Under the pieces are notes generated by a model that saw nothing but the letters and a program-made list of their open reading frames with translations, did no database searches and was not told the DNA's origin. The position numbers and the translations under genes are program-made. Below are positions 1 through 64,000 of a DNA stretch of 64,000 nt, one piece after another (the stretch's first letter is position 1; every line of letters begins with the position of its first letter). The stretch is from Sandaracinus sp. (GTDB taxonomy: Bacteria; Myxococcota_A; Polyangia; Polyangiales; Houyiibacteriaceae), in contig PABA01000214.1 of the NCBI GenBank assembly GCA_002699025.1, positions 1 to 64,000 of the forward strand, read 5' to 3'.

Positions 1-111
1 AGCGGGGCGCGAGCCGGAGCGGGGTCCCGCGGGGCCCGTCCCCTCCCCCCGTGCCCGAAGTGCTCAGCTCGACACGCAGACCTCGGCAAACCCGACGACC
101 ATGGTGACCGG

Positions 112-157
112 CGGGCACGGGCAAGGGCAAGGGCACGGGCAAGGGCACGGGCATGGC
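112..157. repeat. Hexanucleotide tandem repeat in intergenic DNA
   Basis: About seven tandem copies of a GGGCAC/GGGCAA hexamer lie just upstream of the first gene. The long antisense reading frame through it is a composition shadow. Nothing else is recognisable in positions 1-182. Confidence 0.7.
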
Positions 158-182
158 CGGGAGGCGTGGACCCCCGAGACTG

Positions 183-188
183 GTAGAC
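183..188 (+). promoter_or_regulatory. -10-like TAGACT, predicted leaderless start
   Basis: TAGACT ends 7 nt before the GTG at 196, so a transcript starting at the usual distance would begin at or next to the start codon. No Shine-Dalgarno sequence is seen. Confidence 0.45.
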
Positions 189-195
189 TGCCGCC

Positions 196-2679
196 GTGCT
201 TCGCCTGATCCTCCCGGCCCTCCTCGGCGCGACCCTCCTCGCCTGTGGCGGCGGCAGCGACCCCACGCTCGCGCCGATCACCCCCGCCACGGCCCGCGTC
301 AACGAGACGCTCACCGTCGACCTCGTCGTCGAAGGCGGCGGCTCCGACGGCCTCTCGTTCGACTTCGAGGGGCCCGAGCTCCCCGGCCTCCGCGCCACCG
401 TCTCCGGCAGCGGGGGCGGCGGCACCTTCCGCTGGACGCCCCTCGCGAGCCACGTCGGCACCCACGAGTTCACCATCCGCCTCCTCCGCGGCGGCTCCGT
501 CATCGACCAGCAGCCGCTCCTCGTCACCGTCCAGCCCGCCGCCGACGCCGCCCCGGTCTTCATCCGCCCGGGCGCCGGCGGCACCTACGACCTCGCCCGC
601 ACGCCCACCGTCGAGTTCGCCATCGAGGTCCGCGACGACGACTCCCCCGACGTGACCATCGCCGCGGACGGCGAGCTCCCCGAGGGCGCCGAGGTCTTCC
701 AGGACGGCCCCAAGTCCGGCGTCTTCGAGTGGACCCCGACCCCCGATCAGGTCGCCGCCGCCGAGCGCTGGACCATCCCGCTCACGGCCGACGACGGCGA
801 CCACCCGCCCACCGAGCTCGACTACATCGTCGTGCTCCGCACGGAGGCCAAGCCCGGCTGCCCCGGCGACCCGCCGGTCGTCTCCATCACCGCCCCCGGC
901 GACGGCGAGCGCGTCGCGAGCGCCACGGGCTACCAGGTCACCGCCGACGTCAGCGACGACATGGGCCTCCGCGACGCCCCGCTCCTCTTCTACTCCACCT
1001 CCGCCCCGGACGACCCCGACATGCCCGACGTCACCGACTTCGAGCAGCTCGTCATGGGCCCGAGCGGCGGCGCCTGGTCGGCCCGCATCCCGAGCCTCCG
1101 CCTCGACGACGGCGCCGAGCAGGAGGTCTTCGTGCTCGTCAGCGCCACCGACAACGACGACCCGAGCGGCGCGAGCTGCGACCACCGCACGGACTCCACG
1201 CTCCGCCGCTTCGTCGCCGTGGGCGGCGAGGGGGGCGGCGAGCTCCTCGCCACCTGCGAGCCCTGCAGCGAGTCCACCCAGTGCGCCTCGGGCCTCTGCG
1301 CGACCGCGGCCGACGGCGCCCGCTGCGTGCCGGGCTGCAGCGGCGACGGCGCCTGCGAGGCCGGCTCCTGCGGCGCCACCGTCACCACCGAGGGCGGCGT
1401 CCTCGCGGGCTGCGGGCCCGTCGACGACGTCTGCGGCGGGGGCGGGGGCTGCACCGACGACGCCCGCGAAGAGGACGACACGGCGGCGACCGCCACCCCC
1501 TACGAGGGCGCGATCACCGACGGCCAGATCTGCGCCGACGACCCGGACCACCACGCCCTATCGGTCGCCGCCGGCACGCGCGTCACGGTCGTGCTGGACG
1601 GCTTCTCCCACGCCGAGGGCGACCTCGATCTGCAGCTCCTCGACGGCGACGCGACCATCGTCGGCTCGAGCGCGAGCACCATGGACGTCGAGCGGGTCGA
1701 GCACTGCTTCCCCGAGGCCGACACGGCCACCGCCCGCGTCCTCGGCTACGACGGCGCGGAGAACGGCTACGGGCTCAGCATGACGACAGAGCCCGACCCG
1801 GCCATGTGCTGCGTGGACGACGCCGCCGAGGAGAACGACGACCGCGCGAGCGCGACGGCGCTGAGCTTCGACGGGGACGCGGCCCCCTTCGACGGCACCA
1901 TCTGCCCCCGCGACGACGACTTCTTCCGCTTCGAGGTCGACGGGCCCGCGCAGATCCAGGTGACGCTCCTGATCGAGGAGTTCATGGACGCGGATCTCGA
2001 CCTCCAGCTCCTCGGACCGACGGGGGCCGTCGCGGGCTCGAGCGCCGGCACCGGCGAGGAGGAGTCCATCGACGTCCGGGTCACGGATCCGGGGACCTAC
2101 TCGGTGCGCGTCTACGGCTTCCTCGGCGACTCGAGCCCCTACCTCGGCGAGGTGGTCCGCACGGCCGACGCCGGCTGCAGCTCGAGCCTCGACTGCCCGA
2201 CCGACCAGGTCTGCGACGCCGGGAGCTGCGTGGACCGCACCTGCTCGGGGAGCACCTGCCCGGCCGACCACATCTGTCCGGACGCGGGCCCCTCGCCCAC
2301 GCCGAGCGAGTGCGGCGCGAGCTGCGCCTTCAACCGCGACTGCCGCTCCACGGAGGCGTGCAAGTGGTTCTGGGAGGGTCGCTACTGCGGGCGCACCGGC
2401 GGCGGCGCGAACGGCGAGGCCTGCACCACCTTCGCCGACTGCGGCGGCCAGCGCGCCTGCCTCCCCTGGCCGAGCGGGCTCTGCGCGCGCGCCGGCTGCT
2501 CGAGCAACTCGGACTGCGAGACCGACACCTTCTGCGTCGACGCGGGAGACGGCTTCAACGTCTGCGCCCCGAGCTGCTGGGACGGCGACGACGTCTGCCG
2601 CACCGGGGACGGCCACGTGTGCGACATCCTCGAGGACCAGGCCGCCGAACTCCAGCTGGTATGCGTCCCCGCCTCCTGA
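196..2679 (+). CDS. Large Cys-rich lipoprotein with pre-peptidase-like domains
   Basis: This 827-residue protein begins with a lipoprotein signal (LLGATLLACGGGS), so it is probably anchored on a membrane facing the periplasm or the outside. The first ~340 residues look like Ig/cadherin-type beta domains. Two later segments of the form 'DDAxEENDDxASAT...DDDFFRF...DLDLQLL' resemble bacterial pre-peptidase C-terminal domains. The last ~180 residues are rich in paired cysteines (CSSSLDCPTDQVC type), a common pattern in myxobacterial surface proteins. The GTG start puts the signal peptide at residue 1 and follows a -10-like TAGACT by 7 nt. The gene overlaps the next lipoprotein gene by 19 nt, so the two are probably co-transcribed. 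I cannot assign a biochemical function; an adhesive or surface-display role is inference. Confidence 0.85.
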   Translation: MLRLILPALLGATLLACGGGSDPTLAPITPATARVNETLTVDLVVEGGGSDGLSFDFEGPELPGLRATVSGSGGGGTFRWTPLASHVGTHEFTIRLLRGGSVIDQQPLLVTVQPAADAAPVFIRPGAGGTYDLARTPTVEFAIEVRDDDSPDVTIAADGELPEGAEVFQDGPKSGVFEWTPTPDQVAAAERWTIPLTADDGDHPPTELDYIVVLRTEAKPGCPGDPPVVSITAPGDGERVASATGYQVTADVSDDMGLRDAPLLFYSTSAPDDPDMPDVTDFEQLVMGPSGGAWSARIPSLRLDDGAEQEVFVLVSATDNDDPSGASCDHRTDSTLRRFVAVGGEGGGELLATCEPCSESTQCASGLCATAADGARCVPGCSGDGACEAGSCGATVTTEGGVLAGCGPVDDVCGGGGGCTDDAREEDDTAATATPYEGAITDGQICADDPDHHALSVAAGTRVTVVLDGFSHAEGDLDLQLLDGDATIVGSSASTMDVERVEHCFPEADTATARVLGYDGAENGYGLSMTTEPDPAMCCVDDAAEENDDRASATALSFDGDAAPFDGTICPRDDDFFRFEVDGPAQIQVTLLIEEFMDADLDLQLLGPTGAVAGSSAGTGEEESIDVRVTDPGTYSVRVYGFLGDSSPYLGEVVRTADAGCSSSLDCPTDQVCDAGSCVDRTCSGSTCPADHICPDAGPSPTPSECGASCAFNRDCRSTEACKWFWEGRYCGRTGGGANGEACTTFADCGGQRACLPWPSGLCARAGCSSNSDCETDTFCVDAGDGFNVCAPSCWDGDDVCRTGDGHVCDILEDQAAELQLVCVPAS

Positions 2680-4526
2680 CGATCCCCGCGCGGCTCCTCG
2701 CGGCCGCCGCGCTGCTGGTGGCGCTGGTCGCCCTCGGCTGCGGCGACGACGGCCCGCCCGTCGACGCGCGCGCCCCCTCGATCCTCTCCGTCCGGGCGAC
2801 CACGCCCATGACGCAGGGGACGGCCCTCGGCGTGACCGTCGCGGACGTGGACGCCGCCGGGGACGACCTCCGCCTCGAGGTCTCGCCGCCGGACGACGGC
2901 CCCTTCGCCCTCTCCCCCGAGCGCCCGCTCGGTGAGGGCGAGCTCTTCTTCCCGCTCGACGCCCGCCTCGTCGGCGCCCTCGGCCCCGGCCGGCATCCGG
3001 TCGACCTCGTGCTCGCCGGCGCGGACGCCGAGAGCGAGCCCTACCCCTACTTCCTCGACCTCACGGACGCCCTCCCGATCGCCCTGACCCGCGGCCCGAG
3101 CGGCGACGTGCATCGCAACGAGGTCGCCGTGCTCGAGGGCGACGGCTTCCTCGAGGAGCGCGAGGGCACGGTCGAGGCGCGCTTCGTCGGCACCTTCACG
3201 CCGGGCGAGGGCGCCGCGAGCGACGTCGACGCGTCGCTCCCGGTCGAGCTCGCCGAGCGCGGCGATCGGAGCCGCGGCCTGGTCACGCTCGGCGCCGAGC
3301 TCGGGGGCGTCGGCCCGGGCACCTTCGAGGGCACGCTCCAGCTCGCCTCGGTCCTCGCCGCGAGCGGCGCCCGCACCGAGTCCGATCCCCTGGACCTCAC
3401 CCTCGCCTTCCTCCCGCCGGAGGTCTTCGGCGTCGACCCGGAGACGGTCAGCCTCGAGCAGATCGTGCGCGTCCGCGGCGCCGGCTTCCTCGGCGGCGAC
3501 GACGGCACGACCTCCCTCCTCGCAGCCGGCTCCTTCACCCCCGAGGCCGGCGTCAGCCAGCCGGTCCCCGAGAGCGAGCTCATCCTCGCCTTCGTCTCCG
3601 GCAGCGAGGTCGCCGGCCCCATCCGCGCCATGGAGGTCGGCGGCTCCCTCGTCTCCGAGCTCTTCGGCGCCGCCCGCGGCCGCTTCGAGGGCACGCTCAC
3701 GCCCCTCCTCCGCACCGGCGAGGGCAACTTCGAGGGGGCGCCGGCGCCGATCACGCTCACGCTCGGGCCCCTCGTGCAGGTGGTCTGGGTGCGCTTCCTC
3801 CCGGGCTTCTACGACAGCCTCGCCCGCTTCGGCCTCGCCGCCTCCGCGGGCGTCATCGAGGAGCGCATCGCCGCGCGCATCGAGAGCATCTACGCCGACT
3901 GGAACGTGGACGTGCGCCTCGAGCGCCCGACCGACTTCTCCGCCTCCGGCTACGCGACGGTCGAAGTCGGCGGCCCGGACCCGAACGGCCGCGGCCTCTT
4001 CGGCTACGACAACACGCCCGGCAAGGACGTGGGCAACGTGCGCCTCTTCGACGCCATCGGCGGCGCCAACGCCGAGACGCAGGAGGACGGCTACCCGGGC
4101 TTCGGCGGCGTCTTCGTCGAGTCCCTCTTCGGCTTCTCGGCGCACCCGCCGGAGGAGCTCGACGGCGCCGGCCCGGACCCGGACCCGCTCTTCGACGAGA
4201 TCTTCGACCCGGTGCGCGACGAGTCGGCCACGCTCGCGGAGGTGCGCGGCGAGGGCGAGCGGGCGGCCTCCGTGAACCGCGCCATCGACGCCCTCGCCTC
4301 GGTCGTCGGCGAGACCGCCGCCCACGAGCTCGGACACAGCCTCGGCCTCGCCGACCCCTACGGCTCGAGCACGGTCTTCCACAACCCCGGCGACAGCCCC
4401 GGCTGCCTCATGGACTCGGGCAGCGTGCGCCCCTTCGGCGAGCGCGCGAGCCAGCCGGGCTTCGCGGACACGCACCTCTGCCGGGACGCCCCCGGCTACC
4501 TCGACGCGATCCTCCCGCGCGAGTGA
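2661..4526 (+). CDS. Metzincin-like zinc metalloprotease lipoprotein
   Basis: A 621-residue lipoprotein with signal MRPRLLTIPARLLAAA and a lipobox ending LVALGC. Residues ~30-380 form repeated beta-rich segments in which the phrases 'FEGTLxL' and 'ExRFVGTFTP' recur, suggesting duplicated IPT/Ig-like domains. Near the C-terminus it carries HELGHSLGLAD (H555, E556, H559, D565), which fits the zinc-binding HExxHxxGxxH/D metzincin signature. It is followed by CLMDSG, a plausible Met-turn. The ATG at 2661 lies inside the end of the preceding lipoprotein gene, and it is the only start that places a signal peptide first; the longer open frame upstream is a shadow. Family-level function is extracellular proteolysis; the substrate is unknown. 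Confidence 0.85.
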   Translation: MRPRLLTIPARLLAAAALLVALVALGCGDDGPPVDARAPSILSVRATTPMTQGTALGVTVADVDAAGDDLRLEVSPPDDGPFALSPERPLGEGELFFPLDARLVGALGPGRHPVDLVLAGADAESEPYPYFLDLTDALPIALTRGPSGDVHRNEVAVLEGDGFLEEREGTVEARFVGTFTPGEGAASDVDASLPVELAERGDRSRGLVTLGAELGGVGPGTFEGTLQLASVLAASGARTESDPLDLTLAFLPPEVFGVDPETVSLEQIVRVRGAGFLGGDDGTTSLLAAGSFTPEAGVSQPVPESELILAFVSGSEVAGPIRAMEVGGSLVSELFGAARGRFEGTLTPLLRTGEGNFEGAPAPITLTLGPLVQVVWVRFLPGFYDSLARFGLAASAGVIEERIAARIESIYADWNVDVRLERPTDFSASGYATVEVGGPDPNGRGLFGYDNTPGKDVGNVRLFDAIGGANAETQEDGYPGFGGVFVESLFGFSAHPPEELDGAGPDPDPLFDEIFDPVRDESATLAEVRGEGERAASVNRAIDALASVVGETAAHELGHSLGLADPYGSSTVFHNPGDSPGCLMDSGSVRPFGERASQPGFADTHLCRDAPGYLDAILPRE

Positions 4527-4780
4527 GGGCGGCGATCGAACCCGTGGACCCGATGCGCCCGGGCGCTCGACGCCGACGGGCTCGGGCGCGCTCCCGGCCA
4601 CGCGCTCCACGGACGCCGGCCGAGCGCGCCGGGCTCGGATGCACCGCGGGGCGGAGGGTCTCGGAGGCCGCGCGCCACGCTCGGGCGGGCCTTCGACCGG
4701 GCCCCCGCTCCCCCCGAGCGCCCGGCCCCGCCGTGTCGAAAGGGTCGACGCGGCTCGTCGGGCGGCGCTACACAGCCCGG
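4527..4780. other. Intergenic gap with no recognisable gene
   Basis: This 254-bp G+C-rich gap contains no convincing ORF, RNA or strong hairpin. A weak -10-like TACACA (4769-4774) ends 6 nt before the next GTG. Confidence 0.5.
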
Positions 4781-7243
4781 GTGCGCCTCGCCCTCGTGAT
4801 CGCGTTCGTCCTCGCGGCCCTCGCCTCCCCGGCCCGGGCCCAGCTCCGCCGCGACACCCGCGGCGCGCCCCTCCCGGCCGTCTCCACGGCCGCCCCGCGC
4901 GGCGCCTTCGCCCTCGAGGCCAACCCGGCCGCCCTCGCCTACCTCCCGGGCTGGGAGGTCGCCTGGGTGCACGCGGAGGCCCACGGCGCCGACCGGCTGC
5001 CCGACGAAGGCGACAGCCTCTACGCCGCGACCCCCTTGCCCTTCCGCCTCGCGGCCGCCGCGAGCGCCGACTGGGTGCGCCCCGAGAACACCGGCGAGGC
5101 GGAGCGCGGGCGCTTCTCGCTCGGGCTCGCCTGGGCCCGGAGCCGGCACCTCGCCGTCGGCGGCGCCGTCCGCTTCTTCGGCTCGGACGATCCGGTGGGC
5201 GGCGTCGCGACCGTCGACCTCGGCGCCACCTTCCGCCCGGCGCCCTTCCTCGCCATGGGCGTCGTCGTCCACGACGTGCTCGGCCCGCCCGGCCTGGTCG
5301 GCGGCGACGCGATCCCCGCGACCTTCGACGCCGGCGTGCAGCTCCGCCCCTTCGCGACGGACCAGCTCCTCTTCGAGGTCATGACCGCCGTCGACACGGA
5401 CGGCCGGGTGGGCGTCCGGGGGCTGGCGGGCGTGGAGGTGCCGCGCGTCGGGCGCCTCTACGGCGCCCTCGAGGGCGACGACCTCCGGGGCGACGGGGAG
5501 CTCCGCGCCCTGGTCGGCCTCGACCTCCGCTGGGATCGCTTCACGGTCGGGGGCGGCGCCCTCCTCGGCGACGGGCTCGGCGCCGGCTGGCTGGCGAGCG
5601 CCCGCGTGGCCGAGGTCGGGGCCGAGGCCGCCCTGCCCTCGCGCGGCTGGGTCGACGAGATCCGCGTGCGCGGCGTCGGGGCGCGCACGCTCCTCGGCCT
5701 CCTCGCGCGCCTCGACCGCGACCGCCACACGCCCGGCGTCCGCGGCGTGCTCCTCACGCTCCGCGAGACCGACATGGGGCTCGCCTACGCGCAGGAGCTC
5801 CGCCAGGCCATCGCCGCGCTCCGCGCCGCCGGCAAGCCCGTCGTCTGCCACCTCGACGGCGCCAGCGGCAGCGAGATCTACGCCTGCGCCGCCGCCGACC
5901 GCACCTACCTCGACCCGGCCGGCTTCGTGCGCCTGCTGGGCCCCTCGCTCGACGTCACGCTCTACGGCGAGCTCCTCCGGGACCTCGGCGTGCGGACCGA
6001 CTTCATCCGCATCGGCCGCTTCAAGAGCGCCGTCGAGAGCTACGCCAACGACGCCATGAGCGACCCGGCGCGGGAGGCCCGCGAGACCTTCCTCGACGAC
6101 GTCTGGGCGCGCCTGCTCCGGGACCTCGCCGCCGATCGGGAGACCGAGCCCGAGCGCGTCGCCCGCTGGATCGACGAGGGCCCCTACCTCGCCGAGGAGG
6201 CCTCGGCCCTCGGCCTGACCACCGGCGAGTCCGACGCCCGCCGCCTCGGCGACGCCCTCGAGGAGCTCACGGGCACGCGCCGCCGCCGCCGCGAGCCCGA
6301 ACGCACGGCGCCGACCCACTTCGGCCGGCCGCGCCGCCTCGGCGTGATCGTGGTCGACGGCGCGATGGTCGACGGCGAGAACGTCGACCTGCCCATCGTG
6401 GAGATCCACCAGAGCGGCGGCGAGACCGTGGCGAAGGCCATCGACGCCATGGCGGCGGATCGCTCCATCGCCGCCATCGTGCTCCGCGTCGACAGCCCGG
6501 GCGGCTCCGCCCTCGCGTCCGACCAGATCTGGCGCGCCCTCCGCCGCGCCCGGCGCCGAAAGCCCGTCATCGCCTCCATGGGCGCCATGGCGGCGAGCGG
6601 CGGCTACTACGTCGCGAGCGCCGCCGACGAGATCTACGCGGACCCCTCGACGCTCACGGGCTCCATCGGCGTCTTCTTCGGCAAGGTCGACGCCGAGCCC
6701 CTGGCCGAGCGCCTCGGCGTCGAGGTGACGCAGCTGAGCCGCGGCGCGCACGCCGGGGCCACCTCCCTCTTCCGCCCCTTCACCCCCGAGGAGCGCGCGA
6801 GCCTCGCGGATCTCGTCCGCCAGTCCTACCGGCTCTTCCTCCGCCGCGTGGCCGAAGGCCGCGGCATGTCCGTGCGCGAGGTCGACGCCGCCGGGCGCGG
6901 GCGCATCTGGAGCGGCGACGCCGCCCGCGAGCTCGGCCTCGTCGATCACCTCGGCGGCTTCCTCGCGGCCGTGGAGCGCGCCCGCGAGCTCGCGCGGCTC
7001 CCTGCCGACGCCCCCATCGTCGTGGCGCCCGACCGCCCCCGCTCGCTCGCCGACTACGTGCTCGGCCCGCTCGGGCTCCCCACGGGCCGCGTCCAGGGCG
7101 GCCTCGCGACGCCCGACGCCTCGGGAGGGCCCCTCCCGATCCCGCCTCGGCTCCGCCACGCGCTCGTCCTCGGCGCCGCGCTCGGCGGGACCCGCGAGGG
7201 CGCGCCCATGGCCATGCTCCCCGCCGCGATCACGCTCGAGTGA
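4781..7243 (+). CDS. SppA-type (S49) signal peptide peptidase with N-terminal barrel-like domain
   Basis: 820 residues with a cleavable signal peptide (MRLALVIAFVLAALASPARA). Residues ~25-290 alternate short amphipathic strands and contain 'LEANPAALAYLPGWEV', which resembles outer-membrane PorV/OmpX-like or FadL-like barrel families. Residues ~300-790 contain tandem S49 protease domains. The putative catalytic lysine is K415 in GRFKSA and the nucleophile is S606 in MAASGGYY. The 191-residue spacing matches full-length SppA (K209/S409 in E. coli, from knowledge of the family). SppA normally degrades leftover signal peptides in the inner membrane, so fusion to a barrel-like domain with an export signal implies a periplasmic or outer-membrane location, which is inference. 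The GTG at 4781 is chosen because it starts the signal peptide. Confidence 0.85.
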   Translation: MRLALVIAFVLAALASPARAQLRRDTRGAPLPAVSTAAPRGAFALEANPAALAYLPGWEVAWVHAEAHGADRLPDEGDSLYAATPLPFRLAAAASADWVRPENTGEAERGRFSLGLAWARSRHLAVGGAVRFFGSDDPVGGVATVDLGATFRPAPFLAMGVVVHDVLGPPGLVGGDAIPATFDAGVQLRPFATDQLLFEVMTAVDTDGRVGVRGLAGVEVPRVGRLYGALEGDDLRGDGELRALVGLDLRWDRFTVGGGALLGDGLGAGWLASARVAEVGAEAALPSRGWVDEIRVRGVGARTLLGLLARLDRDRHTPGVRGVLLTLRETDMGLAYAQELRQAIAALRAAGKPVVCHLDGASGSEIYACAAADRTYLDPAGFVRLLGPSLDVTLYGELLRDLGVRTDFIRIGRFKSAVESYANDAMSDPAREARETFLDDVWARLLRDLAADRETEPERVARWIDEGPYLAEEASALGLTTGESDARRLGDALEELTGTRRRRREPERTAPTHFGRPRRLGVIVVDGAMVDGENVDLPIVEIHQSGGETVAKAIDAMAADRSIAAIVLRVDSPGGSALASDQIWRALRRARRRKPVIASMGAMAASGGYYVASAADEIYADPSTLTGSIGVFFGKVDAEPLAERLGVEVTQLSRGAHAGATSLFRPFTPEERASLADLVRQSYRLFLRRVAEGRGMSVREVDAAGRGRIWSGDAARELGLVDHLGGFLAAVERARELARLPADAPIVVAPDRPRSLADYVLGPLGLPTGRVQGGLATPDASGGPLPIPPRLRHALVLGAALGGTREGAPMAMLPAAITLE

Positions 7244-7463
7244 GACCCGCGCGCCCGAACGCGGCGCGTCGACCCAGCCGCCGGTTGTACTCGTGCGTGA
7301 TCCATCCGGGTAAAAGGAGACCTGGCTTGTCCCGACGCTCCAGGGCGGCGTTGCGCCTCCTCGCCGATGCACCGCATCGACTCGTCAGCGCGCCTTGCCC
7401 CGAAACGCCGGTCCCGCGCCATCTCCCCTTCTACCCGTCGGATCCCTGCACTAACGTACCGCC
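7244..7463. other. Intergenic gap
   Basis: 220 bp with no supported gene. Only the -10-like TAACGT at 7452-7457, ending 6 nt before the next GTG, stands out. Confidence 0.45.
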
Positions 7464-7961
7464 GTGCGCGCCCTCGCCCCGCTGCTCGCCCTGCTCCTCC
7501 TCGCCCCCCTCGCCGCCTGCGAGGAGGGGGAGGAGACCCGCTCGCGCGCGGAGCGTCCGCCGGCCGACCACGGCCCGGTCCCGGACGCCGCCGAGGACCC
7601 GCTCGGCCACGCGCTCCACGGCTTCGGCAAGGAGCTCCTCCCGCGCATGGCCCCCGAGGGCACCGTGCTCCGCGGCCGCCTCCGCCGGGGCGAGGTGGAG
7701 GACCACCCGGCCATCCTCCTCGGCACGCACTGCTACGCCATCCTCGGCGTCGGCGGCGAGGGCGTGACCGACCTCGACGTGCTCCTCATCGACCCCGTCG
7801 GCGCCGCCATCATGCACGACACCGACACCGGGCCCCGCGCCACGCTCGGCGTCCGCGAGCAGATCTGCCCCGCCCAGGCCGGCCAGTTCGAGATCCGCGT
7901 GCGCGTCTTCGAGGGCGAAGGCGACTACGCCGTCCGCCTCTACTCCTACCAGGTCATCTGA
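7464..7961 (+). CDS. Small lipoprotein of unknown function
   Basis: 165 residues starting with MRALAPLLALLLLAPLAAC, a clear type II signal with Cys at position 19. The mature part begins with an acidic linker (EEGEETRSRAERPP). It continues as a compact beta-rich domain with 'LRGRLRRGEVEDHPAILLGTHCYAILGVGG' type strands and ends at 'DYAVRLYSYQVI'. Late sequence 'GQFEIRVRVFEGEGDYAV' resembles the strand pattern of pre-peptidase C-terminal domains that sense or cap secreted proteins, but this is only a resemblance. The GTG start follows a -10-like TAACGT by 6 nt. It stands alone between gaps on both sides. Confidence 0.75.
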   Translation: MRALAPLLALLLLAPLAACEEGEETRSRAERPPADHGPVPDAAEDPLGHALHGFGKELLPRMAPEGTVLRGRLRRGEVEDHPAILLGTHCYAILGVGGEGVTDLDVLLIDPVGAAIMHDTDTGPRATLGVREQICPAQAGQFEIRVRVFEGEGDYAVRLYSYQVI

Positions 7962-8050
7962 CCGCCCCTCGGCGGCCACGGGCGAGCGACGGAAGGAGCG
8001 CCGAGGGCCGATGCGCCGCGGCGAGGCCCCGGAGCCGACGGCGACGGTGG

Positions 8051-8085
8051 GCCGAGAACCGCTGCGCAGAGAACCGCTGCGTCGA
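8051..8085. repeat. Short direct repeat in intergenic DNA
   Basis: Two adjacent ~14-nt copies of GAGAACCGCTGCG lie in the 223-bp gap before the next gene. No ORF in this gap is convincing. Confidence 0.5.
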
Positions 8086-8171
8086 GGCAGGCCCCGGCGA
8101 GCGCCCCGACCGGAGCGAACGGGCGAGCGCCGGCGAGCACGAGGACCGAGCGCCCCCGCGCGGAAACCTGC

Positions 8172-8177
8172 TAGGGT
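8172..8177 (+). promoter_or_regulatory. -10-like TAGGGT, predicted leaderless start
   Basis: TAGGGT ends 7 nt before the GTG at 8185, and no Shine-Dalgarno sequence lies between. Confidence 0.5.
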
Positions 8178-8184
8178 CGCGCGG

Positions 8185-8703
8185 GTGAGCGGACCGACTC
8201 GCTGGGCGCTCCTCGCCGCCGTCCTGCTGTTCATCGTCTTCCTGGTCGTGAAGTCGCGCGTCGCCCTGGTGCGCGACCCGGACGCCGCCGACGCCCGCCG
8301 CCGCCTCGGCGACGCCCGCCAGCGCGCCCGGCAGGCCGACAAGCACAGCGAAGCCCGCGCCGACGCCTACCTCGAGGCCGCCCGCATCGCCCTCGACGAC
8401 CTCGGCCGCCCGCGCCTCGCCGCCAGCTACGCCCGGCGCGCCGATCGCGCCCGCCCCGAGCGCACGGAGGGCCTCCGCCTCGTCGTCCGCGCCATGCGCC
8501 GCGCCGAGCGCCACCGCGCCCTCGAGCGCCTCCTCTGGCGCCGCCTCGACGAGGTCGACCTCGAAGGCGAGCGCGCCGAACGCATCTTCGCCGAGCTCCA
8601 GCGCCTCTACGAGGGCCCGCTCCGACGCCCGGCCCAGGCCCGCGTGCTCCGGCAGCTCTGGGAGAACGGCCGCGGCGCCGCCTCGACGAGCGACGAAGCG
8701 TGA
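8185..8703 (+). CDS. Membrane-anchored helical-repeat protein
   Basis: 172 residues. One transmembrane segment (WALLAAVLLFIVFLVVK, residues ~7-23) is followed by a soluble region of Arg/Ala-rich amphipathic helices. Phrases such as 'RADAYLEAARIALDDLGRPRLAASYARRADRARP' read like two or three degenerate TPR units. The GTG at 8185 is preferred over the longer frame from 8011 because it begins just before the membrane segment and sits 7 nt after TAGGGT. The stop overlaps the next gene's start (GTGA), so the two are translationally coupled. A scaffold role is inference from the TPR-like helices. Confidence 0.7.
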   Translation: MSGPTRWALLAAVLLFIVFLVVKSRVALVRDPDAADARRRLGDARQRARQADKHSEARADAYLEAARIALDDLGRPRLAASYARRADRARPERTEGLRLVVRAMRRAERHRALERLLWRRLDEVDLEGERAERIFAELQRLYEGPLRRPAQARVLRQLWENGRGAASTSDEA

Positions 8704-9113
8704 GCGCGCCCCCCTTCCACCTCGCCATCCCGGTCCACGACCTCGAGGCCGCCCGCGCCTTCTACGGCGGCGTCCTCGGCTGCCGCGAAGGCCGCGCCGC
8801 CGAGCGCTGGGTCGACTTCGACTTCTTCGGGCACCAGCTCAGCTGCCACCTCGCGGACGTCGACCCCCCACCCACCAACGAGGTCGACGGGGACGCGGTG
8901 CCCGTGCGCCACTTCGGCCTCGTCCTCCCCTGGGACGAGTGGGAGCGGCAGGCACGGCACCTCGAGGCGGCGGGCGTACGCTTCCTCATCCGGCCCCGCG
9001 TGCGCTTCGCCGGCCAGCCCGGCGAGCAGGGGACGCTCTTCGTGCGCGACCCCTCGGGCAACGCGATCGAGCTCAAGAGCTTCCGCGATCCCGCGCGCCT
9101 CTTCGCGCGCTGA
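8700..9113 (+). CDS. VOC-family (glyoxalase/dioxygenase-fold) protein
   Basis: 137 residues with the vicinal-oxygen-chelate pattern: N-terminal 'FHLAIPVHDLEAARAFYGGVLGC', internal 'WVDFDFFGHQLSCHL', a second half with 'RHFGLVLPWDEWERQARHLEAAGV', and C-terminal 'FVRDPSGNAIELKSFRD'. Metal-ligand candidates are the early His, the His in FGHQLSCHL, His in VRHFGL and the Glu in AIELK. VOC enzymes include glyoxalase I, extradiol dioxygenases and antibiotic-resistance proteins, and the subfamily cannot be fixed from sequence alone. The GTG start overlaps the previous stop. Confidence 0.85.
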   Translation: MSAPPFHLAIPVHDLEAARAFYGGVLGCREGRAAERWVDFDFFGHQLSCHLADVDPPPTNEVDGDAVPVRHFGLVLPWDEWERQARHLEAAGVRFLIRPRVRFAGQPGEQGTLFVRDPSGNAIELKSFRDPARLFAR

Positions 9114-9129
9114 GGCCGGCCCCCGCCAC

Positions 9130-9380
9130 ACGGTCCGCACTGTCGCCTCCCCGCAAGGTCGCCTCCCGCAAGGTCGCCTCCCACACGATCCGCACTGTCG
9201 CCTCCCGCAAGGTCGCCTCCCGCAAGGTCGCCTCCCGCGCGATCGCCCCGCCGCGCCGTCGCCTCCCTCACGGTCGCCTCCCGCACCAGCCGCCCGGTCG
9301 CCTCCCGCAAGGTCGCCTCCCGCAAGGTCGCCTCCCGCGCGATCGCCCCGCCGCACCGTCGCCTCCCGCACCAGCCGCCT
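9130..9380. repeat. Intergenic minisatellite, 15-nt unit
   Basis: Tandem and interrupted copies of GCAAGGTCGCCTCCC fill the gap after the VOC gene. A higher-order ~100-bp duplication (around 9216-9270 and 9316-9370) carries the same GCGCGATCGCCCCGCCGC spacer. There are no unique spacers and no palindromic repeat, so it is not a CRISPR array. The rest of the gap to 9561 shows nothing recognisable. Confidence 0.85.
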
Positions 9381-9561
9381 CCGACTCCGCCCGACGCAGC
9401 GCGCCCGCCGCGGTGCACGCGTCGTCCGCCCCGACGGGAACCTTCCGAGACCGCCGTCCGACCGAGAGGCTCCTCACAGCGGGCCAACTCCATGGAATCA
9501 CCCACCCTTTCCAGCCCACCGTCGGCTCCTTCCGGGCGTGACGCCGCCACCCCGCATGCGC

Positions 9562-9567
9562 TAGGGT
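9562..9567 (+). promoter_or_regulatory. -10-like TAGGGT, predicted leaderless start
   Basis: TAGGGT ends 7 nt before the ATG at 9575. The alternative GTG at 9566 overlaps the hexamer itself, which argues for the ATG. Confidence 0.5.
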
Positions 9568-9574
9568 GCGCCCG

Positions 9575-10405
9575 ATGTCCCGCTCCCGGATCGCCCGCCG
9601 CTGGGCCCCCGCGCTCGCCGCGCTGACGTTGCTCGTCACGCGCCCGGCCGCCGCCCAGGAGGAGGAGACCCGCGAGCCCCCGTCGGAGGCCATCGAGCAG
9701 TTCCAGGCGGGACAGGAGCACTACCTCGCCGGCCGCTACCAGGAGGCGGCCGTCGCCCTCGAGCGCGCCCTCGAGCTCGACCCGGGCTCGCCGACGCTGA
9801 TCTTCAACCTCACCCGCGTCTACGAGCTCATGGGCGAGCTCGACAAGGCGATCGAGTTCGGCCAGGAGTACCTCCGCCTGGTCCCCGAGGACGACAGCGA
9901 GGAGCGCGCGAACGCGGAGCGCACCCTCCGCCGCCTCGAGGGCGCCCGCGACTGGCTCGCGCTCCGGGAAGCCCAGGAGCCACCGGACCTCCGGCGCCTC
10001 GCCCCCCGGGTCCTCGTCCGCGACCGCGGCGTGGCCGACCTCCCCTTCTGGGTCACGCTCGGCGCCGGCGCGGCCCTCCTCGTCGGCGGCGGCGTGGTCG
10101 GCGGCTTCGCCCTCCGCGCCCAGAACCAGGCCGACGACTCGATCCTGCGCACCGAAGGCGACCAGAGCGCCTGGCGCGACCGCGTCGACCGGGCCGACCG
10201 GCTCGCCCTCTCCACGGACATCCTCCTCGGCGTCGGCGCGGCGGCCACGGTCGCCGCCGGCCTCCTCTACATCCTCCGCGTGCGCACCTACGAGCGCGAC
10301 GCCGACCCGGCGGAAGAGGGAGGCGAAGCGTCCGCGGGCGACCTCGCCGTCCTCCCCATGAGCGACGGGCGGGGCTTCGGCCTGGCCCTCCGGGGGACCC
10401 TCTGA
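9575..10405 (+). CDS. Exported TPR protein with two C-terminal membrane segments
   Basis: 276 residues with a signal peptide ending TRPAAAQ, then TPR-type repeats at residues ~30-110 ('AIEQFQAGQEHYLAGRYQEAAVALERALELDP', 'TLIFNLTRVYELMGELDKAIEFGQEYLRLVP'). Two hydrophobic segments follow (FWVTLGAGAALLVGGGVVGGFAL and LLGVGAAATVAAGLLYIL). This architecture, TPRs followed by a membrane hairpin, is frequent in myxobacterial periplasmic proteins of unknown role. Its TGA shares an A with the ATG of the next lipoprotein gene, so the pair is an operon. Confidence 0.8.
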   Translation: MSRSRIARRWAPALAALTLLVTRPAAAQEEETREPPSEAIEQFQAGQEHYLAGRYQEAAVALERALELDPGSPTLIFNLTRVYELMGELDKAIEFGQEYLRLVPEDDSEERANAERTLRRLEGARDWLALREAQEPPDLRRLAPRVLVRDRGVADLPFWVTLGAGAALLVGGGVVGGFALRAQNQADDSILRTEGDQSAWRDRVDRADRLALSTDILLGVGAAATVAAGLLYILRVRTYERDADPAEEGGEASAGDLAVLPMSDGRGFGLALRGTL

Positions 10406-11928
10406 TGCGCCGCGCCTTCGCCTTCCCCTTCGGCGCCTTCGCGCTCGGCGCCGTCGTCCTCGCCGGCTGCTCGGTGATCGTCGAGCCCGCCAGCGACGTC
10501 CGCTGCGAGCCCGGCGACGGCTTCAACCCCTGCCCCCGGGGCCTCGTCTGCACGGTCCCCGAGGGCGAGACCATCGGCACCTGCCGCGAGCCCGCGTGCA
10601 CGCCACCGGGCGCCCCGGAGTCCTGCAACGGCTCCGACGACGACTGCGATGGGGTGATCGACGAGGAGACCGCGGGGATCACCGAGGTCTGCAACGGCTC
10701 GGACGACGACTGCGATGGGCTCGTCGACGAGGGCAACGACGCCGACGCCGACGGCTACAACACCTGCGGCACGCAAGGCTGCGACGCCGACTGCACGCCC
10801 AACCCGGACCTCGCCGACTGCAACGACGCGCCCGACGATCCGGCCGCGCCGTCGATCAACCCGGGCGCCCCCGAGCAGTGCAACTTCGTCGACCACGACT
10901 GCGACGGCTCGGCCGTGCCCGAGGACCTCGGGCCCCTCGACGCGGAGTGCGCCGAGATCGCCCCCGGCACCATCTGCAACCCGAGCCGCGGCTGCGTGCC
11001 CGCCGACTGCCGCTCCGAGCGCCCCGAGTACCAGTGCATGGGCGACGAGATCTGCGACACGACGGCCTCGCCGCCGCGCTGCGTCCTCGCCGGCTGTACC
11101 CCGACCGAGTGCGCCGCCGCCGGCCAGTGGTGCGACCCGGCTGCCGGCGAGTGCCGGCCGCGCCTCGGCAACGGCGTGGCCTGCGAGGTCGACGAGCAGT
11201 GCCAGAGCCTGGTCTGCCTCGAGCCCGGCGCGCTCCGCCTGCCGGCCTCGGTCGGCAGCCGCATCTGCGTGAGCACCTGCTGCACCGACTCGGACTGCCC
11301 CTCGGGCGAGTTCTGCTGGGACGCCGGCAACGGCGCCCGGAGCTGCCTCCCGGAGGGCTTCGCCTTCGAGGTCACGGGGCGCAGCACGCTCGGCTCCGCC
11401 CCGGCGGGGGCCAGCTGCTCGAGCGGGAGCGAGTGCCGCTCGGGCTTCTGCCAGGACGACCAGTGCTTCTCGCCCTGCCGCGCCAACGAAGACTGCCCGG
11501 ACAGCCTGGCCTGCTCGCTCGACGTCCGCGATGGCCCGGATGGCCTGCGGGTCGTCACCGCCTGCGCGAGCGGCCGGCGCAGCGAGCCCCAGAGCTGCGA
11601 CAGCTCGCTCGACTGCACGGGCCTCTGCTGCGACGTGGTCCGCTTCGGCGCGGTGGTCGAGGTCCGCTGCGATCGCGACGACAGCTTCATCGACAACGAG
11701 TGCGTCGACTTCACCTGGTGCCGGACCGATTCGGACTGCGGCGGCGACGGGTGCAGCTACATCGGCGCCTCGGACTCGGGGGTGGTCGCCGTCTGCCAGG
11801 ACCCCTCCGAGGGCCAACCCTGCTGCAACAACCGCCAGTGCCCCGACGGCGTCTGCCGCCCGCAGCTCGGGGCGAGTGGCGGCGAGAGCTGGCTGATGCT
11901 CTGCGCGGAGGCCCCGACGGGCACCTGA
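10405..11928 (+). CDS. Cys-rich lipoprotein with MopE-like putative metal-binding repeats
   Basis: 507 residues. The lipoprotein signal ends VVLAGC. Residues ~65-115 carry two clear copies of 'CNGSDDDCDGxxDE', the motif of the MopE/SprB-type putative metal-binding family, and a looser third copy 'CNFVDHDCDGSAV'. The remainder is cysteine-rich with repeated 'DSDCPSGEFC', 'EDCPDSLAC', 'SDCGGDGC' phrases typical of myxobacterial secreted lipoproteins. The Asp clusters suggest Ca or Cu binding (family knowledge); no enzyme motif is seen. The ATG overlaps the upstream TPR gene's stop, so both products probably act in the same envelope complex, which is inference. Confidence 0.82.
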   Translation: MRRAFAFPFGAFALGAVVLAGCSVIVEPASDVRCEPGDGFNPCPRGLVCTVPEGETIGTCREPACTPPGAPESCNGSDDDCDGVIDEETAGITEVCNGSDDDCDGLVDEGNDADADGYNTCGTQGCDADCTPNPDLADCNDAPDDPAAPSINPGAPEQCNFVDHDCDGSAVPEDLGPLDAECAEIAPGTICNPSRGCVPADCRSERPEYQCMGDEICDTTASPPRCVLAGCTPTECAAAGQWCDPAAGECRPRLGNGVACEVDEQCQSLVCLEPGALRLPASVGSRICVSTCCTDSDCPSGEFCWDAGNGARSCLPEGFAFEVTGRSTLGSAPAGASCSSGSECRSGFCQDDQCFSPCRANEDCPDSLACSLDVRDGPDGLRVVTACASGRRSEPQSCDSSLDCTGLCCDVVRFGAVVEVRCDRDDSFIDNECVDFTWCRTDSDCGGDGCSYIGASDSGVVAVCQDPSEGQPCCNNRQCPDGVCRPQLGASGGESWLMLCAEAPTGT

Positions 11929-12017
11929 ACGGGTCTCCAGCCCACCGTCGCGACCCGCCGATCTGAAATCTCGTTCGTTCCACCCACGCCACCCGTTTGC
12001 GGGGAGGCGGGGCGTGG

Positions 12018-12023
12018 TAAGCT
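12018..12023 (+). promoter_or_regulatory. -10-like TAAGCT, leadered promoter
   Basis: TAAGCT lies ~41 nt before the kinase ATG at 12065, which suggests a short 5' leader. In this case the hexamer is not adjacent to the start. Confidence 0.35.
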
Positions 12024-12064
12024 GCGCGCCGGGGGAGCGCCCACCGAACGGGCGACACCACGTC

Positions 12065-13534
12065 ATGGGCCAGGGCCTCGCACCGAACGACCCGCTCGAG
12101 GAGCGGGATCCGATGATCGGCCGCACCGTCGCGGACCGCTTCATCGTGCAAGCTCGCATCGGCTCGGGCGGGATGGGCACGGTCTACAAGGCCGTGCAGA
12201 CGGGCCTGAACCGCCCCGTGGCCCTGAAGCTGCTCAAGGAAGAGGTCAGCTGGGACCCGGACACGATCACGCGCTTCCACCGCGAGGCGAAGGCCATGAG
12301 CCTGCTCGTGCACCCGAACACGGTGCGCGTCTTCGACTTCGGCCAGACCCGCGAGGGGATCCTCTACCTGGCCATGGAGCTGCTCGAGGGCGAGCTCCTC
12401 ACGCAGAAGCTCGAGCGCGAGGGGGCGCTGGCGCCGGACGAGGCGATCGGCGTGGGCGGCCAGATCCTCGCGAGCCTCCACGAGGCGCACGCCAAGGGGA
12501 TCATCCACCGCGACCTCAAGCCCGACAACATCTACCTCGCGGACGTCGAGGGGCACTCGGAGCCGGTCGTGAAGGTCCTCGACTTCGGCATCGCCAAGGT
12601 CTTCGAGGGCGAGAACCAGTTCGATCAGCTCGAGACCCAGGCCGGCACGGTCTTCGGGACCCCGCGCTACATGTCCCCGGAGCAGGCGCAGGGGAAGAGC
12701 ATGGACGCGCGCTCCGACCTCTACAGCGTCGGCGTGCTGGTCTACCAGCTGCTCACGGGCGTCGCGCCTTTCCGCGACGAGGACGCCGTCGTGGTGATGG
12801 CGAAGCACATCCGCGACAAGCCCGTCCCGCCGGCGAAGGCCGCGCCGACGCGCCGCATCCCGCTCAGCCTGAGCCGCACGGTGATGCGCGCCCTCGAGAA
12901 GAGCCCGGAGAAACGCTACCAGGACGCCGACGCCTTCCACACGGCGCTCGAGGCGTGCCTGCCGGAGGCCGCCGGAGCGAGCGGGCGCGCGCAGACCGGC
13001 ATCTTCTGGCGTGCGCAGTCCGCGGCGGGGGGCCGGGGACTCTGGATCGCGGCGGGCGTGCTGCTCGTGCTGATGCTGGCCGGCGGCCTGGCGTTCGCGT
13101 TCGGCGGCGAGGACGAGCCGGAGCCGGTGGCCGAGGCGCCCACGCCCTCGGCGCGGGTCGACGCCATGGAGCTCGAGGTCGAGGCCGAGGAGCCCCCGCG
13201 CATCGGCACGGCCGAGCTCGACAGCGACCCGACGGGGGCGCGCGTCTACCACCAGGGCCGCTTCCTCGGCGAGACCCCCCTGCGGCACGACATGCCCGAG
13301 GCGGAGTCGATGACCGTCGAGGTGCGCCGCGCGGGCTACGAGACGGTCGAGGCCGTCCTCACCCCGACCGAGCCGCGGCTCGTGCTCCTCCACCGGACCG
13401 AGCCCGAAACGACGCCGATGCGGGCGAGCCGCATGACCCCGCAGGTCAGCGCCATGCGGCCGACCATGCAGGCGGCGCCGACCATGGAGCCCTCGGCCAT
13501 GGAAGAAGAGCCGCACTACACGCGCTTCCGCTGA
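12065..13534 (+). CDS. Membrane Ser/Thr protein kinase with PEGA domain and Met-rich tail
   Basis: 489 residues. The Hanks-type kinase domain (~24-285) has a glycine loop GSGGMG, catalytic K55, H148-R-D150 in HRDLKPDN, D173 in DFG, and an activation segment ending RYMSPEQ, so it should be active. One transmembrane helix (~325-347) puts the C-terminus outside the cytoplasm. There is a PEGA domain (~380-440, 'GTAELDSDPTGARVYHQGRFLGETPL') and then a tail with recurrent Met (TPMRASRM, SAMRPTM, APTMEPSAM). ATG 12065 is chosen over the upstream GTG at 12014 because a -10-like element sits between them. Signal and substrates are unknown. Confidence 0.9.
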   Translation: MGQGLAPNDPLEERDPMIGRTVADRFIVQARIGSGGMGTVYKAVQTGLNRPVALKLLKEEVSWDPDTITRFHREAKAMSLLVHPNTVRVFDFGQTREGILYLAMELLEGELLTQKLEREGALAPDEAIGVGGQILASLHEAHAKGIIHRDLKPDNIYLADVEGHSEPVVKVLDFGIAKVFEGENQFDQLETQAGTVFGTPRYMSPEQAQGKSMDARSDLYSVGVLVYQLLTGVAPFRDEDAVVVMAKHIRDKPVPPAKAAPTRRIPLSLSRTVMRALEKSPEKRYQDADAFHTALEACLPEAAGASGRAQTGIFWRAQSAAGGRGLWIAAGVLLVLMLAGGLAFAFGGEDEPEPVAEAPTPSARVDAMELEVEAEEPPRIGTAELDSDPTGARVYHQGRFLGETPLRHDMPEAESMTVEVRRAGYETVEAVLTPTEPRLVLLHRTEPETTPMRASRMTPQVSAMRPTMQAAPTMEPSAMEEEPHYTRFR

Positions 13535-13637
13535 GCGCCGCCCCGCCCCGCGCCTCGTCGCGCCCCGCGCATCTTCCGAGCGCTCCCCACCGCCTCTTCC
13601 TTCGCCTTCCGATTGGCGAGCGGCGCTCGGAGTGATT

Positions 13638-13653
13638 ATGAGGGGCCCCTCAT
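13638..13653. promoter_or_regulatory. Perfect 16-bp palindrome over the mutS2 start
   Basis: ATGAGGGGCCCCTCAT is a perfect palindrome whose last two bases are the AT of the mutS2 start codon. It also overlaps a -10-like TTATGA. It could be an operator or an mRNA hairpin; this is inference. Confidence 0.5.
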
Positions 13654-16048
13654 GACCCCGAAGGACCCCGCCAAGACCCTCGAGGACCTCGAGTGGGCAC
13701 GCATCGTCGACGCCGTGGGCGCCCGATGCCGGGGTCCGCTCGGCGCGCGCATGAATCTGCCGCTCGCGACGACCCGCGAGGGCGCCGCCCGGGCGCTCGC
13801 CGAGACGCGCGAGGTGATGGAGCTGCTCGCCGAGGACGAGGTCCTCCCCCTCGATGGCGTGCAGGAGCTCCGCGGCCACCTCCAGCGCCTCTCCCGTCAG
13901 GGCGACCTCGACGCCGGCGCGCTCCGCGACGTGATGAAGACGCTCGCCGCCGCGCGCTCGCTCCGGCTCTTCCTCGCGAAGCGCAAGGAGCGCATGCCCG
14001 CGCTCCACTCGGCCTGCGCCTTCGACCCGAGCCTCGACCGGCTCCACGAGGAGCTCTCCGTCGCCATCGATCCCGACGGCACGTTGAGCGACCACGCCAG
14101 CCCCGAGCTCCGCCGGCTCCGGGGCGAGACCTCCAACCTCCGCGAGCGCCTCGTCCGCCGCCTCGACCAGATCCTGATCGAGCGCGCGGACATCCTCCAG
14201 GACAGCTTCTACACGCTCCGCGAGGGCCGCTACGTCGTCCCCGTCCGCCGCGACGCGCACGAGAAGTTCGAGGGCATCGTCCACGGCACGAGCTCGAGCG
14301 GGCAGAGCATCTTCGTCGAGCCGCGCGCCCTCGTCGCGCAGGGCAACCGGCTGAAGATGGCCCAGGCCGAGCTCGAGCGGGAGGAGGCGCGGATCCTCGC
14401 CGAGCTCTCGGAGCTCGTGCGCGAGCGCCTGGCGAGCCTCCGCGCCGCCTGCGACGCCCTCGACCACGCCGACCGGCGCCAGGCCTCCGCGCGCTTCGGC
14501 CGGGACCTCGACGCCTCCGTGCTGCCCCTGGCCGAGGGGGCGAAGGCGACGCTGAAGACGGCCCGGCACCCGCTCCTGCTCCTCGACGAGGACCACGAGG
14601 TCGTGCCGAGCGACCTCTCGGTCGAGGCCGGGCGGGGCCTCGTCATCAGCGGCCCGAACGCCGGCGGCAAGACGGTCGCGCTCAAGAACCTCGGGCTCGC
14701 GGCGCTGATGCAGCGGGCCGGCCTGCCCATCCCGGCGGCGCCCGGCAGCTCCTGCGGGTTCTTCGCGCCCGTGCTCACGGACGTCGGCGACGAGCAGTCC
14801 ATCGAGAAGAACCTCTCGACCTTCTCGGCGCACGTGACCAACCTCGCGCGCATCCTGAAGGCGACGGGCTCCGGGAGCCTGGTGCTCCTCGACGAGCTCG
14901 CTGGGGGTACCGATCCGCAGGAGGGCGCGGCCCTCGCCTGCGCCCTCGTCGACACCTTCGTTCGGCGCGGCGCGGCCCTCGGCGTGACGACCCACTACGA
15001 GCCCCTGAAGGCCATGGCGGCCAAGGACGAGCGCCTCGAGAACGCGGCCGTGGGCTTCGACGTCGAGAAGATGGAGCCGACCTTCGAGCTCCTCCACGGC
15101 GTGCCCGGCGCCTCGAGCGCGCTCGCCGTCGCGCGGCGCTTCGGGATCCCGGACGAGGTCCTGGCGACGGCGCGGGGCGTGCTGCCCGAGCAGAGCCGCA
15201 CCTTCGACGAGCTCGTGCGGCAGCTCGAGGATCAGCGGCGGGAGCTGGCCCTGGCGAAGGCGGCGGTGGCCGAGACGGAGCGCGAGCTCCTGACCGAGCG
15301 CGCGAAGCTGAAGGAGCGGCGGGCGGCGCTCGAGAAGAAGAAGGAGAAGCTCCTCGACGGGGAAGCGAAGAAGCTCCGCGACATGCTCCGGCGGGCGCGC
15401 GAGGACGTGCGGCAGGCGCGGCGGCTCATCAAGAAGCGCCCGGACGAGAACACGGCCGACGAGGTGCGGCGGCGCATCGAGGAGGCGGCCAAGGTCGCAG
15501 CGCGTCGACCGGCGGATCAGCTCCCGGAGGTCCGGGGCGAGCCGATCGCGCCCGAGGCGCTGCACCTCGGCGTGAAGGTCTGGGTGCCGCGGCTGCGGGC
15601 CGTCGCCGAGGTCGTGGAAGGCCCGGTGCGCGATCAGGTGCGCGTCGCGGCCGGCGCGCTCCGGCTCTGGGTCGACGTCGCCGATCTGACGGCGCCCCCG
15701 AAGGGCACGACGAAGCAGGGCGCGGGCAAGAGCCCGGCGGCGAGCGAGGGGCCGGCACCGACGCCCCAGGCGCCCGCGACGCCGGCCAAGCCGGTGCAGA
15801 CGCCGGACAACACGCTGGACGTGCGCGGCCTGCGCGTGGACGAGGCGCTGGCCATGGCCGAGAGCTTCCTCGATCGAATGTACGGGCAGAACGAGCCGAC
15901 GGCCTTCATCGTGCACGGCATCGGCTCGGGCGCGCTCCGGGACGCCATCCGCGGCCAGCTGCGCCAGGACAGCACCTACGTGCAGTCCTTCCGCGGCGGC
16001 ACGCGCGAAGAGGGCGGCGACCGCACGACCATCGTCACGCTCCGGTAG
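13652..16048 (+). CDS. mutS2: Endonuclease MutS2
   Basis: 798 residues, the normal MutS2 size. There is no N-terminal mismatch-recognition domain of MutS1. A core/lever region is followed by the ATPase with Walker A GPNAGGKT (334-341), Walker B 'LVLLDELAGGTDPQEG', and the 'VTTHYEPLKAMA' H-loop. A long charged coiled coil covers ~500-620. The C-terminal Smr nuclease domain (~715-798) has LDVRGLR in place of the usual LDxHGLR, and HGIGSGALR. MutS2 acts on branched DNA to limit recombination, and some members act on collided ribosomes (family knowledge). The loss of the LDxH histidine may alter nuclease activity. The ATG at 13652 overlaps a palindrome. Confidence 0.93.
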   Translation: MTPKDPAKTLEDLEWARIVDAVGARCRGPLGARMNLPLATTREGAARALAETREVMELLAEDEVLPLDGVQELRGHLQRLSRQGDLDAGALRDVMKTLAAARSLRLFLAKRKERMPALHSACAFDPSLDRLHEELSVAIDPDGTLSDHASPELRRLRGETSNLRERLVRRLDQILIERADILQDSFYTLREGRYVVPVRRDAHEKFEGIVHGTSSSGQSIFVEPRALVAQGNRLKMAQAELEREEARILAELSELVRERLASLRAACDALDHADRRQASARFGRDLDASVLPLAEGAKATLKTARHPLLLLDEDHEVVPSDLSVEAGRGLVISGPNAGGKTVALKNLGLAALMQRAGLPIPAAPGSSCGFFAPVLTDVGDEQSIEKNLSTFSAHVTNLARILKATGSGSLVLLDELAGGTDPQEGAALACALVDTFVRRGAALGVTTHYEPLKAMAAKDERLENAAVGFDVEKMEPTFELLHGVPGASSALAVARRFGIPDEVLATARGVLPEQSRTFDELVRQLEDQRRELALAKAAVAETERELLTERAKLKERRAALEKKKEKLLDGEAKKLRDMLRRAREDVRQARRLIKKRPDENTADEVRRRIEEAAKVAARRPADQLPEVRGEPIAPEALHLGVKVWVPRLRAVAEVVEGPVRDQVRVAAGALRLWVDVADLTAPPKGTTKQGAGKSPAASEGPAPTPQAPATPAKPVQTPDNTLDVRGLRVDEALAMAESFLDRMYGQNEPTAFIVHGIGSGALRDAIRGQLRQDSTYVQSFRGGTREEGGDRTTIVTLR

Positions 16049-16398
16049 AGCCCGCTCCGCGTTCGTCTCCCGCGCGCTCGTCTGCCTGACGTGCGACCCA
16101 GCCACCCGACCGACCAGGGGCGCGGTTCGAGATCAGCACGGCTCGAGGTCAGCGCGGTTCGAGATCAGCACGGCTCGATGTCAGCGCCGTTCGAGATCAG
16201 CGCGGCTCGAGATCAGCGCGGTTCGAGATCAGCGCGGCTCGAGATCAGCGCGGTTCGAGATCAGCGCGGTTCGAGGCCAGCGCCGTTCGAGATCAACGCC
16301 GTTCCAGGGACCGGAGGGAGCCCGGGACGAGACGCCGGATCCCCTCCTGCGGGATGCGCAGAATCCCGCTCCAGCGGCGGCCGGGAGGCCGTCGCTCG
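16049..16398. other. Convergent intergenic region between mutS2 and a kinase
   Basis: This 350-bp gap separates the ends of two convergent genes. It is dominated by the 16-nt minisatellite annotated separately; no gene or obvious intrinsic terminator was found. Confidence 0.6.
16122..16297. repeat. Intergenic minisatellite, 11 copies of a 16-nt unit
   Basis: Eleven contiguous copies of GCGGTTCGAGATCAGC, with variation mainly at positions 1, 3, 5, 10 and 11. The units carry a TCGA core and alternate T/C at one position. There are no spacers. The array lies between the 3' ends of mutS2 and the convergent kinase. Confidence 0.92.
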
Positions 16399-18030
16399 CT
16401 ACTGGAAGATCGTCGGGACCTTCAGCTCGCCGGCCATCATCGACGTCGAGGTCGTCGTCATGCGCGGGCGCATGGTGCCCCGCATGGGCGTCCGGCTCCG
16501 GCGCGGCACCAGCACGACCTGCACGGTCGTCGCGCTCTCGGGCGTGACCTCGATCTCGCCGGCGTAGCGCCCGCGCCGCGCGTGGATGGTCACGGTCTCC
16601 CCAGGCGGCACCTGGATGTCGCAGGGCGTCGCCTCGCAGCCCTCCACGTCGCCGTCGACGCTCACCTCGGCCCCATCGCCGGGCCGCGTCGTGACCGTCA
16701 CCGGCACGCTCGTCGGCGCCTCGGGCTGCGGCTCCACCTCGGGCTCGGGGGCCACCTCGGGCTGCGGCTCGGGCTCGGGCGGCGCCGCCACCGGGTCCGG
16801 CGGGTCGGTGGTCGACGCCTGCGCGATCGGCTCGCTCCGGGGCTCGGGATCGCCCTTGAGGAAGAAGTAGACGCCGCCCGCGCCCACGGCGACGAGCAGC
16901 ACGGCCATCAGCGCGATGAGCCCGGTCTTGCTGCCGCCCTCCGCCGTCGGGAACTCGTCCGTCGGCAGGGCCGGCCCGATGGAGCGCGGCGGCCGCGGCT
17001 TGGCCTTCACGGGCTCGCCGTGACCCATGAGCGTCGCCTTGCTCACGCGCCCCTCGAGCGCCTCCTCCAGCGCCTCGCCCAGCTCCGCCATCGTCTGGTA
17101 GCGGTCCGCGGGGTCCTTCGCGAGCGCCTTGTAGACGACCATCTCGAGCTCGGCGCTCACCTCCACCTTCGGGTTCACCTCGCGCAGCGGCGGGGGCTCC
17201 TCGAACATGTGCTGGGTGAGGATCCCCATGAAGCTGTCGCCCACGAAGGGCACGCGCCCCGTGAGGCACTCGAAGAGGATCGCGCCGATGGCGTAGATGT
17301 CGACGCGGTGGTCGAGCTCCTTCCCGGCCGCCTGCTCCGGCGACATGTACTCCGGCGTGCCGAAGATCATGCCGGTCTTCGTCAGCTTCCGGCCGGGCTC
17401 GCCCTCGGTCTCGATGTCCGACATCTTCGCGATGCCGAAGTCGACGATCTTCACGAAGTCGTGCTCGTCGGCCCGGTTCACGAGGAAGATGTTCTCGGGC
17501 TTGATGTCCCGGTGGACGATCCCCTTCTCGTGCGCGGCGCCGAGGGCCCGGCAGCACTGCTGGAGGATGCGCACGGTGCGCCCCATGGGGAGGACGACCT
17601 CGCGGGCGAGCACGTTCGCCAGATCCTCCCCCTCGAGGTACTCCATGACGAAGTAGCTCGACCCCGTCGGCGTCGTGCCGAAGTCGGAGATGTCGACGAT
17701 GTTCTGGTGGCCGATGCGCGAGGCGCTGATGGCCTCCTGGCGGAAGCGCTCGACGACCTCCGGCCGGCGCGAGAAGTCGTCGCGGAGCACCTTGATGGCC
17801 ACCCGCTTCTGGATGACCGTGTGCTGAGCCTCGTAGACGAGGCCCATGCCGCCCTCGCCGATGCGGCGCCGGACCTCGTACTTGTCGAAGGTCTGGCCGA
17901 CGAGCGGATCGTCGGAGGCGCCGGCTCCGGCGTCGACCTGGGAGGCGGTCACGAGGCGGGCGGCGTCGACGGGGCAGAAGACCTCCCCGCCCTCGTACTC
18001 CCCCTTGCAGACTGGGCAGACCTTCTTCAT
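16399..18030 (-). CDS. Zinc-ribbon Ser/Thr protein kinase with PEGA-like and Met-rich tail
   Basis: 543 residues. An N-terminal zinc-ribbon-like segment (C5, C8, C19 with CPVD) precedes the kinase domain (~50-315: GEGGMG, K80, H153-R-D155 in HRDIKPEN, D177 in DFG, EYMSPEQ). A Pro/Lys-rich linker leads to one transmembrane helix (~370-391). Outside is an acidic Pro/Glu stretch, a PEGA-like module ('RPGDGAEVSVDGDVEGCEATPCDIQVPPGE'), and a short Met/Thr-rich end (TPMRGTMRPRM, TSMM). It is divergent from mutL and convergent with mutS2, with no obvious functional link to either. The cytoplasmic ribbon plus envelope tail is shared with the kinase at 38.3 kb. Confidence 0.9.
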   Translation of the reverse strand: MKKVCPVCKGEYEGGEVFCPVDAARLVTASQVDAGAGASDDPLVGQTFDKYEVRRRIGEGGMGLVYEAQHTVIQKRVAIKVLRDDFSRRPEVVERFRQEAISASRIGHQNIVDISDFGTTPTGSSYFVMEYLEGEDLANVLAREVVLPMGRTVRILQQCCRALGAAHEKGIVHRDIKPENIFLVNRADEHDFVKIVDFGIAKMSDIETEGEPGRKLTKTGMIFGTPEYMSPEQAAGKELDHRVDIYAIGAILFECLTGRVPFVGDSFMGILTQHMFEEPPPLREVNPKVEVSAELEMVVYKALAKDPADRYQTMAELGEALEEALEGRVSKATLMGHGEPVKAKPRPPRSIGPALPTDEFPTAEGGSKTGLIALMAVLLVAVGAGGVYFFLKGDPEPRSEPIAQASTTDPPDPVAAPPEPEPQPEVAPEPEVEPQPEAPTSVPVTVTTRPGDGAEVSVDGDVEGCEATPCDIQVPPGETVTIHARRGRYAGEIEVTPESATTVQVVLVPRRSRTPMRGTMRPRMTTTSTSMMAGELKVPTIFQ

Positions 18031-18288
18031 CGGCCGATCTCGGAGACCCTTCCGCTCACCTTTTCGCTCACCGGTGCTCTGACCCGTGCTCTGGCCCGTA
18101 CGCGCACCCTTGCGCGCAGGGTGGAATGCCCTCCGCGCGCGCGCCGAACCACCGGCGGCAAGGTATCAGAGGGGCCCGAACCGGTCAACGAATGGCGCGC
18201 CCCCTCTCCGGCGCGATTCCGTCCTAGATCCGGTAGGTTGCGGCGCTGATCGGAAGCGCTCGGCGTTGCGCCGGCGCCCGCGCTCTGG

Positions 18289-18294
18289 TAGCTC
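18289..18294 (+). promoter_or_regulatory. -10-like TAGCTC, predicted leaderless start
   Basis: TAGCTC, preceded by TGG, ends 6 nt before the mutL GTG at 18301. The same TGGTAGCTC string precedes the gene at 25324 at the same distance. Confidence 0.5.
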
Positions 18295-18300
18295 TTCGCC

Positions 18301-20330
<2,030 letters not shown>

Positions 20331-20334
<4 letters not shown>

Positions 20335-21299
20335 GCCGCCCGCCCCTCCTCGTCCTCGCCGGGCCCACCGCCTCGGGCAAGACCGCCGCCGGCCTCCACC
20401 TCGCCCGCCGGCTCGGCGGCGAGCTCGTCGGGGCCGACAGCGTGCAGGTGTACCGCGGCTTCGACATCGGCTCGGCCAAGCCCAGCGTCGAGGAGCTCGG
20501 GGGCATCCCCCACCACCTCCTCGACGTGCTCGACCCGGACGAGTCCATCGACGCCATGGGCTTCGCCCGCCTCGCCGACCGGGCCATCGAGGCCATCGCC
20601 GCTCGGGACCGGGTGCCCATCGTCGTCGGCGGGACGGGCCTGTGGATCCGCGCCCTCGTCCGCGGCCTGGTCGACGTACCGCCCCCCGACCCGGCGATCC
20701 GTGGACGCCTCGAGGCCGAGGCGAAGGCCGCCGGCGCCCCGGCGCTCCACGCCCGCCTCGCCGAGGTGGACCCGCTCTCCGCCGAGGCCGTGCACCCGAA
20801 CGACGCCCTCCGCATCGTCCGCGCCCTCGAGGTCTTCGAGCAGACGGGCCGCCCCCTCGGCGAGCTCCGCGCCGAGCACGCCCTCGGCGCGCCCCGCTAC
20901 CCGACGCTCCTCGTCGTGCTCGAGCGCGACAAGGACGAGCTCGAGGGGCGCATCGAGGCCCGGCTCGACGCGATGCTCGAGGCCGACTGGATCGACGAGG
21001 TGCGCGGCCTCCTCGGTCGCTGGCCCCGCACGGCCCGCGCCTTCGGCAGCGTCGGCTACAAGGAGATCGTCGCCCACCTCGAGGACGCCGTCCCCCTCGA
21101 CGAGACGCGCCGACGCATCCGCAAGAGCACCCGCGTGTATGCGCGCCGGCAGCGCACCTGGTTCCGCTCCGAGCCCGGCGTGGGCTGGCGGACGCGCGCC
21201 GAGGGCCTCATGGACGACGAAGGGCTCGCCCGCGTCCGCGCCTTCCTCGAGGGCGAGGGTGGCCCCGGCGAGAGCGGCCCGCCGCTCGCTGCGTCATGA
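20331..21299 (+). CDS. miaA: tRNA dimethylallyltransferase
   Basis: 322 residues. It transfers a dimethylallyl group to A37 of tRNAs that read codons starting with U. The P-loop GPTASGKT (11-18), 'GADSVQVYRGFDIGSAKPS', 'HHLLDVLDPDE', 'VVGGTGLWIRALVRG' and 'SVGYKEI' are all standard MiaA motifs, and the length is normal. The ATG overlaps the mutL stop and the TGA overlaps the next ATG, so mutL-miaA and the downstream gene form a coupled operon; mutL-miaA adjacency is also common in other bacteria. Confidence 0.95.
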
Positions 21300-21946
21300 A
21301 CTTCTTCGGCCACTGCTACGTCGCCTGCTGGGAGCGCCGCGACCCGGCGTTCGTCCTCGGCAGCATGCTCCCCGACTTCGCGACCATGGTCGGGACGCGC
21401 CTCGCGGGCGCCGAGGACGCCGGGGTCGAGGCCGGCATCGCGCACCACCACGCGGTCGACGGCGTCTTCCACTCCACGGGCACCTTCGTGGGCTGGATGC
21501 GCGAGGCCGGCGCGCTCCTCGACGCGAAGAGCGTGCGCTGGGGCACGGCGCGGGCGGTGGCGCACATCGGCGTGGAGCTGCTCCTCGACGGGGTGCTCGT
21601 GGCGGAGGAGCGGGCGGCGAACGCGGCGTACCTGGAGGCGCTCGAGGCGGCCCGGCCCGGGGCGCTCGGCGAGCAGGTCCGCTTCAAGCACGACGCGGCG
21701 AGCGAGCGCTTCGACGCGCTCTGCGGGCGCCTCCGCGAGTACGGCCTGCCGGAGGACGTCGGCAGCCCGGAGACGGTCACGCTCCGCCTCGAGCGCGCGC
21801 TCGCGCCGCGGGAGCGGCTCCGCATGCACCCGGGCGATCGCCCGGCCGTCCGGCGCTGCATGGAGGCGATGCTCCCGCGCGTGCGCGAACGCACGGACCA
21901 GCTCCTCGGCGAGCTGCACGCCGGCCTGGCCGGAGCCCCCCGCTGA
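21296..21946 (+). CDS. ACP phosphodiesterase-like protein (DUF479/AcpH-like)
   Basis: 216 residues, starting MNFFGHCYVACWERRDPAF. The opening N-F-x-x-H, the 'GSMLPDF' segment, the paired histidines in 'GIAHHHAVDGVFHST' and 'AHIGVELLLDGVLV' follow the pattern of AcpH, the phosphodiesterase that removes phosphopantetheine from acyl carrier protein. Similarity is to the motif layout only, so the enzyme activity is not certain. It is the last gene of the mutL-miaA operon, starting within the miaA stop (ATGA). Confidence 0.6.
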   Translation: MNFFGHCYVACWERRDPAFVLGSMLPDFATMVGTRLAGAEDAGVEAGIAHHHAVDGVFHSTGTFVGWMREAGALLDAKSVRWGTARAVAHIGVELLLDGVLVAEERAANAAYLEALEAARPGALGEQVRFKHDAASERFDALCGRLREYGLPEDVGSPETVTLRLERALAPRERLRMHPGDRPAVRRCMEAMLPRVRERTDQLLGELHAGLAGAPR

Positions 21947-22026
21947 GCCGCCCGGAGCACCCTCCGCCTCCGCCCGCACCGCCCGCGCACGGGTGAACAC
22001 GTTCCTTTCACCCCCCTACCGCTCGG

Positions 22027-22055
22027 TTGACACCGCCCCGTCCCGCCGTGACACT
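22027..22055 (+). promoter_or_regulatory. Possible sigma-70 promoter for the kinase
   Basis: A perfect TTGACA -35 box (22027-22032) is followed after 17 nt by GACACT (22050-22055), a weak -10. It lies ~70 nt upstream of the kinase ATG. Confidence 0.35.
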
Positions 22056-22125
22056 CCCGACACGCGGGCCGGCCGGCAGGGGTACCGGGGTGGAGTGGCC
22101 CCGAAAGACGCAGGATTTCCAGCGC

Positions 22126-24291
22126 ATGGCGCACGCCGCATCCCAGAAGCCGCCGCCCGTCCCGCCCGGCGCCGCCGCCCCCGGTGGGGGCACGACCGAA
22201 GAGGGCGAGACGCTCCCGAAGCGCTTCGGCAAGTACACGCTCCTTCGCCGGCTGGCGCTCGGCGGCATGGCCGAGCTCTTCCTGGCGCTCCAGAAGTCCG
22301 TCGCGGGCTTCGAGAAGCTGATCGTCGTCAAGCGCGTCCTCCCGGACCTCGCGAAGGACAAGGCCTTCGTCGAGATGCTCCTGCAGGAGGCGCGCATCGC
22401 CGCCACCCTGACGCACCCGAACATCGCGCAGGTCTACGACGTCGGCCTCGCCGAGGGCCGCTACTTCATCGCGATGGAGCACGTCCACGGCGAGGACCTG
22501 CGCTCCATCGTGCGGCAGATGAAGAAGAAGAAGGAGCGGGCCTTCCCGCTGGAGCACACGCTCGCGATCGTGCTCGGCTGCTGCAAGGGGCTCGCCTACG
22601 CGCACGACCAGCGCGACCTCGACGGCAACCCGCTCGACATCGTCCACCGCGACGTGAGCCCGCAGAACGTCCTCGTGACCTTCACCGGCGACGTGAAGCT
22701 CGTGGACTTCGGCATCGCCAAGGCCGCGACCAGCGCCGAGGAGAAGCCGGGCAAGCTCAAGGGCAAGGTGCCCTACATGAGCCCCGAGCAGGCGCAGGGG
22801 CACCCCCTCGACGCGCGCAGCGACATCTTCTCGCTCGGCGTGATGCTCTTCGAGCTCTGCACGGGCCGGCGGCTCTTCCGCGGCAAGGACGAGTCCGACA
22901 CGCTCCGGATCATCGTCGAGGGGAACTACCCGAAGCCGCGCTCGCTGAACCCGGCGCTCCACGAGCGCCTCGAGCAGATCATCGTCCGCGCCCTCGCCCC
23001 CTCCAAGGAGGAGCGCTACACGACGGCCCGCGAGATGCAGGCCGACCTCGAGGCCTTCATCCGCGACGAGCAGCTCGCCGTGAGCCCGCTGAGCCTCGGC
23101 GAGTGGATGCAGTCGCTCTTCGACGAGAAGCTCGCGCAGCAGAAGCAGATGCTGCAGGAGGGCCGGCAGCTCGCCGAGGTGCTCGCGGCGCAGGCGCCAC
23201 AGAGCGCGGACGACCTGACCCTCGGCGGGCACTCGCTGAGCGGCGTCTCGGTGATCCGGGAGAAGAGCAAGACCCCCTGGATGCTCCTCGCGCTGGTGCT
23301 CCTGCTCGCGGCCGGGGCCGGCGTGGCGGCGTGGCAGCTCTGGCCCGAGGGGCCGCCGACCGGGCCGGGCGTGCTGACGTTGACGAGCGAGCCGCCGGGG
23401 GCGGCGATCTGGCTCGACGGCGAGCGGACGGGCGAGCGGACACCGGCGACGTTGAGCGAGCTGCCGCTCGGGACCTACGAGGTGAAGCTGACCTCGGAGG
23501 GCTTCGTGCCCTTCGTGCAGTCCGTGGAGCTGACGCAGGGGGCGCCCGCGGCCGAGCTCGGTGGGGAGCTCCAGCGGCCGACGGCGGACGCCTACGCCGT
23601 GGTGCGCGTGAGCACGACCCCGGAAGGGGCGACGGTGTTGCTCGACGGGCGCGCGGTCGAGGGGACGACGCCGCTGACCGTGCCCGAGATCGAGCCGGGC
23701 ACCGAGCACACGCTGGCGGTGACGCTGGACGGCTACCAGACGGTGACCGAGACCATGCTGCTCGAGGCCGGGCAGGTGGAAGAGCGGACGCTCGCCCTCG
23801 AGCGGACGCCGCTCGCCGAGAGCGAGGCGCTGCTCATCCTGACGACCGATCCGGAGACGGCGCAGGTGACCTTCGACGGCGAGGAGCACACGTCGGGGAG
23901 CCCCTACGAGTTCCGCGTGGAGGCGCGCTCGCACCGGCTCCGCGTGGCGCGCGCCGGCTACGAGACCGTCGAGCGGGAGATCGACCTGCCCGGCGGCGAG
24001 ATCAGCGAGCTCACCATCGACCTCGATCGGGACCGGCGCCCGCGGGACCGCGACACGACTCGCATGGCCGCGACCGACGGACCGCCGGGCACGCTGACCT
24101 TCGACGCGCGCCCCTGGTGCAACGTGAGCATCGACGGGCGCTCCGTCGGACAGACGCCGATCGTGAACCGCTCGCTGCCGGCGGGTCGGCATCGCATCAG
24201 CTGCGTGAACCCGGAGCTGAACGCGCGCCGGAACATCACCGTGACCATCGAGTCCGGTCAGCCCACGCGCCGCCGCATCGACCTGCAGTGA
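22126..24291 (+). CDS. Membrane Ser/Thr protein kinase with four PEGA-like domains
   Basis: 721 residues. The kinase domain (~30-300) has the variant glycine loop 'ALGGMAELF', K69, H174-R-D176 in HRDVSPQN, D194 in DFG and PYMSPEQ; the HRDVSPQN form is common among myxobacterial kinases. One transmembrane helix lies at ~385-407. The extracytoplasmic part has three clear PEGA repeats (GVLTLTSEPPGAAIWLDGE, VVRVSTTPEGATVLLDGR, LLILTTDPETAQVTFDGEE) and a fourth at the C-terminus (FDARPWCNVSIDGRSVGQTP). PEGA domains are thought to bind surface or cell-wall ligands. ATG 22126 leaves a Pro/Ala-rich N-terminus; GTG/ATG starts further upstream are possible. A minisatellite follows the stop. Confidence 0.88.
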   Translation: MAHAASQKPPPVPPGAAAPGGGTTEEGETLPKRFGKYTLLRRLALGGMAELFLALQKSVAGFEKLIVVKRVLPDLAKDKAFVEMLLQEARIAATLTHPNIAQVYDVGLAEGRYFIAMEHVHGEDLRSIVRQMKKKKERAFPLEHTLAIVLGCCKGLAYAHDQRDLDGNPLDIVHRDVSPQNVLVTFTGDVKLVDFGIAKAATSAEEKPGKLKGKVPYMSPEQAQGHPLDARSDIFSLGVMLFELCTGRRLFRGKDESDTLRIIVEGNYPKPRSLNPALHERLEQIIVRALAPSKEERYTTAREMQADLEAFIRDEQLAVSPLSLGEWMQSLFDEKLAQQKQMLQEGRQLAEVLAAQAPQSADDLTLGGHSLSGVSVIREKSKTPWMLLALVLLLAAGAGVAAWQLWPEGPPTGPGVLTLTSEPPGAAIWLDGERTGERTPATLSELPLGTYEVKLTSEGFVPFVQSVELTQGAPAAELGGELQRPTADAYAVVRVSTTPEGATVLLDGRAVEGTTPLTVPEIEPGTEHTLAVTLDGYQTVTETMLLEAGQVEERTLALERTPLAESEALLILTTDPETAQVTFDGEEHTSGSPYEFRVEARSHRLRVARAGYETVEREIDLPGGEISELTIDLDRDRRPRDRDTTRMAATDGPPGTLTFDARPWCNVSIDGRSVGQTPIVNRSLPAGRHRISCVNPELNARRNITVTIESGQPTRRRIDLQ

Positions 24292-24314
24292 TCGGCCCCG
24301 CCGGCCGCTCCATG

Positions 24315-24458
24315 GCGCGAAGGGACACCGCGGCGCGAAAGGACACCGCGGCGCGAAGGGACACCGCGGCGCGAAGGGACACCGCGGCGCGAAGGGACAC
24401 CGCGGCGCGAAGGGACACCGCGGCGCGAAGGGACACCGCGGCGCGAACAGGCTCCGCA
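24315..24458. repeat. Intergenic minisatellite, 18-nt unit
   Basis: Seven near-identical copies of GCGCGAAGGGACACCGCG run from 24315 to 24440, plus a degenerate eighth. Because the unit is divisible by 3, open frames cross it on both strands; I treat these as shadows. It lies between the kinase and the next gene. Confidence 0.93.
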
Positions 24459-24475
24459 GCACGAGGAGGGAGAGC

Positions 24476-25066
24476 ATGAGCACCGCCGTATCCGTCTACC
24501 GCGTGCCCCTCGACTACCTCCCGAAGCTCGTCGATCGCCTCGACGAGGTGTCGGAGAAGCTGGAGAAGCGCTTCGGGGACCTGGTCGCCCAGCGGGACGA
24601 CCGCTTCGCGGACGAGATCGCGGAGGGCTGCCCGACGGCCTCCGAGGCCATGCGCCTGGTGCTCACGGGTGAGCCGGTCGACGAGCGCTGGGGGTTCCAG
24701 CTCGTCTACGGGCTCGAGCTGGTCTGCATGGTGTGGGGCTGGCAGGAGCGGAACGACGCCTTCAGCCCGACGAGCTGGGAGCACCTCGAGCACCTCCGCG
24801 CGACGCTCGGCGAGCTCATGGAAGGCGAGCCCCTCGGGGAGCTGCTGACCCGCGGCTCCCCCCTGCCCCTGCAGGCGCCGCTGCCGGACCTTCCCGCCGT
24901 GGGCTTCCTCCGCAACGAGGAGATCGCGGCGACGCTCGAGCGCTGGCCGGACCTGGCCCGCGCCGACCTCCCTTCCGAGGATCGCCGCGCCTTTCAGCAG
25001 CTCGAGCTCTGGCTGCGAAACGCCACCGGGACCTACCCGCGCGATCAGGTCGCGTTCACGTACTGA
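24476..25066 (+). CDS. Unrecognised 196-residue soluble protein
   Basis: Begins MSTAVSVYRVPLDYLPKLVDRL behind a good Shine-Dalgarno sequence (GGAGGGAG, ~5 nt spacer), so the start is well supported. The sequence is mixed alpha/beta with many Leu, Glu and Trp, and has no signal or membrane segment. A central Trp/Tyr-rich stretch reads 'WGFQLVYGLELVCMVWGWQ'. Its opening and size resemble DUF7691-type small cytoplasmic proteins of actinomycetes and myxobacteria, but I am not certain of this. It is isolated between a minisatellite and a 257-bp gap with no recognisable feature. Confidence 0.75.
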   Translation: MSTAVSVYRVPLDYLPKLVDRLDEVSEKLEKRFGDLVAQRDDRFADEIAEGCPTASEAMRLVLTGEPVDERWGFQLVYGLELVCMVWGWQERNDAFSPTSWEHLEHLRATLGELMEGEPLGELLTRGSPLPLQAPLPDLPAVGFLRNEEIAATLERWPDLARADLPSEDRRAFQQLELWLRNATGTYPRDQVAFTY

Positions 25067-25311
25067 TCGGAGGTCGCGCCCGAACCGGCCCGCGCGAAGC
25101 GCGTCGCCGTCGTGCGCGCGGAGCGGCGTCGGCCCGCGCACCGCGCTCGCTCGGACGACGCGCCACCACGGGTCGGCCCCTCCCTTGGCGGTTCCTGCGG
25201 CGCGCCTCGTCGACACGCCGCGACCACGCATCGCCCCCGCCCAGCGCGACCGCCCACGCCGAGCGTCCCCGCGTTCTCGGCGCGCCGGCTCGCACTCTCC
25301 GCCCCGTCTGG

Positions 25312-25317
25312 TAGCTC
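25312..25317 (+). promoter_or_regulatory. -10-like TAGCTC, predicted leaderless start
   Basis: TAGCTC ends 6 nt before the GTG at 25324, exactly as at mutL. Confidence 0.5.
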
Positions 25318-25323
25318 CGCCCC

Positions 25324-26292
25324 GTGGCCGAGGCCTCCCCCGACGACGAGCCGCCCGCCCCGCCCGCGGGCCGAAGCGCCGCCGCCTGGCTCTGGCTCGG
25401 CGCGCAGCTCCTCGGCACGGCCGGCGGCTTCGCCTGGATCGCCGCCACCGTCGACCTCGCGCGCGTGAAGGACCGCGTCCTCGCCGTCCCGCCCCTCGCC
25501 TTCGCCGCCGCCCTCGCGCTCACCTTCGCCGGGCTCACCGTCGGCGCCACCCGCTGGCGCGTCGTCCTCGGCGCCTACGGCGCGCCCGCCCGGCCGCCGC
25601 TCCGCCGCCTCGTCCAGCTCTACCTGGTCGGCTTCTTCTACAACACCTACCTCCCCGGCGGCGTCGGCGGCGACGTCGTCCGCGGCGTCGTCACCCGCGA
25701 GGCCTTCGGCGAGCGCGGCACGACCGGCGCCGTCGCCGTGGTCCTCGTCGAGCGGGTCCTCGGCCTCGTCGGCCTCCTCCTCGTCGTCGCCGGCGTCCTC
25801 GCCTGGCGCCCCCCGGCCGAGCTCGAGGGCGCCCTCCCCTGGGCGCTCCTCGGCATCGCCGGCGCCCTCACCGCCGTCGCCGGCCTCGCCCTCGCCCGCC
25901 GCCTCGCCCCCCACCTCCCGGGCCCGCTCGCGCGCCTCGCCGGCGGCCTCCCCACGCTCGCCTCGCCCGGCCGCTTCGCCCTCGCCACGGCCCTCTCCCT
26001 CGTCACCCAGTCCCTCGTCGCCCTCTCCGGCTGGGTGCTCCTCCACGGCCTCGACCCCCGCGCCACCCTCGCCCAGGCCTTCGTCGTCGTCCCCGTCGCC
26101 GCGGCCACCGCGTTCCTCCCGATCACGGTCGGCGGGGCCGGCGCCCGCGAGGCGGCCTTCGTCGCCCTCTGCGCCGCCGTCAGCCCCATCGGCGAGACCG
26201 ACGCCACCGCGGCCGCGCTGGCCATGTGGGGCGCCCAGCTCGTCGTCGCCGGCGCCGGCGGCCTCCTCCAGCTCGTGCGCCCGAGCCGCTGA
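25324..26292 (+). CDS. Lysylphosphatidylglycerol synthase/flippase-like membrane protein (UPF0104)
   Basis: 322 residues with about eight hydrophobic helices and the family signature 'GFFYNTYLPGGVGGDVVRG' at ~102-120 (the N-x-x-LPGG-x-GGD motif). Members of this fold are the flippase half of MprF or stand-alone YbhN-like proteins that move lipids or help envelope synthesis. No aminoacyl-transferase domain is attached, so lysyl-PG synthesis is unlikely. An O-acyltransferase and a GT2 glycosyltransferase follow after 221 bp on the same strand, which fits a lipid- or glycan-modifying role (inference). The GTG start follows TAGCTC by 6 nt. Confidence 0.85.
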   Translation: MAEASPDDEPPAPPAGRSAAAWLWLGAQLLGTAGGFAWIAATVDLARVKDRVLAVPPLAFAAALALTFAGLTVGATRWRVVLGAYGAPARPPLRRLVQLYLVGFFYNTYLPGGVGGDVVRGVVTREAFGERGTTGAVAVVLVERVLGLVGLLLVVAGVLAWRPPAELEGALPWALLGIAGALTAVAGLALARRLAPHLPGPLARLAGGLPTLASPGRFALATALSLVTQSLVALSGWVLLHGLDPRATLAQAFVVVPVAAATAFLPITVGGAGAREAAFVALCAAVSPIGETDATAAALAMWGAQLVVAGAGGLLQLVRPSR

Positions 26293-26501
26293 GCTCGACG
26301 ATCCGGCGAGCGAGCGACACGACCGCGGCCTGCGCCGCTCCCCTGGAGCAGGAGCGAGGACCCCGGCGAGACGTCCCCCGCCTGTTCCTTCTCTGCACGC
26401 CCGCGAGACGCGCGTCGGCCCTCCACGCTCGTGACCCCACGCATGGCCGAGCGTTCCGGCGCGTCCGGCGCGCGCCGAATGCGCCCCGCTACGCCCCGCG
26501 C

Positions 26502-26507
26502 TATCCC
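26502..26507 (+). promoter_or_regulatory. -10-like TATCCC, predicted leaderless start
   Basis: TATCCC ends 6 nt before the ATG at 26514. The preceding 221-bp gap shows nothing else. Confidence 0.4.
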
Positions 26508-26513
26508 GCCCCC

Positions 26514-27041
26514 ATGCGACACCGCAGCCACGGCACGGGCGCCTTCGAGCCCGACGACCTCGCCACCTGCGGCGAGGACTGCGTCTTCGAGGCCGGCGTC
26601 CTGATCTTCCACCCGGAGAACGTCCACCTCGGCCGCAACGTCTACGTCGGCCACCAGGCCATCCTGAAGGGCTACCACCGGAGCTCGATGCGCATCGGCG
26701 ACGAGTCCTGGATCGGCCAGCAGTGCTTCTTCCACTCCGCCGGCGGCCTCGAGATCGGCGCCCGCGTCGGCGTCGGCCCGGCCGTGAAGATCCTGACCAG
26801 CCGCCACGCCGAGGCCGGCCGCCGGACGCCCATCCTCTTCTCCCCCATCGAGACGGCGCCCGTCGTCATCGAGGACGACGCGGACCTCGGCGTCGGCGCC
26901 ATCGTCCTCCCCGGCGTCACCATCGGCCGCGGCGCCCAGATCGGCGCGGGCGCCGTCGTCGCCGAGGACGTGCCCCCCTTCGCCGTCGCCGCCGGCGTCC
27001 CCGCCCGGGTCCTCCGCCTCCGCCCCGAGGACCCGGCGTGA
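26514..27041 (+). CDS. Left-handed beta-helix (hexapeptide) O-acetyltransferase
   Basis: 175 residues. Repeated [LIV]-G-x4 hexads run through the protein ('VHLGRNVYVG', 'LEIGARVGVGPAVKI', 'DLGVGAIVLPGVTIGRGAQIGAGAVV'), and it ends with the typical 'PPFAVAAGVPARVLR' segment seen in WbbJ/maltose O-acetyltransferase-like enzymes. A catalytic His candidate is in 'LTSRHAE'. It probably acetylates a sugar. Its end overlaps the GT2 gene by GTGA, so the two are coupled and probably work on the same glycan. Confidence 0.88.
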   Translation: MRHRSHGTGAFEPDDLATCGEDCVFEAGVLIFHPENVHLGRNVYVGHQAILKGYHRSSMRIGDESWIGQQCFFHSAGGLEIGARVGVGPAVKILTSRHAEAGRRTPILFSPIETAPVVIEDDADLGVGAIVLPGVTIGRGAQIGAGAVVAEDVPPFAVAAGVPARVLRLRPEDPA

Positions 27042-27754
27042 GCGCGCCGCCGCTCAGCCTGATCGTCCTCGCCTACGACGAGGAGGAGAACATCGGCCCG
27101 GTGCTCCAGGAGCTCCACGCCTGGATCGACGCCCACGCCCCCGGCGCCGAGGTGCTCGTGGTCGACGACGGCTCGCGCGACGGCACCGCCGAGGCCGCCC
27201 GCCGCGCCCTCGCGGGCCGCCCGGGCGCGGTGATCTCCCACGGCCGGAATCGGGGCATGGGCGCCGGCATCAAGACCGGCACGCGCGCCGCCCGGGGCGA
27301 GTGGGTCACCTTCCTCCCGGCCGACGGGCAGATCGCCCCCGAGGCCGTCGGCACCCTCCTCGCGGCCGCCGGCCCCGACGTGGACCTGGTCCTCAGCGTC
27401 TACGAGGACCGGGACGACGGCCCGACCCGCAAGCTCCTCTCCTGGGGCGTGCGCGCCCTCATCACCGCCGTCCACGGCGTCCGCGTCCGGAGCGACGGCC
27501 CCTACCTCTTCCGCCGCGGCCTCCTCGACCCGGACCAGCTCCCGCCCGAGAGCTTCTTCCTCAACTTCGAGCTCCCGATCCGCGCCCGTCGCGCCCGCCT
27601 CCGCACGCGCACGGTCACCATCGCCTGCCGCCCGCGCCGCGCCGGCCACTCCAAGACCGCCCGCCTCGGCCGCGTCGTCGACGTCGGCCGCGACCTCGTC
27701 GACCTCCGCCTCCGCCGCACCCGCGACGCCTGGCGCCGCGCCCTCGGCCGCTGA
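27038..27754 (+). CDS. Family 2 glycosyltransferase
   Basis: 238 residues. 'LSLIVLAYDEEENIGPVLQEL' at the start, 'VLVVDDGSRDGTAEAA' (D-D-G-S nucleotide-binding motif), 'NRGMGAGIKTGTRAARGEWVTFLPADGQ' (DxD-like ADGQ) are typical of GT2/dolichol-phosphate-mannose-synthase-like enzymes. No membrane anchor is present. The GTG start lies in the preceding acetyltransferase's stop. Donor and acceptor cannot be told. Confidence 0.9.
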   Translation: MSAPPLSLIVLAYDEEENIGPVLQELHAWIDAHAPGAEVLVVDDGSRDGTAEAARRALAGRPGAVISHGRNRGMGAGIKTGTRAARGEWVTFLPADGQIAPEAVGTLLAAAGPDVDLVLSVYEDRDDGPTRKLLSWGVRALITAVHGVRVRSDGPYLFRRGLLDPDQLPPESFFLNFELPIRARRARLRTRTVTIACRPRRAGHSKTARLGRVVDVGRDLVDLRLRRTRDAWRRALGR

Positions 27755-27979
27755 GCCCGGGCGAGCCGGCCCCCGCTCGTCGACTCCCCGCGCATCCGGT
27801 GCGACGCCGGCCCGGAGCTTCCCCACCTGCACACGGTGGGATCCGAGACACGGGAGGACACGGGAAGCGCGCCGGCGAGCCGTCCTCGCCACGGAAGGCC
27901 GCGGCCCGCGAGCGACGAGGCCGGCCGACGTTCCACCCGCGACCCGTGGGTGTGGCGCGGACGCTCCCCGGAGCGGCGC

Positions 27980-29527
27980 TCAGGCGGCCTCGTCGTCCGA
28001 CCGCCGCTTCGTCTCCCCCTTCCGCATGCGGTCGCGCAGCGTGCTCCGCGCCATGCCCAGCGCCCGCGCCGCCGCGCTGAGGTTGCCGCCGTACTGACGC
28101 ACCACGCTGCGGAGCTGCGCGTCCTCGCTGAGATCGGGCTCGGGGACGCCGGCCACCCGCTCCAGGGCCCGCCGGACGTCCTCCCGCGAGATGCGCCGGG
28201 TCGGCGAGCGGAGCGCGGCGACTTCGACGACGCTGCGAAGCTCCCGGACGTTGCCCGGCCAGCGGTGGGCCACGAGGAGCGCCTCCGCGTCCGGCGTCAG
28301 CTCACGACGACAGCCCACCTCGGGCGCCGCGTCCGCCAGGAAGCGCTCGGCGAGCGGCCGGATGTCCTCGGGCCGGTGGCGGAGCGGCGGCACGACCAGC
28401 GGCACCCGGTGGATGCGATGGAAGAGATCGCGGCGGACCCTCCCGTCGGAGATCATCGCGCGCAGATCCCGGTGCGTCGCGCAGACGAGCCGCACGTCGA
28501 CGCGCCGGCTCCGCTCGGCACCCACCCGACGCACCTCCCAGGTCTCGAGCACGCGGAGCAGCCGCGCCTGGAGATCGAGCGGCAGCTCGCCGACCTCGTC
28601 GAGGAAGAGCGTCCCGCCGTCGGCTTGCTCGAAGACGCCGCGGTGCTCCCCGGCCGCGCCCGTGAAGGCGCCCCGCTCGTGCCCGAAGAGCTCGCTCTCC
28701 ACGGTCCCGCGCGGCAGCCCCCCCGCGTTCAGCGCGACGAAGGGTCCGCGCGCCCGCGGCCCGCGCTCGTGGAGCGCGCGCGCCACGCCCTCCTTCCCCG
28801 CGCCGCTCTCCCCCTGCACCAGCACGGGCCAGCTCAGCTGCGCCAGCTGCTCGACCTCGCCGAGCAGGGAGAGCATGGCGGGCGAGGCGGCGACCATCCG
28901 CCCCCCGTCGCGCGCGTCGCCCGCAGCCCCCCGGGGCACGAGGTGCAGGTCCGTGCGCCCCACGCGCACCACCGCGCCCGGCCCGATCTCCCCGAGGCTG
29001 ACGCGTCGCCCCCCGACCCAGGTCCCGTTGCGGCTCCCGCAGTCCCGCACCCGCACCCCCGACGGCACCGGCTCGAGCCGGCAGTGACGCTGGCTGACGG
29101 CCCGGTCGCCGAGCACCAGATCGCAGCCCGGGCCCGACCCGACGGTGATCGGCCGGTCCAGCGCGACCCGCCGCGCCTCCGCGCCCCGCCCCACGACGAT
29201 GGAGACCCGCTCCGCGAGGCTCGGGAGCGTCAGCGGCTCCGTGCCCCGCTCCGGCGCCGGGCTCGCCGTGGCGACGCGCACGAGCGCGTGGTGGCGACCG
29301 AGCCGCAGCTTCTCGCCCACGGGCAGGCCCACCGGCGAGCGCCCATCGCCGAAGTCGACGCTGGGGACGCCGCCCAGCCGCACGACCCGGCACGCCCGCT
29401 CGGGGACGCTCGGGTCGTGGATGACGATGTCGCAGAAGGCGCCGCGCCCCACCTCGAGGGCGCGCTCTCCGAGGACGAACTCGCGCAGGGGCTCGTCCCG
29501 GTAGCTCAGGATCAACGTGTCACGCAC
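27980..29527 (-). CDS. Sigma-54-dependent activator with N-terminal FHA domains
   Basis: 515 residues. Residues ~5-90 look like a degenerate first FHA domain ('LEVGRGAFCDIVIHDPSV'), and ~110-195 a canonical one ('ITVGSGPGCDLVLGDRAVSQRHCRL', 'GSRNGTWVGG'). The AAA+ domain (~205-440) has Walker A GESGAGKE, the sigma-54 contact loop ERGAFTGA, Walker B 'GTLFLDEVGEL' and 'RWPGNVREL'. A Fis-type helix-turn-helix ('NLSAAARALGMARSTLRDRM') is C-terminal. FHA domains bind phosphothreonine, so the likely input is one of the Ser/Thr kinases (inference). The GTG start is divergent from gcvT; there is no evidence that it controls gcv. The upstream 225-bp gap (27755-27979) holds nothing recognisable. Confidence 0.9.
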   Translation of the reverse strand: MRDTLILSYRDEPLREFVLGERALEVGRGAFCDIVIHDPSVPERACRVVRLGGVPSVDFGDGRSPVGLPVGEKLRLGRHHALVRVATASPAPERGTEPLTLPSLAERVSIVVGRGAEARRVALDRPITVGSGPGCDLVLGDRAVSQRHCRLEPVPSGVRVRDCGSRNGTWVGGRRVSLGEIGPGAVVRVGRTDLHLVPRGAAGDARDGGRMVAASPAMLSLLGEVEQLAQLSWPVLVQGESGAGKEGVARALHERGPRARGPFVALNAGGLPRGTVESELFGHERGAFTGAAGEHRGVFEQADGGTLFLDEVGELPLDLQARLLRVLETWEVRRVGAERSRRVDVRLVCATHRDLRAMISDGRVRRDLFHRIHRVPLVVPPLRHRPEDIRPLAERFLADAAPEVGCRRELTPDAEALLVAHRWPGNVRELRSVVEVAALRSPTRRISREDVRRALERVAGVPEPDLSEDAQLRSVVRQYGGNLSAAARALGMARSTLRDRMRKGETKRRSDDEAA

Positions 29528-29724
29528 GAGGCCGTCATCGACCTCACCCAGGTCGGGTTGCGAGCGGGCACGCCGGAGGACGCGCGTGCAGCGCGCCGCC
29601 TCGAAGGGTGGCCCACCCGGCTCTCAAACGCGCCCTCCTTGGCACCCCGAGCGCCAACCACGCGCCAACGATGGCTCGCGGCGCTCACGAGGCGGCCCCT
29701 CTCGACAACGAAATGGCACGCGTG

Positions 29725-29730
29725 TAGGGT
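29725..29730 (+). promoter_or_regulatory. -10-like TAGGGT, predicted leaderless gcvT start
   Basis: TAGGGT ends 8 nt before the GTG at 29739. No glycine-riboswitch-like structure is evident in the 211-bp gap. Confidence 0.45.
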
Positions 29731-29738
29731 GCCGCCCC

Positions 29739-30866
<1,128 letters not shown>

Positions 30867-30876
30867 GCACACCGAC

Positions 30877-31266
30877 ATGGCCCAGTACCCGACCGATTGC
30901 CGCTACACGAAGGACCACGAGTGGGCGCGCCTCGACGGCGACCTCATCCGGGTCGGCGTCACCGCCTACGCCGTGGAGCAGCTCGGCGACGTGACCCTCG
31001 TCGACCTCCCCGAGGCGGGCACCGACGTGCAGGCGCAGGAGCGCTTCGGGGACATCGAGAGCGTGAAGACCGTCAGCGAGCTCTTCGCGCCGATCAGCGG
31101 CGAGATCGCCGAGGTCAACGAGGAGCTCGAGGACAGCCCCGAGCTGGTCAACGAGAACCCGTACCAGCAGGGCTGGATGGTCGCCATCCGCCCGAACGAC
31201 AAGGCCGAGTTCGAGCGCCTCATGGACGCGGCCGCCTACGAAGACTTCGTCGCCAAGAGCGAGTGA
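30877..31266 (+). CDS. gcvH: Glycine cleavage H protein
   Basis: 129 residues, normal size. It carries the lipoyl arm of the glycine cleavage complex; the lipoylation site is K64 in 'GDIESVKTVSEL'. 'RYTKDHEWARLDGD', 'VGVTAYAVEQLGDV' and 'NENPYQQGWM' are family hallmarks. The ATG 10 nt after gcvT gives the conserved start; in-frame codons upstream belong to gcvT. Confidence 0.96.
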   Translation: MAQYPTDCRYTKDHEWARLDGDLIRVGVTAYAVEQLGDVTLVDLPEAGTDVQAQERFGDIESVKTVSELFAPISGEIAEVNEELEDSPELVNENPYQQGWMVAIRPNDKAEFERLMDAAAYEDFVAKSE

Positions 31267-31363
31267 TCGCGCGAGCCGCGGCTTCGGCCGGGGCCCGACG
31301 CGCGCGAGCGAACTCTCACCAGCGGCTTGCCCGGCGAGCGGGCCGCGCACAGGTCCATTCTCG

Positions 31364-32752
31364 ATGCGGTATCTGCCCCACACGGACGACGAGATTCGCG
31401 CCATGCTCGAGCGCATCGGCGTGGGCTCGGTCGACGACCTCTTCGCGCCCATCCCCGAGGAGCTCCGCGCCAAGCCGCTGCAGCTCGAGCCCGCGCTCTC
31501 CGAGCCCGCGCTGATGGCGCACCTCGAGGCGCTCGCGGCGAAGAACGGGGCGACCGAGACGCTCTCGTTCCTCGGCGCGGGGATGTACGACCACCACGTG
31601 CCGCCGGCCGTGGACCAGCTGCTGCTGCGGAGCGAGTTCTACACGGCCTACACGCCGTACCAGGCCGAGGTCTCGCAAGGGACGCTCCAGGCCATCTTCG
31701 AGTTCCAGACGCTCGTCTGCCAGCTCTTCGGCATGGAGGTCGCGAACGCCTCCATGTACTGCGCCGCGAGCGGGAGCGCGGAGGCCGTGCTGATGGCCCG
31801 GCGCGTGACCAAGCGTGGCCACGTCGTCGTCAGCGGCGCGCTCCATCCGCACTACGTGGACACGATCGCGACGTTCCTCCGGGGCTCGGACGACGGCGCG
31901 CCGAACATGGACGTGGCCGAGGTCACCCCCGAGGGGCTGACGGATCTCGCGTCCGTGGAGAAGCTGCTCCGGGGCGCGACGACGGCGGACGGGGAGAAGC
32001 GGCCGAAGGGCGAGCAGACCGCCTGCGTGGTCGTCGGCTACCCGAACTTCCTCGGCGGCCTCGAGGATCTCGAGAAGCTCGCGGCGCTCGCCCACGAGGC
32101 CGGCGCGCTCCTCGTCACCGCCACGGCCGAGCCCTACGCGCTCAGCCTGGTGCGCCCGCCCGGCGAGCTCGGCGCGGACATCTGCGTGGGCGAGGGCCAG
32201 GCGCTCGCCGTGCCGCCGCAGCTCGGAGGCCCGGGCGTCGGGCTCTTCGCGTGCCGGCAGAAGTTCGTGCGCCAGATGCCCGGCCGGCTCGTCGGCCAGA
32301 CCGTCGACCAGGACGGCGAGCGGGGCTTCGTGCTCACGCTCTCGACGCGCGAGCAGCACATCCGCCGCGAGCGGGCGACGTCGAACATCTGCACCAACCA
32401 CGGGCTCATCGCCCTCGCCTTCGCGATCCGCGTGGCCATGCTCGGCCGGAAGGGCTTCGAGCAGGCGGGCGAGAGCTGCCTCGCCGGGGCCGAGTACCTG
32501 AAGAAGCGCATCGGCGAGCTCGACGGCTTCGAGCTGCCCTACGGCGCGACGACCTTCAACGAGTTCGTCGTGCGCCGGACGGAGGGGCTGGCCGCGCCGC
32601 TCCTCGCCGCGCTGGCGGCCCAGGGGATCCTCGCCGGCGTCGACCTCGGCACCTTCCGCCCGGAGTGGGAGCGGGACTTCCTCGTCGCCGTGACCGAGCG
32701 CCACTCGAAGGCGGACCTCGACCGGCTCGCCGACGCCCTCGCGAGCGCCTGA
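31364..32752 (+). CDS. gcvPA: Glycine dehydrogenase (decarboxylating) subunit 1
   Basis: 462 residues, the size of the alpha subunit of the split two-gene P protein (as in Bacillus and Thermotoga). 'MRYLPHTDDEIRAML' is the typical N-terminus. 'FLGAGMYDHHVPPAVDQLL', 'FEFQTLVCQLFGMEVANASMYC', 'VVVGYPNFLGGLEDLE' and 'QAYGPHIR-like TREQHIRRERATSNICT' follow the family. The PLP-lysine lies on the partner subunit GcvPB, and no gcvPB follows here: the next gene is a GNAT enzyme on the other strand. gcvPB must be elsewhere or lost. Confidence 0.94.
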   Translation: MRYLPHTDDEIRAMLERIGVGSVDDLFAPIPEELRAKPLQLEPALSEPALMAHLEALAAKNGATETLSFLGAGMYDHHVPPAVDQLLLRSEFYTAYTPYQAEVSQGTLQAIFEFQTLVCQLFGMEVANASMYCAASGSAEAVLMARRVTKRGHVVVSGALHPHYVDTIATFLRGSDDGAPNMDVAEVTPEGLTDLASVEKLLRGATTADGEKRPKGEQTACVVVGYPNFLGGLEDLEKLAALAHEAGALLVTATAEPYALSLVRPPGELGADICVGEGQALAVPPQLGGPGVGLFACRQKFVRQMPGRLVGQTVDQDGERGFVLTLSTREQHIRRERATSNICTNHGLIALAFAIRVAMLGRKGFEQAGESCLAGAEYLKKRIGELDGFELPYGATTFNEFVVRRTEGLAAPLLAALAAQGILAGVDLGTFRPEWERDFLVAVTERHSKADLDRLADALASA

Positions 32753-32821
32753 GCCCGCCCTCCCCTCCCTCTCGGACGGCGGAGAGCCGGAGCGGGCACG
32801 AGCCCGTTCGCCATCGCGTCG

Positions 32822-33322
32822 CTATCGCGCGAGCGCTTCCAGGGCCGCGCCGTCGATGCGCCAGGTGGTCCACTCGTCCATGCGCTTCATGCCGCGCTTC
32901 TCGTAGAAGCGGTGCGCGAGCTCGTTCCAGTCGAGGGCCGTCAGCTCGAGGCGGCCGTAGCCCCGCGCCACGCAGACCCGCGCCAGCTCCGTGAAGAGCG
33001 CGTCGCCCACCCCGGCGCCCCGCGCCGCGGGCGTGACGTAGAAGTCCTCGAGCCAGAGCCCCGGGCGCGCGCGCCAGGTCGAGTAGGTCCGGAAGGTGAG
33101 CGCGAAACCCACGGGCGCCCCGTCGAGCTCGCCGATCCAGCACTCGAAGGGGGGCGCCGCGCTCTCCATCTGGGCGCGCAGCGTCTCGGGCGTGGCCTCC
33201 ACCGCGTCGGGCTCCTTCTCGTAGTCGGCGAGCTCCTGGATGAAGCCGCAGATCGCGGCGGCGTCGTCGGGGGAGGCGGGGCGCACGCGCACGCGCGCGC
33301 CGGCGGGGGGCGAATCCGTCAT
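32822..33322 (-). CDS. GNAT N-acetyltransferase, diamine-acetyltransferase-like
   Basis: 166 residues. The order 'VRPASPDDAAAICGFIQELADYEKEPDAV', 'FYVTPAARGAGVGDALFTELARVCVARG' (acetyl-CoA Q/RxxGxG/A loop) and 'LDWNELAHRFYEKRGMK' matches the spermidine/diamine acetyltransferase subgroup of GNATs. ATG 33322 is preferred to the ATG at 33334 because the latter overlaps a TAGGAT -10-like element. It is convergent with gcvPA and divergent from the carboxylase; the two promoters nearly overlap. Confidence 0.85.
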   Translation of the reverse strand: MTDSPPAGARVRVRPASPDDAAAICGFIQELADYEKEPDAVEATPETLRAQMESAAPPFECWIGELDGAPVGFALTFRTYSTWRARPGLWLEDFYVTPAARGAGVGDALFTELARVCVARGYGRLELTALDWNELAHRFYEKRGMKRMDEWTTWRIDGAALEALAR

Positions 33323-33332
33323 CTCGCGATGC

Positions 33333-33357
33333 ATCCTAGCCCGTTCCGCGCTATGAC
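33333..33357. promoter_or_regulatory. Closely packed divergent promoters
   Basis: On the minus strand TAGGAT (33338-33333) ends 10 nt from the GNAT ATG. On the plus strand TATGAC (33352-33357) ends 9 nt from the carboxylase ATG. The start codons are only 44 nt apart, so RNA polymerase could serve only one at a time. Confidence 0.4.
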
Positions 33358-33366
33358 CGCCGCGGC

Positions 33367-34920
33367 ATGACCAAGCCCCTCGACCCGATCCAGCACCTCG
33401 AAGCGCTCAACAAGCAGGCCCTGGAAGGGGGCGGCGCCAAGCGCGTCCAGAAGCAGCACGACGCCGGGAAGCTCACCGCCCGCGAGCGCGTCGAGCTCTT
33501 CCTCGACCCGGGCACCTTCGTGGAGACCGATCGGCTCGTCGTCCATGCCTGCACCGACTTCGGGATGGACGAGAAGAAGATCCCCGGCGACGGCGTGGTC
33601 ACCGGCTTCGGCCGCGTCGACGGGCGGCAGGTCTTCGTCTTCGCGCAGGACTTCACGGTCTTCGGCGGCAGCCTCTCGAAGGCCTACGCCTCGAAGATCG
33701 CGAAGGTGATGGATCTCGCCCTGAAGACGGGCGCGCCGGTCATCGGCCTCAACGACTCGGGCGGCGCCCGCATCCAGGAGGGCGTCGACTCGCTGGCCGG
33801 CTACGCCGACGTCTTCCTGCGCAACGTGATGGCCTCCGGGGTCGTCCCGCAGATCAGCGCGATCATGGGGCCCTGCGCCGGCGGCGCGGTCTACTCGCCG
33901 GCCATGACCGACTTCGTCTTCATGGTCGACAAGTCGAGCTACATGTTCATCACCGGCCCGGACGTCATCAAGACGGTGACGCACGAGGAGGTGACCAAGG
34001 AAGAGCTCGGCGGCGCGGCCTCGCATGCGAGCAAGAGCGGCGTCTCGCACTACACGGCCGAGGACGACGCGGACTGCCTCCGCTCGATCCGCGAGCTGCT
34101 CTCCTTCCTGCCCTCGAACAACCACGAGGCGCCGCCCTACAAGGAGTCGACCGACCCGATCGACCGGGAGGACGCGGAGCTCGACGAGCTGGTCCCGATC
34201 AACCCGAACAAGCCCTACGACATGCGGAAGCTGATCGAGGGCGTGGTCGACGAGGGTGACTTCTTCGAGATCCACGAGCACTACGCGAAGAACATCGTGG
34301 TCGGCTTCGCGCGCCTCGGCGGCCACCCGGTGGGCATCGTCGCGAACCAGCCGCAGGTGCTCGCGGGCTGCCTCGACATCGACGCGAGCATGAAGGGCGC
34401 GCGCTTCGTGCAGTTCTGCGACTGCTTCAACATCCCGATCGTCACCTTCGAGGACGTGCCGGGCTTCCTGCCGGGGCTCGACCAGGAGTACGGCGGGATC
34501 ATCAAGCACGGCGCGAAGCTGCTCTATGCCTACTGCGAGGCGACGGTGCCGAAGCTGACGGTGATCACGCGCAAGGCCTACGGCGGCGCCTACGTGGTCA
34601 TGAGCTCGAAGCACATCCGCGGCGACGTGACGCTCGCGTACCCGACGGCGGAGATCGCCGTGATGGGGCCGGACGGGGCCGTCAACATCATCTACCGGAA
34701 GCAGATCGCCGAGGCGGAGGATCCGGTCGCCGCGAAGGACGCCTTCGTGGCCGAGTACCGCGAGCGCTTCGCGAACCCCTTCAAGGCGGCGGAGCTCGGC
34801 TACGTGGACGAGGTCATCTACCCGCGGATGACGCGCAAGCGGCTCTGCGAGGCGCTGGCGATGCTGCGGGACAAGCGGGACCAGAACCCGCCGAAGAAGC
34901 ACGGTAACCCGCCGCTGTAG
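33367..34920 (+). CDS. pccB: Acyl-CoA (propionyl/methylmalonyl) carboxylase, carboxyltransferase beta subunit
   Basis: 517 residues, normal size. It moves the carboxyl group from biotin to an acyl-CoA. N-terminal half: '[20 protein letters not shown]', '[21 protein letters not shown]', '[21 protein letters not shown]' (oxyanion hole GPCAGG). C-terminal half: '[30 protein letters not shown]', '[13 protein letters not shown]', '[13 protein letters not shown]'. Sequence favours propionyl-CoA or methylmalonyl-CoA decarboxylase/carboxylase over acetyl-CoA. The biotin-carrying alpha subunit is not next to it. Confidence 0.93.
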
Positions 34921-35057
34921 TCCGCTCGCTGGCGCTCGCTACTGGCGCTCCGGTCGTCGCTCCGCTCGAGCTGGGCCGCTCGCGATGGCTGGGAGAGGGC
35001 CCTGCTTCGCCTCCTCGCGAAGGGGGGCGGCGCCTCGCCAGGCGGGGGGTGGGGGGC

Positions 35058-35063
35058 TATCCT
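35058..35063 (+). promoter_or_regulatory. -10-like TATCCT, predicted leaderless start
   Basis: TATCCT ends 7 nt before the ATG at 35071. Confidence 0.45.
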
Positions 35064-35070
35064 CCGCCGG

Positions 35071-35442
35071 ATGAAGGGAGAGGTTCGTGACCCGCAGCGG
35101 GTCTGGCTGGAGAGCCTCGCGACCCTCGGGGTGCTGGGCCTGGCGCATCTCTTCCGCATCGGGAAGGAGCTGAAGGCCTACCTCGGGGACGAGAGCCTGA
35201 AGCCGGAGCAGGACCTCTTCTTCACGGTCGTCACCTGCGGGCTCTACGGCCTGCTCTACCTGCCCATGAAGTACGGCAAGCTCCTCGAGGAGGCGCAGAA
35301 GCGCGCGGACATGCCGAACCCGGAGAACCACGGGCCGCTCTTCCTCCTCTACAACCTCCTCTTCTTCTACGGCATCACGAAGCTCCAGGCGGAGCTCAAC
35401 GCGCTCTGGGGCTCGGCCGGGGGCGCGCCGGCGACCTTCTGA
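35071..35442 (+). CDS. Small DUF4234-like membrane protein
   Basis: 123 residues. It has two hydrophobic segments, 'LFFTVVTCGLYGLLYLPMKY' and 'GPLFLLYNLLFFYGITKLQAELN', and an N-terminal hydrophobic stretch. The 'TCGLYGLLYLPMKYGKL' piece matches the x-T-x-G-I-Y-x-I-Y-W pattern of DUF4234 proteins, whose function is unknown. It is followed after 5 nt by a DUF2752 gene on the same strand, so the pair is an operon of small membrane proteins. Confidence 0.75.
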   Translation: MKGEVRDPQRVWLESLATLGVLGLAHLFRIGKELKAYLGDESLKPEQDLFFTVVTCGLYGLLYLPMKYGKLLEEAQKRADMPNPENHGPLFLLYNLLFFYGITKLQAELNALWGSAGGAPATF

Positions 35443-35447
35443 GCGGC

Positions 35448-35951
35448 GTGGACACCCGCCCCGCCGACGACGCCCTCGAGCCTGCCCCGCCCTCCCCGGG
35501 CGAGCCGCGGGCCCCCGCGCGCCGCTTCGACGGCCGCGGCCTCCTCGCAGCCCTCACCCCCTGGGCCCTGGTGGCCGTCTTCTTCCTGGTCGATGCGCCC
35601 CTCTGCCCGACCAAGCGCCTCTTCGGCGTGCCCTGCCCCGGCTGCGGCCTGACCCGCGCGTCGGGGGCCCTCGCCCACTTCGACCTCGCCGCCATGTGGG
35701 CCTACCACCCGCTCGCGCCGCTGGTCGTGCCCCTGGTCGGCTGGGCGCTCCTCCGCCCCGTGCTGGTCGCCGCCGGGCTGGCCCGCCCGGCGCAGGGCGT
35801 CCTCGGTCGGGCCGTCCCCGGCTGGGTCTGGGGTGCGCTCCTGGTGCTGGTCCTCGCGGTCTGGGGGCTCCGCCTCGCCGGCCTGCTCGGTGGCCACCCG
35901 GACCCCATCGCCCCCGAGACGGGCTGGCTCAGCGCACCCTTCTTCCACTGA
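35448..35951 (+). CDS. DUF2752 membrane protein
   Basis: 167 residues. The diagnostic 'GVPCPGCGLTRASGALAHFDLAAMWAYHPL' contains the CPxCGxTRA motif of DUF2752 followed by the conserved low-polarity helix and HP. Three to four membrane helices are seen. Function is unknown; the paired Cys near the membrane may bind metal or be redox-active (inference). The GTG start is 5 nt after the preceding stop. Confidence 0.85.
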   Translation: MDTRPADDALEPAPPSPGEPRAPARRFDGRGLLAALTPWALVAVFFLVDAPLCPTKRLFGVPCPGCGLTRASGALAHFDLAAMWAYHPLAPLVVPLVGWALLRPVLVAAGLARPAQGVLGRAVPGWVWGALLVLVLAVWGLRLAGLLGGHPDPIAPETGWLSAPFFH

Positions 35952-35987
35952 GCCGGCCGCCGCTCGCCCGTCTACTCGGGCCGGCTG
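35952..35987. terminator. Hairpin between convergent genes
   Basis: AGCCGGCC and GGCCGGCT form a perfect 8-bp stem around a ~20-nt loop, starting at the DUF2752 stop and reaching into the last codons of the convergent hydrolase. There is no T-tract, so termination activity is uncertain. Confidence 0.3.
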
Positions 35988-38140
35988 ATCTCGGCGGCGC
36001 CGCCGCGCCAGGTCTCGAAGAAGCCGACGACCTGCGCCTGCGCGTCCTCGAGCGGATTCTCGATCGGCATCGGCGAGGCCCGCTCCCGGAAGGGCGGCGT
36101 CACCGGCGCCTCGTAGCGCCGCGTGTCCTGGCCATAGAGGAGCAGGCCGTGGTTGGCGACCTCGTAGACCCAGGCGCCCCGCGTGAACATCCCCTCGCCG
36201 ACGGCCACGTTCTCGCGGAGCGGCGCCATGCCCGTCGTCAGGTCGACGAAGCCCGGCTCGCCCCCGAGCAGCGTCGCGCCGATGGCCCGGGCCATCCCCT
36301 CGGTCGTCACGTTGGGCATGGTCTCGTCGTGGCGCGCCATCGGCATGAAGACGTGCACCGGGCGCCGCCGCAGCCGCCGCGCGTAGCCGATGCTGTCGCC
36401 GCGATCGAAGAGCGTCGCCCAGAGCGCGACCTCGGGGGCGAAGCTCGGCGGCAGGGCCTCGTAGTCGATGGCCGAGGGATCGAGCCCCAGCAGCGGGTAG
36501 AGCTGCGGGAGGTAGGTCGGGTTGAACGCCGGGCTCTCGGCGACCGCGTGCACGAGCCCGCCGCCCGTGACGGCGAGCACCGCGGCGCCGACGCTCTCCT
36601 CCACGGCGACGAACTTCGCGCCGAGGATCCCGCCGAGCGAGTTGCCGACGAAGCCGATGGACTCCTCGAAAGCCACGCCCTCGAGCGCCGGCGCCGCCTC
36701 CCCGAGCGCGCTCCAGTCCCCGCCGAGCATCACGCGCACCAGCGCGAGCAGGTCCGCCGCCGCCTGCCGGTTGGCGTCCCGGAAGTAGACCGGGTGGAAG
36801 TCGATGAGCGGCCCGAGGAAGTCCATCAGGCCCGCGTAGTCGATGATGATCTCCGGGCCGCGCCGATCCCCGAAGCCGTCGGGCTCCTCCGCCCCCGTGA
36901 AGACGTTCGCATCGTCGGTGGCCGCCCCGTTCCGGAGGCCGTGGAAGGGCGCGTCGATGGCCACGACCGCGTAGCCCGCCTGACAGAGCGCGTCCGCGAT
37001 GCCGAGCGCGTCGCTCCGCTCGGCCGTGATCCCGTGCTGGAAGACGACCAGCCGGAGCGGCGCGTCGACGCCCGCGACCGGGAGGAGCAGCGTGAAGGGC
37101 ACCTCCTCGACGCGCGGGGCCACGATCTCCTCGCCCTCGCGCACGAAGGGGCCGTGCACGTTCGGCTGCGCGCCGAGGTACCAGGGCGCCTCGAAGCTCC
37201 CCTGCACCATCCAGCCGATGGACCCGTGCGCGACCCCGCCCGGCACGCCGAGCCCGGGCCGATCGCCCTCTGGCGCGCCGAGCCGCGCGTCGAGCGCGTC
37301 GCCCGCGAGCACCTCGTCGATGGTGGGCGTCGGGGCCGCCGTGGCCCAGAGCTGCTCGCGCACCCGGGCGAGCTCGGCGGTCACGGTCTGCACCCGGAAG
37401 ACCGCCAGAGCCGCCACCTCCTCCCGCGGCACGCCCTCGGTCGCGAGGCTCGCCAGCACCGGCGCGTAGCGGTCGAAGGCCTCGCCGAGGAGCGGGTCCT
37501 CGGGGCGGGTCTCCCCGTCGCGGATGCGCGCGAAGCTCGCCGCCGGCCCGAGCGGCGCGCCGGCCGCGTCCCGGACCCGGGTCGTCAGCACCGCCGCGTA
37601 GGTGCCCCCCTCGTTCAGGGGATACCCATCCGCTGGGCGGAGCGCGACCAGCTGCCGCTCGGGCAGCCAGCGCCCCTGCACCGGCACCCGCTCGAAGGCC
37701 GTCGGGGAGGCCGGATCGGCGTCGACGAGGAAGGCGCTCGCGTCCTCGCGCAGCGACGAGGCGCCGTCGGCCGGGAGGGACGCCGGGTCGATCGCGCCGT
37801 CGATGGGGAAGTAGACGGGCGCGACGACGCCGAAGCCGTCGAGCTCGCCCAGGCTCGCGCGGAGGGCCTCCGGGTACTCGGCGACCGCGACGTTCGACTC
37901 GTTCGGATAGACCCCGAGCGCGACTCGCCCGTCTTCATCCAGGAACAGGTCGTCGGGCCAGGGCGCGGCGCCCCAGGGCATGGGGTCCGCCTCGGGCGCG
38001 AAGTGGGCCCGGGTCGCGACCCCGCCGTCGAGGCCGCCGCCGTCCGCCATCGCCCCGCCGTCGTCGTCCCCACAGCCGACCGCCCCCAGGGTCGCCAGCA
38101 GGCCCACCCACCCGGAAAAAGCCAGCCAAGTCGTGCGCAT
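35972..38140 (-). CDS. Lipase/esterase-like alpha/beta hydrolase lipoprotein
   Basis: 722 residues. A type II signal ends 'LLATLGAVGCGDDDGG', giving a lipoprotein. The N-terminal ~230 residues are like the 'virulence factor lipase N-terminal' region of secreted lipases. The hydrolase domain has 'LVVFQHGITAERSDALGIADAL' (oxyanion HG), 'VVAIDAPFHGLR' and nucleophile S501 in 'FVGNSLGGILGAKF' (GxSxG). A His for the triad is plausibly in 'MARHDETM' or 'VANHGLLLYGQ'. Similar proteins occur in many myxobacteria; the substrate is unknown. The ATG is chosen for the signal peptide. It is divergent from the kinase with 193 bp between. Confidence 0.87.
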   Translation of the reverse strand: MRTTWLAFSGWVGLLATLGAVGCGDDDGGAMADGGGLDGGVATRAHFAPEADPMPWGAAPWPDDLFLDEDGRVALGVYPNESNVAVAEYPEALRASLGELDGFGVVAPVYFPIDGAIDPASLPADGASSLREDASAFLVDADPASPTAFERVPVQGRWLPERQLVALRPADGYPLNEGGTYAAVLTTRVRDAAGAPLGPAASFARIRDGETRPEDPLLGEAFDRYAPVLASLATEGVPREEVAALAVFRVQTVTAELARVREQLWATAAPTPTIDEVLAGDALDARLGAPEGDRPGLGVPGGVAHGSIGWMVQGSFEAPWYLGAQPNVHGPFVREGEEIVAPRVEEVPFTLLLPVAGVDAPLRLVVFQHGITAERSDALGIADALCQAGYAVVAIDAPFHGLRNGAATDDANVFTGAEEPDGFGDRRGPEIIIDYAGLMDFLGPLIDFHPVYFRDANRQAAADLLALVRVMLGGDWSALGEAAPALEGVAFEESIGFVGNSLGGILGAKFVAVEESVGAAVLAVTGGGLVHAVAESPAFNPTYLPQLYPLLGLDPSAIDYEALPPSFAPEVALWATLFDRGDSIGYARRLRRRPVHVFMPMARHDETMPNVTTEGMARAIGATLLGGEPGFVDLTTGMAPLRENVAVGEGMFTRGAWVYEVANHGLLLYGQDTRRYEAPVTPPFRERASPMPIENPLEDAQAQVVGFFETWRGGAAEISRPE

Positions 38141-38284
38141 GAGCGAAGCCCAGGATCTCACAGCCCCTCCCGACCGGCAAACGGGGCTCCGCCCGAAAGC
38201 GGCCCCCGCGAAGAAAGGGGGCGACCCCTCCGTCGTAGAAGGAAGGGAAGCCCGCACGGGCTTTGAACATTCCAAGGGGACGGC

Positions 38285-38290
38285 TAGACT
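38285..38290 (+). promoter_or_regulatory. -10-like TAGACT, leadered promoter
   Basis: TAGACT lies 43 nt before the kinase ATG at 38334. A purine-rich GAAGGGGGGG upstream of the start could serve as ribosome-binding site. Confidence 0.35.
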
Positions 38291-38333
38291 CGCGGTCGAA
38301 CGTCCCGAGCCCGCGAAGGGGGGGTCTCGTTCG

Positions 38334-40337
38334 ATGGCCGATCTCCCCGCGACCCGTATCTCCGCTCCGGATCCCATGGCCCGCGTCTGTCAACGCTGCG
38401 ACTACGAAAACGCCGAGGAGGCGAAGTTCTGTCTCCAGTGCGGGGCCATGCTCGAGGTCGAGGCCGAGGACGGCGGCGATCCGCTGATCGGCAAGATCCT
38501 CCTGCACCGCTACCGGGTCGTGAAGGTCCTCGGCGAAGGCGGGATGGGCAAGGTCTACCTCGCCGAGCAGAAGATGGGCACGGCGACGCGGAACGTGGCG
38601 ATCAAGACGCTGCACCCGGAGCTGAGCGGCGACCCCCAGCTGGTCGCGCGCTTCCACCGGGAGTGCGAGACCGTCATCGAGCTGCATCACCCGAACACGG
38701 TGCAGTTCTACGACTTCGGCGATCTCGAGGACAAGACGCTCTTCATCGTCATGGAGTTCATCGAGGGCGAGGATCTCGCCCATCGACTCCAGCGAGGGGC
38801 CGTCCCGCCCGAGGTGGCCGACAAGCTGATCATCCAGATCTGCGGGTCGCTCGCCGAGGCGCATCAGCGCGGGGTCGTGCACCGCGATCTGAAGCCGGAG
38901 AACGTCCTGCTCACCTCGCGGGGCGGGCAGGAGGACTTCGTGAAGGTCCTCGACTTCGGCATCGCGAAGCGGAGCGAGGCCGAGGACGAGTCGCGGGCGA
39001 AGCTCACGAAGCAGGGCATGGTGCTCGGCACGCCGCCCTACATGAGCCCCGAGCAGTTCAGCGGGCAGACCCTCGACGCCCGCTCGGACATCTACTCGCT
39101 CGGCGTGATGACCTACGAGATGCTGACGGGCACGCTCCCCTTCGAGGCGAAGACGCCCTGGGAGTGGGCCACCAAGCACCTCACGCAGCAGCCGACGCCC
39201 CTCGACCACCACCCGGTGGGGGCGCAGCTGCCGCCGAACAAGAAGAACGCGATCATGCGGGCGCTCGCGAAGAACCGGGAGGAGCGCCACCCGGACGTGC
39301 TCGCGTTCATGCACGAGTTCACCGGCATCGGGGACGCGCAGGCGGCCTGGACGATGGCGACGGCGACGGGCGGTGGCGCCTCGACGACGGGCGCCGCCGG
39401 CACGCCGCGGACGCCCGTGGGGACGCCGCAGCCGATGCACGCCTCCCAGCCCGGGCTGCACCCGGCGAACACGCCGCCGCCCGGCCAGGCCTTCCCGACG
39501 CCGACGCCGACCCCCACGCCCGCGCCGAACAGCTCGCCGGCCTTCCCGGCGGCCGGGCCGATGGGGCAGAACCCGACGCCCACGCCCATGGACATGGGGC
39601 AGTTCCCCTCGGGGGCGATGCCCGTCCAGCAGGGGGGCGGCGCCGGGAAGTGGATCGCGCTCTTGCTGGTGGTCTTCGTCGTGCTCGGCGGAGCGGTCGG
39701 GGGCGGGCTCTACTGGTACAGCCAGCAGGACGACCCGGGCGAGCCGGTCGCCGTGAACTCGCAGAACGGCACCGGCCAAAACGGCACTGGAGACACTGGG
39801 AACGACACCGGGAACACCGGGACCAACCAGCTGAACGTCACCAAGATGCAGCCGCTGAACGGCGCCTCCATGGACGCGACGACCATGGACACGACGGCCA
39901 TGGCGGAGATGGTGGAGGTGCCGACCATGGTCGAGACGCCGACCATGGAGCAGGCGACCATGGAGCAGGCGACCATGGAGGAGCCGACCATGGAAGAGCC
40001 CACCATGGAGGAGCCCTCGATGCGCTCCACCATGCGGAGCACGAGCGACGCCGACCGGGCCCAGCCCTTCCTGCGGAGCGCCCAGGCGGCGCTGAACGCC
40101 AACAACCTCTCGAGCGCCATCAGCGGGCTCCGAAACGCCCAGCGCATCGTGGGCCGCAACCACCGGAGCGTGCGCTCGGTGAAGAACGCCATCGCCCAGC
40201 GCGGCAGCAACCAGGTCGGCATCTACATCGTGCAGAACCGCTGCTCCCAGGCGCAGGGCCTCTACCGCCAGCTCCGCACGGTCGGCGCGCACCGCCAGGC
40301 CGGCGAGCAGTTCTACGGCGGCTGCGCCCGCCCCTAG
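38334..40337 (+). CDS. Zinc-ribbon Ser/Thr protein kinase with Met-rich repeat tail
   Basis: 667 residues. An N-terminal zinc ribbon (C19, C22, C33, C36) precedes the kinase domain (~60-320: GEGGMG, K91, H183-R-D185 in HRDLKPEN, D207 in DFG, PYMSPEQ). A long Pro/Thr/Gly linker (~345-435) leads to one transmembrane helix (~440-462). The outer part has an Asn/Thr/Gly-rich stretch, then a methionine array at ~505-570 with repeated 'PTMEEPTMEE'-type units encoded by a 15-nt DNA repeat, and a TPR-like helical end with two cysteines. It lacks a PEGA domain. The ribbon-kinase-TM layout matches the kinase at 16.4 kb. Confidence 0.9.
   Translation: MADLPATRISAPDPMARVCQRCDYENAEEAKFCLQCGAMLEVEAEDGGDPLIGKILLHRYRVVKVLGEGGMGKVYLAEQKMGTATRNVAIKTLHPELSGDPQLVARFHRECETVIELHHPNTVQFYDFGDLEDKTLFIVMEFIEGEDLAHRLQRGAVPPEVADKLIIQICGSLAEAHQRGVVHRDLKPENVLLTSRGGQEDFVKVLDFGIAKRSEAEDESRAKLTKQGMVLGTPPYMSPEQFSGQTLDARSDIYSLGVMTYEMLTGTLPFEAKTPWEWATKHLTQQPTPLDHHPVGAQLPPNKKNAIMRALAKNREERHPDVLAFMHEFTGIGDAQAAWTMATATGGGASTTGAAGTPRTPVGTPQPMHASQPGLHPANTPPPGQAFPTPTPTPTPAPNSSPAFPAAGPMGQNPTPTPMDMGQFPSGAMPVQQGGGAGKWIALLLVVFVVLGGAVGGGLYWYSQQDDPGEPVAVNSQNGTGQNGTGDTGNDTGNTGTNQLNVTKMQPLNGASMDATTMDTTAMAEMVEVPTMVETPTMEQATMEQATMEEPTMEEPTMEEPSMRSTMRSTSDADRAQPFLRSAQAALNANNLSSAISGLRNAQRIVGRNHRSVRSVKNAIAQRGSNQVGIYIVQNRCSQAQGLYRQLRTVGAHRQAGEQFYGGCARP
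39946..40022. repeat. In-gene 15-nt repeat encoding Met-rich units
   Basis: About five 15-nt units containing ACCATGGAG encode PTMEx units in the extracytoplasmic tail of the kinase. The unit length matches the intergenic minisatellites in this genome. Confidence 0.75.
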
Positions 40338-40409
40338 GGCCCGCCCTCCGGTCGGGCCCTGAAGCGGGATTCCTCGGAGGAATCGCGCGGCGAGGTCGAC
40401 GCGACCTCG
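40336..40409. terminator. Cluster of three hairpins after the kinase
   Basis: In order: AGGGCCCG/CGGGCCCT (40336-40360), GATTCCTC/GAGGAATC (40368-40384, first copy of the repeated palindrome), and CGAGGTCG/CGACCTCG with a 3-nt loop (40391-40409). There is no T-tract. They are probably transcript-end structures; the remaining gap to 40710 shows nothing else. Confidence 0.45.
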
Positions 40410-40710
40410 CTCCCGCTCGTGGTGCATCGCGCCAGAGTCATCCCTCCGGCAGCCCAAACCGGCCGCCTGTCAAGTCGACCTTCTGCCCTCCCTCACGCGC
40501 ACCCTCGACAGGGTCGGGGGCCTTTGGGACAGTCGCTCCCGTGGTCACCGAGTGGTGGTGCCCGTGACCGGGCGTCGGCCCTCCTCCCCCATCGGGGCGA
40601 GGCGCCCTCGCGAGGAGACGATTTCCTTGCCCCTATCCATTCCCCGATTGCAGCGCGTCACCACGAGCTGGCTGAACCGCCAGGTGACGAACGAAGCGCC
40701 GGAGAGCTCC

Positions 40711-40923
40711 ATGGAACGGCTCACGTGGAACCAGATCTGCCGCCGGCCCGAGTGCAAGGGCCGCTGGGTCGCGCTCCACGACTGTCGCTACGACGACGAC
40801 ACCGGCAAGGCCACCGAGGGTGCGCTGGTGGACGTGGACGACGACCTGGCCACCCTCTGCAGCCGCGTGCGCGACCGCTGGAAGAACTGCGCGATCCTCT
40901 ACGTGAGCCCGGTCGCCCACTGA
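40711..40923 (+). CDS. Unrecognised 70-residue protein
   Basis: Starts MERLTWNQICRRPECKGRW after a GGAGAG Shine-Dalgarno sequence 5 nt upstream; the in-frame extension from 40552 is unlikely to be translated. It is a basic/acidic soluble protein with three cysteines (C10, C15, C24 region) and 'DLATLCSRVRDRWKNCAILYVSP'. No family is recognised. It ends 10 nt before the ACT-domain gene, so it is probably its operon partner. Confidence 0.6.
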   Translation: MERLTWNQICRRPECKGRWVALHDCRYDDDTGKATEGALVDVDDDLATLCSRVRDRWKNCAILYVSPVAH

Positions 40924-40933
40924 AGGCCCTGCC

Positions 40934-41461
40934 ATGCCGCGCTCCTACGTGCTGACCCTCATCGGCCCGGACAGCCCCGGCCTCGTCGAGCGCCTCGCCG
41001 AGGCCGTCGCCGACGCCGGCGGCAACTGGGTCGAGAGCGAGATGAGCCGCCTCGCCGGCCAGTTCGCCGGCATCCTCCGCGTCCAGCTCCCGGGCGAGGC
41101 GAGCCTCGAGAAGCTCCGCGAAGGCCTCGGCGCCTGCGCCAAGCACGGCCTGGAGGTCCAGGTCCACGCGGGCCGGGACGAGGCCGATGAGGCGCCCGGC
41201 GCGACGCTCCACCTCGAGGTGGTGGGCTCGGACCGGCCGGGCATCGTCCGCGAGATCAGCCGGGCCATCGCCGCCCGGGGCGTCAACGTCGTCCACCTCG
41301 AGACGCGCTGCGAAGGCGCCCCCTGGTCGGGCGAGGCCCTCTTCCGGGCCTCCGCGACGCTCTCGCTCCCGGAGGACGCCGACGAGGCCGCGCTCCGCGA
41401 GGACCTCGAGGCCATCGCGCTCGACCTGATGGTCGAGACGACCTGGTCTTCCGAGCAGTAG
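40934..41461 (+). CDS. Double-ACT-domain protein, GcvR-like
   Basis: 175 residues made of two ACT domains (~5-80 and ~93-170), each with the 'IGPDSPGLVERLAEAVADAGGNW' and 'VGSDRPGIVREISRAIAARGVNVVHLE' ligand-fold pattern. The same architecture is found in GcvR, the accessory repressor of the glycine cleavage operon in enterobacteria. Given the gcvTH-PA operon 10 kb away, a role in glycine sensing is possible but only inferred. No DNA-binding domain is present. A 13-bp-arm palindrome follows the stop by 25 nt. Confidence 0.85.
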   Translation: MPRSYVLTLIGPDSPGLVERLAEAVADAGGNWVESEMSRLAGQFAGILRVQLPGEASLEKLREGLGACAKHGLEVQVHAGRDEADEAPGATLHLEVVGSDRPGIVREISRAIAARGVNVVHLETRCEGAPWSGEALFRASATLSLPEDADEAALREDLEAIALDLMVETTWSSEQ

Positions 41462-41486
41462 CGCCAGCCCTGCGGCCTGGCGCTCT

Positions 41487-41513
41487 GGCCGGATTCCTCG
41501 GAGGAATCCGGCC
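41487..41513. repeat. Repeated palindrome, copy 2 (13-bp perfect arms)
   Basis: GGCCGGATTCCTC and its exact reverse complement flank one G, 25 nt after the ACT-gene stop. Just before it, GCGCCAG/CTGGCGC forms another short hairpin (41461-41483). Confidence 0.8.
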
Positions 41514-41675
41514 TAAACGTTCGTCTAGCCCCCGGTCGGCTCGTGCCCCGTGGTGAGCAGCGCGTGGCGGCCACACGGAACGGCGGGCCACGCCCCCGTG
41601 GCGGCCTCCGGCGGCGAACAACCGACGACGCTGCGAGCTCGCGGGCGCCGCGGCGAGCCCGCGCCCGCCTTCCGC

Positions 41676-41700
41676 GCCGGATTCCTCCGAGGAGTCCGGC
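41676..41700. repeat. Repeated palindrome, copy 3
   Basis: GCCGGATTCCTC and GAGGAGTCCGGC (one mismatch) flank one C, 27 nt beyond the stop of the minus-strand VWA gene. Confidence 0.75.
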
Positions 41701-41726
41701 TCAGCGCCCGGCCGGAGGGCTGGCGC

Positions 41727-43748
41727 TCACATCGGGCCGACGGGGATCTCGATCTCCGGCGGCACCAGGAAGTAGACCTGCCGGCTGTCGAGCGGCGAGC
41801 CATCGCCGAAGACCGTCAGCCGCGCCTCGAAGACGAGCGGCGCCGTGCCGGGCTCGACGATGTCGTTCGTGATCGGCACCACGTCCCAGCACACGCTCGT
41901 GCCCGGCGTCAGGCTCGGGAAGGCGTCGTCGTAGGTGTCGCCGTCCGTGTCCTCGGTCGGGCTCACCATGGAGCAGCCCGCCGGGTCCCCGCTGGTGTTC
42001 ACCTCGAGGTAGTCGATGAACTGCAGCGCGTCGCCGTCGTCGCCGGGCTCGTCGGTCGCCTCGATGGTCACGCGGATGGGCACGCCGTTCACGATCTCGT
42101 TGATCGCGTCGGTCACCGCCGTGGTCACGCCCGCCCCGTCCCCGTCGTAGACCAGCGGCGCTCCGCCCGAGTCGAGCGAGTCGCTGTTGTTCGCGATGGC
42201 CCGCAGGTTCGCCCGCGGCTCGTGGCCGCTGTCGGCGTCGACCCCGACGAAGGTGATGCCCTGGTCGAGCAAGCGCATGCCCGCCGCGCCCGGGCTGTCG
42301 GCGCTGCAGTCGCCGCACTCGTCCGGCTCGTCGGTGATCGTCACCAGGATGCGCACGGCCTCCATGCGGTAGGCCGGACAGCCGATGCCGCCGCCGGCGC
42401 ACATCGCCCCCGAGCAGACGCTCGGATCGGCCACGCAGGCCACGGACTCGTAGAGCGACTCCCGGCCGCCGTCACCACTGGCTGTTGCCGGGATGCGCGA
42501 GCGGGTGACGTCGGGGTCGTTCTGAAGCGAGAGGCGGTTTCGATAGCTGCTGGCGAACCCCTCGTAGGTTCCGATGCCCGTGAAGACCGAGGCCACGCAG
42601 GAGGACATGGTCGGGTCCTCGATGCAGCGCCCAGCGAGGCTGCAGACCTGGCCGCCGGCGCACTCGTCGTCGCCCATGCAGGCGGTGCCGAAGTCCTCGC
42701 AGACCAGGTTCGTGATGATGTTCCGCACCGCGTCGCGCATCGCCGCGATCTCGCCACTCATCGAGCCCGTCGTGTCGAAGAGAAAGTACACGTCGGCGAT
42801 CTGGATGTTCGTGCGGAACTGGAGCGTGTCCCGCTCCGGCATCGGCGCTTCCTCGAAGGGCACGACGAAGACGAAGTCGCCGCGCGTCCGCGGGTTGTCG
42901 CCCATGTCCAGCGGGTCCGTCCCCGCGCCCACCTCGATCAGGTCGCTCACCCCGTCCATGTCCGTGTCCGTGAGCAGCGGGTCCGTGCCCGCCTCCCGCT
43001 CGGCCTGATCCGAGATGCCGTCGTTGTCCGAGTCCGGATCCCGGAAGTCCGGGATCATGTCCATGTCCGTGTCGACGGGCGGCGTGAAGATGTCGAGGTC
43101 GCCGGCCTCCTCGCTGTCCGGGATGCCGTCGTTGTCCGAGTCGACGTCCTGCCAGTCCTCGAGCCCGTCCATGTCCGTGTCGACGTCGCGCTCGTCCCCG
43201 TCGAGGATCGCGTCGTCGTCGCTGTCCGGATCCTTGAAGTCCGGGATCCCGTCCCCGTCCGTGTCCACGCCCGGCCCGCCACCCGCGAGCTCCGAGGCGT
43301 CGACCACGCGGTCGTTGTCGTCGTCCGTGTCCGCGAAGTCGGGGCGGCCGTCCCCGTCCGTGTCCGCCGTGGACTCGTCCGCGTCCGGGATGCCGTTCCC
43401 GTCCGAGTCCTCGTCCTGGAAGTCCGGCACCGTGTCGCCGTCCGAGTCGCGCGGCGGCGTGCTCGGCAGATCGTCGCCGGCCTCGACCGAGTCCGGGATG
43501 CCGTCCCCGTCCGAGTCGTCGTCCAGGTAGTCGGGCGTGCCGTCGCCGTCCGTATCCGTCCCCGCGCGGCGCCCCTCGTTCACGTCCGCGATACCGTCCA
43601 TGTCGGTGTCGGTCGTGTCCGAGACGCCCCCGTCCGAGGGCCCGGCGTCGTCCCGCATGGGCGTCCCGCCCCCGCCAGGCGAACACGCCTCACCCAGCCC
43701 GAGAGAACACACGAGTGCCCAGAGGCACACCCAACGCCACGAAGCCAT
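41727..43748 (-). CDS. VWA-domain lipoprotein with thrombospondin type 3-like Ca-binding repeats
   Basis: 673 residues. A signal-like N-terminus (MASWRWVCLWALVCSLGLGEAC) suggests a lipoprotein, though the lipobox is not ideal. Residues ~35-330 hold around a dozen 'DTDxDGxPDxxDxDSDGDGIPD' repeats typical of thrombospondin-3/EF-like Ca binding. A von Willebrand A domain follows, with a MIDAS motif DTTGSMS, and a cysteine-rich insert (CEDFGTACMGDDECAGGQVC). Such proteins are usually surface adhesins. The ATG is 7 nt after TACGCT. It is the left neighbour of the AT-rich island, and its promoter region is duplicated inside that island. Confidence 0.88.
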   Translation of the reverse strand: MASWRWVCLWALVCSLGLGEACSPGGGGTPMRDDAGPSDGGVSDTTDTDMDGIADVNEGRRAGTDTDGDGTPDYLDDDSDGDGIPDSVEAGDDLPSTPPRDSDGDTVPDFQDEDSDGNGIPDADESTADTDGDGRPDFADTDDDNDRVVDASELAGGGPGVDTDGDGIPDFKDPDSDDDAILDGDERDVDTDMDGLEDWQDVDSDNDGIPDSEEAGDLDIFTPPVDTDMDMIPDFRDPDSDNDGISDQAEREAGTDPLLTDTDMDGVSDLIEVGAGTDPLDMGDNPRTRGDFVFVVPFEEAPMPERDTLQFRTNIQIADVYFLFDTTGSMSGEIAAMRDAVRNIITNLVCEDFGTACMGDDECAGGQVCSLAGRCIEDPTMSSCVASVFTGIGTYEGFASSYRNRLSLQNDPDVTRSRIPATASGDGGRESLYESVACVADPSVCSGAMCAGGGIGCPAYRMEAVRILVTITDEPDECGDCSADSPGAAGMRLLDQGITFVGVDADSGHEPRANLRAIANNSDSLDSGGAPLVYDGDGAGVTTAVTDAINEIVNGVPIRVTIEATDEPGDDGDALQFIDYLEVNTSGDPAGCSMVSPTEDTDGDTYDDAFPSLTPGTSVCWDVVPITNDIVEPGTAPLVFEARLTVFGDGSPLDSRQVYFLVPPEIEIPVGPM

Positions 43749-43857
43749 CGGACGCAGCGTAGACGAGCCCAGCGGACGAACCCAACCGTGAGCCATTGCA
43801 CGCCGTGCGCTTGCTCGCGGCATGGAGTGCAACGCCTACACGCACCCACGTGCACGC
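43736..43857. repeat. Duplicated ~120-bp segment, copy A
   Basis: It covers the first codons and the promoter region of the VWA gene plus ~90 bp upstream. It is about 85% identical by eye to 45770-45889 inside the island. Confidence 0.85.
43756..43761 (-). promoter_or_regulatory. -10-like TACGCT, predicted leaderless start
   Basis: TACGCT on the minus strand ends 7 nt before the VWA ATG. In duplicate copy B it reads TACGTT, 7 nt before a TTG. Confidence 0.45.
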
Positions 43858-43929
43858 CTCCATGCCTACTGCACAACTCACCTCGCGCTGCCGCGACTCC
43901 GGCCGGCGCCGAACACAGGCGCAGTCGCT

Positions 43930-44139
43930 TCAGCCAACTATCTCGATCCCGATGAGTGTATCCCCTTCGCCAAAATCGAGGTAGATGTCCGGCCCCTCGT
44001 AATCGCCGACAAGATCATGCAGTCTCACGGTTCGCTTCACAACGCCCGGGGCGGACCTCGGATGCCCAGGTAGCCTCAGATAGGCAACATCCTTGTCATC
44101 CTCGCTGACCTTGAGATTGAATCCGTGTTCTTGTGACAT
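43930..44139 (-). CDS. DUF2283-like small protein, copy 1
   Basis: 69 residues starting MSQEHGFNLKVSEDDKDVAYLRL. The 'AYLRLPGHP...VVKRTVRLHDLV...IYLDFGEGDTLIGIEIVG' layout is that of DUF2283, short beta-rich proteins of unknown function often found near toxin-antitoxin or immunity genes. It starts after AAGG with a 6-nt spacer. A copy with about seven substitutions lies at 47616-47825. Base composition is clearly lower in G+C than outside the island. Confidence 0.7.
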   Translation of the reverse strand: MSQEHGFNLKVSEDDKDVAYLRLPGHPRSAPGVVKRTVRLHDLVGDYEGPDIYLDFGEGDTLIGIEIVG

Positions 44140-44142
44140 TGG

Positions 44143-44307
44143 CTACCTTCGTACGAGAACGGCCTTGAGCTTCGCAGTGCCATTCTTGGCGAGCTGGTAG
44201 ACGGCCAAACCGTTGTTTCCTACTGGCACGAGGAATCGGCCAGCGTTTGCCGTGTCAACCAGCGTTCCCGCAGGAAACGCGCGGGACTGTGTGATCTGCC
44301 TGGTCAA
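44143..44307 (-). CDS. Unrecognised 54-residue protein or toxin-tail remnant
   Basis: Reads from a TTG that overlaps the barstar gene's TGA and ends 3 nt before the DUF2283 ATG. The product is beta-rich: 'FPAGTLVDTANAGRFLVP', 'GNNGLAVYQLAKNGTAKLKAVLVRR'. It could be a real coupled gene or the tail of a lost toxin. The same tail, with a 5-nt deletion that shifts the frame, lies before the second DUF2283 copy, so this tail and DUF2283 were duplicated together. Confidence 0.45.
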   Translation of the reverse strand: MTRQITQSRAFPAGTLVDTANAGRFLVPVGNNGLAVYQLAKNGTAKLKAVLVRR

Positions 44308-44684
44308 GCCTCGTAGCACAGTACCAGCCTGCTCCGCGGAACTGATGCCTCTGGAAACACGACTCGTAACTCGTGGTCCTCCTCGGGCTCCCAATCTCGT
44401 GCGGCATCCGCGAGGACGCCGAGGTACGTCGAGAGGACGGTCTCGGGCATGGGGGGAAGATCGTCGTGGACGAGAATGATCCGCCTCTCCTCGACCCAAT
44501 GAAAGTCCCGGAGGCAGTCGGAGAGCGCGTCCCAGTTCCGACCGAAATAGCCCGGAAGGATGAGCGCCTGTTGGAGAGAATCGAACAGTTGCTCTCGGTT
44601 CGCAATGCCCTGAGGCAGGCGTGCAACGAACGCCCCCGAGGCGGCGTCCTCACTCAATCCGAACGTGAATCCAGACGTGTCCAT
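44304..44684 (-). CDS. Barstar-family ribonuclease inhibitor
   Basis: 126 residues. 'QQALILPGYFGRNWDALSDCLRDFHWVEERRIILVHDDLP' is the central barstar signature (LPxYFGxNWDALxDCL). Barstars are tight inhibitors of barnase-type RNases and serve as immunity proteins against polymorphic-toxin RNase tips. No barnase-like gene lies adjacent, so it is an orphan in this window. The start ATG has no clear Shine-Dalgarno sequence. Confidence 0.85.
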   Translation of the reverse strand: MDTSGFTFGLSEDAASGAFVARLPQGIANREQLFDSLQQALILPGYFGRNWDALSDCLRDFHWVEERRIILVHDDLPPMPETVLSTYLGVLADAARDWEPEEDHELRVVFPEASVPRSRLVLCYEA

Positions 44685-44719
44685 CTCGCAAGCTGCCAGG
44701 CTCAGGCCTCAGGACTCAG

Positions 44720-45281
44720 GCTCGGCACCCCGCGTGCGCCAGCTCACATCTCGTCCCAGAAGAGCGTTGGATCCCAGAGCCCCCCTGTGTCGAAGAAATG
44801 GAGCATCGCTTGCCGTGCACTCTGTTCATCCACCACCAGGGAACTGGGGTATGAAGAGCCCTGGCCACAGACCACCCACTCGCTGCCGTCCTCCGACTTG
44901 GTTGGATCACAGAGGACTTTGTTCCGATCCCCCAGGTATATGCTGACCACGTACCTACCGTCCCCCCCGCCGATGTACATCTGTCTCTCCTCGTCAACCT
45001 CCAACCCCAGCAATGTGTAGCGCTTGCCATCGAGACGTGAGAATGCTTCGAGAACCCGTTGCCTCGTCGGCGACTCAGCGTCCAACCCGCCGCCACGCGC
45101 ATCATCCTCACACAGCGATTTGATACCACTCAAGGCAGCCCTCCAAGTGACCCACCAACAACGTGACCGTCCAATAGGCGCACAAACACATCGACTCCTT
45201 CGATCCCGAGTGCCTTCCGAGCGCGTTCTGAGGCGCGCCCCATTGCGACTCGCGTCTCGACGGGCTCACTGACCAAGCGGC
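44720..45281. repeat. Duplicated ~560-bp cassette, copy 1
   Basis: Covers the Imm1-like gene and most of the small upstream gene. It is ~90% identical by eye to 45980-46556, offset about 1.28 kb in the same orientation. Confidence 0.85.
44744..45133 (-). CDS. Imm1-like immunity protein, intact copy
   Basis: 129 residues from a TTG start that overlaps the end of the upstream small gene. 'LDGKRYTLLGLEVDEERQMYIGGGDGRYVVSIYLGD', then 'SEWVVCGQGSSYPSSLVVDEQSARQAMLHFFDTGGLWDPTLFWDEM' follows the Imm1 pattern, in which a final 'A..A...F..tG..p....W' is characteristic; Imm1 proteins counter nucleic-acid deaminase and other toxin tips. Family assignment is by pattern only. The glycine-coding run contains seven C on the plus strand, one fewer than the frameshifted copy. 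Confidence 0.65.
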   Translation of the reverse strand: MSGIKSLCEDDARGGGLDAESPTRQRVLEAFSRLDGKRYTLLGLEVDEERQMYIGGGDGRYVVSIYLGDRNKVLCDPTKSEDGSEWVVCGQGSSYPSSLVVDEQSARQAMLHFFDTGGLWDPTLFWDEM

Positions 45282-45297
45282 ACAGCTCGTCAACCAT
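45108..45297 (-). pseudogene. Small unknown gene, copy 1, frameshifted
   Basis: From ATG 45297 the reading frame encodes 'MVDELCRLVSEPVETRVAMG' and 'SERARKALGIEGVDVFVRLLDG'. Relative to copy 2 it then has one extra base near 45160, which moves the end of the protein (TLLVGHLEGCLEWYQIA) into another frame and gives a premature end at 45130. No family is recognised. It sits directly in front of the Imm1-like gene with overlapping ends, the usual place for a toxin tail or a partner immunity gene. Confidence 0.6.
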
Positions 45298-45314
45298 GGG
45301 GTGAGTTTGGGCGT

Positions 45315-45689
45315 CTACTCGACATGACCGCAGAAACGGTTCCATTCGTCGATGTATGCTTTCGCTGCTGGACCGGCTTGGTCGAGAATCCAACGAGATG
45401 TCGGATTCCTATCGATCGCCGACACGACAGCTTCGAGGAAGCCCGTGGCGATTGCGTCCTTCTCGTACTCGGTTCCTTCACGAAGGAGGACCTCGATTCG
45501 CTCGAAGACCTGAGCCGCCTGTTCTGAGGTGGGATTGGCCTTTTCGACGAACGATCGGCCAATTGCGCTCATTGAGGTGTTGATTGGGGGAGGATCGGGC
45601 TGCCACTCCTCGACCAGCTCCTCGATGGTCTCGTGGAGTGCTGCGATTCCCTGCGCGAGCGCTGTCACTGCCTTGGGAACTTCCGTCAC
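45315..45689 (-). CDS. Unrecognised immunity-like protein
   Basis: 124 residues from GTG 45689, which has a strong GGAGGG Shine-Dalgarno sequence at a 5-nt spacing. All-helical and acidic: 'ALHETIEELVEEWQPDPPPINTSMSAIG', 'TEYEKDAIATGFLEAVVSAID', 'WILDQAGPAAKAYIDEWNRF'. The 'EKDAIATGFLEA' phrase recurs in small proteins of polymorphic-toxin loci, so immunity is my best guess. An alternative TTG at 45782, 7 nt after a TACGTT hexamer in the duplicated segment, would give an in-frame 31-residue extension. Confidence 0.65.
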   Translation of the reverse strand: MTEVPKAVTALAQGIAALHETIEELVEEWQPDPPPINTSMSAIGRSFVEKANPTSEQAAQVFERIEVLLREGTEYEKDAIATGFLEAVVSAIDRNPTSRWILDQAGPAAKAYIDEWNRFCGHVE

Positions 45690-45769
45690 CAATCCCTCCG
45701 AGCGCGTTCTATGGATCGCGCATGATGTCTTCCGCGGCGGCGCGGTCGCCGGTCCCACGCCCGAGGACC

Positions 45770-45889
45770 GCCACGAAGCCAACGTGCGCAACGTAGACGA
45801 GCTCAGTGGACGAACCCAACCGTGAGCCATTGCACGCCGTGCGCTCGATCGCGGCGTGCAGTGCAACGCTTACACGCAACCACGTGCAC
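45770..45889. repeat. Duplicated ~120-bp segment, copy B
   Basis: Copy of the VWA gene's promoter and first codons. The ATG is changed to TTG, and homology stops after about five codons. The surrounding 45690-46019 has no other gene. Confidence 0.8.
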
Positions 45890-45979
45890 TTCATTCGTTG
45901 ACGCCGCCTAGACGCCCTCGGCGACCGGCGCGAAACAGGCCGTAGCGACCTCGAGCCCAACACCTGGTCCGTCAGGCTC

Positions 45980-46556
45980 AGGTCTCAGGCAACAGGTTCG
46001 GCATCCCATGTGCGCCGGCTCACATCTCGTCCCAGAAGAGCGTTGGATCCCAGAGCCCCCCGGTGTCGAAGAAATTGAGCATCGCTTGCCGTGCACTCTG
46101 TTCATCCACCACCATGGAACTGGGGTATGAAGAGCCCTGGCCACAGACCACCCACTCGCTGTCGTCCTCCGACTTGGTTGGATCACAGAGCACCTTGTTC
46201 CGGTCCCCCAGGAATATGCTGACCACATACCTACCGTCCCCCCCCGCCGACAAACATCTGTCTCTCCTCGTGAACCTCCAACCCCAGGCAGGTGTAGCGC
46301 TTGCCATCGAGACGTGAGAATGCTTCGAGAACCCGTTGCCTCGTCGGCGACTCGGCTGACAACCCGCCGCCACGCGTATCATCCTCAGCCAGCGATTTGA
46401 TACCACTCAAGGCAGCCCTCCAAGTGACCCACTAACAATGTACCGTTCGAAAGGCGCACAAACACATCTACTCCTTCGATCCCGAGTGCCCTCCGAGCGC
46501 GCTCTGAGGCGGGCCCCATTGCGACTCGCGTCTCGACGGGTTCCCTGACCGAGTGG
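45980..46556. repeat. Duplicated ~570-bp cassette, copy 2
   Basis: Second copy of the Imm1-like/small-gene cassette, in the same orientation as copy 1. Confidence 0.85.
46020..46406 (-). pseudogene. Imm1-like immunity gene, frameshifted copy
   Basis: The C-terminal ~75 residues ('GRYVVSIFLGDRNKVLCDPTK...LWDPTLFWDEM') are nearly identical to the intact copy. The N-terminal part from TTG 46406 is in a different frame because a poly-C run at about 46238-46245 has eight C instead of seven. This may be a true inactivation, a phase-variable slip site, or a base-calling error; other substitutions between the copies show they are distinct loci. Confidence 0.75.
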
Positions 46557-46648
46557 AGGCGGATGCCCTCGTCACCGCTCCGTGCAGCGGACGCGGTTCG
46601 CGACCGAGCGCCTGATCCCGATGCACCCGCCGCTTCACCAGTCGACAC
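46385..46648 (-). CDS. Small unknown gene, copy 2 (full-length tail)
   Basis: 87 residues from a GTG that overlaps the end of the DUF4265 gene. The last ~55 residues ('EPVETRVAMGPASERARRAL', 'GIEGVDVFVRLSNGTLLVGH', 'LEGCLEWYQIAG') are the unbroken version of copy 1. The first ~32 residues are Ala/Gly/Ser/Arg-rich and look unrelated, as if the duplicated cassette was joined here. The true start could be downstream. The TGA overlaps the frameshifted Imm1 copy's TTG. No family is recognised. Confidence 0.5.
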   Translation of the reverse strand: MSTGEAAGASGSGARSRTASAARSGDEGIRLHSVREPVETRVAMGPASERARRALGIEGVDVFVRLSNGTLLVGHLEGCLEWYQIAG

Positions 46649-47084
46649 TCGCCTCCTCGAATTCGATCGCCCCCTTTGCTTCTTGACTCGTCAGCCAACC
46701 AACAACCGCTTCAGGAGCAACATCCGGCGGCACGTCGACAGCTATGAGCCGTGCGAGATGGCTACGCTCGACCTCGCACCCCAAGCGGATCAGCTCGTCA
46801 ATCACAGAGGACACCCTCTGCTCGTCGAAGATGATGACTCTCACCGTCCGATGACCGTGCCACCGGATGTGCTTCCGGTACCACAGCTCACCATCCACTT
46901 CGACTGCAGACACCTCATCCCCGAAGCCGAGCCCCTTGACGAAGAACGGGATGTTCAGGATCCGATAAATCCCCTCGCACACCTCTTCCGCCCACACACT
47001 CTCGACCTCCGCAGGCGGCCACAACTCGTCCTCCTTCTCGAGCCTGAAAAGAATCTTCACATCACCGCTTCTCACGCTTGGCAT
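46635..47084 (-). CDS. DUF4265 protein
   Basis: 149 residues. 'KILFRLEKEDELWPPAEVESVWAEEV', 'YRILNIPFFVKGLGFGDEVSAVEVDGELWY' and 'WHGHRTVRVIIFD' follow DUF4265, a small soluble family common in toxin-immunity neighbourhoods, whose function is not established. The ATG overlaps the stop of the upstream PH-like gene, so the two are coupled. Confidence 0.75.
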   Translation of the reverse strand: MPSVRSGDVKILFRLEKEDELWPPAEVESVWAEEVCEGIYRILNIPFFVKGLGFGDEVSAVEVDGELWYRKHIRWHGHRTVRVIIFDEQRVSSVIDELIRLGCEVERSHLARLIAVDVPPDVAPEAVVGWLTSQEAKGAIEFEEASVDW

Positions 47085-47569
47085 CGGTTGGACATGTGCT
47101 GTGGGACGTGCAAGTGGGCGCTAGGCCCGTTACTGGAAGAGGCGGCCACGAGTTTCATCACGTTCCAGAAACCGAAGAATGGCTTCCCGGGTTCCAGATC
47201 GAGCTCGTAGGTGTCCCCAGAGCGCGTCTCGATGATCAGCTCTCGCAGCTCTCGCTTGCTCCGCGGCCGCCGCAGCATCGAAGGGCCGAGGTCCACAGTC
47301 GCATCCCGGATGTCGTGGAGGTCAATCGAGTGAACGGGGCCATTCTGCGCGAAGAGCAGTCGGGCGCTGGTGAGGAGCACCCATTCCTTCTGACTGGTGA
47401 AGCTGGCGATGGCCATGACCTCGTCGTCGCCGACTTCAGCGACTTGCCGGAGGCGCTCTTGGATCTCGGCGCTCCAGTCATCGAAAGGCTTGGTCCTGAC
47501 GCCCGTAGCTCCCCTGGCTGAGAAGTCTCGAATCCATCGAGAGACTCTGAATGCCGGATCGACGACCAT
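47072..47569 (-). CDS. Bacterial PH-like (YokE/bPH) domain protein
   Basis: 165 residues. The middle 'DDEVMAIASFTSQKEWVLLTSARLLFAQNGPVHSIDLHDIRDATVD' and 'LIIETRSGDTYELDLEPGKPFFGFWNVMKLV' give the beta-strand order of bacterial PH-like domains, in which 'W.LLTs.RLl' is typical. No signal or membrane segment. The ATG lies 7 nt after TAGGGT on the minus strand, so even this island gene has the leaderless-type start. It is first in a coupled pair with the DUF4265 gene. Confidence 0.7.
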   Translation of the reverse strand: MVVDPAFRVSRWIRDFSARGATGVRTKPFDDWSAEIQERLRQVAEVGDDEVMAIASFTSQKEWVLLTSARLLFAQNGPVHSIDLHDIRDATVDLGPSMLRRPRSKRELRELIIETRSGDTYELDLEPGKPFFGFWNVMKLVAASSSNGPSAHLHVPQHMSNRCQA

Positions 47570-47576
47570 GCCAAAT

Positions 47577-47582
47577 ACCCTA
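47577..47582 (-). promoter_or_regulatory. -10-like TAGGGT, predicted leaderless start in the island
   Basis: TAGGGT on the minus strand ends 7 nt before the ATG at 47569. Confidence 0.5.
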
Positions 47583-47615
47583 AAGAGTGCTCATCTCGTT
47601 GCCGGCGCGGTGGCT

Positions 47616-47825
47616 TCAGCCAACTATCTCGATCCCGATGAGGGTATTCCCTTCGCCAAAATCGAGGTAGATGTCCGGCCCCTCGTAGTCGCCGACAAGA
47701 TCATGCAGTCTCACGGTTCGTTTCACAACGCCCGGGGCGGACCCTGGATGCCCAGGTAGCCTCAGATAGGCAACATCCTCGTCATCCTCGCTGACCTCGA
47801 GATCGAATCCGTGTTCTTGTGACAT
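47616..47825 (-). CDS. DUF2283-like small protein, copy 2
   Basis: 69 residues, differing from copy 1 at about seven positions (for example FDLEVSEDDED against FNLKVSEDDKD). It has an AGGGAG ribosome-binding site 6 nt before the ATG. It lies 3.7 kb from copy 1 in the same orientation and marks the right part of the island. Confidence 0.7.
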   Translation of the reverse strand: MSQEHGFDLEVSEDDEDVAYLRLPGHPGSAPGVVKRTVRLHDLVGDYEGPDIYLDFGEGNTLIGIEIVG

Positions 47826-48028
47826 TGGCTTCTCCCTATGAGAACGGTCTCGATTTTCAGGGTGCCTGGCGATCTGGTAGACGGCCATGCCGTTGGTGGG
47901 GTGACTAGCCAACGATGGGAGAATGACGCGCGCAAGCATCCTCCAGCAAGCTCCGGATCGAGATTCCCACTTCGAATCAACCGGTGAAGCGCGGCTCTGG
48001 CCTGTTCAAGGAGGTCGGCGCGCGACAT
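47826..48028 (-). pseudogene. Degenerate remnant upstream of DUF2283 copy 2
   Basis: The last ~60 nt match the tail of the 54-residue gene before DUF2283 copy 1 (NGMAVYQIA against NGLAVYQLA), but a 5-nt deletion throws the end out of frame. Further upstream, 'MSRADLLEQARAALHRLIRSG' does not match copy 1. No function can be inferred. Confidence 0.45.
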
Positions 48029-48167
48029 GCGCGCCGAGGGCCGCAAATAGCCGGATCGAGCTTCCGGGCAGAGGTAATAACATCTCGATGTCGCTCGAGG
48101 CAGACCCAGCATGAGATAGCGCAATCGCGAGCGCACCGCGCGGACTCATGGGATTGGGCAGGCGTGA

Positions 48168-48215
48168 TCGAGCATCCGCGCCATCGAGCATCCGCGGCAC
48201 CGAGCACCTGCCCCA
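48168..48215. repeat. Short intergenic repeat, 16-nt unit
   Basis: Three copies of ATCGAGCATCCGCGCC with increasing divergence, at the right edge of the island. The remainder of 48029-48310 shows no gene. Confidence 0.6.
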
Positions 48216-48310
48216 TCGGATACCCCACCTCGACCCCGGCGCTACGAGCCGGCCGTGCGGATGGCAGCATCGACGGCCGCGAAGGGGACCTCGAGCTGCT
48301 CTTGCCGTGG

Positions 48311-48316
48311 TAGCCT
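48311..48316 (+). promoter_or_regulatory. -10-like TAGCCT, predicted leaderless start
   Basis: TAGCCT, preceded by TGG, ends 6 nt before the ATG at 48323. Confidence 0.5.
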
Positions 48317-48322
48317 CGGCGG

Positions 48323-49957
48323 ATGATTACAAGCAGGACGCAATCGCGTCGCGGGGCTCGCTCGTTCGGAGGGTACTGCGCCCTCCTCCTGGCGCTCGCT
48401 TGCGGCGATGGCAGCGCGGGGCTCGACTCCCTGGTCGAGCTCTCGGACGAGCCGGCCGGCGCCAACTGCGCCGCGGGGGGGCAGCGCATCGACGTCGGCG
48501 CGGACGTCGATGGCGACGGCATGCTCTCCGCGGAGGAGGTCACGTCCACGAGCTACGTCTGCGATGGAGACGGCACGGCGGCGGCGCCCACGCTCGTCGA
48601 GGTCGGCGTCGAGCCCCCGGGCGAGAACTGCGAGGCCGGGGGCCAGCGCATCGACGTCGGCGTCGATGAGAGCGGCGACGGCGTCCTCGACGACGATGAG
48701 ATCGACTCCACCTCCTACGTCTGCGAAGGCGGCGTGGCGACGCCCTCCCTGGTCGTCACCTCGGACGAGCCCGCCGGCGAGAACTGCGCCGAGGGCGGCC
48801 AGCGCGTCGACGTCGGCGTGGACGAGAGCGGCGACGGCGTCCTCGACGAGGACGAGATCGACTCCACGAGCTACGTCTGCAACGGCAGCTCGCCCGCGGC
48901 AGCGCTCGTCGCCACGAGCGACGAGCCCGCCGGCATGAACTGCCCCTCCGGTGGTCAGCGCGTCGACGTCGGCATCGACGCGAGCGGCGACGGAGTCCTC
49001 GACGCCGAGGAGGTCGACTCGACCGCGTACGTCTGCAACGGCAACGACTCGCTCATCGCCATCGGTGAAGAGATGCCGGGCGCGAACTGCGAGTTCGGCG
49101 GGCAGCGCATCGACGTCGGCGTCGACGACGACGGGGACGGCACGCTCGACCCCGAGGAGATCGACGACACGGCCTACCTCTGCGACGAGGGCGGCACGGC
49201 GCGCTTCCTCTTCCTCGCGAACTGGGCCGCCTCCAACACGGACTTCGACCGCTACGACATCCTGGCCGATAGCTGGTCGGCGGCGGCCGCGCTCCCGGTG
49301 ACGAGCCGAGGGCAGCTCGCCTCGACCGGCGAGACGGTCTTGATGCTCGGCACCGACAACAACGTCTACGAGTACGACGTCGACGCCGACGCCTGGTCGA
49401 TGGCCTTCGCGGGCCCCACCCCGGCGCCGACGAGCTTCTCCTTCGTTCGCTACCTCGACGGCAAGCTCTACGTCTGCGACGCCCAGAGCACCACGCTGCA
49501 CGTCTATGACGGCGCCTGGAGCACGGTCACCCTGCCGAACACCTGCTCCATCGCCGGCGGCACGGACCCGGCGGCGAACGAGGTCTACGTGAAGCGCTAC
49601 AACCAGCGGGGCTTCATGGTCATCGACGCCACCACCGACACGCTCGCGCGCGAGGTGAATGACGCGACGTCGATCGGCGAGAACACCTCGAGCGCCTCGG
49701 CCTACGCCGGCGACTTCTACGTGCGCGCGACGACGGGCAACGTGATCCGCATGGACGGCACCACCGGCGCCACCACGGATACGGGCGTCGATCCGACGGG
49801 CTCCTACGCGGCGTTCTACACGGACCACGACGCCGGCTCGATCTACCTGCACTCGCAGTCGGGCTTCGTCCGCTACGACGTCGCGGCGGGCACCTCGACG
49901 CCGCTGACCACCGGGCCGACCCAGTCGACGCTCGGCACGATCGCGCTCACCTACTGA
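48323..49957 (+). CDS. Lipoprotein with five DUF7151-like Cys/Asp repeats and a beta-propeller
   Basis: 544 residues. The lipobox ends LLLALAC. Residues ~33-285 are five repeats of 'EPAGxNCxxGGQRxDVGxDxxGDGxLDxxExxxTxYVC', the DUF7151 pattern, each with one Cys pair and an EF-hand-like Asp loop. Residues ~290-544 look like a kelch/YncE-type propeller ('VYEYDVDADAWSMAF', 'LYVCDAQSTTLHVYDGAWSTV', 'VIRMDGTTGATTDTG'). A Ca-stabilised surface stalk carrying a binding head is the likely design (inference). The repeats are close enough at DNA level to recombine. It is followed by a strong terminator. Confidence 0.85.
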   Translation: MITSRTQSRRGARSFGGYCALLLALACGDGSAGLDSLVELSDEPAGANCAAGGQRIDVGADVDGDGMLSAEEVTSTSYVCDGDGTAAAPTLVEVGVEPPGENCEAGGQRIDVGVDESGDGVLDDDEIDSTSYVCEGGVATPSLVVTSDEPAGENCAEGGQRVDVGVDESGDGVLDEDEIDSTSYVCNGSSPAAALVATSDEPAGMNCPSGGQRVDVGIDASGDGVLDAEEVDSTAYVCNGNDSLIAIGEEMPGANCEFGGQRIDVGVDDDGDGTLDPEEIDDTAYLCDEGGTARFLFLANWAASNTDFDRYDILADSWSAAAALPVTSRGQLASTGETVLMLGTDNNVYEYDVDADAWSMAFAGPTPAPTSFSFVRYLDGKLYVCDAQSTTLHVYDGAWSTVTLPNTCSIAGGTDPAANEVYVKRYNQRGFMVIDATTDTLAREVNDATSIGENTSSASAYAGDFYVRATTGNVIRMDGTTGATTDTGVDPTGSYAAFYTDHDAGSIYLHSQSGFVRYDVAAGTSTPLTTGPTQSTLGTIALTY

Positions 49958-49974
49958 GGCCGGCAGCCTGCCCG

Positions 49975-50011
49975 AAGGCCGCTTCGTGACCCCTCGTCAC
50001 GGAGCGGCCTT
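49975..50011 (+). terminator. Intrinsic terminator
   Basis: A 16-bp stem with one mismatch (AAGGCCGCTTCGTGAC against GTCACGGAGCGGCCTT) and a 5-nt loop is followed by TCCTTTTG. It is the clearest rho-independent terminator in the window, placed after the DUF7151 lipoprotein. Confidence 0.85.
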
Positions 50012-50064
50012 TCCTTTTGCCTCTCCAGCGGCTCGGCGCCCGAGCGGCCCCGCCGGACGCCTCC

Positions 50065-51180
50065 TCAGGCGTCGAGGGCGAGGCGGAGCTGGAGGACGAC
50101 GGCGAAGGCGGTGAGCGTGTCGCGCGCGTTCAGCGGGCCGCCCTCGCGGGCGCGGCGCACGAGGCGGCGGAAGGCGAGCCAGCGCGGGCCCTCCACGCCG
50201 AGCCAGGGCGCCAGGAGCGCGGCCGTCGGCTCCCGCAGGCCGGCGCGATCGGCGGCCTCGTGGAGCAGCTCCTCGGCCAGGGCGCCCGACGCCTGGATGG
50301 CCTCCGCCCAGCGCCCGGCGCCGATGGCGGCCTCGATGGCGCGCACCTTCGCGGCCCGACGCGGGAAGAGCGGCGTCCAGCTCGGCGCGCTCTCGCCCCC
50401 ATGGGCGCGGCCCGCGGCCGGCGGGGGCTCGCTCGCCTCGAAGGAGGGCGCCGGCGCGAGCTCCTCGGAGACGATGGGCCGCGACGCCGCCCGGGCGACC
50501 TCGAGCTGCTCCTCGAGCGCGTCCTCGAGCCCGGCGCCCACGGGGCCGAAGTCCGGCGCCGGCGTGTGCCGCGGCTTCTCCGGCTCGCCGAGTACCCCGC
50601 GCGCCTCCAGATCGTCGAGCACGTCGTCGACCAGCCGATCGAGCGCGTCGATCACGCCCTCGCCGGTCGTCGCGACGGTCCCGAACTGCGGGCGCCCCCG
50701 CGGGTTCAGCGCCTGCCGGAGCTCGTCCTCGGAGAGCACGCCGGGCAGGTCGCGCTTGTTGAGCTGGAGGACGAGGGGCACCGCGTCGAGGCTCCGCCCC
50801 TGCTCGGCGAGGTTCGCGGCCAGGTTCTCGAGGCTCTCGAGGTTGGCGTCGAGCCGCTCGGGCTGCGAGTCGGCCACGAAGACCAGCCCGTCGGCGCCGG
50901 TCAGGACGAGCTTCCGCGTCGCGTTGAAGTAGACCTGGCCCGGCACCGTGAAGAGCTGCAGGCGCACGTGGTGCCCGCGCACCTGCCGGGCCCGGAGCGG
51001 CAGGAAGTCGAAGTAGAGCGTCCGGTCGACGGGGGTCGCCAGGCTGACGAGCTGGCCGCGCGCCTCGGCCGGCGAGGCCCCGTGCACGTGCTGGAGAGAG
51101 GTCGTCTTCCCGCCCAGGCCCGGTCCGTAGTAGACGAGCTTCACGAGGAGCTCGCGGGTGAGCGGGTTGACCTGGGCCAT
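50065..51180 (-). CDS. MglA-family small GTPase with long C-terminal extension
   Basis: 371 residues; MglA itself is ~200. Residues 1-~190 align without gaps to MglA landmarks: GPGLGGKTTS (19-28), R53, 'TVPGQ' with Q82, 'NKRD'. Both MglA catalytic residues (R53, Q82) are kept, so it should hydrolyse GTP. The extension (~190-371) is Ala/Glu/Pro-rich, with 'LEDALEEQLEVARAASRP' and a helical end 'ALDRLVRRAREGGPLNARDTLTAF', and has no known domain. It lies 3 kb from the mglBA operon on the opposite strand. A minisatellite of a 15-nt unit lies immediately upstream of the ATG. Confidence 0.87.
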   Translation of the reverse strand: MAQVNPLTRELLVKLVYYGPGLGGKTTSLQHVHGASPAEARGQLVSLATPVDRTLYFDFLPLRARQVRGHHVRLQLFTVPGQVYFNATRKLVLTGADGLVFVADSQPERLDANLESLENLAANLAEQGRSLDAVPLVLQLNKRDLPGVLSEDELRQALNPRGRPQFGTVATTGEGVIDALDRLVDDVLDDLEARGVLGEPEKPRHTPAPDFGPVGAGLEDALEEQLEVARAASRPIVSEELAPAPSFEASEPPPAAGRAHGGESAPSWTPLFPRRAAKVRAIEAAIGAGRWAEAIQASGALAEELLHEAADRAGLREPTAALLAPWLGVEGPRWLAFRRLVRRAREGGPLNARDTLTAFAVVLQLRLALDA

Positions 51181-51182
51181 CT

Positions 51183-51275
51183 CAGAAGCGGGCGGGCTCA
51201 GAAGCGGGTGGGCTCGGAAGCGTCGGGCTCGGGAGCGGCGGGCTCGGGAACGGCGGGCTCGGAACGTCGGGCTGG
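51183..51275. repeat. Intergenic minisatellite, 15-nt unit
   Basis: About six imperfect copies of GGAACGGCGGGCTCG, starting 3 bp from the GTPase ATG. The rest of the gap to 51435 shows nothing else. Confidence 0.8.
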
Positions 51276-51435
51276 CAGGGGACGGCGCGTGGGCCACCGC
51301 GCGGCTGGCAGGCCCCCGAGCGGAGGTTCTCGCCGGCGGCGAGGGCCCGACCCCCGCGAGGATCGGTCAGGTCTCCTCCCGAGCGCAAGCCCGCCGCGCC
51401 CCGCCCCGGGGCCGCCGCGCGACGAGCGCCCCGGC

Positions 51436-52056
51436 TCAGATCTCGTCCAGGCCCTCGAGCTCGTCGGTGTCGACGTCTTCCCCGTCGTAGCCGCCGCCGT
51501 CGTCGTAGCCGCCGTCGTCGTAGCCGCCGCCGTCGTCGTAGCCGCCGCCATCGTCGTAGCCGCCGTCATCGTAGCCGCCGCTGCCGCCGCTCGAGCTCCC
51601 GCTCCCCGCCGTCGAGCCCGCGCAGCGCGTGGGATCGCGACGGCGCAGCTTCACGCCGTTCCACGGGCCGCCCCCCGTCTCCGAGTCGTCGTGGCCCCAC
51701 TCGCCGCGGATGTACCAGTCGTCGTTCTCCGCCTGCTCGATGCGGAAGTAGCCGCGGCCGCGGGTGATCTGCGGCCGGCCGACCACCATCTCGCGCTCCT
51801 CCTCCCACTGGAAGCGGAGCACGTCGCCCTGGATGGTCCCCTGGATGCGGCCCTGACGCTCGTTCTTCACGTAGTCGCCGACCACCTGCGAGCCGGTCTG
51901 GCACATGTGCATCTCCCCGTACTGGGGCGACTGCCAGACGCCGTGGAAGGTGCCGCCGGGAGGCATCGTCCCGATCCGGATGTTCGCGGAGCCGCCGCCG
52001 CAGGCCGCGGCCAGCGTGACCAGGAGGGCGGAGAGGACCGTCGAACGCATGCGCAT
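51436..52056 (-). CDS. Lipoprotein with Gly/Tyr/Asp repeat tail
   Basis: 206 residues. A signal of the form MRSTVLSALLVTLAAAC gives a lipoprotein. The central ~110 residues form a beta-sandwich-like domain ('GTFHGVWQSPQYGEMHMCQ', 'EEREMVVGRPQITRGRGYFRIEQAENDDWYIRGEWG'). The tail (~155-195) is a run of GGYDD/GGGYDD units from 12-15-nt DNA repeats, ending in an acidic segment. Start 52056 is chosen for its GAGG ribosome-binding site 5-6 nt upstream; TATCGT 27 nt upstream could be the -10. Function unknown. Confidence 0.78.
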   Translation of the reverse strand: MRMRSTVLSALLVTLAAACGGGSANIRIGTMPPGGTFHGVWQSPQYGEMHMCQTGSQVVGDYVKNERQGRIQGTIQGDVLRFQWEEEREMVVGRPQITRGRGYFRIEQAENDDWYIRGEWGHDDSETGGGPWNGVKLRRRDPTRCAGSTAGSGSSSGGSGGYDDGGYDDGGGYDDGGGYDDGGYDDGGGYDGEDVDTDELEGLDEI

Positions 52057-52146
52057 GTGCTTACCTCGCTTCACGGGCGGCCGACGATAGTCGCTCGGGC
52101 GGCCCGTGAAAAGCGCGGCGTCGCGGGTCCGGTCGACCGGAAATTT

Positions 52147-53853
52147 CTACCGGATCTCCGGCAGCGCCGGCGCCCAGGCGAGGACCCGCTCGCCGCCGTC
52201 CAGGAGCCCGAGGAGAGCGGCCTGCTCGGGCGCCAGGCTCGCGAGGAGCGCCCGGGCCACGGCGCCCTCCCCCTTCGGCGGCTCGGCCGGCGGCACCTCG
52301 CCGCGCGGCGGCTCGAGCCTCCGCGCCCGGAGCTCGGGCCCGGCGCCGAGGCGCTCCCGGACGATCTGGATGGCCACGTCGAGGCCCCCGAGTTGATCCA
52401 CGAGGCCGCGCTCCTTCGCGTCCGCCCCGGACCAGACGCGCCCCCGGGCGAGCGGCTCGATCTCCTCGGCCGGCCGCCCCCGCCCCTCGGCGACGATGCG
52501 CACGAAGGCCTCGTAGAAGCCATCGAGCTCGCGCTCGAGGATGGCCCGCTCGGCCTCGTCCAGCGGGCGCGCCGGCGAGAACATGTCGGCGTGCGGGGCG
52601 CGCCGGATCACCTCCGTGCGGATCCCGAGCCGCGCGAGCAGGTCCTCGGCGAGCAGGCGGGCGGAGACGACGCCGATGGAGCCGGTGAGGGTCGTCGGCT
52701 GGGCGACGATCGCCTGGGCCGGCGCGCCGACGTAGTAGCCGCCGCTCGCCGCGACGTCCGCGAAGTAGGCGACGAGGGGCTTCTTCTCGCGGAGGCGCAC
52801 GAGCTCGCGGTGGAGGAGGTCGCTGGTGAGCGCCGAGCCACCGGGGGAGCTGACGAGGAGGACGACGCCCCGGACGCGGCGGTCCTTTCGCGCCTGACGG
52901 ATCGCCGCGATCGTGCGCTCGGCCTTCCGCCCGGGGGCGATGGTGCCCTGCAGCTCCACGATGGCGACGTGGGGCGGGCGCCGGAGCGGGCGGAGGAAGC
53001 GCGCCTCCCACCAGCCGAGGTAGCGCGGCGCGCGGACCGTCTTCGGCGGCGGCCCCTCGCCTTCGGCGCGGAGCTGGAGCGGGAGCTCGTCCTCGTAGCA
53101 GACCCCGTCCGCGAGGCCGTAGCGCACGGCGTCCTCGCCCCGGAGGAAGCCCCGCTCGAAGATCGCCGCGAGCTCGGCGTCGCTCCGCCCCCGGCCGCGG
53201 AGCGCCTCGCCGAGGGCGTCGCGGAGGCGGCCGTCGAGCGTGTCGAGGAGCGCCCCGAGCTGCTCCCGCTGCGCGTCGCTCATGGCCTCGCGCGCGAAGG
53301 GCTCCATCGCCGTCTTGTACTCGGCGCGGGCGAAGGGCTCGACGGCGACGCCGAGCTGATCGAGCAGGCCCTTGTAGGAGCGGACCTCCGCGGCGAGGCC
53401 GAGGCAGATCAGGGTCGCCTCCGGCGCGAGGAGCACCCGGTCGGCGGCGCTCGCCACGTAGAGCTCCTTGTGGCTGCCTCCCTCCGGGAGGTGCACGACG
53501 ACGCGCGTGCCCGCCGCGCGGAGATCGGCGAGCACGCCGCGGAGGCTCGACGCCGTGGCCCAGCCGACGAGGAGCGGGGGAAGCGTGAAGACGACGCCCT
53601 CGACGTGGGGATCGGTGCTCGCGCGGCGGGCGAGCTGGCGGAGCGTGCTCAGGGCCGTCGGGAGCGCCTCGGGCAGGCCGAGGAGGCGGAGGAGGAGCCG
53701 GCGCCGCCGGTGGGGGAGCTCGACCAGGCGGCGCTGGAGGCGGACGTGCACCCAGGGCGCGCGCGGCCGGGAGGCGCGGCGAGCCAGCCACCAGAGGGGG
53801 AAGAAGGGCAGCCGGAGGAGGGAGACGAGGGCGCGGTAGGCGATGCGGAGCAT
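52147..53853 (-). CDS. sppA: Signal peptide peptidase SppA-like (S49)
   Basis: 568 residues with an N-terminal membrane segment ('LLRLPFFPLWWLA'), close to E. coli SppA in size. It has tandem S49 domains with catalytic K180 in 'RAEYKTAME' and nucleophile S370 in 'DVAASGGYYVG', 190 residues apart. It degrades residual signal peptides in the membrane (family knowledge). The ATG overlaps the stop of an 11-codon upstream ORF (TGATG), so translation probably depends on re-initiation. This is the second SppA in the window, without the barrel-like domain of the first. Confidence 0.92.
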   Translation of the reverse strand: MLRIAYRALVSLLRLPFFPLWWLARRASRPRAPWVHVRLQRRLVELPHRRRRLLLRLLGLPEALPTALSTLRQLARRASTDPHVEGVVFTLPPLLVGWATASSLRGVLADLRAAGTRVVVHLPEGGSHKELYVASAADRVLLAPEATLICLGLAAEVRSYKGLLDQLGVAVEPFARAEYKTAMEPFAREAMSDAQREQLGALLDTLDGRLRDALGEALRGRGRSDAELAAIFERGFLRGEDAVRYGLADGVCYEDELPLQLRAEGEGPPPKTVRAPRYLGWWEARFLRPLRRPPHVAIVELQGTIAPGRKAERTIAAIRQARKDRRVRGVVLLVSSPGGSALTSDLLHRELVRLREKKPLVAYFADVAASGGYYVGAPAQAIVAQPTTLTGSIGVVSARLLAEDLLARLGIRTEVIRRAPHADMFSPARPLDEAERAILERELDGFYEAFVRIVAEGRGRPAEEIEPLARGRVWSGADAKERGLVDQLGGLDVAIQIVRERLGAGPELRARRLEPPRGEVPPAEPPKGEGAVARALLASLAPEQAALLGLLDGGERVLAWAPALPEIR

Positions 53854-53888
53854 CAGGCGACTCGGGCTTCCGCGGGCGACGAGAGCAT
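53853..53888 (-). CDS. 11-codon upstream ORF coupled to sppA
   Basis: ATG 53888 reads MLSSPAEARVA and stops with a TGA whose last base is the A of the sppA ATG. The ATG is 7 nt after TAGGCT (53901-53896), the leaderless-type arrangement. The peptide has no stall motif I recognise; translational coupling is the likely role (inference). Confidence 0.5.
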   Translation of the reverse strand: MLSSPAEARVA

Positions 53889-53895
53889 GGCGGGC

Positions 53896-53901
53896 AGCCT
53901 A
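53896..53901 (-). promoter_or_regulatory. -10-like TAGGCT before the upstream ORF
   Basis: Placed 7 nt before the short ORF's ATG and 42 nt before the sppA ATG, it would make the upstream ORF, not sppA, the leaderless reading frame. Confidence 0.45.
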
Positions 53902-54146
53902 GTGCAGGGCGCGAGGCGATCGAGGCGGGGCGCGCGGATGGTCGCCGCAGCTGGCCCCGCTTCGCGCCCGGGCCGCTGGATGGGCGGGGCGATGGGCAAG
54001 GAGACCGGCATGGGCACCCGGTGCGAGGACGTACGGCGGCGCCGTGACTCTTTACCTACGCCGCACGCTTCTGGTACCACCGAGGGGCGTTCGTGGGGCG
54101 CCTCTCGGCCCCCCTCGGTCCCGCCGGACCCAACGCGGAGGAGTGA

Positions 54147-54629
54147 ATGACGAACCCGCAGATGGTGATGTACGAGGAGGAGTTCAACCAGATCCAGGCG
54201 ATCGTCGATCGTCTGGTTCGGGAGGCGAACGCCCAGGTCGTGTTCATCATCGACAAGAATGGCCAGCTCATCTCGGCTTCGGGCGAGACGGATCAGCTGG
54301 ACACGACCTCGCTCGCCTCTCTCACGGCAGGCAACATCGCCGCGACCGGGGGCATCGCGAAGCTCCTCCGGGAGAACGAGTTCACGACGCAGTTCCACGA
54401 GGGGGAGCGGGCCAACATCCACATCCAGCTCGTCGGCAACCGCGTCATCCTCGTCGTCATCTTCGACAACAAGACGAGCCTCGGCCTCGTGCGCCTGCGC
54501 GTGAAGAAGGCGAGCGAGGAGCTGAACTCCATCTTCGAGGCGCTGCTCTCGAAGGTTCAGGACCCCAATCACGAGACGCCGTTCGCGGAGATCACGGACG
54601 ACGACATCGACAATCTCTTCAACGATTGA
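54147..54629 (+). CDS. mglB: MglB, roadblock-domain GAP of MglA
   Basis: 160 residues. Very close to M. xanthus MglB along its length: 'MVMYEEEFNQIQAIVDRLVR', 'VFIIDKNGQLISASGETDQL', 'DTTSLASLTAGNIAATGGIAKL', 'VIFDNKTSLGLVRLRVKKAS', 'ITDDDIDNLF'. MglB is the GTPase-activating protein that sits at the lagging pole and sets MglA polarity during gliding. Start supported by GGAGGAG 3-4 nt upstream. mglA follows after 47 nt, the standard order. Confidence 0.95.
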   Translation: MTNPQMVMYEEEFNQIQAIVDRLVREANAQVVFIIDKNGQLISASGETDQLDTTSLASLTAGNIAATGGIAKLLRENEFTTQFHEGERANIHIQLVGNRVILVVIFDNKTSLGLVRLRVKKASEELNSIFEALLSKVQDPNHETPFAEITDDDIDNLFND

Positions 54630-54676
54630 ACGCCGTCCCCTGAACCCGAGACGAGAGCCGAGAGGACCCGCCGCCG

Positions 54677-55291
54677 ATGTCGTTCATCAACTACCTGTCC
54701 CGCGAGATCAACTGCAAGATCGTGTACTACGGTCCGGGTCTCTGCGGGAAGACGACGAATCTGCAGTACATCTACAACAAGACGAATCCCGAGGCGAAGG
54801 GCAAGATGATCAGCCTCGCCACGGAGACCGAGCGCACCCTCTTCTTCGATTTCCTCCCGCTGGCGCTCGGTGAGATTCGCGGATTCAAGACGCGCTTCCA
54901 TCTCTACACGGTTCCCGGTCAGGTCTTCTACGACGCGAGCCGGAAGCTGATCCTGAAGGGCGTGGACGGCGTGGTCTTCGTCGCCGACTCGCAGATCGCC
55001 CGCATGGAGGCGAACCTCGAGTCGATGGAGAACCTCCGCACGAACCTGGCGGAGCAGGGGTACAGCCTCGACAAGCTCCCCTACGTCATCCAGTACAACA
55101 AGCGGGACATGCCCTCGATCGCGCCGGTGGAGGAGCTCCGCTCGGTGCTGAACCCGAACGGCGTGCCCGACTTCGAGGCGGTCGCCCCGACCGGGGACGG
55201 CGTCTTCGAGACCCTGAAGGCCATCGCCAAGCTGGTGCTCACGGAGCTCAAGCGCGGCGGGGCCGGCGGTGGCGCGCCCCCGCGGCGCTGA
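54677..55291 (+). CDS. mglA: MglA, gliding-motility polarity GTPase
   Basis: 204 residues. P-loop GPGLCGKTT (19-27), R53 and Q82 (catalytic in MglA, with 'TVPGQ'), NKRD (141-144). The protein is nearly collinear with M. xanthus MglA, with a slightly longer Gly/Pro tail ('GGAGGGAPP'). It drives leading-pole placement of type IV pili and gliding machinery. A good hairpin follows the stop. Confidence 0.96.
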
Positions 55292-55310
55292 GCACGCTCC
55301 GACTGCGACG

Positions 55311-55334
55311 ACGGCCCGGCCCCCGCCGGGCCGT
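55311..55334 (+). terminator. Terminator-like hairpin after mglA
   Basis: ACGGCCCGGC and GCCGGGCCGT form a perfect 10-bp stem with a 4-nt loop, 20 nt after the stop, followed by TTCGCGTTCC (weak T content). Beyond it, up to 55515, nothing else is seen. Confidence 0.55.
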
Positions 55335-55515
55335 TCGCGTTCCGTCCCGGGGGCAGCCGTGGTCGGTCGCCGCGCGGGCCGGAGCGGATGTTCGGGCTCG
55401 AGCAGACGTCAGGCGCTCGGGCTGGGGCGGACGGCTCGTGTCTCGGCGTCCTCTCTGACGGCTCCTCCCCTCGTCCCGCAGCCACGGGCACGGGCACGGG
55501 ATCTCTCGGCCCCCG

Positions 55516-56310
55516 TCAGTCCCGCGCGAGCGCCCGCAACGCCCTCGCCTCCTCGTCCCGCGGCTTGCCCGCCTTCTTCAGCCAGCGCTTGGCCTCGCCC
55601 TTCTCCCCGGCGCTCCGCGCGGCCGCCGCCCGCAGCATGCGGAAGCGATGCGCCGCCTCCTCGTCCGCCGGCTCCTCGAGCCCCTCGAGCCAGCCGTGGG
55701 CCTCGCCCTCCCCGTCCAGCCCCGCGCGGAGGAGGGCCTGCGCGATGCGCTCGCGGGCGAGGCGCATGGTCGGCTCCCAGGCGAGCACGCGCCGGTAGGA
55801 GGTCACGGCCTTCGCGTCCTCCCCGAGCTCGAAGCATGCGTGCGCGAAGCCGAGCTCCACGGCCATCGGCGCCGGCCCGCGCCACCCCTCCGCCGCCCGC
55901 GCGTAGGCCTCCTTCGCCCGCGCGTGGTCCCCGGCCTCGCTGGCGACGAGCCCCTCCTTCTCCGCCACCTCCCCCGGCGAGCCGAACCAGCGGAAGGCCC
56001 GCGCCGCCCGGAGCAGCGCCTCGAGCTCGCCGCCCTGCCCGCGCGCCAGGGCCATGCCGAGGCCGCGCTCGAAGCGGCGCCGGCTCCGGGCCGCCAGCAC
56101 CGGCGCGACGGCGAAGAGGAGCACCAGGGGCGCCCCGGCGGCCATGGCGAGGGTGAAGCTCGCCCCGAAGCCGTAGCGCGCGACGACGATCACGAAGGCG
56201 GCCAGGGGGAGCAGGCCGAGGCGCGCGAGGGAGGGCTCGGCTCGCGAGCGGGCGGGCTGCACCTCCGGGACGGCCCCGACGGCGGCCTTCGAGCGTTGAG
56301 GGGGGGTCAT
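55516..56310 (-). CDS. Membrane TPR-like protein
   Basis: 264 residues. Two adjacent transmembrane segments (~27-70, 'LLPLAAFVIVVARYGF', 'LAMAAGAPLVLLFAVAPVLAA') are followed by TPR-like helices ('VASEAGDHARAKEAYARAAE', 'FAHACFELGEDAKAVTSYRRVL', 'RERIAQALLRAGLDGEGEAHGWLEGL'). ATG 56310 places the membrane part near the N-terminus. It is divergent from the lipoprotein gene, with start codons only 22 bp apart and overlapping -10-like elements. Role unknown; protein scaffolding is likely. Confidence 0.75.
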   Translation of the reverse strand: MTPPQRSKAAVGAVPEVQPARSRAEPSLARLGLLPLAAFVIVVARYGFGASFTLAMAAGAPLVLLFAVAPVLAARSRRRFERGLGMALARGQGGELEALLRAARAFRWFGSPGEVAEKEGLVASEAGDHARAKEAYARAAEGWRGPAPMAVELGFAHACFELGEDAKAVTSYRRVLAWEPTMRLARERIAQALLRAGLDGEGEAHGWLEGLEEPADEEAAHRFRMLRAAAARSAGEKGEAKRWLKKAGKPRDEEARALRALARD

Positions 56311-56314
56311 GCTT

Positions 56315-56324
56315 TGGATACTCT
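56315..56324. promoter_or_regulatory. Overlapping divergent -10-like elements
   Basis: On the plus strand TACTCT (56319-56324) ends 8 nt before the ATG at 56333. On the minus strand TATCCA (56320-56315) ends 4 nt before the ATG at 56310. Both share two bases, so initiation should be mutually exclusive. Confidence 0.35.
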
Positions 56325-56332
56325 GCACGGCG

Positions 56333-56704
56333 ATGGGACACCGCGTCAGCCGAGGGGTTCCGGCGTGCCTCGCGCTCCTCCTCGTCAGCCTCTTCGCGGG
56401 CGCCTGTGGCGAGGATGCGCCCACGGAGGCCTACGAGGTCTCCGGCTACGTGACCGAGCTGGGCTCGGGCGAGGGCGTTGGCCGGGCGACGGTGACCTTC
56501 ACCTCGGACACGCGCTACACGGCCGAGACGCGGACCGGCGGTGACGGCTTCTACGAGATGGTCGTCGAGACGGACTCGCTCTTCGGTCAGGTGAGCGTCG
56601 AGGCCGAGGGCTTCGAGCCGGCCGAGGCGAGCGTCTTCTTCGACCAGCGCACCCGCCGCGTGGACGTCGGCCTCAAGCCGGACGACGCGCCGGACGCCGA
56701 GTAG
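56333..56704 (+). CDS. Small lipoprotein with carboxypeptidase-regulatory-like domain
   Basis: 123 residues. The lipobox ends SLFAGAC, followed by one CarboxypepD_reg/transthyretin-like domain: 'YEVSGYVTELGSGEGVGRATVTFTSDTRYTAETRTGGDGFYEMVVE', 'VSVEAEGFEPAEASVFFDQRTRRVDVGLKP'. Such domains are structural, often in envelope proteins. ATG 56333 begins the signal peptide. The 129-bp gap after it carries short CCGCCCGGTC-type repeats. Confidence 0.82.
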   Translation: MGHRVSRGVPACLALLLVSLFAGACGEDAPTEAYEVSGYVTELGSGEGVGRATVTFTSDTRYTAETRTGGDGFYEMVVETDSLFGQVSVEAEGFEPAEASVFFDQRTRRVDVGLKPDDAPDAE

Positions 56705-56833
56705 CAGGCCGCTCGCGGGAGCTCGCAGGCCCGGAGCCCTCCGGAGCCGAGTCGCCGCGCGCAAAGCCGCACCATCCGCCCGGTCGCCGCCATCCGCAAG
56801 CCGCCCGGTCCGCGCCATTCGCCTCGGTCCGCG

Positions 56834-57106
56834 TCAGCCTCCGAGGAGCGGATCCAGCTCGCCGCGAGCGTCGAGCGCCGCCACGTCGCTGTAGCCGCCG
56901 TAGGGCTGCCCATCGATGAAGATCTGCGGGACCGTGTGCTGCCCCGTCACTTCGCGGAGCCACGCCCGCTTGGCGTGGTCTCCGGTCACGTCGATGTTCG
57001 CGACCTCGACCCCCTTCCGATCGAAGAGGGCCAAGGCCAGCCGGCAGTAGGGACACCACGGGGTCGTGTAGATGACGACCCCGTCGCTCAGCTCCGTCGC
57101 CTCCAT
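56834..57106 (-). CDS. Glutaredoxin-like protein
   Basis: 90 residues with active site CPYC in 'VVIYTTPWCPYCRLALALFDRKGVEV' and the cis-Pro/GSH-binding 'TVPQIFIDGQPYGGYSD' segment. It would reduce disulfides with glutathione or a similar thiol in the cytoplasm. Its start overlaps the last 19 nt of the M36-like protease gene in another frame, so it is probably co-transcribed with it. Confidence 0.9.
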   Translation of the reverse strand: MEATELSDGVVIYTTPWCPYCRLALALFDRKGVEVANIDVTGDHAKRAWLREVTGQHTVPQIFIDGQPYGGYSDVAALDARGELDPLLGG

Positions 57107-59367
57107 GCCCAGAGCATGAGGCCTCCGAGCACCAGAGGCACGGGCGGAAGCGCGCCCCCCACGCCCGGCGCCGCGCAGCCGCAGCCGTCGTCGCCGCCGT
57201 CCATCGGCATCTCGGCGGGGCCCGCGTCGTCCCCGGTCGCGCCGGCGTCGTCCGCCCCCACGCCCGCGTCCGCCTCGACGCCCGCGTCCATCGGCAGCTC
57301 CGGGCACTCCGCGTCCGCGTCGCCGCTCGTCTCGAGGTCCGCCGTCAGCTCGTAGAGGCTCTGGCCGCTCGTCGTCAGGTCCGTCGCCACGATGGCCATG
57401 TAGAGCGTCTGGCAACGCGGGAGCGCGTGCTCGCTCGTCTCCGTCAGCTCCACCTCGCCCACGCCCGTGAAGCTGGCGTCGGCGACCAGCGGCGGCATGC
57501 GCGCCCCCACGTAGCGCACCCGCTCCCCGTCGCGGACGTAGAGGTCGTAGGTGCCGGCGAAGGTGCGCTTCTGCAGGTTCAGCGTGAGGCGCGTCGCGTC
57601 CGCCGGGATGTCGATGGCGTAGTGGAGCGGCACGACGCCGCCGCCGAGGTTGCCGGTGATCACGTCCTGGCCGCTGTAGCCCTGGTAGGTGCGGCCCGAC
57701 TCCATGGGCACGACCCGCTCGCAGCCGGGCAGGCCCCGCCCCTCGACGATGCCGCGCACGGTCTCCACGTCCGCCGCCTCGAGGACCTCCAGGCTCTCGG
57801 CCGTCTCGAGGAGCAGCTCCCCCGCCTCGCCGAGCGTCGCCGTCGAGGGCGAGGTCGTCAGCCAGGCGAAGGCGAGCGCGTCGGCCTTCTCGATCCCGAT
57901 GGCCTCGCGGATCTCCCAGAGCGTCGCCCCCCAGATGCGCCCGTCGGCGTGCACCTGGCCGAAGAGGTCGTCCGGGCAGCGGAGGTCGTTGTCGAGCTCG
58001 CGGAGCGACGACTCGCCGCCGAGCGTCCCGCCCGCGAGGTAGTCGGCGAGGCGCGGATCGCCGGTGATGGTCGACGAGAAGTAGTCGGCGATGCCCTCGT
58101 TCAGGGCGCCCGGCTCGTAGCCCACGCCCAGCCGGGCGTCGACGTCGAAGGGCGCGAGCTCGGCCGTCACGTCGACGATGCCGTGGCCGTACTCGTGGTA
58201 GACGACGTCCCCGTCGTAGCCGAAGTCGCGCATCTGCCCCTGGCCGAAGGCCATGAGCGCGCACTGGCTGCGGCTGCAGAGGCTCGGCGAGTAGAAGGCG
58301 TTCTCGAAGGCCACGCCGGGGATCTCGACGTAGTTCGCGACCACGTCGATGATCGAGCTCTCCTCGCAGCAGGTCCACTCGAGGCCGTGGGCGGAGCGGA
58401 AGTACTCGGCGACCCGGTCCGTGTGGAAGTAGACGTTCACCTCGCTGAACTCGTCGTCGAAGGCCGGGTCGTCGGGGTCGTAGAGGAAGTCGCCCTCCTC
58501 GTCGGCGACGGCGCGCTGCTCCGGGAGGCACTCGCTGACGCCGGTGGGGCGGCAGGAGCGGGCGCGCACGTAGCGGCCGGTCAGAAAACGCGAGCTCGTC
58601 AGGTTCGGCAGCTCGACGTCCGAGGGCATGTCCTCGGCGACGACCGGGTTCGGCTCCCAGACCCGGCCGCGGCCGTGGCGGATGCGCGGCTCCACGAGGA
58701 GCAGCGAGCCATCGGCCGCGTCGAGCCAGACGCGCACGCGCTCGTGGGCGGCGCGCTGCACCTCGATGGACCAGGCGCGGCGGAGCGTGGCGCCGTCGTC
58801 GAAGGCCACCAGGCGCCGTTCGAGGATCTCGGCGCCCTCGAAGCCGCTCGCGCGGATGGCGCCGGCGTCGGGCGCGGGGACGATGGCGCCCCCCGGGTCA
58901 TGGGCGGCCGGCGAGCCGAGGTCGAGGAGGACGAGCTCGACCCGGTCGGCCGCGTCGAAGCGCACGATGGCCGAGGCGCCGGGCACGAGCAGGTCGCCGA
59001 GGGCGTGGCGCTCGAAGCGCACGACCGTGTAGCCGTGGGCCTCGAGGACGCGGCGCGGGACGAGGCGCCCGACGTGGTCGAGCCGGCCGAGGTCGCCGAG
59101 CACGCGCCCGAGGACGGCCTCTGCGCGCTCGACGGGGCTGCCGCCGGCGGGCCGGAAGCGCTGATGCTCGGCGAAGGAGACGAAGGTCGAGCCGCCGACC
59201 TCGCGCACGGCGGCCCCGAGGGGAGCGCGCGGGCCGGAGGGAGACGGCGCGGGCGCGCTCGCGCCGGGCCCGGTCTGGGCGGCGGCGTACGACGCCGGGA
59301 GGGCGAGGGCGAGCGCGGTCAGCGCGCAGGCGACGCGATTGAGCTTCGGATTCGACACGACACACAT
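57088..59367 (-). CDS. Fungalysin-like (M36/M4-type) metalloprotease with MYXO-CTERM anchor
   Basis: 759 residues. Signal peptide ends 'LPASYAAAQ'. A propeptide-like region runs to ~230 ('ESRIRHGRGRVWEPNPV' then begins the mature part). Zinc site: HEYGH (H391, H395) and E424 in 'ALNEGIADYF', the gluzincin HExxH...E pattern. C-terminal to it are beta domains, then an Asp/Ala-rich linker and a MYXO-CTERM tail: 'GCGCAAPG', hydrophobic 'VPLVLGGLMLWAW', RRR. MYXO-CTERM tails are thought to be processed by rhombosortase-like/myxosortase enzymes for surface display. Start may instead be GTG 59358, which is better spaced from GGAG. Confidence 0.9.
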   Translation of the reverse strand: MCVVSNPKLNRVACALTALALALPASYAAAQTGPGASAPAPSPSGPRAPLGAAVREVGGSTFVSFAEHQRFRPAGGSPVERAEAVLGRVLGDLGRLDHVGRLVPRRVLEAHGYTVVRFERHALGDLLVPGASAIVRFDAADRVELVLLDLGSPAAHDPGGAIVPAPDAGAIRASGFEGAEILERRLVAFDDGATLRRAWSIEVQRAAHERVRVWLDAADGSLLLVEPRIRHGRGRVWEPNPVVAEDMPSDVELPNLTSSRFLTGRYVRARSCRPTGVSECLPEQRAVADEEGDFLYDPDDPAFDDEFSEVNVYFHTDRVAEYFRSAHGLEWTCCEESSIIDVVANYVEIPGVAFENAFYSPSLCSRSQCALMAFGQGQMRDFGYDGDVVYHEYGHGIVDVTAELAPFDVDARLGVGYEPGALNEGIADYFSSTITGDPRLADYLAGGTLGGESSLRELDNDLRCPDDLFGQVHADGRIWGATLWEIREAIGIEKADALAFAWLTTSPSTATLGEAGELLLETAESLEVLEAADVETVRGIVEGRGLPGCERVVPMESGRTYQGYSGQDVITGNLGGGVVPLHYAIDIPADATRLTLNLQKRTFAGTYDLYVRDGERVRYVGARMPPLVADASFTGVGEVELTETSEHALPRCQTLYMAIVATDLTTSGQSLYELTADLETSGDADAECPELPMDAGVEADAGVGADDAGATGDDAGPAEMPMDGGDDGCGCAAPGVGGALPPVPLVLGGLMLWAWRRRS

Positions 59368-59638
59368 CTCCAAGGGCGTCCCCGGCGCAGGTCCCGAACG
59401 GGCGCCGGAGGAGCAACACATCCCACCGGCCGCGGAGCATAGCAGCGATCGCGGACCCATGAACGACCGTTCAGCGTCAGCGTGACTTTGCACGGGCCAA
59501 GGCCCGCCGTTGATCGCGCCCCGGCGCCGCGGTACCTGTCTCCGCCGCAGCGGCCTCCGAGGCCCCCGGCTCCGCCGCGCTTCCGTACTGCTCTCCCGTA
59601 CCGCGCTTCCGTACCGACCCCCCGCGCCTCTCTCGCTC
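59368..59638. other. Divergent intergenic region
   Basis: 271 bp between the protease and the GH113-like gene. It contains a minus-strand TATGCT near 59440 (possible protease promoter) and loose CCGTACCGC repeats near 59583-59620. No gene seen. Confidence 0.4.
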
Positions 59639-60823
59639 ATGCGCCCGCTCCTCGCCCTCGCCGCCTCGACGCTCCTCCTCGCCCTCGCCTCCCCGGCGCA
59701 GGCGTGGAACGTCCTCCCCCCGGGGCCCGAGGGCTGGCAGGCGGCGGGCCACGCGGGCATCCGCGGCGTGACCATCGGGCCCATCGAGTCGATCCAGCAG
59801 CCCCACCGCGGCTACGGCACGGCGCGCTCCGCGGCGCTCCTCGATCACCTCCAGGCCATGGGCGTCGGCTGGGTCTCCATCACCCCCTTCGGCCGCATCT
59901 GGAGCCTCGAGAGCGAGCGCATCCGCATGGACTTCGAGGCGCCCTACCCGGCCAACCGCGAGGCGGTGATGGGCGTCATCCGGCAGGCGAAGGCGCGCGG
60001 CATGAAGGTGCTCCTCGTGCCGCACCTCTGGGTCGAGACGGAGGGCTGGCGCGGGGAGATCGATCCCGGCGACGCGGCGGGCTGGGAGGCCTACCGCGAG
60101 AGCTACCGGGCCTTCGTGCTCGCCTGGGCGCGGGACGCCGCGGAGGCCGGCGCGGACATGCTCAGCGTGGGCGTCGAGTGCAAGAGCTGGTCGGGGCGCT
60201 TCGGCGGCTGGTGGACCGACTTCATCGCGGAGGTGCGGGCGGTCTTCCCCGGGCTGCTCACGTACAGCGCGAACTGGGACGAGGCCGAGGACGTGCTCTT
60301 CTGGGACCAGCTCGACCTCATCGGCATCAACGCCTTCTACCCGCTCGCCGAGGCCGACGGCGCGAGCGACGCGGCGTACGCCGAGGGCGCCGAGCGCATC
60401 GTGCCGCAGGTCCGCGCGCTGGCCGAGGGCTTCCAGATGCCCGTGCTCTTCGTCGAGGTCGGCTACACGACGCGCGCGAACGCCGCCGTGCAGCCCTGGC
60501 TCTGGCCCGACGGCATGGACGGCGTGGTGATCGACGAGCGCGAGCAGGCGCGGGCCCTGGACGCGAGCTTCCACGCCTTCCTGGACGAGCCGTGGTTCGT
60601 CGGCTTCTTCGTGTGGCGCTACTACGCGACGCTCGAGGACGTGAGCCAGGAGGCCATCTGGGGCTTCAGCCCGCACGCGAAGATGGCCGAGCCGCTCCTC
60701 GTCGAGACCTTCGACGCGCGCTGGGCCGTCGACCCGATCCCCTGGCCCTGGTCCACCGGCGAGCCCGTCCCCGCGCCCGACCCGCTCCCGCCCGTGCCTC
60801 CGCTGAGCCACTGGCGCGACTGA
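59639..60823 (+). CDS. GH113-like glycoside hydrolase, secreted
   Basis: 394 residues. Signal peptide 'LLALASPAQA'. A TIM-barrel layout follows with 'HAGIRGVTIGPIESIQQPHRGYGT', 'KVLLVPHLWVE', general acid E180 in 'LSVGVECKSW', 'DLIGINAFYPL' and nucleophile E273 in 'VLFVEVGYTT', then 'WFVGFFVWRYY'. These two Glu positions and flanking phrases are those of family GH113 (beta-mannanase and related). Substrate is inferred only. It converges with the peroxiredoxin gene 13 bp away. Confidence 0.82.
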   Translation: MRPLLALAASTLLLALASPAQAWNVLPPGPEGWQAAGHAGIRGVTIGPIESIQQPHRGYGTARSAALLDHLQAMGVGWVSITPFGRIWSLESERIRMDFEAPYPANREAVMGVIRQAKARGMKVLLVPHLWVETEGWRGEIDPGDAAGWEAYRESYRAFVLAWARDAAEAGADMLSVGVECKSWSGRFGGWWTDFIAEVRAVFPGLLTYSANWDEAEDVLFWDQLDLIGINAFYPLAEADGASDAAYAEGAERIVPQVRALAEGFQMPVLFVEVGYTTRANAAVQPWLWPDGMDGVVIDEREQARALDASFHAFLDEPWFVGFFVWRYYATLEDVSQEAIWGFSPHAKMAEPLLVETFDARWAVDPIPWPWSTGEPVPAPDPLPPVPPLSHWRD

Positions 60824-60836
60824 GTCGGGAGCGCGC

Positions 60837-61304
60837 TCAGGCCTGCTCCGGCGCGGCCCGTTTCCGCACGAAGCCGACGACCTCGTCGAGGTGCTTCAGC
60901 ACGGCGAACTCGTGGTTGAAGACGCCCTCGATGATGCCCTCCGGGTCGATCACGTAGGTCACGCGGTGGCTCACGCCCGGGAGCAGGCTGAAGAAGGTGC
61001 GGTAGCTCTTGGAGATGCGCCGGTCCGCGTCCGCGATCATCGGGAAGGAGGCCTGCTCCTCCTCGGCGAAGCGGCACTGGGTCGCGTGGTCGTCGCAGGA
61101 GACGCCGACGACCTCGGCGCCGAGCGCCTGGAGCTCCGGGTAGTTGTCGCGGAAGCCGCGCGTCTCGCGGACGCAGTTGCGCGTGAAGGCCCGCCGGAAG
61201 AAGTAGAGCACGACGGTCTTGCCGCGGAGCGACGAGAGGCGGAGGGTCCGCCCGTCGGTCGTCACCGCCACGAAGTCGGGCGCCCGATCTCCCACGGAGA
61301 GCAT
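60837..61304 (-). CDS. Peroxiredoxin, BCP/PrxQ-like
   Basis: 155 residues. 'VGDRAPDFVAVTTDGRTLRL', then peroxidatic C44 in 'VVLYFFRRAFTRNCVRETRGFRDNYPEL' (T-x-x-C context), 'FPMIADADRRISKSYRTF' and 'RVTYVIDPEGII' follow the BCP/PrxQ group. The usual resolving Cys five residues after the peroxidatic one is absent. Two other cysteines (C70, C77) lie in 'GVSCDDHATQCRF' and might resolve. It reduces peroxides in the cytoplasm. ATG 61304 is 7 nt after TATCGT. Confidence 0.88.
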   Translation of the reverse strand: MLSVGDRAPDFVAVTTDGRTLRLSSLRGKTVVLYFFRRAFTRNCVRETRGFRDNYPELQALGAEVVGVSCDDHATQCRFAEEEQASFPMIADADRRISKSYRTFFSLLPGVSHRVTYVIDPEGIIEGVFNHEFAVLKHLDEVVGFVRKRAAPEQA

Positions 61305-61311
61305 CGCGCAC

Positions 61312-61317
61312 ACGATA
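61312..61317 (-). promoter_or_regulatory. -10-like TATCGT, predicted leaderless start
   Basis: TATCGT on the minus strand ends 7 nt before the peroxiredoxin ATG. Confidence 0.5.
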
Positions 61318-61354
61318 GCGAAGCCGGGCCCGCCACCCCGAATTCGGGACGCCC

Positions 61355-61515
61355 GTGTCCGGTGCGCCCCGTCCGGTGCCCCTCCGTCCGGTGCTCTCCG
61401 ACGGTGCCCCTCCGTCCAGTGCCCCTCCGTCCAGTGCCCCTCCGTCCAGTGCTCTCCGGCGGCGCTCTCCGGCGGCGTGAGCTCCGCCGTGCTCCACCAC
61501 CGTGCTCCACCGCCC
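61355..61515. repeat. Intergenic minisatellite, 15-nt unit
   Basis: Core tandem copies of TGCCCCTCCGTCCAG at ~61404-61450, flanked by looser TCCGGTGC and GTGCTCCACC repeats, between the SIMPL gene end and the peroxiredoxin promoter. Confidence 0.85.
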
Positions 61516-61522
61516 GAGCGGC

Positions 61523-62143
61523 CTACTCGACGCGGAAGGTGGCGCGGACCCGGGTGGTCACGCGCTGCCGGAGCGGGACCCGCAGGGCGAGCGTGCCCTT
61601 CTTCGTCTTCGAGGTGCCCAGCATGCGCGGCGACTCCTCGGCGACCACGGCCTCGGCCCGCTCCTCCTCGAAGGCGATGACGCCGACCACCTTCGCGCCC
61701 AGCACGGCCGCCGCCGCTTCGGCCTTCCGCCGGGCGAGCTGCGCGCAGGCCGCGAGCCGCTCCCCCTGCCGATCGGCCGACGCCGGGAAGCGCCACTCGG
61801 TGCGCGTCAGGCGCACGTCCTCCATGGAGGCGAGCACGTCGAGCACCTCGCCGAGCTGCCCGGGGCGCACGCGCACCCGCAGCATGTAGGTCGCCGCGCT
61901 GCTCCGCCCGAGGAAGCCGCTCGTCGTCCGCCCCTGGAGGGCCTCGAGGGCGACGTCGTCGACGCCGAGCTGGTGGAGCGCGGCCACGAAGGCCTTCACC
62001 TCGCGCACCTGGGCGAGCGCCTCGCCGCCGGTGGAGAGGCGGCTGCCCTCGACGGCGACGTGGAGATCGGCGCGCTCGGCGACGACCTCGTCGCTGTGCT
62101 CGGCGTGGACGACGATCTGGTCGTTGGAGAGGGGTTCGGTCAC
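61523..62143 (-). CDS. SIMPL-domain (DUF541) protein
   Basis: 206 residues without a signal peptide. 'DEVVAERADLHVAVEGSRLSTGGEALAQVREVKAFVAAL', 'GVDDVALEALQGRT', 'ARRKAEAAAAVLGAKVVGVIAFEEE' and the final 'LRQRVTTRVRATFRVE' are the conserved DUF541 segments. Function is unclear; most homologues are periplasmic oligomers, so the missing signal peptide is odd. GTG start, 25 nt after leuS on the same strand, so probably leuS-linked. Confidence 0.82.
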   Translation of the reverse strand: MTEPLSNDQIVVHAEHSDEVVAERADLHVAVEGSRLSTGGEALAQVREVKAFVAALHQLGVDDVALEALQGRTTSGFLGRSSAATYMLRVRVRPGQLGEVLDVLASMEDVRLTRTEWRFPASADRQGERLAACAQLARRKAEAAAAVLGAKVVGVIAFEEERAEAVVAEESPRMLGTSKTKKGTLALRVPLRQRVTTRVRATFRVE

Positions 62144-62168
62144 GGCGGGGAGGTCACGGCGGGGAGGA

Positions 62169-64000
62169 TCACGTGATGATGAGGTTGAGGATCTTGTCCT
62201 GGACCCAGATGGTCTTGCGGAGCGTACCGCCTTCGAGGGCCTCGGCGATCTTCGGGATCGCCTTGGCCGCCGCGAGCGCGTCCGCCTCCGAGGCGCCGGG
62301 CGGGAGCTCGACGACGCCGCGCTTCTTCCCCTTCACCTGCACGGGGATCTCGAGCACGTCGTCCTTCAGGAGCTCCGGATCGGCCACCGGCCAGGGCGCC
62401 GCCTGCACGGAGGGCGCATGCCCGAGCAGCGCCCACATCTCCTCGCCGAGGTGCGGCGCGAAGGGGTGCACGAGCTGGGCGAGGACCTCCACGCCGGCCT
62501 TCGGCGCGCCCGCCTTCTGGAGCTCGCTCGAGAGCACCATCATCGCGCTGATCGCGGTGTTGAAGCGGAGGCCCTCGATGTCGCCCGTGACCTTGTCGAT
62601 GGTCTTGTGCACGAGGCGGAGCGTCTCCTCGTCCGGCGCCGCCTCGCTCGCCTCGCTCGCCAGCCGCCAGCAGCGGTCGAGGAAGCGCTTCACGCCGCCG
62701 ATGCTCTCCGTGTTCCACGGCTTGGACGCCTCGAGGGGGCCCATGAACATCTCGTAGGTGCGGAGCGCGTCGGCGCCGAAGCTCTCGACGATGTCGTCCG
62801 GGTTCACGACGTTCCCGCGCGACTTGCTCATCTTGAAGGCCTTCGCCTCGACCTCCACGGACGGGTCGGCCTCGAGCACCATCTTGCCGTCCTTGGTCTT
62901 CGTGACCGCGTCCGCGTCGTGCTTCTCGCCGGCCTCGTCGACGTACTCGATCTCGCCGAGGATGATCCCCTGGTGGACGAGCTTCTGGAAGGGCTCCTCC
63001 ACGGGCAGGTAGCCGGCGTCGAAGAGCACCTGGTGCCAGAAGCGCGCGTAGAGGAGGTGGAGCACGGCGTGCTCGGCGCCGCCCACGTAGAGGTCGACGG
63101 GGAGCCAGGTCTTCACCGCCTCCTCGCTCCAGGCGGCCTGGTCGTTGTCGGGGTCGCAGAAGCGCAGGTAGTACCAGCAGGAGCCGGCCCACTGCGGCAT
63201 GGTGTTGGTCTCGCGGGCGAACCAGCGGCCGTCCTTCTGGAAGAAGCGCCAGTCCTTCGCCCGGGCGAGCACGCCCCGCGGGTCGTCGCCGGGGGCGTAG
63301 TCCTCGAGCTCCGGCAGCGTGACCGGGAGCGCGCTCTCCTCGACCGGGATCGGCGAGTCGTAGTCCACCGTGAAGTCGACGCCCTCTTCGCCCTGGCGCG
63401 GGTCCGTCCCCTCGCTCTTCAGCTCGACCGGGAAGTAGATCGGGAAGGGCTCGCCCCAGTAGCGCTGCCGGCTGAAGACCCAGTCGCGGAGCTTGAACTG
63501 CACCCGCGCCTCGCCCTTCCCCTCGGCGGCGAGGTCGGCCGTGATCGCGGCCTTCACGGCGGCCGTCTCCATGCCGTCGTACTTGCCGCTGTTCACGGCG
63601 ACGCCGGGCTCGGCCATCGCCTCCTTCAGCGCGCCCTCGGTCGGCTCGCCGGTCTTCGAGACGACCTCGACGATCGGGATGCCGAACGCCTTCGCGAACT
63701 CGAAGTCGCGCGTATCGTGCGCGGGCACGGCCATGATGGCACCCGTGCCGTAGCCCCAGAGCACGTAGTCGGCGACCCAGATGGGCACCTCGGCGCCGTT
63801 GACCGGGTTGATGGCGTGGCCGCCCGTGAAGACGCCGGTCTTCTCCTTGCTCTGCTGGCGCGCGAGGTCGCTCTTGTTCTTCGCCTCCGCGACGTAGGCC
63901 TCGACCTCGTCGCGCCGGGCGTCGGTCGTCACCTTCGCGACGAGCGGGTGCTCGGGCGCGAGCACCATGAAGGTGGCGCCGAAGAGCGTGTCCGGGCGCG
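62169..64000 (-). CDS. leuS: Leucyl-tRNA synthetase, partial (5' end outside window)
   Basis: At least 610 residues of the C-terminal part; the frame stays open to the right edge, so the start lies beyond. The visible part begins in the CP1 editing domain ('GYGTGAIMAVPAHDTRDFEFA', with the AHD editing motif). It continues through 'MPQWAGSCWYYLRFCDP', the catalytic KMSKS in 'KAFKMSKSRGNVV', and the anticodon-binding/C-terminal domains ('GKKRGVVELPPGASE', 'KTIWVQDKILNLII'). It charges tRNA-Leu. The SIMPL gene follows. Confidence 0.96.
   Translation of the reverse strand, partial: RPDTLFGATFMVLAPEHPLVAKVTTDARRDEVEAYVAEAKNKSDLARQQSKEKTGVFTGGHAINPVNGAEVPIWVADYVLWGYGTGAIMAVPAHDTRDFEFAKAFGIPIVEVVSKTGEPTEGALKEAMAEPGVAVNSGKYDGMETAAVKAAITADLAAEGKGEARVQFKLRDWVFSRQRYWGEPFPIYFPVELKSEGTDPRQGEEGVDFTVDYDSPIPVEESALPVTLPELEDYAPGDDPRGVLARAKDWRFFQKDGRWFARETNTMPQWAGSCWYYLRFCDPDNDQAAWSEEAVKTWLPVDLYVGGAEHAVLHLLYARFWHQVLFDAGYLPVEEPFQKLVHQGIILGEIEYVDEAGEKHDADAVTKTKDGKMVLEADPSVEVEAKAFKMSKSRGNVVNPDDIVESFGADALRTYEMFMGPLEASKPWNTESIGGVKRFLDRCWRLASEASEAAPDEETLRLVHKTIDKVTGDIEGLRFNTAISAMMVLSSELQKAGAPKAGVEVLAQLVHPFAPHLGEEMWALLGHAPSVQAAPWPVADPELLKDDVLEIPVQVKGKKRGVVELPPGASEADALAAAKAIPKIAEALEGGTLRKTIWVQDKILNLIIT

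Follow-up and report, generated by a model that had tools for sequence, protein, structure and literature searches.

A tandem S49 peptidase of the SppA type fused to a predicted FadL/PorV-like outer-membrane barrel in Myxococcota

Introduction

SppA is the inner-membrane signal-peptide peptidase of textbooks. The locus analysed here raised the question of where such an enzyme would sit when its protease half is preceded by what looks like an outer-membrane barrel. The initial annotation, made on a 64-kb stretch of DNA (the window) that belongs to a 105-kb contig of a 9.24 Mb genome, proposed that one reading frame joined a signal peptide and about 260 residues of barrel-like strands to two S49 domains with a Lys/Ser dyad, and that the barrel would place the peptidase in or at the outer membrane. 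It named neither the FadL/PorV-like character of the barrel nor the wide occurrence of the fusion in the phylum, nor the two further SppAs of the genome, whose N-termini are of other kinds.

Results

Gene and protein layout

The protein of 820 amino acids was encoded by a single ORF at positions 4781-7243 (+), with a GTG start and no internal stop, and its features are shown in Table 1. An alternative in-frame GTG upstream at 4523 would add 86 residues; we place the starts of the relatives at, or close to, the site that corresponds to 4781. A simple pattern for the SPI-like site (x-x-A/G-Q) was found in 28 of the 30 aligned relatives. Among named relatives, the nearest were a MAG of the Polyangiaceae (66%) and one of the Sandaracinaceae (48%), which makes this a myxococcal genome. 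The layout given in the initial annotation was borne out, as a signal peptide (residues 1-20) preceded about 265 residues of amphipathic strands (residues 21-285), and two S49 domains with the Lys415/Ser606 dyad were recovered by Pfam, NCBIfam and the alignment with 3bez. The conserved C-terminal end is not specific to the barrel form, since a similar end was found in the lipoprotein-like SppA of the same genome.

Table 1 Features of the fusion gene and of the second SppA gene in the window
Feature	Position	Strand	Basis or remark
Signal peptide, residues 1-20	4781..4840	+	By eye; SPI-like site ARA/Q (slash marks cleavage), sequence ASPARA/Q
FadL/PorV-like outer-membrane beta-barrel domain (predicted), residues 21-285 (~265)	4841..5635	+	Profiles, model, alternation
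NPA motif, residues 48-50	4922..4930	+	As in FadL family
First S49 domain, ~residues 291-490, with the general-base Lys	5651..6250	+	Pfam, NCBIfam, 3bez alignment
Cys356 and Cys369, putative disulphide	5846..5887	+	Conservation in relatives
Lys415 codon (dyad base)	6023..6025	+	E. coli SppA alignment, conservation
Second S49 domain, ~residues 519-740, with the nucleophile Ser	6335..7000	+	Pfam, NCBIfam, 3bez alignment
Ser606 codon (nucleophile)	6596..6598	+	E. coli SppA alignment, conservation
C-terminal tail, conserved xALxP end	7001..7240	+	Alignment of relatives
Second, non-fused SppA, 568 aa	52147..53853	-	N-terminal hydrophobic stretch, without obvious signal peptide

Protease half

Searches of the protein families showed that PF01343 matched twice (6.8e-66; 221.4 bits, cut-off 24.9) and that TIGR00706 scored 219.2 bits, above its cut-off of 155.45, while the SppA 67K equivalog TIGR00705 fell just short (304.3 bits, cut-off 311.45). 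The alignment with E. coli SppA (3bez) spanned residues 317-741 and placed K415 and S606 on its KSAV and SGGY motifs. The dyad count started from 91 rows, of which 68 were kept as distinct; 62 of these had an N-terminal match. K415 was conserved in all of the distinct fusion rows (62/62), and S606 in 58 of the 59 rows that reached that position; the remaining row carried G, and three rows were cut. Since the dyad is kept across the fusions, the enzyme is quite probably active.

Cys356 and Cys369 were both invariant among 30 relatives, and each was found in 49 of the 62 fusions; the pair was absent from both other SppAs of the genome. A disulphide between them would fit an oxidising periplasm.

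Sequence evidence for the barrel domain

The N-terminus of the window protein (residues 21-290) gave no Pfam or NCBIfam match. Single relatives (n=30) gave weak Pfam matches in this part, with Toluene_X in 2 and MipA, OMP_b-brl, Porin_4, TraF_2 and UPF0164 in 1 each, mostly outer-membrane families. For the FadL family (PF03349) there was no match of the window protein, and 2 of the 30 relatives matched weakly, below the gathering cut-off (best E 0.007); the PorV/PorQ family (NF033709) likewise gave none for the window protein and 2 of the 30 relatives (PorV_fam) below its cut-off (best E 0.15). A search of PDB sequences with the N-terminal profile yielded no barrel; the matches were ABC transporter chains alone, at E 0.6.

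Comparison of profile with profile on hhalign connected the domain to FadL. The profile of 30 relatives matched a FadL profile of 20 proteins from related genomes at 95.8% (E 7e-9), and a wider profile of 38 sequences matched it at 97.6% (E 4e-12) over 236 columns. The controls scored 1.4 and 2.6% (reversed profiles), 0.1% (SppA half) and 0.3% (best of 20 column shuffles), and the barrel part without the domain's first 40 residues still reached 92.9%. The 30-relative alignments (A2 and A3) contained 30 of the fusions found, and the wider one (A7) contained 38 and left aside L138 and L139, two of a set of 24 distant rows; the FadL profile (A5) kept 20 of 30 fetched loci, incomplete or doubtful frames having been dropped. 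The NPA motif coincided with the NPA position in the FadL profile. Its N, P and A were invariant across the 20 FadL-family proteins, and in the 38 fusion N-termini P was invariant and N was conserved in at least 90%. At the level of sequence profiles, homology of the N-terminal domain to FadL barrels is clear.

The mean hydrophobic alternation was 2.27 over the 14 strands predicted by a low-confidence model. Windows of the SppA half gave 1.19 ± 0.23 with a maximum of 2.13 (2000 draws), and permuted columns gave 1.09 ± 0.21, with 0 of 2000 reaching 2.27. Column entropy was 1.91 at lumen-facing and 2.01 at lipid-facing positions, so that the inside was hardly more conserved. Charged lumen-facing residues such as R131, D146, R189 and R213 were at least 90% conserved in the 30 relatives. 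A chance arrangement or a misread frame was ruled out by the fusion in other genomes together with the strand alternation measured against the nulls.

Predicted structure

AlphaFold with three sequences modelled residues 21-290 with low confidence (pLDDT 55.7, pTM 0.53) as 13-14 strands with two short helices around NPA; two of the five models were near or above 50 (pLDDT). The full-length model, also made with three sequences, had a mean pLDDT of 37.5, and its strand pattern alone was looked at. Viral contigs were searched as a source of further sequences for folding, and none of their 39 loci reached the barrel part.

Foldseek placed the type IX secretion system (T9SS) chains 8gl6_F and 6h3i_F, which we take to be PorV, as the top matches of the barrel model. 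VIA-align ranked the FadL structures highest (for 3dwo, Z 16.7 with an rmsd of 4.8 across 231 residues), followed at about Z 15 by the Bacteroidota BAM-complex chains 9hjm_F and 9n2d_B, presumably BamG. Many other barrels were matched at Z 12-14, so assignment to the class of outer-membrane barrels is safer than assignment to a family. Structure prediction thus returned a weak model (pLDDT 55.7) whose best matches were FadL, BamG-type and PorV-type barrels. The barrel fold claimed at the outset agrees with the FadL profile homology and its controls, with NPA and with the strand model, weak as that model is, and the N-terminal domain very probably adopts a FadL/PorV-like barrel fold.

Spread of the fusion

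The fusion was sought in other genomes by a search centred on the phylum Myxococcota, plus a scan of the genome contigs. A full-length match was found in 36 of 57 related genomes. Among the 21 without one, 19 belonged to genus g2, and of the remaining two, G008 ends at a contig end. Genus g2 lacked the full-length fusion even in genomes rated 100% complete, and the fusion is therefore dispensable there. The barrel profile matched 172 of 282 Myxococcota genomes and the wider profile 199 of 282, of which weak matches may be other FadL-like barrels.

Barrel and protease lay in one ORF in 33 of the 37 regions fetched. Both halves were in one ORF in all of the first regions (21/21, one only with filters off), 20 of which had been chosen for long flanks. 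The 16 further regions were chosen because the frame was short, a contig ended there, the match was weak or an additional copy was present; they comprised 12 fused genes, 3 genes cut by contig ends and 1 standalone barrel (L128), which matched PorV_fam (3.2e-6) and BamG (3.7e-4), both below the cut-offs. The figures 36/57 and 33/37, and the 12/9 split of non-fused starts given below, are our own reading of the tables. The N-terminal part as a separate gene, which would have spoken against a genuine fusion, was thus seen in 1 of 37 regions, and that genome also had fused copies. Occurring as it does in a large part of the Myxococcota sampled, the fusion is no local accident.

The genome with the standalone barrel, G100, held several barrel copies, fused ones and one standalone (L128:5803-6909, L129:5483-8859), and a further barrel copy cut by the contig end lay directly downstream of a fused copy.

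No constant partner gene of the fusion was found in the neighbourhoods of related genomes, where kinase, mutS2, TPR and UDPGP-type genes recurred near it in some relatives only. In the window, a Ser/Thr kinase-like gene (12014-13534, +) and a mutS2-like gene (13613-16048, +), both labelled by eye, lay near the fusion, and similar kinase-like and mutS2-like genes recurred beside it in several related genomes.

The three SppAs of the genome

The genome contained three S49 proteins, including the fusion. The third SppA, on another contig (C67), had 586 amino acids and a lipobox-like start, without a barrel. Both non-fused SppAs were 40-41% identical to the fusion over the protease part. The fused SppA therefore comes in addition to two others and is not the only one of the genome.

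A tree was generated from 81 S49 parts longer than 400 aa, with 20 non-fused regions picked by hand and the rows de-duplicated. The 60 fused and 21 non-fused rows were split by one branch (95/85), and the fused state required one change on the tree against 18.8 in shuffles. As the tree was unrooted, a single origin of the fusion is allowed and not proven. Inspected by eye, the 21 non-fused rows showed a lipobox-like cysteine in 12 and a hydrophobic stretch in 9.

Other features of the window

In a gene group at 44304-47084 (-), one gene matched Barstar (2.1e-20), two were Imm1-like with scores slightly below the cut-off, and DUF7674 and DUF4265 were also present; from these matches the group looks like a toxin-immunity gene set. 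The GC content was 0.604 in 44001-48000, and all other 4-kb blocks were above 0.71. The neighbouring ORFs 41727-43832 and 45315-45866 (-) had near-identical first stretches of about 30 residues (43735-43832 and 45768-45866), which suggests a duplicated piece of DNA, not coding sequence.

A tandem array between genes at 9126-9408 repeated a CCGCACGGTCGCCTC-like unit of 15 bases and also showed longer periods of 54 and 100 bases, and a similar-looking repeat was present ahead of the fusion gene in one related region (L009). In a second array, at 16120-16304, a unit of 16 bases (GCGCGGTTCGAGATCA) was repeated 11.6 times.

Discussion

The sequences show the architecture, the homology, the conservation and the intact dyad of the fusion; we infer its location, orientation, activity and substrate. 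The protein is likely an outer-membrane-anchored, periplasm-facing peptidase of the SppA type. That the protein sits in the outer membrane at all can be held with considerable confidence. The signal peptide would take the protein across the inner membrane through Sec, and the predicted FadL/PorV-like barrel of 14 strands, whose N-terminus contains NPA and may resemble a hatch, would insert into the outer membrane. Provided that the barrel has an even number of strands, like FadL, the chain would leave it on the periplasmic side; both barrel ends would then be in the periplasm, and a short linker would lead to two S49 domains lying beneath the inner leaflet. The barrel would thus replace the N-terminal transmembrane anchor of E. 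coli SppA. Such an enzyme may clip remnants of lipoproteins or misfolded barrels, alongside the two other SppAs of the cell. As its substrate class we tentatively name peptides at the outer membrane that are hydrophobic or lie near the membrane, with rather more doubt than belief.

FadL-family barrels transport hydrophobic molecules and BamG is a structural component of BAM, as described in PMC12611786, and a barrel of this kind could therefore serve as an anchor, a conduit or a scaffold. As a conduit, a FadL-like barrel would pass on to SppA hydrophobic peptides that stem, for instance, from lysed prey or the outer leaflet, or release cleaved ones. The same source describes how FadL-type barrels carry their cargo via a lateral opening, and the retained NPA and the conserved charged residues facing the lumen are consistent with this; however, lumen columns were barely more conserved than lipid-facing ones, the domain of about 265 residues is far shorter than FadL, and the barrel model is too weak for any opening to be seen. 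We consider a channel-coupled protease unlikely. Equally improbable is its wider form, an outer-membrane gate across Myxococcota in which hydrophobic peptides reach the SppA beneath, one of three with different membrane anchors, through a lateral channel of the FadL type, as is the extension that these peptides come from the outer leaflet or outside and serve proteolytic import or quality control, for which no described counterpart was found. An anchor is preferred over a conduit or a scaffold because conservation is not clearly higher on the lumen side.

A scaffold of the PorV/BamG kind would dock on BAM or a secretion system and bring a quality-control peptidase to it. The best Foldseek matches, the high rank of the BAM-complex chains and the sub-threshold matches of the standalone relative point this way, but with all of these barrels in a single fold class match rank says little about partners, and no neighbour gene was ever constant; such docking seems quite improbable. 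The low confidence of the model, and the window protein's want of a curated family match, would also suit a soluble beta-rich periplasmic domain, with the enzyme located elsewhere than in the outer membrane. Against this stand the strong inside/outside alternation and the FadL profile homology with clean controls, which make a soluble domain very improbable.

If the proposed outer-membrane anchoring is true, peptide clearance would be split by membrane, with three SppAs on different anchors in one cell, and an enzyme fusion would be added to the FadL-like barrels now known as parts of machines such as BAM. No account of a barrel-SppA fusion was found in open-licence PMC papers, as far as their text was available. 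The main text of a Myxococcus xanthus outer-membrane vesicle paper (PMC4158809), in the portion available, mentioned neither SppA nor S49, and the accessible part of a transport-protein survey (PMC3924187) mentioned neither these nor FadL. We rate the S49 membership as known, and the barrel fusion as a variant for which no report was found in those open-licence papers.

E. coli SppA is described in PMC9360617 as a tetramer with a periplasmic dyad, anchored in the inner membrane by a single transmembrane segment at its N-terminus. The fusion resembles it (3bez, 3bf0) in its tandem S49 domains and in the equal places of the Lys/Ser dyad, and would likewise be tethered to a membrane with catalysis on the periplasmic side; it differs in that its protease follows a signal peptide that looks cleavable and a barrel instead of that anchor. 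Tandem S49 domains are also common to the two other SppAs of the genome, which have a lipobox-like start or a hydrophobic stretch in place of the barrel. With FadL/TodX (PF03349) the fusion shares NPA and profile homology at 95.8-97.6%, and its weak model also shows short N-terminal helices and 13-14 strands, whereas its barrel is below Pfam detection and much shorter, and has a protease behind it. PorV serves an outer-membrane protein machine, the T9SS, as a standalone barrel without an enzyme. Like PorV and the BamG of the Bacteroidota BAM complex, both among its top fold matches, the fusion would have a FadL-type barrel; unlike them, it scores below the NCBIfam cut-offs and carries an enzyme.
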